Of a stretch of 23,572 nt of DNA, positions 1-23,572 are shown piece by piece. The number at the start of each line of letters is the position of its first letter. Within the stretch, counting starts at the first letter, position 1. A model generated the notes under the pieces. The model did not search any database and was not told the DNA's origin. It saw nothing but the letters and a program-made list of their open reading frames with translations. Both the position numbers and the translations under genes were made by a program. Source of the DNA: a virus; the IMG/VR virus record IMGVR_UViG_3300028581_000248, positions 1 through 23,572 of that record; one strand, given 5' to 3'.

Positions 1-14
1 GTATTTGTAAACAT
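1..14 (-). CDS. start of next gene, presumed portal protein (partial)
   Basis: An ATG at 14-12 opens a reading frame (Met-Phe-Thr-Asn) that runs off the window. It lies 28 bases past the large terminase stop, and a TATAAT hexamer sits five bases before it. No Shine-Dalgarno sequence precedes it. Portal is the usual gene after large terminase, but that identity rests only on position. Four codons cannot identify a protein. Confidence 0.4.
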
Positions 15-25
15 AATTAATTATA
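15..25 (-). promoter_or_regulatory. TATAAT -10 box at leaderless spacing before the next gene
   Basis: A perfect TATAAT (20-25, minus strand) is followed by five bases and then the ATG at 14. Transcription normally starts about six or seven bases after a -10 box, so an RNA from here would begin at or beside the ATG. No ribosome binding site and no convincing -35 box is seen. Leaderless mRNAs are common in Actinobacteria. The site lies in the only gap after the terminase gene, where a separate promoter for the portal and capsid genes would be expected. Confidence 0.4.
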
Positions 26-42
26 TCATTTCATTTGATGGT

Positions 43-1824
43 TTATAGTATTCCAAACCCGCTAAGAAAATCTTTTATTTCCTCAGTCATTTTTGGCTTT
101 TCTAGTTCTGCTACAAGCTCTCTATTGTTATCTGCTTTAAATGAGGACCAGGTATGTATTTCTATTTCCCCCATGACTTCCCTTCTGGATCTGCTGATGG
201 AGTTGTATATGGACCCACACATGGCATCTGAAAGGTCTTTGCCGCCCTTTCTTGGGTGATCAACTCTGTTGTTTGACATGACCCTGAGTTCCAAAAGCTC
301 AGTTAAAAGAATGTCTATGTGTGGTCCAATAACTCTTTCTTCATAAAACAACATCGCCAAGTCCTCGTAGTGCTTCTTAGCAACAGAAAGAGTTTCAGTT
401 GGTATTCCAACACTCTTGAGATCCCTTTGAATGTCAAAAGAATTCCAGCGGTCAAAGGTAACAAGTCCAAGACTAAACCCACTTCGCCTCAAGTCAATGA
501 TCCAGTTCTTTACTTCAGAGAGGTCTACTGGACCTTCCTTGCGTGGCTCCCACCAAACAATAGCATCAACAATAACGAATGGAACAACTTGAGTGTAGTC
601 ATTAAACGATTTTACCTCTACCCACTTGTCTACATGGCTTATGGCTACAGCACACTTGTCATGCTTTTGGGCAAGGTCTGCGTGAACAAAGTATGTAACG
701 TTGGGGTCCGGACTAAAGTTTATGTCAAATCTTTTAGAACTATCTATTGGGTTTCTTATTGATAGAGCCTTTTCTATCTTGTCTCTTGATCTGAAGAACG
801 CATCACTAGAGGTAGTGGGCATACATGCAAATCTCATTAAAGCATCTGCTGGTTCTGTATAGAATGCAATCTTAAAATCTTCAATGCTTCTGGTAGGATT
901 TATTTCCCATGTTGGTCTCTTTAATGCAAAAACCTTGGGGTACCTATAAGAAATAATATCATCCTCTTCCCATTCAATGTCAAAGGTATTTGACACATCA
1001 TCCTCTGGAAGATCTGGATTTAAAACAAACTTATGTGATCTATATGTTATTTCTTTGTCTGCTATAACAGCGTCATATCTTTTTGTTATAAAGTCTCCCT
1101 TAAATCGGGGAAAAGAAAGTAACACAACCTTTCCGTAGTCTGGAAATCTTGAATCAACAGACCCCCTAAAAGCTCTATACATGTTCTCGCCAGTCTTTCC
1201 CTGATCATTTCCAGATGCAGAGTCGGATGCAAATCCAGATATCTCATCAAGGATTGCCATGATTAGGTTCAGTCCCTCATGGGACTCTCTTTCAGAGTGG
1301 CCAGAGTAAACAGTTACGGCTTTTTCAAATTCTATTCCATCTACCTTTGCATTATATTTTCCAGCAAACCATGGGCAATTGTCAATCTTTGTTCTTAATC
1401 CTTTATAGAAAACGTTCTTTGATTGCTGGGCATTGACTGCCACATTCATAATATCTATGGCATCCCCCGGTGGTTTTCCAAAGTATCTAGCGGGGTCTTT
1501 CAGGCAAAGAAGTTTATAAACAACATAGGCGCATCCAATTGTTGAAGAGTGGTCCTTACCCGAACCCTTGCCAAGCTGTTGTATTATCTCATTCTTTGTA
1601 TATCTTTCAAAATGATCTGCACCTTCTTTGTCCCCCATGAGTCTCATAAGGTCTTCCTTTTTGTATATCTGACTCATACACTCTACAAGGGTGTATTGAA
1701 AATCTGACAATGGTGGAAGGCCTAAAAATTTAGGGTTTAAAACAAAAGTATGAACATCAACAGGGTTTTCTTCAAATGGGTTGTCGTCTAGCGCTTCAAT
1801 AATATCTGAAAAATCAAGTGTCAA
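43..1824 (-). CDS. terL: terminase large subunit (ATPase and nuclease)
   Basis: This 593-residue protein is the DNA-packaging motor, which pumps phage DNA into the prohead and cuts it. The ATPase domain has a Walker A-like loop GKGSGKD (85-91) and a Walker B ending LIMAILDE (D193, E194), followed by a LLSFP segment (235-239) at the coupling-motif position. The RNase H-like nuclease domain shows the three acidic motifs: D383 (HADLAQ), D458 (VTFDRW) and D533 (LSDAM). Length is typical of the family. The start is TTG, overlapping the small terminase gene by 11 bases, with GGAG nine bases upstream; the first internal Met is residue 50, too late to be the start. The Walker A loop has Asp where Ser or Thr is usual. 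Identification is firm. Confidence 0.93.
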   Translation of the reverse strand: MTLDFSDIIEALDDNPFEENPVDVHTFVLNPKFLGLPPLSDFQYTLVECMSQIYKKEDLMRLMGDKEGADHFERYTKNEIIQQLGKGSGKDHSSTIGCAYVVYKLLCLKDPARYFGKPPGDAIDIMNVAVNAQQSKNVFYKGLRTKIDNCPWFAGKYNAKVDGIEFEKAVTVYSGHSERESHEGLNLIMAILDEISGFASDSASGNDQGKTGENMYRAFRGSVDSRFPDYGKVVLLSFPRFKGDFITKRYDAVIADKEITYRSHKFVLNPDLPEDDVSNTFDIEWEEDDIISYRYPKVFALKRPTWEINPTRSIEDFKIAFYTEPADALMRFACMPTTSSDAFFRSRDKIEKALSIRNPIDSSKRFDINFSPDPNVTYFVHADLAQKHDKCAVAISHVDKWVEVKSFNDYTQVVPFVIVDAIVWWEPRKEGPVDLSEVKNWIIDLRRSGFSLGLVTFDRWNSFDIQRDLKSVGIPTETLSVAKKHYEDLAMLFYEERVIGPHIDILLTELLELRVMSNNRVDHPRKGGKDLSDAMCGSIYNSISRSRREVMGEIEIHTWSSFKADNNRELVAELEKPKMTEEIKDFLSGFGIL

Positions 1825-2329
1825 TTAGTCCAACTCCAGACGTTACCTGGGATAGCCTGTTCATTATTTCTGTACGAATGTTTGGATACTTTGAAGCAAC
1901 TTCTTTTAGAATATCAATAAGAACTTCATGTTTTCTTTCCATCTCTGCAAGCTCTTCAGCAATTTCTTTATTGTCCAGCAAGCCAGCACGGTGCAACATG
2001 TCAAGCCTCTTTGCTTCAATGTCTGCAATTAGTTTAATTGCCGTCGTCTTTGCGTTAAGGTTTGCGGTACTATCTGCTGAATCAATTACCTCATATGCCT
2101 TATTAATTAAAGATGAGTAGTGCTGGTCTGCCCCAACCAGTGCTTCCCTGGCTCTTGCATGTATGGCTTCATTGTTTGCAGCCATCTTTCGCCAGTCATT
2201 TAGCAGGTCCACAACACGGTTGCGTGGAATATCCAAAGTCTTTGCAATGTCAGCGGTGTCTGTTCCTTTTAGATACTCTGAAGCTACGGCATTTATTTGA
2301 TCAAGGTGCTTCACTAAGTCTTTTGACAC
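1814..2329 (-). CDS. terS: terminase small subunit
   Basis: The 171-residue protein sits directly upstream of the large terminase and overlaps it, the classic place for the DNA-recognition subunit. Residues about 23-46 form a helix-turn-helix of the small-terminase kind (DTADIAKTLDIP followed by a recognition helix with RNRVVDLL). Residues about 60-160 are predicted helical and charged, fitting the oligomerisation core. The start is GTG at 2329, with GAGGG a few bases upstream inside the preceding gene. By family knowledge it forms a ring that binds the packaging site and hands DNA to the large subunit. The call rests on context, size and HTH rather than on a diagnostic motif. Confidence 0.8.
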   Translation of the reverse strand: MSKDLVKHLDQINAVASEYLKGTDTADIAKTLDIPRNRVVDLLNDWRKMAANNEAIHARAREALVGADQHYSSLINKAYEVIDSADSTANLNAKTTAIKLIADIEAKRLDMLHRAGLLDNKEIAEELAEMERKHEVLIDILKEVASKYPNIRTEIMNRLSQVTSGVGLIDT

Positions 2330-2597
2330 GTTTCCCTCTCTTGGATGGTATACGCTTTACACGCTCAGGATAGAAAGACCTAACGCCACATCCCATTCCT
2401 TTTTCCAACTCTAAACAATCTATCCAAGACATACCACTATGAGGATTTGTTACGTAGTTTAAGAACTTAAACTTTGTTCCCCATATACCTTTTATTTTAA
2501 TTAGGTCACCTTTATTTACAGTTCGGCCCTCATCAGTTACAAAAGAATCTTCCCTAATAAAAGGATCATTAATCGTAATATTCTTTCGTGTCTTCAT
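2301..2597 (-). CDS. small conserved-looking phage protein of unknown function
   Basis: A 98-residue basic protein upstream of the small terminase gene, overlapping it by 29 bases. The start chosen is ATG at 2597 because GGGAGG lies four bases before it; a TTG at 2609 in the same frame has no better signal. The centre reads like a small beta-barrel (GDLIKIKGIWGTKFKFL, then WIDCLELEKG), and the C-terminus is rich in Arg and Lys (PERVKRIPSKRGKRVKR), which suggests nucleic acid contact. It resembles short proteins found near terminase genes in phages of Actinobacteria, possibly the group called DUF7246, but I cannot confirm this. No enzymatic motif is visible. Confidence 0.65.
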   Translation of the reverse strand: MKTRKNITINDPFIREDSFVTDEGRTVNKGDLIKIKGIWGTKFKFLNYVTNPHSGMSWIDCLELEKGMGCGVRSFYPERVKRIPSKRGKRVKRLSEAP

Positions 2598-2928
2598 CTT
2601 GCCTCCCAATCGATTGACCTTGTTGACTTACCAATTTTAGCACAATGTACCCAACCAAATCAAGCATATCGTTGTCTCCAGCATAAACAGAACCATTCTT
2701 AATCCTATTAAGCTTGTCATCGATCCTAACATCCAACTGATCTCCTGCTGGAATCTTTGCAAAAATTTGTATAGGATTCAAAGCGGAATTACCGTAGGCA
2801 ATATTCTTTTCTAATAATAGTGTTGCAATATTTAAGCATTCCAAAAGTATCTCTGGGCCAGCGGGGGCTTCTTTGCTTAGCGATATCAGGCTACTCATTG
2901 TGTTTATCCATTTTTCATCTTGAATCAT
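2569..2928 (-). CDS. DUF1599-like protein (nucleotide-modification-associated domain)
   Basis: This 119-residue, mostly helical protein carries the pattern seen in the DUF1599 family: a Lys and YG pair (EKNIAYGNSAL, about 40-50), a central stretch with Arg-Ile-Asp-Asp-Lys-Leu-Asn-Arg-Ile, and a C-terminal acidic helix (GDNDMLDLVGYIVLKL, about 84-99). Pfam describes the family as nucleotide-modification-associated domain 1. Its reaction is not established, and the fold recalls all-alpha NTP pyrophosphatases. The start is ATG at 2928 with GGAAGGGAAG just upstream. It overlaps the HTH gene before it by four bases (ATGA). A link to base modification or nucleotide-pool control is inference, and no other modification gene is visible here. 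Confidence 0.6.
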   Translation of the reverse strand: MIQDEKWINTMSSLISLSKEAPAGPEILLECLNIATLLLEKNIAYGNSALNPIQIFAKIPAGDQLDVRIDDKLNRIKNGSVYAGDNDMLDLVGYIVLKLVSQQGQSIGRQDEDTKEYYD

Positions 2929-3092
2929 CTTCTTCCCTTCCTTCCCATTCTTAGTCCAAATTTATTTAAATAAACATATACCGTTTGAACGGTGCATCCA
3001 CACTCTTCTGCAATCTCATCTGGAGTTTTCTTATCTTGAACATATCTTTTATGCAAAAAAGCTTTGTTCTTGTAGAACTCATTCTTGCCCAT
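2925..3092 (-). CDS. small helix-turn-helix DNA-binding protein
   Basis: A 55-residue basic protein dominated by one helix-turn-helix. Residues about 23-46 read TPDEIAEECGCTVQTVYVYL followed by NKFG, with the turn at ECGCT and the recognition helix at VQTVYVYLNKFG. The tail is strongly basic (RMGRKGRR). It has no other domain, so it probably acts as a small DNA-binding regulator or accessory factor. The start is uncertain. ATG at 3092 gives a 14-base overlap with the RuvC-like gene; ATG at 3122 has an AGGA ten bases upstream but a 44-base overlap; a TTG at 3131 is also in frame. I chose 3092 because the protein then begins close to the HTH. Confidence 0.7.
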   Translation of the reverse strand: MGKNEFYKNKAFLHKRYVQDKKTPDEIAEECGCTVQTVYVYLNKFGLRMGRKGRR

Positions 3093-3675
3093 TGAATATC
3101 GCATTCCATCTGTCAGATACATACCAACCAATTCCTATTGCGTCAGCAACGTCGTCATCTGAAACCTTGATCTTGTATTTTTTATTTACCATTTCAATTG
3201 TTTTATTCTTTCTAGTTTCTCTTTGTTTTGTTTTATACCAGGAAGCTGACTTGCCTGGATTATTTTTTTCTATAGAATTCTTCTCTTCTGCTGTCAAAAG
3301 TCTATTTGATATATGGCTTTGCCATGACATTGGGGACACTGTTTTTACAATAGGAATTCCAGTGATCTGTGCAACAGAAAGGATGGCACCCTGAACTAGA
3401 GCTAAGTTTACCGTTGTCTTTGGCGACGTACTATAGATGACACTCTCAAGGACCAGAGCATCTGCTGAAATATTTTTAAAAAACGATAGGCACTTTTTCC
3501 CTGCGTCCCCTGCTTTATAGATAGAATCTGAGCCATTAAACCTAATCTTTCCATACTTAATCAACCTTCCATTCTCAAAGAGAGAAAATGCTAGAGAGTT
3601 AGTAGATGCATCTACGCATAGCACGGTGGCTGGCTTGGAGATGTTAAATATTTCTCTAGTTTTGTTCATAGTCAA
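3079..3675 (-). CDS. RuvC-like Holliday junction resolvase
   Basis: The 198-residue protein has the RNase H-like fold of RuvC resolvases, which cut four-way junctions symmetrically. The acidic catalytic set is visible: D22 in the first strand (VLCVDASTNSLAF), E77 (ALVLESVIY), and the C-terminal cluster D173-D175 and D178 (SDDDVADAIGIGWY). The intervening basic segment (about 140-170) is suited to DNA contact. Two starts are possible: TTG at 3675 with AAGGA five bases before it, or ATG at 3669. The gene overlaps the zinc protein upstream by about 20 bases. Phages use such enzymes to debranch recombined DNA before packaging, which fits its place between RecA and terminase. It could instead be a related endonuclease of the same fold. 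Confidence 0.8.
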   Translation of the reverse strand: MTMNKTREIFNISKPATVLCVDASTNSLAFSLFENGRLIKYGKIRFNGSDSIYKAGDAGKKCLSFFKNISADALVLESVIYSTSPKTTVNLALVQGAILSVAQITGIPIVKTVSPMSWQSHISNRLLTAEEKNSIEKNNPGKSASWYKTKQRETRKNKTIEMVNKKYKIKVSDDDVADAIGIGWYVSDRWNAIFNGQE

Positions 3676-3946
3676 AGAAATCCTTTATTTCTTTCATAAA
3701 TCCCGCAATCTTTTTTTGATTTCCTAGGCAATTCTCACACATGGAAAAATCGTTATAGATACTCAACACAGTGCCACATCCACCAGCGCATTTTTTTCTA
3801 TTGCCAACTCTCTTTTTTCTTTTTTCAATATGATATCTTTCTAAAATTTTTTCCCTGCTGGCAACTTGACGACACTCTGCTCCGCAATAAATTTGTTTAT
3901 TAGAATTGGGAATAAATTCCTTATCACACCATGTACAAAATAGCAT
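3656..3946 (-). CDS. small protein with two zinc-binding cysteine clusters
   Basis: A 96-residue protein with eight cysteines in two sets. The first is C4-x2-C7 with C21-x3-C25, a treble-clef-like pattern (FCTWCDKEF, then YCGAECRQ). The second is C53-x3-C57 with C70-x2-C73 (KCAGGCG, then CENC). Between them lies a very basic helix (REKILERYHIEKRKKR). This suggests a DNA- or RNA-binding adaptor. The ATG at 3946 follows the stop of the Cas4-like gene with no gap, and AAGGGG inside that gene gives a good ribosome site. HNH nucleases can look similar at the first cluster, but I see no convincing HNH triad. The function is not known. Confidence 0.7.
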   Translation of the reverse strand: MLFCTWCDKEFIPNSNKQIYCGAECRQVASREKILERYHIEKRKKRVGNRKKCAGGCGTVLSIYNDFSMCENCLGNQKKIAGFMKEIKDFFDYEQN

Positions 3947-4810
3947 TTAGAAAAACCCCTTCTCATCCTTTCTCCGTGCTATTTTTACATCTCCCTCTGG
4001 TGATGACTTGCACGCTTCTTGCAACGGGCAGGCCTGGCAAATCTTAATGTCATTACTCCTAAATGGTACCATCGGAAGAGCTTTATCTTCCCAAGACTTG
4101 TAAACTTCTTTCATCCAATCAAATAGGTATTCAACAAACTCAACATGACCCTTGTTTATGTTGACAGGAATAGCAAGTAGGTCATGGGTATTTTTATTTT
4201 CATACAAGAGTATGCCGTTCTTCTTTTTATATATCTTCATATAAATTAGAAGCTGAACTATGTGATAAGAACTAGCCTTCTTGCTCTTTCTATGTCGGTC
4301 ATAGGCGTCTTGATTGCATGTCTTTATTTCTACTACATACTCTGTGTCTTTCCAATTTATAAAACTATCTACGTACCCCAAAATTGGTGGGCTATCAAGA
4401 GTAGTCTTTCTTTCATTGTCGATTAAGACACCAGAGTCTTGGAGTGCCTTTTGAATTCTAGCATGGCGATCAGTTCCGCTATCCATGTTTGTTATCATCT
4501 TTCCAGATTTGTATTCATAGAAAGAGTTACCTTCAAACGCTAGGTACCAATACCTAGGGCATACTCCATGATTCCAAACTAGGCTTGATGGAGCAAAGGT
4601 TTTCTTCTTTATGTGCTTTGGAACGTTGTCTATTCGATACCCTTCCTCAATGGCCTCTACTAGCCCAGAAAGGGGGTTGTTATCGTCTTGCCCAACTGTT
4701 TCCTCTTCTTCCTGCCACGGCAAAGAACTAAATAAGGGTGGACCGTTCTCTTCAAAATCAACATCAACGATCTTTCGTTTTATAACTTTTGAAACAATAC
4801 TCTTCGTCAT
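3947..4810 (-). CDS. Cas4/RecB-like PD-(D/E)XK exonuclease with Fe-S cysteines
   Basis: The 287-residue protein shows the full Cas4/AddB-type layout. H116 (GTDRHARIQKAL), D148 (ILGYVDSF), E161 and K163 (VVEIKTC), and Q186 with Y190 (HIVQLLIYM) form the PD-(D/E)XK nuclease site. C84 (VCPRYWYL) and C258, C261 and C267 (ICQACPLQEAC) match the four ligands of the [4Fe-4S] cluster that staples the N- and C-termini in this family. The expected activity is exonuclease on DNA ends, giving single strands for the RecA-like protein encoded nearby. The first 70 residues are acidic and low in complexity, with no recognised domain. There is no cas1, cas2 or CRISPR array nearby, so a recombination role is far more likely than a CRISPR role. 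Confidence 0.85.
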   Translation of the reverse strand: MTKSIVSKVIKRKIVDVDFEENGPPLFSSLPWQEEEETVGQDDNNPLSGLVEAIEEGYRIDNVPKHIKKKTFAPSSLVWNHGVCPRYWYLAFEGNSFYEYKSGKMITNMDSGTDRHARIQKALQDSGVLIDNERKTTLDSPPILGYVDSFINWKDTEYVVEIKTCNQDAYDRHRKSKKASSYHIVQLLIYMKIYKKKNGILLYENKNTHDLLAIPVNINKGHVEFVEYLFDWMKEVYKSWEDKALPMVPFRSNDIKICQACPLQEACKSSPEGDVKIARRKDEKGFF

Positions 4811-4813
4811 ATC

Positions 4814-5119
4814 CTACGCCTTCACTAGGTACTTCAGGGACGAGCAGAGCTTGTCTATCTCTGCCGCTGCGGTGTAATATATATTCTTTTTTGCTCTATC
4901 TGTTTTATCGACATTGGCCATCCAAGTAGCCCTTAGGCTTAGCTTTGCTGCAATAGCCTGTAGCCTAACCAACTCTACCGTGGCAACCGCCAGCGGGATG
5001 TCTGGCTTTAAGATAATCTTTGCAATAAACTCAAGTGCAACTTTTAACTCTTCATCTTGCATATACTCAGCTATCTCGTACAGTCCGTTTACCTGTTCCA
5101 AGGTATTGTTCTCACTCAT
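4814..5119 (-). CDS. helical protein of unknown function in the recombination cluster
   Basis: A 101-residue protein with no catalytic motif that I can recognise. It is predicted nearly all helical, with an amphipathic middle (VATVELVRLQAIAAKLSLRA) and a C-terminal helix (AAEIDKLCSSLKYLVKA). It lies between the Hjc-like nuclease (8-base overlap) and the Cas4-like nuclease (three-base gap), so all three are translated together. Similar short helical proteins with a YYTAAAEIDKL-like C-terminal segment seem to occur beside recombination nucleases in phages of Actinobacteria, as far as I recall. A role as partner or subunit of one of the nucleases is inference from position only. Confidence 0.7.
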   Translation of the reverse strand: MSENNTLEQVNGLYEIAEYMQDEELKVALEFIAKIILKPDIPLAVATVELVRLQAIAAKLSLRATWMANVDKTDRAKKNIYYTAAAEIDKLCSSLKYLVKA

Positions 5120-5453
5120 TAGCGTCTCTTATCTCTCGTAGATCTTCAAATTCATTCCACTCTATTATAGCAAGTCTTATCTTTCTGTGGGTTTCATCTC
5201 CAAGAACTAACATGATTACTGGTGATTTTTCTGGATCTGTTTTTAAAGTATCTGTACATATCTTTGCCCAAATGTCACGATTAATAGAAAATGATTTAGA
5301 GACAAATTTAAAATCAACTACATATCTATCAAGGCTGGCATCTCCTTTTTGTATCTTCCCTCTACCAGAATTTTTATGAGGCTTGGCACCTATTTTTTTT
5401 GACTCTGACTTCTCTAGTCTGTTATAGTCCACGACCCTCCAACCTTTATCCAT
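5112..5453 (-). CDS. Hjc-like PD-(D/E)XK endonuclease (putative junction resolvase)
   Basis: The 113-residue protein fits small PD-(D/E)XK nucleases of the Hjc type. The order of elements is typical: a basic SGRGKIQKGD loop (about 29-38), then DRYVVDFK (42-49) with the acidic and Lys residues of the active site, a KSFSI strand, an alpha helix with DIWAKI, and strands PVIMLVLGDE and IRLAIIEW. Asp replaces Glu in the second motif (DFK rather than EFK or EVK). It probably cuts branched DNA such as Holliday junctions; the RuvC-like gene downstream could overlap in function. Its ATG at 5453 has almost no ribosome binding site, while a 19-codon frame with a strong one starts 20 bases upstream in another frame (5414-5473). 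The true N-terminus is therefore uncertain. Confidence 0.7.
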   Translation of the reverse strand: MDKGWRVVDYNRLEKSESKKIGAKPHKNSGRGKIQKGDASLDRYVVDFKFVSKSFSINRDIWAKICTDTLKTDPEKSPVIMLVLGDETHRKIRLAIIEWNEFEDLREIRDANE

Positions 5454-5473
5454 TTTATAATTTGTTCTTTCAT
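5414..5473 (-). other. 19-codon mini-ORF overlapping the nuclease start
   Basis: ATG at 5473 shares a base with the stop of the zinc-ribbon gene (TAATG) and has AAGGGG six bases upstream, the best initiation signal in this area. It encodes only 19 residues (MKEQIIKWIKV and eight more) before a TAG at 5414. It overlaps the first 13 codons of the Hjc-like nuclease in a different frame. A -1 slip at the AAAA run would join it to the nuclease frame. It may be a regulatory leader, a frameshift start, a sequencing indel, or chance. Confidence 0.3.
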
Positions 5474-5643
5474 TAATATCCCCTTGCCTTTCCGATGTTA
5501 ACGGACGAGACGTTGTTGCAAGACTTGCACAACCAAGTCATGTCTAGAGTAGAAGGGTAGAATCTTGATGATCTAATTTCCCTACTACATGATTGACAAA
5601 CAAATTTACCGTTAATAACCTCGTACTTACCTACAAAGCTCAA
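5473..5643 (-). CDS. 56-residue zinc-ribbon protein with TTG start
   Basis: This short frame fills the only sizeable gap between RecA and the Hjc-like nuclease. From TTG at 5643 it encodes 56 residues with two CxxC knuckles, C16-x2-C19 (FVCQSCSR) and C39-x2-C42 (WLCKSCNN), spaced 19 residues apart as in small zinc ribbons. It overlaps the recA 3' end by 17 bases, and GAGG lies six bases before the TTG inside recA. It ends in TAATG, joining the next frame. Small zinc ribbons of this kind are frequent in phage replication clusters, usually with no known function; DNA or RNA binding is likely. No ATG is available at a sensible position. Confidence 0.62.
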   Translation of the reverse strand: MSFVGKYEVINGKFVCQSCSREIRSSRFYPSTLDMTWLCKSCNNVSSVNIGKARGY

Positions 5644-6640
5644 TTAGTTCCTCAACCTTCTTTGGATTCTCTTTAAGGAAATCTATAGCCTTTGCTCTTC
5701 CTTGAAATCTTTCCTCAAAGAAAGTAAACCATGCTCCAGCTTTTTCAACAAACCCAAGGCTCTCAGCTAAATTGAATAGGTCAGCAATCCTATCTATCCC
5801 TATGCTGTCTCCACGGAAATAAAAGTCATACTCCCCTCCCTGGAAACCTGGGGAAGTTTTAGAGAATTGAAGATCCCATCTAACCACTCTACCAATCTTC
5901 TCTTCAATTAACCTATCTCCAACAGAGATCTTTCCTTTTATTGCTTGATTGTCTGACTCAGAAGAGAATAGTTTTATTATTGTTGAAGAGTAAAATTTAG
6001 TAGCCATACCCCCAGTTGGTTGATGAGAAACATACATAGCACTTATATTATTTCTGGCTTGAGAGATAAGGATTAAAAGCGTTGGCTTCACTTGATTGTT
6101 TGCGTAGTTAAGCATCTTTACGGCATTGGTCATGTCTCTTGCCTCTGCACCAATCTGCTTGGTGTTTTCTAATTGCTTAAGTTCTGTACTGTCTTTCTCA
6201 AAGTAAATTGCAGGAAGAAGGGCAGATATGGAATCAACAACAATAATGTCCACACCAGCCCCCATTAGTCCAGTTCCAACATCAACCATATTGTTTATTG
6301 TTCTTGCCTCTGAATAAATTAGCCTAGAGTTGTCCACCCCAAGTTTAGACGCCCACTTCTCGTCGTAAGACATTTCTGCATCAATCCAAGCACATGTATA
6401 TCCTTGTTTTTGAGCCATGCCAATGGTCTGTAGGCATAGAGATGACTTAGCAGAACTCTTGGAGCCCCAAAGAAGAACCTGCCTACCTAAAAGCAACCCT
6501 CCATTTAAAGCCCTATTTAGGGAATAGCTTGGTGTAGGTATCATGTCTGGTGTTAAAATGTTTGAAGAAAGAGTTACTGCCTTTCTTAATCTTGGATCTA
6601 ATCTAGAAAGTATTGATTCTATATCAACGGCGTCTGGCAT
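5627..6640 (-). CDS. recA: RecA/UvsX-like recombinase
   Basis: The 337-residue protein is a strand-exchange ATPase of the RecA family, close to bacterial RecA length. The core shows Walker A GSKSSAKS (59-66), catalytic E89 (WIDAEMSYD), Walker B DIIVVDS (131-137), and Q194 (LISQAR) in the allosteric switch, followed by the L2-loop region with HQPTGGMATKFY. The C-terminal part (GAWFTFFEERFQGRAKAIDF) matches the RecA pattern closely. Unusually, the glycine before the Walker A lysine is alanine; T4 UvsX also departs from glycine here (phenylalanine), so activity is not excluded. The ATG shares a base with the stop of the MazG-like gene (TAATG). It probably coats ssDNA made by the Cas4-like nuclease and drives recombination-dependent replication. 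Confidence 0.9.
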   Translation of the reverse strand: MPDAVDIESILSRLDPRLRKAVTLSSNILTPDMIPTPSYSLNRALNGGLLLGRQVLLWGSKSSAKSSLCLQTIGMAQKQGYTCAWIDAEMSYDEKWASKLGVDNSRLIYSEARTINNMVDVGTGLMGAGVDIIVVDSISALLPAIYFEKDSTELKQLENTKQIGAEARDMTNAVKMLNYANNQVKPTLLILISQARNNISAMYVSHQPTGGMATKFYSSTIIKLFSSESDNQAIKGKISVGDRLIEEKIGRVVRWDLQFSKTSPGFQGGEYDFYFRGDSIGIDRIADLFNLAESLGFVEKAGAWFTFFEERFQGRAKAIDFLKENPKKVEELIELCR

Positions 6641-6966
6641 TATGCCAACACCCCGTGCATTCTTTCTCTTCCTGAATTATATTCTACTTTTTCTATGATT
6701 GCATTTTTAATTGATTTATTTGTATATCCATCACGAACAAGTCCGGCCCAAAGATCTAAAGTTCTGATTATAATATCTGCAAGCTCAATCACAACTACGT
6801 CCCCGCCCTGATTCTTTCTCATTGCTTCTAATACCTCTGTAGCCTCTGAATGAATCATTGCAACCTGTTTCATATAAAAAATAAGACCGTTGTTAGCCTC
6901 CCAAAACCCTTTGTCAACCGCATTACTATGAATCTGAAAAGCTACCTCATCTAAATCGTATGTCAT
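6640..6966 (-). CDS. MazG-like nucleotide pyrophosphohydrolase
   Basis: The 108-residue helical protein has the MazG-superfamily metal site: E41-x2-E44 (HSEATEVLEAMR) and E61-x2-D64 (VIELADIIIRTL). It ends with the phage-typical segment YNSGRERMHG. Such enzymes hydrolyse (d)NTPs to monophosphates and pyrophosphate, cleaning or steering the nucleotide pool; some phage members are thought to lower host alarmones such as (p)ppGpp. It overlaps the polymerase gene upstream by four bases (ATGA) and recA downstream by one (TAATG), so it is made with the replication enzymes. The substrate cannot be read from sequence. Confidence 0.82.
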   Translation of the reverse strand: MTYDLDEVAFQIHSNAVDKGFWEANNGLIFYMKQVAMIHSEATEVLEAMRKNQGGDVVVIELADIIIRTLDLWAGLVRDGYTNKSIKNAIIEKVEYNSGRERMHGVLA

Positions 6967-9900
6967 TTGCTTATCTCCTTTAGTGTTATTGTTCCGTCTT
7001 TCATTTCGCTCATCGTAAGTTTTCTAACAGCCCCAGGCTCACACTTCATATACGCCTCTGCAAACATGGTTGGGAAAACAACAACAGAAGTAAGATTCCT
7101 ATCGTAATCTGCTATTGTCAAATATCCCATTCTTTTTCCAGCCTTTGTCATTCTTGGGGTAAATGATAAAACATAATATTCATCTTGACCATATGGAAGA
7201 GTTTTATAGTTTAAGAACCTTACTAATGAGGACTTGCTTTCTTTAACCTCATCAATCGGTACCGCTTCTGCAATTCTATTAGAAGAGGCTAGTATAAGGT
7301 ATGTCTTACCCTGCTCTATTTTACTTTCTTCATTGTCAAATATACCAATGCTACCAGTCTTATCTAAGAAGTCTACCCTTGACCAGCCCGTACCTCTCTT
7401 TACCTTCTTTGCCATTCCCATTAGAATCTGGCAACCAGCCTCATCAAAATCCTCATTGTTGTCCACATATGCGTAATAGTGAACAGGAACTGTCATATTA
7501 AATTCTGGTAGATTAAGGTACTCGTACAAGCTATCTCTAACAGAGTCTTCATTTCTTGGGTGGTCACTAAAGGTTAGTGCTCCAATAGCATCAAGAGCCT
7601 GTGTCGCTCTGGAGTTTATTCCACTACCCTTCTTTGAAGCAACATCCATGACATTAGCATAGGATGTGAACGGCCTGCTACTTATGATCTTTCCCGCCAC
7701 ATTATCTGAAATCCACTTTACAGAAGACAATCCAAATCTAATTCCCTTGCCTTCAATTTTAAAATCTATATCTGATTCGTTAACATGTGGAAGCTTAAGA
7801 GAAATACCCATCCGCTTAGCCTCAATTAGATATTCTGTTCTTGCATCTTTTTCTTTCTCATTCTTTAAGATAGAATACATAAACTCTGTAGGATAATAAA
7901 ACTTTAACCATGCCGTCCAATATGAAAGCATGGAATAAGCAACCGCATGGCTCTTGTTAAAAGAATATCCAGCATGGGCTTCAAAGTCATGCCAAAGTGC
8001 TTGAGCCATGAATGGACTCATATAGGTTGTGGCATTGCTAACAAACTTATCTTTAAACTCATCAAACTCTTTTGCATCCTTCTTCTTTCCAATAATCTTT
8101 CTGACTTTGTTTGCTTCTGCCATTGTCATTCCACCAAGGGTAATGCAGGCTTGCATCACCTGCTCTTGATATAGCACTTGGCCATACGTATCTTCTAGAT
8201 AGGGTTTCATTACTGGGTGGATATATTCTACAATATTTCTACCACTTTTTCTTGCAACATATTCTTTACCAATAGTATTCATGGCACCGGGTCTTACCAA
8301 TGCGTTAGACGCAACCAACTCATCAAAGTTGCTAACCCCCATCTTTATTAGAAGATTTGTGTAGGGGCCAGCCTCGCACTGGAACACTCCTTTGGTATGA
8401 CCATCTGAAAGCATTTGATAAATGTCTTTGTCCTTAAACTCAAGGCTGCTCAAGTCAATATCAATACCATGCCTTTGCTTTATAGACTTTAGGGCATCGT
8501 CAATGACGGTCAATGTCTTTAGACCAAGGGCATCAATCTTGATTAGACCAATTTCTGCAGCCTCATCCATGTCAACCGCAACTACTGGAATTCTTTCTGA
8601 GGTTGCTGGGTTGTTTCTGGTTTCCATTGGAGCATACTTAAATATCGGTTCCTTGGAAGTTACAACGCCAGCGGCATGGATACCCGTCCCCCGAATTCTT
8701 CCCCTTAAACTCTCCCCATACTCTCTAACCTCTGGATACTTATCTCTAAACCATGCAACGTTTGAAGAATGGCAATAGTCTTCCCATGTATCTATATTCT
8801 TTAGCGCCTTATTAACATCTGACAGCGGTACATTGAATATTCTAGAAACGTCCCTGACAATTCCCTTCCCACGAAATTGTAAGAAGGTAGCAATTGATGC
8901 AACATTCTTATATTCTCTTTCAAGGTAAGACTTAATCTCATCTCTTCTGTTGTCTTGTATGTCAACATCTATATCTGGAACATCGTCCCGCCCGTAGTCA
9001 ATAAACCTAGAGAACAACAAATTATATTTTATTGGATCTGGCTCAGTAATTCCAAGGGCAAAACAAACTAAAGATCCAGCAGCAGATCCACGGCCTGGAC
9101 CAACTATGATTCCCTGCGACTTGGCCCACGAAACCATGTTATTAACCACTAAGAAATATGGGGCAAAGTTCTTTTCTTTAATGATGGATAGCTCTTCTGC
9201 TGCTCTTTCTAAATATATTTCATTGGTGTCTACTCCACGCAACTTCATTCCCTTTGAGACAAGAATCTCAAGTTCTTTTTGTGGATTTTCTACCTTTATT
9301 GGCAAAAGATTAAGATTGCTTTTAATTTTGTAATCCTCAACCTTATCAGCAATTTCTAGTGTATTGGAATAGATACTGTCGTCTAGTATTCCTTCGCTAT
9401 CCATTGCTCCCTTCATTTCATCATAAGAAAGAAGGTGAATATCAAAACTTCTAAAAGACATTCTTCTATCTTCTCCATATAGATAGTCAAGTCTTTGCAT
9501 CATGTCTTTATACTTTAAGGATTCATCATATGTTGAACCCTTTAATACCTTACCGTGTGTGCTAAGCAAAAGCATTAACTCTTGAGTAACCTTCTGATCA
9601 GCAGTACAGTGATGGCAGTCTGGAGTGGTTATGCATTTAACTCCCATTGCCTTGGCCAAGAGGTGGAGTTCGGTATTCATCCCAGCGACATTATGTGGCA
9701 TTAGCTCTACATAAAAGTCATCACCAAACCTATTTTTAAACCAACCAATGCGCTCTTTAGCAACAGCGTATTCGTCTGCTTCTATTGCCTTGTTAAGCAG
9801 ACCAGACATACAAGCAGAAGAAACTATAAGACCTTCGCCATACTTATCAAGAACCTCAAAGTCTATGCGTGGTTTCTTATAGTACCCCTCTGTCCACCCA

Positions 9901-10238
9901 ATCTCATTCAACCGATTTAGATTCTGCAACCCCTTGGAATCTTTTGCAAGAATAACAATATGATTATATATGAGGTCTAGAGGATCTGCCCTTTCAGACT
10001 TGTCTCTTTTGTCAAACCTATCTCTAGCAATGTATGCTTCTATGCCAAGGATGGGCTTAATACCCATTTCTTTTGCAGCACGATACATTCTCCTGTGTGC
10101 AGAAAGAGAACCGTGATCGGTTATACCAATTGCTGGCATACCTAATTGGGCCGCTCTTGCCGCATACTCTTCTGGAGTGGCTACCCCGTCCATGAGGGAG
10201 CCCATGTCGGTGTGAACGTGAAGTGGGACGTAGTTCAA
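6963..10238 (-). CDS. dnaE: DNA polymerase III alpha subunit (DnaE1-like, with PHP domain)
   Basis: A 1091-residue C-family replicative polymerase. The N-terminal PHP domain keeps all nine expected metal ligands: H7, H9, D17, H42, E67, H93, C143, D207 and H209. It may therefore proofread, as in mycobacterial DnaE1. The palm has GPGRGSAAGSLV (380-391), the catalytic pair D424/D426 (PDIDVDIQD) and D569 (LIKIDALGL). Fingers motifs follow (GVFQCE, QEQVMQ, FNKSHAVAY), then a helix-hairpin-helix (DAIGAL, about 883) and a C-terminal OB domain (about 1000-1090). A clamp-binding peptide is not obvious. The start is TTG, five bases after the ssb stop, with no good ribosome site; the next Met is too late. 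Translation probably depends on coupling to ssb and should be low. Confidence 0.95.
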   Translation of the reverse strand: MNYVPLHVHTDMGSLMDGVATPEEYAARAAQLGMPAIGITDHGSLSAHRRMYRAAKEMGIKPILGIEAYIARDRFDKRDKSERADPLDLIYNHIVILAKDSKGLQNLNRLNEIGWTEGYYKKPRIDFEVLDKYGEGLIVSSACMSGLLNKAIEADEYAVAKERIGWFKNRFGDDFYVELMPHNVAGMNTELHLLAKAMGVKCITTPDCHHCTADQKVTQELMLLLSTHGKVLKGSTYDESLKYKDMMQRLDYLYGEDRRMSFRSFDIHLLSYDEMKGAMDSEGILDDSIYSNTLEIADKVEDYKIKSNLNLLPIKVENPQKELEILVSKGMKLRGVDTNEIYLERAAEELSIIKEKNFAPYFLVVNNMVSWAKSQGIIVGPGRGSAAGSLVCFALGITEPDPIKYNLLFSRFIDYGRDDVPDIDVDIQDNRRDEIKSYLEREYKNVASIATFLQFRGKGIVRDVSRIFNVPLSDVNKALKNIDTWEDYCHSSNVAWFRDKYPEVREYGESLRGRIRGTGIHAAGVVTSKEPIFKYAPMETRNNPATSERIPVVAVDMDEAAEIGLIKIDALGLKTLTVIDDALKSIKQRHGIDIDLSSLEFKDKDIYQMLSDGHTKGVFQCEAGPYTNLLIKMGVSNFDELVASNALVRPGAMNTIGKEYVARKSGRNIVEYIHPVMKPYLEDTYGQVLYQEQVMQACITLGGMTMAEANKVRKIIGKKKDAKEFDEFKDKFVSNATTYMSPFMAQALWHDFEAHAGYSFNKSHAVAYSMLSYWTAWLKFYYPTEFMYSILKNEKEKDARTEYLIEAKRMGISLKLPHVNESDIDFKIEGKGIRFGLSSVKWISDNVAGKIISSRPFTSYANVMDVASKKGSGINSRATQALDAIGALTFSDHPRNEDSVRDSLYEYLNLPEFNMTVPVHYYAYVDNNEDFDEAGCQILMGMAKKVKRGTGWSRVDFLDKTGSIGIFDNEESKIEQGKTYLILASSNRIAEAVPIDEVKESKSSLVRFLNYKTLPYGQDEYYVLSFTPRMTKAGKRMGYLTIADYDRNLTSVVVFPTMFAEAYMKCEPGAVRKLTMSEMKDGTITLKEISK

Positions 10239-10243
10239 GTCAT

Positions 10244-10891
10244 CTACCAGTCAACTGTTGCTGACGTGGTTGGGTTATCAAACCCAAGGTAGAACGCTTC
10301 TTGTTCTGCATAGGGAACGTTACGAACCGCACCCTCCAATGGAAATGCTTGGTATTCTGACCAATCAAACTCTTCCGTGTCGGGTGACCCAGGAATTAAA
10401 ATATAATTGGTTTCAGTACCCTTGCCACTTCTCTTTAGCTTCCAAACCATATTGGTGATGCCATTAGACTCCATGGCATATTCTCGAATTGTGCTAAAGG
10501 TGGCAGACTTTGCAACACCCATACTCCATACTGCCGCATATGGCTCTTCAACTCCATCATCAACAAGTACGTTAATGTAGAACCTTAAGCGCCCAGCCCA
10601 TCCAGCCTTTGGATCTTTTCTATGCATCTCTTCGGCCCAGTCGCGGCCCTCTGACTCCATTGTGTCAACGGCCTTACGCTTGTAATCCTTTGGATTGGTG
10701 TGTTCTTTGACAACGATAGCCAAGCCATTCTTTTCATTATAGTGTGCAGAATCCTCGTCTATCTCATTCATGAACCTAATCTTCATGCTTTGACCGTCCT
10801 CTAGCTTAAGCCAGCGAACCCGTGGTCCAGATGCCTGAGCCTTTGGCTTCATTGCATCGTTGATATCTTTTAACCCTCTAATTATTGTCAT
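10244..10891 (-). CDS. phage single-stranded DNA-binding protein
   Basis: The 215-residue protein lies between primase and polymerase genes. It has the features of the OB-fold ssDNA-binding proteins of large phages (gp32-like type) rather than bacterial SSB: a basic, aromatic start (PRVRWLKLEDGQSMKIRF), a core with WAGRLRFYINVLVDDG, an AAVWSMGVAKSATF strand, then NMVWKLKRSGKGTETNYIL. Unlike bacterial SSB it has no acidic C-terminal DDIPF-type tip, although it ends with Asp-Trp. It should coat single strands at the fork and in recombination. The ATG at 10891 has AAGGAG at ideal spacing, one of the strongest initiation sites here, fitting a protein needed in many copies. Assignment rests on pattern memory and context. 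Confidence 0.72.
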   Translation of the reverse strand: MTIIRGLKDINDAMKPKAQASGPRVRWLKLEDGQSMKIRFMNEIDEDSAHYNEKNGLAIVVKEHTNPKDYKRKAVDTMESEGRDWAEEMHRKDPKAGWAGRLRFYINVLVDDGVEEPYAAVWSMGVAKSATFSTIREYAMESNGITNMVWKLKRSGKGTETNYILIPGSPDTEEFDWSEYQAFPLEGAVRNVPYAEQEAFYLGFDNPTTSATVDW

Positions 10892-10899
10892 TCTTATAT

Positions 10900-10905
10900 C
10901 TCCTT
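10900..10905 (-). promoter_or_regulatory. strong ribosome binding site for the ssDNA-binding protein gene
   Basis: AAGGAG on the minus strand, eight bases before the ATG at 10891, in a 25-base gap after the primase stop. It contrasts with the polymerase gene that follows, which has a TTG start and no clear site. The pair would give many SSB molecules per polymerase from one mRNA. Confidence 0.7.
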
Positions 10906-10916
10906 ATATGTAATTG

Positions 10917-11870
10917 CTACTGTAATATGTAGCTTAGTTCGTCATCAAACTTTGAAACAAACTCTGATAGTCTTTGATCATCCATATCTGAAACATCTTT
11001 AACATCTTCAGGGAGATCAGCAGTTATGAGTGGACTGTTAAGATAAACCTTTAACTTTTCTCTCATCCCTCGCCCAGCCTCATCATTATCTGACAATAGT
11101 ATTATACTCCTAAAGTATCTTTTAAGCAACTCCTTCTGATGCTTGCTTACCGTGGCTCCCAGGGTGGCTATAGCATGTACTCCAACCTGCTCTAACCGAA
11201 TAGCGTCAAATGATGACTCAACAACAAAAACTTTATCATATCTTTTTGAAGAGGAAAGATTAAACATTGTCTTACTTTTTAATAAACCTATGCTATTTTT
11301 AAAATCTTTACCCTCAATTGATCTAGCAACAAATCCAATATACCTTCCATCTGGAGCAGTAATTGGAACAGTTACCATGTCTTGTTTTTCTGAGTATCCC
11401 AATAAGAATCTTTCTACGCTTTCCTTTTTTATTCCTCGCCCCTTTAGATAGGTGGCAGCCCTTGAAGAATTCAGGGCAGCAGAATTGAGAGTAATAATTA
11501 AGTCTTTATCAAACTCAACAAAGTCTTGTTCCTTTTTCCCAAGTAGTTCATCTATGTCTGAAACAATATTCTTTATACTAGCTTTTGAATGAATCATTCT
11601 CGTGGACTCAAAGAATGTTCTTTTAGATGAATACATGACTAATTCTGTTAGACTCTTTGATTCTTGGCAGCCAAAGCAGTAAAACTGTCCTGTAGTTTTT
11701 GAAACTTCTGCTGCTGGAGTTCTATAGTTATTATGATAGGGGCAGTATACGATGTAGTCGCTTTCTATTTCGTACTCTATATTGATTCCGCAGGTTTCCA
11801 GGACTCTTCTTGTTTGCTCTTCTGAATAGTAAGAGGAACCGTCCTGTTCTTGTCTACCCCTGATACGCAT
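10917..11870 (-). CDS. DnaG-type primase (short, CHC2 zinc finger plus TOPRIM)
   Basis: The 317-residue protein makes RNA primers for DNA synthesis. The zinc finger has C43-x2-H46 (YCPYH) and C65-x2-C68 (FYCFGC), the CHC2 pattern of DnaG. The catalytic TOPRIM domain shows E218 (VFVVESSFDAIRL) and D261/D263 (ILLSDNDEAGRGM). It is about half the length of bacterial DnaG and has no C-terminal helicase-binding domain, so contact with the DnaB-like helicase must work otherwise. The ATG at 11870 has GAAAGG just upstream. It overlaps the preceding gene by 94 bases in another frame, and no later Met precedes the zinc finger, so the overlap appears real. Confidence 0.9.
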   Translation of the reverse strand: MRIRGRQEQDGSSYYSEEQTRRVLETCGINIEYEIESDYIVYCPYHNNYRTPAAEVSKTTGQFYCFGCQESKSLTELVMYSSKRTFFESTRMIHSKASIKNIVSDIDELLGKKEQDFVEFDKDLIITLNSAALNSSRAATYLKGRGIKKESVERFLLGYSEKQDMVTVPITAPDGRYIGFVARSIEGKDFKNSIGLLKSKTMFNLSSSKRYDKVFVVESSFDAIRLEQVGVHAIATLGATVSKHQKELLKRYFRSIILLSDNDEAGRGMREKLKVYLNSPLITADLPEDVKDVSDMDDQRLSEFVSKFDDELSYILQ

Positions 11871-12106
11871 TGTGCCTTTCTCTTTCCTAGGAAAACCCCG
11901 TATACCGATAATAAAAAGTTAAATGTCTTTCCATTATACTGAACCGTAAAGTCTGGGTCAATATCATATCTAATAACGTAGCCTTTTCCTTGCATGATTG
12001 TTTTTAAAATATTTATATATTGTTCTTTAATGTTTGGGATGGCCGCTTCGTCATAGATTTCTCCGTCAATATTAAATTTTTTAATATTCTTATGTGAAAC
12101 AACCAT
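11777..12106 (-). CDS. unknown protein upstream of primase, leaderless-type start
   Basis: A 109-residue protein of unrecognised family. It begins basic and helical (MVVSHKNIKKFNIDGE), has a helix NIKEQYINILKTIMQ, then beta-rich segments (VIRYDIDPDFTVQYNGKTF) and a C-terminal stretch with FLGKRKAQCVSGVDKNRTV. The last 31 codons overlap the primase start in a different frame. Its ATG at 12106 has no Shine-Dalgarno sequence but lies six bases after a TATAAT. Its position between helicase and primase genes suggests a small replication accessory factor, but nothing in the sequence shows which. Confidence 0.7.
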   Translation of the reverse strand: MVVSHKNIKKFNIDGEIYDEAAIPNIKEQYINILKTIMQGKGYVIRYDIDPDFTVQYNGKTFNFLLSVYGVFLGKRKAQCVSGVDKNRTVPLTIQKSKQEESWKPAESI

Positions 12107-12118
12107 AGACTAATTATA
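12107..12118 (-). promoter_or_regulatory. TATAAT -10 box at leaderless spacing
   Basis: A perfect TATAAT (12113-12118, minus strand) is followed by six bases and the ATG at 12106, in the 19-base gap after the helicase gene. A transcript from it would start at the ATG, giving a leaderless mRNA for the unknown protein and then primase, SSB and polymerase. No ribosome site and no good -35 box are visible. The same arrangement occurs at 15-25. Confidence 0.45.
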
Positions 12119-12125
12119 CTATGAT

Positions 12126-13346
12126 TTAAATATCTTCCATGTCTTTATAAACAAACCTTCCTGCGTCAAAATCAACCCTGACTAAGAATTCACCCAGATA
12201 GCCCGACCTATTTTTTCTAAAAACACATTCTAAAATATCTGATGCGGGTTGACGACCAAGTGCTAAAACAAAGTCAGCGTCATATGCCAACTGCTTAGAC
12301 CACGCGACTTGACCAAGGGCTGGCACTGAGTTCATGTTTGTAGCGTCATCAGGGGTCGCAGAGGCGATAGCAATGATAGGAACCTGCTCAGATATCGCTA
12401 GAATCTTAAGCTCTCTAGATATGTTCTTTATCTTAACAGTCTCATTGTCTGTTTGAGAATTGGCCTGCATTAACTGAATATAATCAACAAAAACAATGTC
12501 GGGACTATATTGATCAATCTTTCCCCGAATAATTGCTGGAGTTACTTCCCCAAGTCCATCATTAGAAACAATATGGAAAGATGGCATATCTTTAAAATAT
12601 GTTTGACTCCATCTCTTAAATTCTTCTATGTCAACTTCTCCCGCAGACATTTTCCTCAAAGAGAAACGACCATCTGCCATAATTGTATAAGCCCTGTTGC
12701 GAACTTCACTTTCCGTCATCTCTAAAGAAATAAATAAAGGCTTCTTGCCTGTCTTCCATGCCTGAACTGCAAGGTATAGGGCTAAAAAGGACTTTCCAAT
12801 AGCGGGATATGCAAGCAATATTCCAAAGTTTCCTGGCATTATTCCTGCTGGCAGATAGTTGTCAAAACCGGCAAGACCTGTTTTGATTCCGTGATTACCC
12901 AGCCTGCTCATCTCTTCTATGTGATCGAAGTATGCAACGGCATCATCAATGTCTACAACATCTATATCACGAACATCTGCTGTTGATCTTTTTAGATCTG
13001 CCGTCTTTGAGATTAGGGTATCTAGGGCGCCAACGGTTTGGTTATTATTTAATTGACTTGCACTTGTCTTAAGAATATCCCGAAGGGTGGCATCCAAGTA
13101 ACTTGACCGTAACTCGTCCAAATGATGCTTTGTAGACCCAACATTGCTAACAGGCTCAAAGTCTCTAAACTTATCTACCACAAGTTCCATTGGTGGGACG
13201 GACATATTTTGCTCTGAGTAGTTGCGAATGAACTGCCAGATATCCCCATGTGTTTTAAAAAGAGAGTCTGGATTGGCTTGCAGCAAGACATGTATCTGCT
13301 TGTCTTTTAGAACTGCCGTTAGTGTCTTTGCCTCTACATTATCCAT
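12126..13346 (-). CDS. dnaB: replicative DnaB-type DNA helicase
   Basis: The 406-residue protein is a hexameric RecA-fold helicase that unwinds the fork. Walker A is AYPAIGKS (179-186), with alanine replacing the usual first glycine. E209 follows the second strand (LFISLEMTESE), Walker B is VFVDYIQLM with D288, and the C-terminal FRKNRSG (R377, R380) supplies the arginine finger typical of DnaB and T7 gp4. The N-terminal part (1-120) is helical and shorter than in bacterial DnaB, fitting phage members. ATG at 13346 follows the previous stop with no gap. It pairs with the separate primase downstream. Confidence 0.92.
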   Translation of the reverse strand: MDNVEAKTLTAVLKDKQIHVLLQANPDSLFKTHGDIWQFIRNYSEQNMSVPPMELVVDKFRDFEPVSNVGSTKHHLDELRSSYLDATLRDILKTSASQLNNNQTVGALDTLISKTADLKRSTADVRDIDVVDIDDAVAYFDHIEEMSRLGNHGIKTGLAGFDNYLPAGIMPGNFGILLAYPAIGKSFLALYLAVQAWKTGKKPLFISLEMTESEVRNRAYTIMADGRFSLRKMSAGEVDIEEFKRWSQTYFKDMPSFHIVSNDGLGEVTPAIIRGKIDQYSPDIVFVDYIQLMQANSQTDNETVKIKNISRELKILAISEQVPIIAIASATPDDATNMNSVPALGQVAWSKQLAYDADFVLALGRQPASDILECVFRKNRSGYLGEFLVRVDFDAGRFVYKDMEDI

Positions 13347-13652
13347 CTAGCTCTCCATCCATGCTCTAGCCCCGACTCTAAGTTTTTCTCGTAACAAACG
13401 ATCTTCGTCCTCTAAACGCTTTGATTGCAAAACCTTTTCGGAATTATAAGAAAACCAAGTCCAATCGGGGCTGGAGGAAACAATAAAATAATAATCAATA
13501 ATCTCTATGCACTTATCGTACCCATAGGATTCAATCATTGCATCAGCAGCCCATTGCTGAGAATATATATTTATATCTTGGCTTTTGTTGGACTCTTCCA
13601 ACTTCTTTTTGAACCTACTCAGTATTGCAAAGCGTAGCTTCTTGTCAGCCAT
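13347..13652 (-). CDS. unknown small protein next to helicase, possible loader
   Basis: A 101-residue charged helical protein that directly precedes the DnaB-like gene (stop and start abut). It has a helical N-terminus (RFAILSRFKKKLEE), a middle rich in Tyr and Trp (YDKCIEIIDYYF, then PDWTWFSYN) and a basic C-terminal helix (RLLREKLRVGARAWM). No ATPase motif is present, so it is not a DnaC-type loader. Small helical proteins encoded beside phage helicases are sometimes loaders of other kinds, which makes this a candidate by position only. Its ATG shares a base with the upstream stop (TAATG). Confidence 0.68.
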   Translation of the reverse strand: MADKKLRFAILSRFKKKLEESNKSQDINIYSQQWAADAMIESYGYDKCIEIIDYYFIVSSSPDWTWFSYNSEKVLQSKRLEDEDRLLREKLRVGARAWMES

Positions 13653-13858
13653 TAATCTTCTGCAAGTTCTTTCTTGGCTTCTGCAACCTTTTCAACAACC
13701 TTTGCCTCAACAAACTCATATACCCGATTCATTGCTTGGTCTGTTGTCTCTGAGTCGTGAACGAAATCGGTGCAGCCAAGGTCAACCCTAAGGCTTTGAA
13801 AGTTGCCAACGTTGAGTGTATACCCAAGGTTTACTGTAACTGTGGTCTTTTCTGACAC
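13652..13858 (-). CDS. small protein of unknown function, GTG start
   Basis: A 68-residue protein starting at GTG 13858, chosen because AGGAGG lies four bases upstream, right at the stop of the MerR-like gene. Starting further upstream would ignore this signal. The first half is beta-like (TVTVNLGYTLNVGNFQSLRV), and the second is a charged helix (DQAMNRVYEFVEAKVVEKVA). The strong ribosome site suggests high production early in the cluster. I recognise a general likeness to small conserved proteins of actinobacterial phages but no function. Confidence 0.68.
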   Translation of the reverse strand: MSEKTTVTVNLGYTLNVGNFQSLRVDLGCTDFVHDSETTDQAMNRVYEFVEAKVVEKVAEAKKELAED

Positions 13859-13866
13859 TGTTCCTC

Positions 13867-14406
13867 CTAGTATGTTCTCTCTGCCCAAGTGGGCACGAAT
13901 CTTCCATCTTCTGTTTTTGTGTAAAGTATTAGTGCATCACCCATTTTAGCCCTTAATTCTTGTTCTGTCAACACGAAGTTATTTACCTTTTTCCCATCGT
14001 TTCTTGGTCTACCCCTATGGATCTGGGACATGGCCTCTCGAATGGCAAAAACATCATCTTCTGAGTAATAAGATTTTTTATGAAACGTTCTAACCCCACC
14101 AATGGCTGCTCCAATTGGGGGTGGTGCTATCCCCTGATCAATGTACCTATGCATTTGGGCTTCAGCCCTATTTAAAAGTCTTGCGGTATCTATAATTGTA
14201 TAGGCTCTTTTACGATTCTTTCTAAAGTCTGAAAGCAGCATAGCCTGCTCTTTACCCTCATTTATACTAAATAGATAAACTATGTTTTGACTTTTATTTG
14301 ATAGGATTACCCTATATAATTTTCTTTCAACAAAGAATATTTTCTTGCAAGGCTCTATGACCCGTTCCCCGCGTGATTCCTTTGACTTTCTGCCCTTTGT
14401 AGCCAT
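13867..14406 (-). CDS. MerR-like helix-turn-helix protein, probable regulator
   Basis: The 179-residue protein (ATG 14406, GGGAAG upstream) carries a MerR-like DNA-binding region at about 69-129: YTIIDTARLLNRAEAQMHRY as helix-turn-helix, a turn with Gly and Pro, then a wing with GGVRTFHKKSYYSEDD leading into a long helix. Before it lies a beta segment (IFFVERKLYRVIL) and a very basic N-terminus (ATKGRKSKESRGER). There is no cysteine- or ligand-binding C-terminal domain of classical MerR; the end has beta strands (ALILYTKTEDGRFVP). It could control the replication genes that follow, and possibly its own promoter, where a small palindrome is present. A role as a DNA-structure or excisionase-like factor is an alternative. 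Confidence 0.72.
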   Translation of the reverse strand: MATKGRKSKESRGERVIEPCKKIFFVERKLYRVILSNKSQNIVYLFSINEGKEQAMLLSDFRKNRKRAYTIIDTARLLNRAEAQMHRYIDQGIAPPPIGAAIGGVRTFHKKSYYSEDDVFAIREAMSQIHRGRPRNDGKKVNNFVLTEQELRAKMGDALILYTKTEDGRFVPTWAERTY

Positions 14407-14546
14407 TCTATTGACTTCCCAAACTTTGATGGTGGATGAAACATTTTTCTGTACCCGCAAATAATGCAAAATATTTCCAGGTGATCGTGAGCTGAGTGTA
14501 CCCTGTCAACAAATATTTTACCTTTACATTTTTTACAAATAAGCAT
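14355..14546 (-). CDS. small zinc-ribbon protein at head of replication region
   Basis: A 63-residue protein with two CxxC knuckles, C4-x2-C7 (ICKKCKGK) and C27-x2-C30 (FCIICGYR), and His residues between them (HSAHDH). This is the pattern of a zinc ribbon. ATG at 14546 has GGAG four bases upstream. The last 17 codons overlap the start of the MerR-like gene in another frame, so the two are co-expressed. It is the first gene after the tail module and sits behind a promoter-like sequence. It probably binds nucleic acid or protein; its exact role is not known. Confidence 0.65.
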   Translation of the reverse strand: MLICKKCKGKIFVDRVHSAHDHLEIFCIICGYRKMFHPPSKFGKSIEWLQRAESQRNHAGNGS

Positions 14547-14555
14547 AAGTCTCCG

Positions 14556-14575
14556 GTGATTCGATCACAAGTATA
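14556..14575 (-). promoter_or_regulatory. putative promoter -10 and palindrome at tail/replication junction
   Basis: On the minus strand TATACT (14570-14575) could be a -10 box; it would give a leader of about 16 bases with the GGAG site of the zinc-ribbon gene. Two bases downstream is a perfect short palindrome, GTGAT-CGA-ATCAC (14556-14568), where a repressor could block initial transcription. No clear -35 box is seen. Five-base arms arise often by chance, so only the position makes it notable. Confidence 0.35.
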
Positions 14576-14585
14576 CCATGGAATT

Positions 14586-15014
14586 CTATACTACAGGAAA
14601 TCCAATGGCCAAAATATTAACAAAGATATCTAAATTACCACCAGTATTAAAGGTTACCCTAAACGTACAGCTAGAAGTTGATATGTTTTTTAATACGACA
14701 ATTGAGTCGTCGCCAATACTGGACGATGCTCCAGAGACAATCGTTGCAGTAACAACTGGATTTCCGTTAAATGGAGGATAGGAAATCGTGTAGTCAACAA
14801 CGTCACCGTCGGTCTTGTTTGTACTAGCAAACACGTTAACTGTTTTAGCAAACATTTTTATGTCTGCCGTTTTTACAGTTACATCGTTAATTGTAGAAAA
14901 GGAAGAGGACCGATCTCCAACCAGGGTCGTCAATTGATTAACTTGGCCAGCTATTTGAGATATATAGTCTACATCTAAAGGCTGTCCCCTATTGGGTGTT
15001 GCTAATATGCCCAT
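14586..15014 (-). CDS. small tail-associated structural protein, last gene of tail module
   Basis: A 142-residue protein starting at ATG 15014 with AAGGAGA four bases upstream; a TTG at 15017 is less likely. The N-terminus (GILATPNRGQPLDVDYISQI) leads into a helix, and the rest is beta-rich with many Ser, Thr and Asn (SYPPFNGNPVVTATIV; TSSCTFRVTFNTGG), like the head domain of a fibre or baseplate protein. It follows the other tail genes and no enzyme motif is seen. It may be a short fibre, a decoration protein or part of the adhesin tip. Structural nature is likely; the exact role is not. Confidence 0.6.
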   Translation of the reverse strand: MGILATPNRGQPLDVDYISQIAGQVNQLTTLVGDRSSSFSTINDVTVKTADIKMFAKTVNVFASTNKTDGDVVDYTISYPPFNGNPVVTATIVSGASSSIGDDSIVVLKNISTSSCTFRVTFNTGGNLDIFVNILAIGFPVV

Positions 15015-15036
15015 CAATTCTCCTTGTTAAAGTATA

Positions 15037-15828
15037 TCATGGGGTAAACACAACGTTCGGTGTAGCAAAAACAACAGATCCATTTATTTTTTCTACTGTG
15101 TTGGGATATCCACTAATTTCTGGAGGGGTTATAAATGATGCACTATCTGCTCCGACAGAATAAACATCAAATCTTGAAGGAGTTGCACTGTTTATTAAAG
15201 AAACTTGTTTTATACCTGAATACAAAGAATAATCAACTTCTGATCCATATGTAATATTATTATTCATATTTATATTTACATAGTCTCCAACAGATAATAG
15301 ATGGGATCTTTCTAAATAATATTCTAAATAATTATCTTTTCTTCTTACTTGATTTATTCCGATTGGTAAGCTTGCAATAATGGGGTACTCTGGAAGTTTT
15401 ACCATCAGTTGCAGTCCATAGTAAGACAAAGCATTAAAGGACACAAGTCCGGTTGTTGGTTTTTTTGATATATTAATCCAGTTTACATCCTTTTGTCCTA
15501 GGAACTGAATTTGGTCGTATGAATATAATGTAACAAATGTTCCTTCTGTTATTGTCTTTAGAATATATCTGACATAAACATCATAGTTTTGATTAATGTT
15601 GGAACTATACCAGGACGCCTCAACCTTGCTGTTACTTCCAGCGTATACGGCATAAGATGATGATGCAGAAGAAAAGTCTATCTGTTCCAATTCCCTTTTG
15701 ATTTCACTTATTATAGACCAATCAGAAAATAGGTTTCTGTTTTTATTCATAATTCTATACCGCAATTTATTGGTAAGGCTTGTAGACAAGTCGGGTAGTT
15801 CAGATTTTGGAATAACAATTCTAGACAT
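15037..15828 (-). CDS. minor tail or fibre protein with fibronectin-like segment
   Basis: A 263-residue protein whose ATG shares a base with the upstream stop (TAATG). It begins with a short leader (SRIVIPKSELPDL) and a strand pattern KLRYRIMNKNRNLFSDWS, which resembles the paired strands of fibronectin type III-like domains in phage tail proteins. Beta-rich segments continue with many Tyr, Ser and Asn residues (YDVYVRYILKTITEG). There is no catalytic motif. Its place after the tail-tip genes suggests an outer component of the tail tip, perhaps touching the receptor. The family is not known to me. Confidence 0.62.
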   Translation of the reverse strand: MSRIVIPKSELPDLSTSLTNKLRYRIMNKNRNLFSDWSIISEIKRELEQIDFSSASSSYAVYAGSNSKVEASWYSSNINQNYDVYVRYILKTITEGTFVTLYSYDQIQFLGQKDVNWINISKKPTTGLVSFNALSYYGLQLMVKLPEYPIIASLPIGINQVRRKDNYLEYYLERSHLLSVGDYVNINMNNNITYGSEVDYSLYSGIKQVSLINSATPSRFDVYSVGADSASFITPPEISGYPNTVEKINGSVVFATPNVVFTP

Positions 15829-17237
15829 TATACAATGTTCACCCCAAACCGATATTCTATATATCCCTGGGAGTTTTCTGTTTTCTCAATTGGCTGAGCA
15901 GCATCGTAGGAATTTTTCAAACTTGAATAAGCAACCATGGCATACAATGGATTGTCTGTATTTTCATTGTCTAATCGTATTCCATCAAAAGCTATATACG
16001 ATCCATCGTAGGTGGAAGAACTGTTTAATGTTTGAGCATAGATTTTCAATCCATCAACGCGAGCCCAACTAAAGTCTGCCCCTGTATCAAAATCTTTAAT
16101 TTGTTTTGAAACAATAACATACCTAGATGCAGCTAAGTCTCCAGAAGATAAAAGCTCAGTCGCAGTTGCAACCTGTCCACTTACGCTATCAAGAAAATCA
16201 AATCTTAATCTTGTTTTTGTTGGTGGTCCTACTGCATCTATTTGCATAGATATAACACTAAGTGCAAATTTTATATAGTCATCTGGAGAGTTTTTGCTAG
16301 CATTTAATCTTAAAGATGTTGTAAAAATATATTTTTGTGCACCAGCAATTGTCATGGAATCACTAGAAAATGTTGTCATGTTTCCTGGGACAACCAGACA
16401 TCTGTTATATAGTCTAGTGTTTTCATATCTATTTTTTCTTTCATAAAAAGTGAAGGCTTCGTTGTTTGAGTTAACAAAAAGAGCATGAGCCGCAGAGCCT
16501 GTAACGGGATCTAGAAAAGTTGCAGAGCTAACATTTCCAAAAGTATCGGCAATAGTGTTGGTCAAAAGGGCAATGGCATTGTCGCTTTCAACAAGCGATG
16601 CAGAAACATTATGATAGGTCCATCCTTCTGTTGTTAAAAATCCAGCCAGGATCTTGCTATCATAATTTAGAGCTAGACTATTATTTGCAGCTGGATACAG
16701 AGCAATTTCTGTCATTTGATACCTTTGGTCCGATGGTAGTTGTGCTTTAAAAATAATCCTTTCTCTATCATAGGCAACTGTCGCCGTGTCAGATATTGAA
16801 GAACTGGCACTCCAGCTTGCGGGAGTGGCTGATGCAGAAGCAAATGTCTGAGAATAAGTTATTGTATTGGATGTTGTGTTTTCAACAATATATACTCCTT
16901 CTCTTATTGCGTTTGCAGACCCTGAAAGATTAAAATCAAGAGTAGCTGAATCTCCTAATTTCATACCATGAGGTCCGGAGACCTGTACTGTAACTAATCC
17001 AGCGGCTTGTGCCCAAGAATCTATGTCTATAACGATGTTATCGCTAACCAGTCCACGAGAAACCACTGGAACCCTAAAGGCTTCAAAATCCATAGACTCT
17101 TTTGTTGGAGAAGAATTGTCTGTTTCGCTGGTATCTAGTGGAATTGATCCAACCCCGACTGACACATAGGCTGCATACTCGGGGGACTGACCCAAAAGAT
17201 ATTTTGTTATAATCTGATTGCCTTTATTAGTAATCAT
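15828..17237 (-). CDS. tail fibre or adhesin-type protein
   Basis: The 469-residue protein opens with a segment common in phage baseplate and fibre proteins (ITNKGNQIITKYLLGQSPEY, then YVSVGVGSIPLD), which resembles the start of collar or fibre-attachment proteins. About residues 50-200 are beta-rich, ending RYQMTEIALYPA. Residues about 215-440 look like a jelly-roll, carbohydrate-binding-like module (YIKFALSVISM, then DFSWARVDGLKIYAQT, then YIAFDGIRLDN). That pattern suggests sugar or surface recognition. ATG at 17237 has GAGGG upstream and overlaps the preceding gene by 11 bases. Host-range function is inference. Confidence 0.65.
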   Translation of the reverse strand: MITNKGNQIITKYLLGQSPEYAAYVSVGVGSIPLDTSETDNSSPTKESMDFEAFRVPVVSRGLVSDNIVIDIDSWAQAAGLVTVQVSGPHGMKLGDSATLDFNLSGSANAIREGVYIVENTTSNTITYSQTFASASATPASWSASSSISDTATVAYDRERIIFKAQLPSDQRYQMTEIALYPAANNSLALNYDSKILAGFLTTEGWTYHNVSASLVESDNAIALLTNTIADTFGNVSSATFLDPVTGSAAHALFVNSNNEAFTFYERKNRYENTRLYNRCLVVPGNMTTFSSDSMTIAGAQKYIFTTSLRLNASKNSPDDYIKFALSVISMQIDAVGPPTKTRLRFDFLDSVSGQVATATELLSSGDLAASRYVIVSKQIKDFDTGADFSWARVDGLKIYAQTLNSSSTYDGSYIAFDGIRLDNENTDNPLYAMVAYSSLKNSYDAAQPIEKTENSQGYIEYRFGVNIV

Positions 17238-17688
17238 TTTCCCTCACGCTATTAATTTTACCATCTGTTTCTATTTGTATTTCAACAAATTCCGTTTGTT
17301 TTACATTTTCAAATTCAATAACCAAATCTTCTCCATCAAAATAGACATTTGTTGCAAGATTATCTGGAGGAACTAGCTCGTTGCTTGAATAAAATTTTTC
17401 TTGTGGAATTTTATTTATTAGTTTAATTGAGTATTGATGAAAAATAGATTGGTAGGCTGCTTTATTTATAAGAATAAGAGAGGGATCAAAGTCAATTGCT
17501 ATCTTCGTTAAGTTGGATATTATAGAATATGCTACATTTATTCCAGAAATAGTGTCGTGTCTAACCAAGTTTATTAAACTTGTTCCCCCAATATCTTGAA
17601 AAAGAAATTGCTCTATCTCTGCTACGTTTCCAACCTGAGATTGAATGTTTACAATATCTCTAGACGGAAGCTTTACTGCATCTGTCAT
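17227..17688 (-). CDS. small tail protein of unknown role
   Basis: A 153-residue protein between the large minor tail protein (ATGA overlap) and the adhesin-type protein. The N-terminal half is helical and hydrophobic (IVNIQSQVGNVAEIEQFLF; VAYSIISNLTKIAIDF), and the C-terminal half is a small beta domain (NVYFDGEDLVIEFENV, then EFVEIQIETDG). No signal peptide or catalytic residue set is visible. It may connect the tail-tip hub with the outer fibres. Structural function is inferred from operon position. Confidence 0.62.
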   Translation of the reverse strand: MTDAVKLPSRDIVNIQSQVGNVAEIEQFLFQDIGGTSLINLVRHDTISGINVAYSIISNLTKIAIDFDPSLILINKAAYQSIFHQYSIKLINKIPQEKFYSSNELVPPDNLATNVYFDGEDLVIEFENVKQTEFVEIQIETDGKINSVRENDY

Positions 17689-20600
17689 ATTATTTCAACC
17701 ACCTTAATGGATTGGTTTGGACCTTCCAAAGCCCTTGAATATGAAATATCTTGAACAACAAATCTAGTTGTTGGATCAACATACTCTATGTCCCCTGGCA
17801 TTGTATAATCTATTGTAACAATATCTCCAAGCTGTAAATGAGGTAAAGCAAAAGTTTCAATTACCATCTGTCTTCTAGGTGCCATGGTTTTATCAATTAC
17901 CCAACCCATTAGGCTATTTGCTGCATCCTCTGATTGAATATACATAGAGTTTAAACTAAATTCTTTAGATCCATACCTTGATCTACTTGCTTTAATTTTA
18001 TTATATTTTTGCATACTTACGTTGGGGGAAGTTATTTCGTTACCCTGATAGACTGGATCGGAGGCGTTGGAAAGCTTGTTAAAGTACTTATCTACAGATA
18101 AAGTTTGAGTTGTGTTTTGAGTAAAAGTTATTCCCAAGATTCTTAAATAGTTTCCGGTAGTCTCATCTAAGACAATTGCCTTGTCTGATGAGTTGAATAT
18201 CAAAAACTCAGACTCGTAAGCCCCTCCGTAGAATTTAGAGATGGTGTATCCTCTATCATTAGAATATGTTTTAGCAATCTTTGAATAAAAAGATGGGTAG
18301 GCCAAATCATATTTAATGTTAAAATGAGCACACTCTCTCATGATAGTTCCAAACTCTTCAAAATAAACTTTATATTGAGTATTTGTGTCTGGACTTATTC
18401 CTGTTAGATAGGTTGATTGAACCATCCCAGAGATGGCGTATTTCCTAAGGAACTCGCTAGTAGATATTCCATTTTCATCAAAAACATTATTGGCTTGAGA
18501 TATTTGACTATTTGTATTTTTGGCAACTAGATCTTCTAAGGCATAAAGATTTTCAAACATACACTCTGTGCTCCCCCTAACAAACAGGGCTGCCGTTGTG
18601 TTTATTGGTAGTGGACTAGTGTCATTAACTATTTGAACAAGAATATTATTTATGTATAAATAAAACTTTATTCCTCCGCCACTTAAAGTTTCATATTCAA
18701 TTGATAAATCGTAAACTGTAGAATCTTCTGTTACGCCGATTCTGTCTTGACCTACGAATAGTCCAGAGTCAACTAAAATGTTTGACAATCCTCCCCAGAG
18801 TTTTATTGGAGTGGCTGGAGAGCTTGCAGAGTCTCCAGTCTTTACGTTCTTATTTACTTTATAAAATATTATATTGTGAATTATTGAGGTCTCTTGTCCG
18901 GTGCTGTCTATTGTGATATATTTTTCAATATTTGTTTCTGTTAGCGCAGCAATCTCAAAATAATATCCACTACCATTTGTTGGATTAACCATAATGGCAA
19001 TTCCTGCAGATCCCCCATTTATACTAAAGGCATCAGAGCTAGTTTGTGATTGTACGGAAAAATAATTGCTTGACCCGTTTGCAACCTGGCCAAAGTTTCT
19101 GTCAACTCTTCCGATAATCCGCATCCTGGTCCCAAAGCTTCTAAAGGAAAAGTTATTTGATAAGTCTTTATAAACATAAGAAACGAGATCTCTTGGGTTG
19201 GGAACTGTCGTATCTGAGAGTGGACCACGAACAACAAAAGCAGAAGATTGTACAGTTCCAGATTGTGTTACTGACAAGTCATTGACCACACCATCACTAA
19301 AAACTTTTGAAGACATGAAATTTTTTATGATTCCATTTCTTTTAGATTTTCTAGCAAGATCATTAGTTGTTGATACTTCCACTCTTACCGTGTCGCTTAT
19401 GGTAGGGTTTACTATACTTTCTGTTGGAGTGGTAGAGAAAAGAAGTTCTGAATACATTCTTACGCCATATGTGTTGTCATTATTTGACCAATAGCTAGCA
19501 AGGCCTGAAGAGTGAGATGTTATTTCTGTTCCAAATTGATTTCTGCCGTGCACTCTTACATTTCCATTTTTTAATATTGTGATCCCATTTGCTTCTTCGT
19601 AATACGGTTCAGAATATATTCTTACTCTTCCCGTTGGAAACATTTTTCCATTAAATGAAAGTGCCCCAAAATATTTTTGATATTCTTGGTTGCTTGATAT
19701 CCAAACAACTGGGCTAGAAGATGACGGAACAGAATATTCAACAGCATCAAATCTAATAATTTCTCCATTGGCATACAAATACCCTTGAAATCTTGGAAGC
19801 CAATAAATGCTTTCTCCAAAATCAATAACATTGTCAACTACCTCATGGTTGCTAACGTATGGAGCGCTTGCTGTAAGTACGTTGTTTAGTGCCATTGCTC
19901 CCAGGGTGTACCCACTTGATACCTTGCTGGCCTCGTTGATAGTTTTTGTTTCATCTGTTGCGGCAACCTCCCATAAAAGAACTGGCTTATACCTATACAT
20001 TCTTTCTGAGTCTAGTTTTACAGTTGAAGAAAGACTTGAAACTTCCCTTTGAATATATCTAATTGTATAATCTATCTGACCGCTATTGATAATCTTTGTT
20101 TGACTATCTGAAATAGATTGAATGTTCGCAATGGCATCGTCGTTGCCTAAAAGAATCATGTTTGTGGCTCTATCGTCAACACTTGGTAACAAATATTCTT
20201 TTGACATAACAATAAAGTTATTGTATTCGTCAAAGAACATTGCGGTCTGGGTAGCCACGGCCAGTCTTTGTAGAATTTCTGCAACACTAACATTGGGTTC
20301 TATAAAAAAGAAGGGAAGGATTGGATCGTTTGCAGATGTAATATTTCTAAAAGAATAATTGCTAAATCCTATATAGTCAAGCGTTGTAGAAATGGCATAG
20401 GTCAAAGTTGTTTCCTGGGTCAAAACGCTTGGAGCGTTTGTTGTTTCTAATCTAAAAAACAAATCTCTTAGTGGAATGGATATTGTTGAATCCCCACCGG
20501 ATGGTTTTGGAAATTCTTCGGCATAAAAGGTTTTGATAGGAACGTACTTGTCAAAGCCATTTATGTTTAAAATGGTCTCATATATAATAAACTTAGTATT

Positions 20601-21980
20601 CTGTCTTGCATACTCAGCTATAATGCTTCCTGTCAGTCCATTAAAAACATTCGCTTCTGTAAAGATATTATTAAAATTTGTAATATTGATTGAGCCGTTG
20701 GAAACCGAAAGAGATCCTACTGGAAGACCCATTCCTTCATTTGCAATAGACTTTGTTACACTAAATGATTCTACATAATTTGAAATGTTTACCATAAGTC
20801 TGGGAGATATTTCTATAACATCTAATGATGAAGATGAAGAATTCATTGTTTTTGCAACTATCCTAATTCCCTTAATTTCTGTAAATTCTCTAAAAACATT
20901 TTCTCCATTTACTGTGTAATAAGGGGGGTTCGATGGCTCTGTTATTGTTCCATTGGTTTCTACAATGTCATCTTGATGTAAAGACCATCCATACTCAACA
21001 CCAAAGCTCTGCCACTCTGAACCGTCCCATATCTTTAGAATTCCTTCGGGCTTGGTATCGTCGTCAACCACATAAGCATATCCAGTAAGAATTCCCAAGT
21101 TGGGAAGCAGCGATGTAATTGTTTGTCCCAAGTAGGTAAAAGTTGTGGCAAATTCTGCTGGCACCTTTATTCCATAGAATATTTCTACATGCCCATCTTT
21201 TGGAAATATTGGAGAACCATCTAGTCTTGAAGAGTTTTCGTTAAACTCAATTGCATCAACCCAGGAGTTTTGTTTTAATACTTGAATTTTCCATCTTTGC
21301 GGAACGGTAGCATTGGAATACGCAAACAGGGGATCATCAATAACTATGTCGCTTGGAGTTCTCATCTGGCCAAGGTCAACTGATCCTACGTTTGTTTGAA
21401 CTTTAATAACAATTCTATTAGCATTTATAGGTTCTTTGTAAACAATGAATGGACAAGCATCATCAATACCATACCCGCCCATGCTGGTAACTGTTGGAGT
21501 AGAAATTCCCCTTTCTATTCCGTCCTCTGTTCTATGGGAACTCCAATATTTAAAATAATCATTACGAGATGCCATATAGTATCTGGGCCTTTCTCCAGAC
21601 CTAATATTATCAATATATTTACCACCCATAAATTTTGCTTTATTTATTCCAGATCGGGGTCTAAATGGAAGAAAGCAATCTCCTAGAGAATAGTATAAAT
21701 TTTTTGTTTTATCTACGACTGTAAATGGCGTATCTTCGGTATCTGAATATTCTTTGTAAGACACTTCAGCATCCGTATAATAGTCTCCTGTGTCAAACTC
21801 ATCATATGTGGATATTGGCTCAAGAAATTGACCATCCGTTCCAAATGGACGATAACGATAGTTTCCAATTCTAGAAAAATTATCTAAATCATTTAAATTA
21901 AATTCGGCTAGGATAAGAGAAGATATTCTTAACGTATGACTATTAGAAAATGCATCTTCTAGGTCTGAATCTTCAAACAT
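17685..21980 (-). CDS. large minor tail protein (tail-tip hub/host-contact protein)
   Basis: A 1431-residue protein, the largest gene here, starting at TAATG after the distal-tail-like gene. The N-terminal 400 residues contain a signature recalled from minor tail proteins of actinobacterial phages (PRYYMASRNDYFKYW; then IDDACPFIVYKEP). The middle (about 400-900) is beta-rich, with hub-like features. Residues about 915-1147 look like a laminin-G/concanavalin-like sandwich (GSGYYFEIAALTE; GGGIKFYLYINNILVQIVND; AALFVRGSTECMFENLYAL). The C-terminus (RRQMVIETFALPHLQLGDIV, near 1380) resembles the end of hub proteins that use a gp27-like fold. The lectin-like insert suggests sugar contact. No peptidase or lysozyme motif was noticed. 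Confidence 0.75.
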   Translation of the reverse strand: MFEDSDLEDAFSNSHTLRISSLILAEFNLNDLDNFSRIGNYRYRPFGTDGQFLEPISTYDEFDTGDYYTDAEVSYKEYSDTEDTPFTVVDKTKNLYYSLGDCFLPFRPRSGINKAKFMGGKYIDNIRSGERPRYYMASRNDYFKYWSSHRTEDGIERGISTPTVTSMGGYGIDDACPFIVYKEPINANRIVIKVQTNVGSVDLGQMRTPSDIVIDDPLFAYSNATVPQRWKIQVLKQNSWVDAIEFNENSSRLDGSPIFPKDGHVEIFYGIKVPAEFATTFTYLGQTITSLLPNLGILTGYAYVVDDDTKPEGILKIWDGSEWQSFGVEYGWSLHQDDIVETNGTITEPSNPPYYTVNGENVFREFTEIKGIRIVAKTMNSSSSSLDVIEISPRLMVNISNYVESFSVTKSIANEGMGLPVGSLSVSNGSINITNFNNIFTEANVFNGLTGSIIAEYARQNTKFIIYETILNINGFDKYVPIKTFYAEEFPKPSGGDSTISIPLRDLFFRLETTNAPSVLTQETTLTYAISTTLDYIGFSNYSFRNITSANDPILPFFFIEPNVSVAEILQRLAVATQTAMFFDEYNNFIVMSKEYLLPSVDDRATNMILLGNDDAIANIQSISDSQTKIINSGQIDYTIRYIQREVSSLSSTVKLDSERMYRYKPVLLWEVAATDETKTINEASKVSSGYTLGAMALNNVLTASAPYVSNHEVVDNVIDFGESIYWLPRFQGYLYANGEIIRFDAVEYSVPSSSSPVVWISSNQEYQKYFGALSFNGKMFPTGRVRIYSEPYYEEANGITILKNGNVRVHGRNQFGTEITSHSSGLASYWSNNDNTYGVRMYSELLFSTTPTESIVNPTISDTVRVEVSTTNDLARKSKRNGIIKNFMSSKVFSDGVVNDLSVTQSGTVQSSAFVVRGPLSDTTVPNPRDLVSYVYKDLSNNFSFRSFGTRMRIIGRVDRNFGQVANGSSNYFSVQSQTSSDAFSINGGSAGIAIMVNPTNGSGYYFEIAALTETNIEKYITIDSTGQETSIIHNIIFYKVNKNVKTGDSASSPATPIKLWGGLSNILVDSGLFVGQDRIGVTEDSTVYDLSIEYETLSGGGIKFYLYINNILVQIVNDTSPLPINTTAALFVRGSTECMFENLYALEDLVAKNTNSQISQANNVFDENGISTSEFLRKYAISGMVQSTYLTGISPDTNTQYKVYFEEFGTIMRECAHFNIKYDLAYPSFYSKIAKTYSNDRGYTISKFYGGAYESEFLIFNSSDKAIVLDETTGNYLRILGITFTQNTTQTLSVDKYFNKLSNASDPVYQGNEITSPNVSMQKYNKIKASRSRYGSKEFSLNSMYIQSEDAANSLMGWVIDKTMAPRRQMVIETFALPHLQLGDIVTIDYTMPGDIEYVDPTTRFVVQDISYSRALEGPNQSIKVVEII

Positions 21981-22561
21981 TATACTTCCTCAAGGCTAAC
22001 AGATATGTCCCATAGATCATGATTTGTACTGCCTCGTTTAATAACTTTGTGCTCAAACGATGAAAAATATACTTGCAAGACTTGATTATATTCTGCTAAA
22101 TGATTATAGACATCTGAATTAAATTCATTATGTTTGTCGTATGCTAGCAGCATATGGAAAGGTCCGGTATGGGATTCATACCAGTCTATTAAATCAACCC
22201 CTCCAGATGCCATGTCTACAACGTAGTCCGTTATGTCATTAGTTAGCTGACCGCTTGCAGAAAAAGTTGGGGAAGCGGAAAACGCACGGGATGGTAAAAG
22301 ATTCCATGAAAAAGATATTTTTTGTTTATCTGCAATATGATAAGACCTCATTGTTCCATTAATCATTCTTTTCTTGCTTTCTATTCTTTCACAAGAAATT
22401 GATATCTCAGATCTATTATGATCTGAAAGAATTATAAAGTCTTCAAATTCTGTTCCCGTTGGAACAAATTTCCCATTGCTTGTCTCATATTCATCAGACC
22501 AGACAATTGCTTGTGGTCTTGAATAAAAAGATCTTCCTGCCATATATAAACTATTAGCCAC
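21980..22561 (-). CDS. distal-tail-like protein
   Basis: The 193-residue protein directly follows the tape measure gene, where distal tail (Dit-like) proteins are normally encoded. It is beta-rich with many aromatic residues, with segments such as ISCERIESKKRMINGTMRSY, KISFSWNLLPSRAF and LLAYDKHNEF. It ends with a strand pattern (DLWDISVSLEEV) typical of tail-tube or Dit beta-sandwich proteins. The start is GTG at 22561, overlapping the tape measure stop by eight bases; GGAG is twelve bases upstream, so coupling probably matters. It could also be a tail-tube-like or tail-completion protein. By analogy it links the tube to the large minor tail protein. Confidence 0.62.
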   Translation of the reverse strand: MANSLYMAGRSFYSRPQAIVWSDEYETSNGKFVPTGTEFEDFIILSDHNRSEISISCERIESKKRMINGTMRSYHIADKQKISFSWNLLPSRAFSASPTFSASGQLTNDITDYVVDMASGGVDLIDWYESHTGPFHMLLAYDKHNEFNSDVYNHLAEYNQVLQVYFSSFEHKVIKRGSTNHDLWDISVSLEEV

Positions 22562-23572
22562 GGATGTTGTTGCTCCTTATGTTTCTGCTTTCGCTCATCT
22601 TAATCTTTTGCATAACAGCATTTGCTACATCATTTGGATCAAGGTTAGAACCATTTAAAGCAACGCTTACATTATACACGGTTCCTTCATTTTCATTTCC
22701 TTGTGTTGAAGGCATTGCAGAAGTCATATTCATTTTTGGAAATACTTGACTATTTAAATTAGAAAGCATTGGTCCATAAGATTCTACAACAGATTTTCTA
22801 ATTACAAATTCTCCTGGGGTGAGCAGGGCTGGAACCTTGTCTGTCATTCCCACTCCAGGAACCATTGAGCCGTAGGCATATTTCTTCATCATTCCACCAT
22901 AATTCATCATTCTGGGAGGAGGTTCTGTTGATCCTTTATATCCTACCCTTCCACCCATGGCATAACCATAACGTGCTGCAAATTCTTCAAGAGTTGTACT
23001 GTAAGGATCGGCAATAATATAATCTGCAATAATCTCATCTGATATTTGAATCCCACGGTTAGCATCATTAGCTCTAACCATATCAACACCAGCTTGGGTG
23101 ACACCACCTCTTTCGGTGCCTGGTCCATAGTTAGTAACATATCCTTCAGGGGTAGGGGCTGCCGCATTAACATTAGATACTGAAGGTGCACCCTCCAAGG
23201 TAGCTTTTAGAGCTGTTGCTTCTTTTAATCTAGCAACAAGATTTGCCATCTCTTCAGCAGCATTTTTATATTTTCCTGCAAGTCTATCAGCTTCAACATT
23301 TATTAACCCTTGCAATCTATATATTTCATTTTCAGCGGGCAATATTAAAGTGCTTTGAATTCTATAAATATCATCTTGAATTACTCTTTGTTGCATTTGA
23401 AGATTTTCAATGTCTTGATTGATGGCTTTCTTTTGTTTTTCTATTTCAAGAATTTGATCTTGAATGTTTTTGGTTGCCGCTTCTTTTTGTGCTTCAAGAG
23501 CAGAGCGTGCTTCTTCTCTGCTTTGTTGGGCAATCTCTTGAGACATTCCCAAAGCTCCCTGAGCTGCACCAG
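22554..23572 (-). CDS. tail tape measure protein, C-terminal part (partial)
   Basis: The frame is open to the window edge, so only the last 339 or so residues are seen. About 110 residues form a long coiled coil with heptad-like Ile, Leu and Gln (EIEKQKKAINQDIENLQMQQ), fitting the rod that sets tail length. Next comes a Gly/Met/Tyr-rich stretch (MGGRVGYKG; MMNYGGMMKKYAYG), then the motif GMTDKVPALLTPGEFVIRKS that is typical of tape measure C-termini. The end is basic (KIKMSESRNIRSNNIRG). The last 40 residues resemble a small conserved tail (YNVSVALNGSNLDPNDVANA). The tape measure N-terminus and the chaperone frameshift genes are outside the window. Confidence 0.82.
   Translation of the reverse strand, partial: GAAQGALGMSQEIAQQSREEARSALEAQKEAATKNIQDQILEIEKQKKAINQDIENLQMQQRVIQDDIYRIQSTLILPAENEIYRLQGLINVEADRLAGKYKNAAEEMANLVARLKEATALKATLEGAPSVSNVNAAAPTPEGYVTNYGPGTERGGVTQAGVDMVRANDANRGIQISDEIIADYIIADPYSTTLEEFAARYGYAMGGRVGYKGSTEPPPRMMNYGGMMKKYAYGSMVPGVGMTDKVPALLTPGEFVIRKSVVESYGPMLSNLNSQVFPKMNMTSAMPSTQGNENEGTVYNVSVALNGSNLDPNDVANAVMQKIKMSESRNIRSNNIRG

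Follow-up and report, generated by a model that had tools for sequence, protein, structure and literature searches.

Does a TATAAT hexamer lying a few bases ahead of a start codon inside a phage replication operon act as a promoter for leaderless mRNA, and which gene would such a promoter serve? The question is raised by an IMG/VR viral record of 23,572 bases, analysed at its full length (the window; 38% GC), in which the main genes all lie on the minus strand. The upstream gene of the locus encodes a DnaB-like helicase (12126..13346, minus; Pfam DnaB_C 5e-30, phrog_19). It is followed by an ORF of 109 codons (ORF109; 11777-12106, minus; phrog_17515), a DNA primase gene with its own SD-like sequence (10917..11870, minus), a gene for a single-strand DNA binding protein (SSB; 10244..10891, minus; phrog_9721, 3e-43) with AAGGAGAT upstream, and a gene for a DnaE-like DNA polymerase III alpha (6963..10238, minus). 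ORF109 and the primase gene overlap by 94 nt (11777-11870) in different frames, and overlaps of these two genes are annotated in Streptomyces relatives too. A search of the window gave no Rfam match and no tRNA.

The junction between helicase and ORF109 contains TATAATTAGTCTATG (TATAAT-N6-ATG; 12118..12104, minus strand), made up of the TATAAT hexamer (12113..12118, minus), a 6-nt spacer (12107..12112, minus) and the ATG of ORF109 (12104..12106, minus). A previous reading of the letters without database searches (the sequence-only reading) had reported TATAAT-N6-ATG lacking a Shine-Dalgarno (SD) sequence in a gap between genes, leaving the strand unstated. This description is borne out on the minus strand, where 19 nt separate the helicase stop (12126) from the ORF109 ATG (12106), and the ORF109 start has no SD-like sequence. 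From this geometry, a leaderless mRNA is predicted whose first codon is this ATG, with transcription starting at 12106 or within 1-2 nt of it.

Exact TATAAT-N6-ATG is present as a single copy in the window. The bare match is non-significant, because 0.52 copies are expected by chance and 39 of 100 shuffled sequences contained at least one. The hexamer itself occurs 36 times, counting both strands together. Among the 29 listed gene starts (all on the minus strand), only that of ORF109 has a TATAAT in the -12..-7 slot, and the chance of any TATAAT falling at the exact offset before any of these starts is about 0.02 by our own arithmetic. It is position and conservation, not motif count, that set the TATAAT-N6-ATG apart.

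ORF109 has no match in Pfam. Its AlphaFold model has a mean pLDDT of 82, and the predicted fold matched nothing in the PDB at E <= 0.001 and gave one viral match (2.2e-7). Used alone as a protein query, ORF109 found no relatives among viral contigs, and a scan of genome contigs returned 49 distant matches (26-32% identity), with no host among them. Related IMG/VR loci were collected with the helicase (best 80 of 386 matches) and the primase (best 80 of at least 597) as queries, one locus being shared, giving 159 loci and, with the window, 160 sequences. Thirteen of these were left out: 10 lack ORF109, L022 and L069 end in or soon after the helicase at the contig end, and L141 lacks the helicase. 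The 147 with both helicase and ORF109 were counted. Clustering by helicase DNA identity gave 39 clusters at 90% and 13 at 80%; the 39 clusters are a fairer count than the 147 loci, because some contigs were fetched by both searches and so occur twice. Where several in-frame starts were possible, the one giving the gap nearest to 6 was chosen, with controls scored likewise, and the start in locus L047 was assigned by hand.

An exact TATAAT lies 5-7 nt ahead of the ORF109 start in 147/147 loci and 39/39 clusters (gap of 6 nt in 87 loci, 5 nt in 32 and 7 nt in 28). Across the 39 clusters, the hexamer columns carry 2.0 bits each, compared with 0.04-1.11 bits in the remaining columns from -45 to +19, and the sequence of the spacer is variable. 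The start codon is ATG in 38 clusters and GTG in one. SD-like 4-mers are present at -18..-4 before the ORF109 start in 2/39 clusters, versus 32/39 for the primase start, and at -13..-5 before the ORF109 start in none of the 39. The sequence-only reading had proposed to check whether TATAAT-N6-ATG is kept in relatives while the flanks vary; the relatives bear this out, with an invariant hexamer and a gap of 5-7 nt.

The element travels with ORF109 when the locus is rearranged. The helicase stop lies 12-36 nt from ORF109 in 34/39 clusters, and in 5/39 the distance is 474-1723 nt (three insert types), with the TATAAT still adjoining ORF109. Loci with extra genes at this place are L030, L045, L046, L103 and L145, and the insert-encoded proteins resemble DNA methylase, HNH endonuclease and metalloprotease enzymes. 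The ORF109 N-terminus is 9-10 residues longer in L134, L139, L140 and L149, and there the TATAAT is found 5 nt before the new ATG.

The reverse situation is provided by the 10 loci without ORF109, in which the primase lies within 30 nt of the helicase, and no TATAAT was found 5-7 nt before any start at the helicase-primase junction. In one of them, L137, a TATAAT is present, but within the primase reading frame. Two junction types can be told apart by eye, and the 10 loci may derive from one or two events. The joint absence of TATAAT and ORF109 therefore indicates that the element belongs with ORF109, not with primase, and on this comparative evidence ORF109 appears to be a better-supported client of the putative promoter than primase, SSB or polymerase. 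Another promoter is possible in the loci without ORF109, because 6/10 of them (L122, L132, L137, L147, L154 and L155) carry TATAAT-N7-ATG some 1 kb ahead of the helicase match, near locus position 1770-1802.

The same geometry recurs at other genes of related contigs. In 13 such contigs, which are not independent and in which a simple longest-ORF caller found 986 genes, 68 genes have a TATAAT 3-11 nt ahead of the start. The gap is 6 nt in 39 of them, 9 in 12, 7 in 6, 10 in 5 and 8 in 3, with one gene each at 3, 5 and 11; the 12 genes at gap 9 form a smaller second peak. With the same nearest-to-6 scoring, each of six control hexamers gave 0-2 genes at gap 6. Only 1/39 of the gap-6 genes is ORF109, because the caller drops most ORF109 copies overlapping primase. 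By blastp, the 46 genes at gap 5-7 represent 32 families, and one family in contigs G003, G007, G008, G012 and G015 consists of mutually similar TATAAT-led proteins beginning MPY, MPW or VPY. When the gene families of the window were compared in the 13 contigs, leaving out the gene at 22554, TATAAT-N5..7 was present at 13/13 ORF109 homologues and at 3/271 homologues of 27 other families. SD-like sequences precede 0/13 of these ORF109 homologues. Among TATAAT-led genes in general, SD-like sequences are depleted at other gaps too (6/22, versus 10/46 at gap 5-7), and the depletion was for this reason not used as evidence. The pattern counts show a bias to one strand in many of 21 related contigs, among the matches listed. 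The window gene at 14586-15017 is SD-led here, and its homologues in two related contigs (G014 and G017) are TATAAT-N6/7-led, so that the initiation mode switches between homologues in this family.

Apart from the hexamer, few promoter parts are evident. No -35 is conserved, the best hexamer reaching 4/6 matches in 12/39 clusters, compared with about 8/39 at control positions (4 or 5 of 6). A promoter scan did not return the site at 12118..12104, because the scan demands a -35. The TG of an extended -10 is present in 13/39 clusters, and the window copy lacks it. In 10 contigs, counted on the sense strand, a TG placed two bases ahead of TATAAT is enriched where an ATG/GTG follows at gap 6 (17/42, versus 57/423 otherwise; p=5e-5). 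Two candidates with a -35-like sequence in the window were rejected as promoters. TTGACC-17-TATAAT at 11961-11933 codes for a conserved DIDPDFTxxYN motif, and among the 22 rows listed (of 39 clusters) just 13 retain its TAT AAT. TTGACA-17-TAAAAT at 13971-13943 is coding, and 23 of the 24 relative rows listed have another sequence in its second hexamer.

Which sigma factor could read a promoter of this kind? Among 21 related contigs, which are possibly incomplete, none has a sigma-70 region 2, and the one match to region 4 is below the cut-off. Because of this possible incompleteness, a phage sigma factor could have escaped notice; the lack of region 2 or 4 above the cut-off suggests host sigma-A as the likely reader. 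By comparison, isolated Nanopelagicales phages are described in passages of PMC10202952 as carrying a sigma-70 factor, and none was found above the cut-off in the 21 contigs here. The same passages suggest WhiB as a key indicator for actinophages, and its presence in 13/21 of our contigs points to hosts that are probably actinobacterial. Phage records with a helicase match (n=137) come from Streptomyces (127), Rhodococcus (9) and Acinetobacter (1). The actinobacterial setting assumed in the sequence-only reading is thus supported only indirectly, by WhiB and by the fact that most of the nearest named relatives come from Streptomyces and Rhodococcus.

The sequence-only reading had also given primase, SSB and polymerase a promoter independent of the helicase transcript. 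Terminator-like sites, counted on both strands, are not more frequent than in shuffled sequences (2 versus 3.2, and 5 versus 4.6), and run-on from ORF109 to polymerase is plausible, because no terminator of note lies in between. The putative role of the element as a promoter for the three downstream genes is weakened by its absence, together with ORF109, from the 10 loci described above.

Among cultured relatives, the closest with a name belong to the Stanwilliamsviridae of Streptomyces; Rhodococcus phage NiceHouse is a weaker case. The helicase-ORF-primase-SSB-DnaE block of Stanwilliamsviridae has the same gene order as the window, and its ORF109 homologue shows 30-42% identity among the matches listed. 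In the nine records examined out of 128 with a homologue (eight Stanwilliamsviridae and NiceHouse; some by reading the sequence), the junction lacks TATAAT and the ORF directly adjoins or overlaps the stop of the helicase gene, whereas the window has TATAAT and a 19-nt gap. These nine junctions indicate that TATAAT is not required everywhere. Elsewhere in five cultured relatives, TATAAT-N6-ATG occurs at 20 sites, 19 of them on the forward strand, and the reversed pattern occurs once. At 16 of the 20 sites the ATG coincides with an annotated CDS start, at three it is an in-frame alternative start, and at one it opens an unannotated 19-codon ORF.

We hypothesize that the element is a leaderless promoter with a -10 only, read by host sigma-A, which serves ORF109 and probably runs on into primase, SSB and polymerase. 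We consider this very probable, and the leaderless -10 of the sequence-only reading gains support from its placement, its conservation in close relatives and the same geometry in related contigs and cultured relatives. Leaderless initiation is carried out by 70S ribosomes on a 5'-terminal AUG and needs no SD. The host primary sigma factor (sigma-A/HrdB type) would read the -10-only promoter, and RNA polymerase would melt the TATAAT and start about 7 nt past the hexamer, at the A of the ORF109 ATG. On the resulting leaderless mRNA, 70S ribosomes would initiate at the 5'-terminal AUG without an SD, and the transcript would continue through primase, SSB and the DnaE polymerase. We infer that the supply of ORF109 would be the main purpose of the promoter.

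The variation of the gap bears on the exact start. A real -10 promoter could start a few nt off the A, producing a very short leader or an RNA that begins inside the ORF, and the gap of 5-7 nt in relatives would agree with this, as RNA polymerase start-site choice varies by 1-2 nt. Such an offset seems quite unlikely given the dominance of gap 6 at other genes (39/68 starts with TATAAT at gaps 3-11). A further explanation dispenses with a promoter: ORF109 would be translated only by being coupled to the helicase gene on a single long mRNA, the TATAAT serving as an AT-rich, unstructured spacer for re-initiation. What is invariant, however, is the exact hexamer and not mere AT-richness, and it is kept in the 5/39 clusters with 474-1723 nt between the genes. 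The gap-6 peak at other genes and the enrichment of the extended -10 TG also argue against coupling, making it highly improbable in spite of the short distance between helicase stop and ORF109 in 34/39 clusters and of the TGATG overlap at the junction in Samisti12, Bartholomune and EGole, whose ORF109 homologues have no TATAAT. A chance match in an AT-rich genome, for which the expected 0.52 copies per window would speak, is refuted by the conservation in 147/147 loci and the placement at a start without SD. Another kind of DNA site near the replication genes, for instance a repressor operator or a segment of a replication origin, could be suspected from the location between helicase and primase genes and has a negligible probability, because strict conservation is limited to the hexamer, the start-codon distance is held while the helicase distance shifts by up to 1.7 kb, and the same geometry recurs at other genes.

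The leaderless -10 promoter preferred here is a known kind of signal; its conservation is unusually good. TA-led genes, as presented in sections of PMC3160421, have no SD and a TANNNT/TATAAT located about 12 bp ahead of the start, are read as leaderless, and make up more than 20% of Actinobacteria genes. The element shares both features with them: the first base of its TATAAT is at -12 in the window, and the start lacks an SD there and across the clusters. It also agrees with the TATAAT -10 hexamer of primary sigma factors (sigma-70/sigma-A) at 6/6 bases, invariant in 39 clusters. Compared with the TA-led genes in those sections, it belongs to a phage of 38% GC and is a perfect TATAAT in one gene family over 39 clusters. 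The excerpted account of cluster O mycobacteriophages (PMC4351075), another phage group, presents PL1, PR2 and PL2 as leaderless SigA promoters predicted with -35 and -10 weights, whereas the present site has no conserved -35 and lies within a replication operon. In Deinococcus-Thermus, as outlined in part of PMC12340547, a -10 motif at a set spacing from the ORF leads to leaderless mRNA, as proposed here; those genes are bacterial, belong to a different phylum and come with experiments, whereas the present element is a prediction from sequence. In the open-licence literature, no description of a TATAAT-N6-ATG element in these phages was found.

Within one gene family, a leaderless start signal is thus retained despite insertions, N-terminal changes and start shifts, and many metagenomic phages are available for checking the conservation of this start-codon-locked promoter candidate. 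We also raise, with considerable doubt, the idea that an uncultured actinophage lineage, apparently without its own sigma factor, has a second layer of gene expression based on a strict TATAAT-N6-ATG code. If so, about 5% of the called genes (46/986, gap 5-7) would be leaderless and stand apart from the SD-led operons, with ORF109 as the most conserved client. These genes would depend on host sigma-A and 70S initiation, and could be expressed under conditions that limit SD-led translation.

Laboratory tests of the rule do not depend on the host of the window virus, because sites with this geometry coincide with annotated starts in cultured Streptomyces and Rhodococcus phages. The motif may also aid annotation, since it suggests another in-frame start for three annotated cultured-phage genes, in which the annotated CDS start differs, in frame, from the TATAAT-N6-ATG start (NC_070784.1, 84201 and 101081; NC_070781.1, 64686). 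One of these three discordant annotated starts falls inside an annotated tRNA gene.
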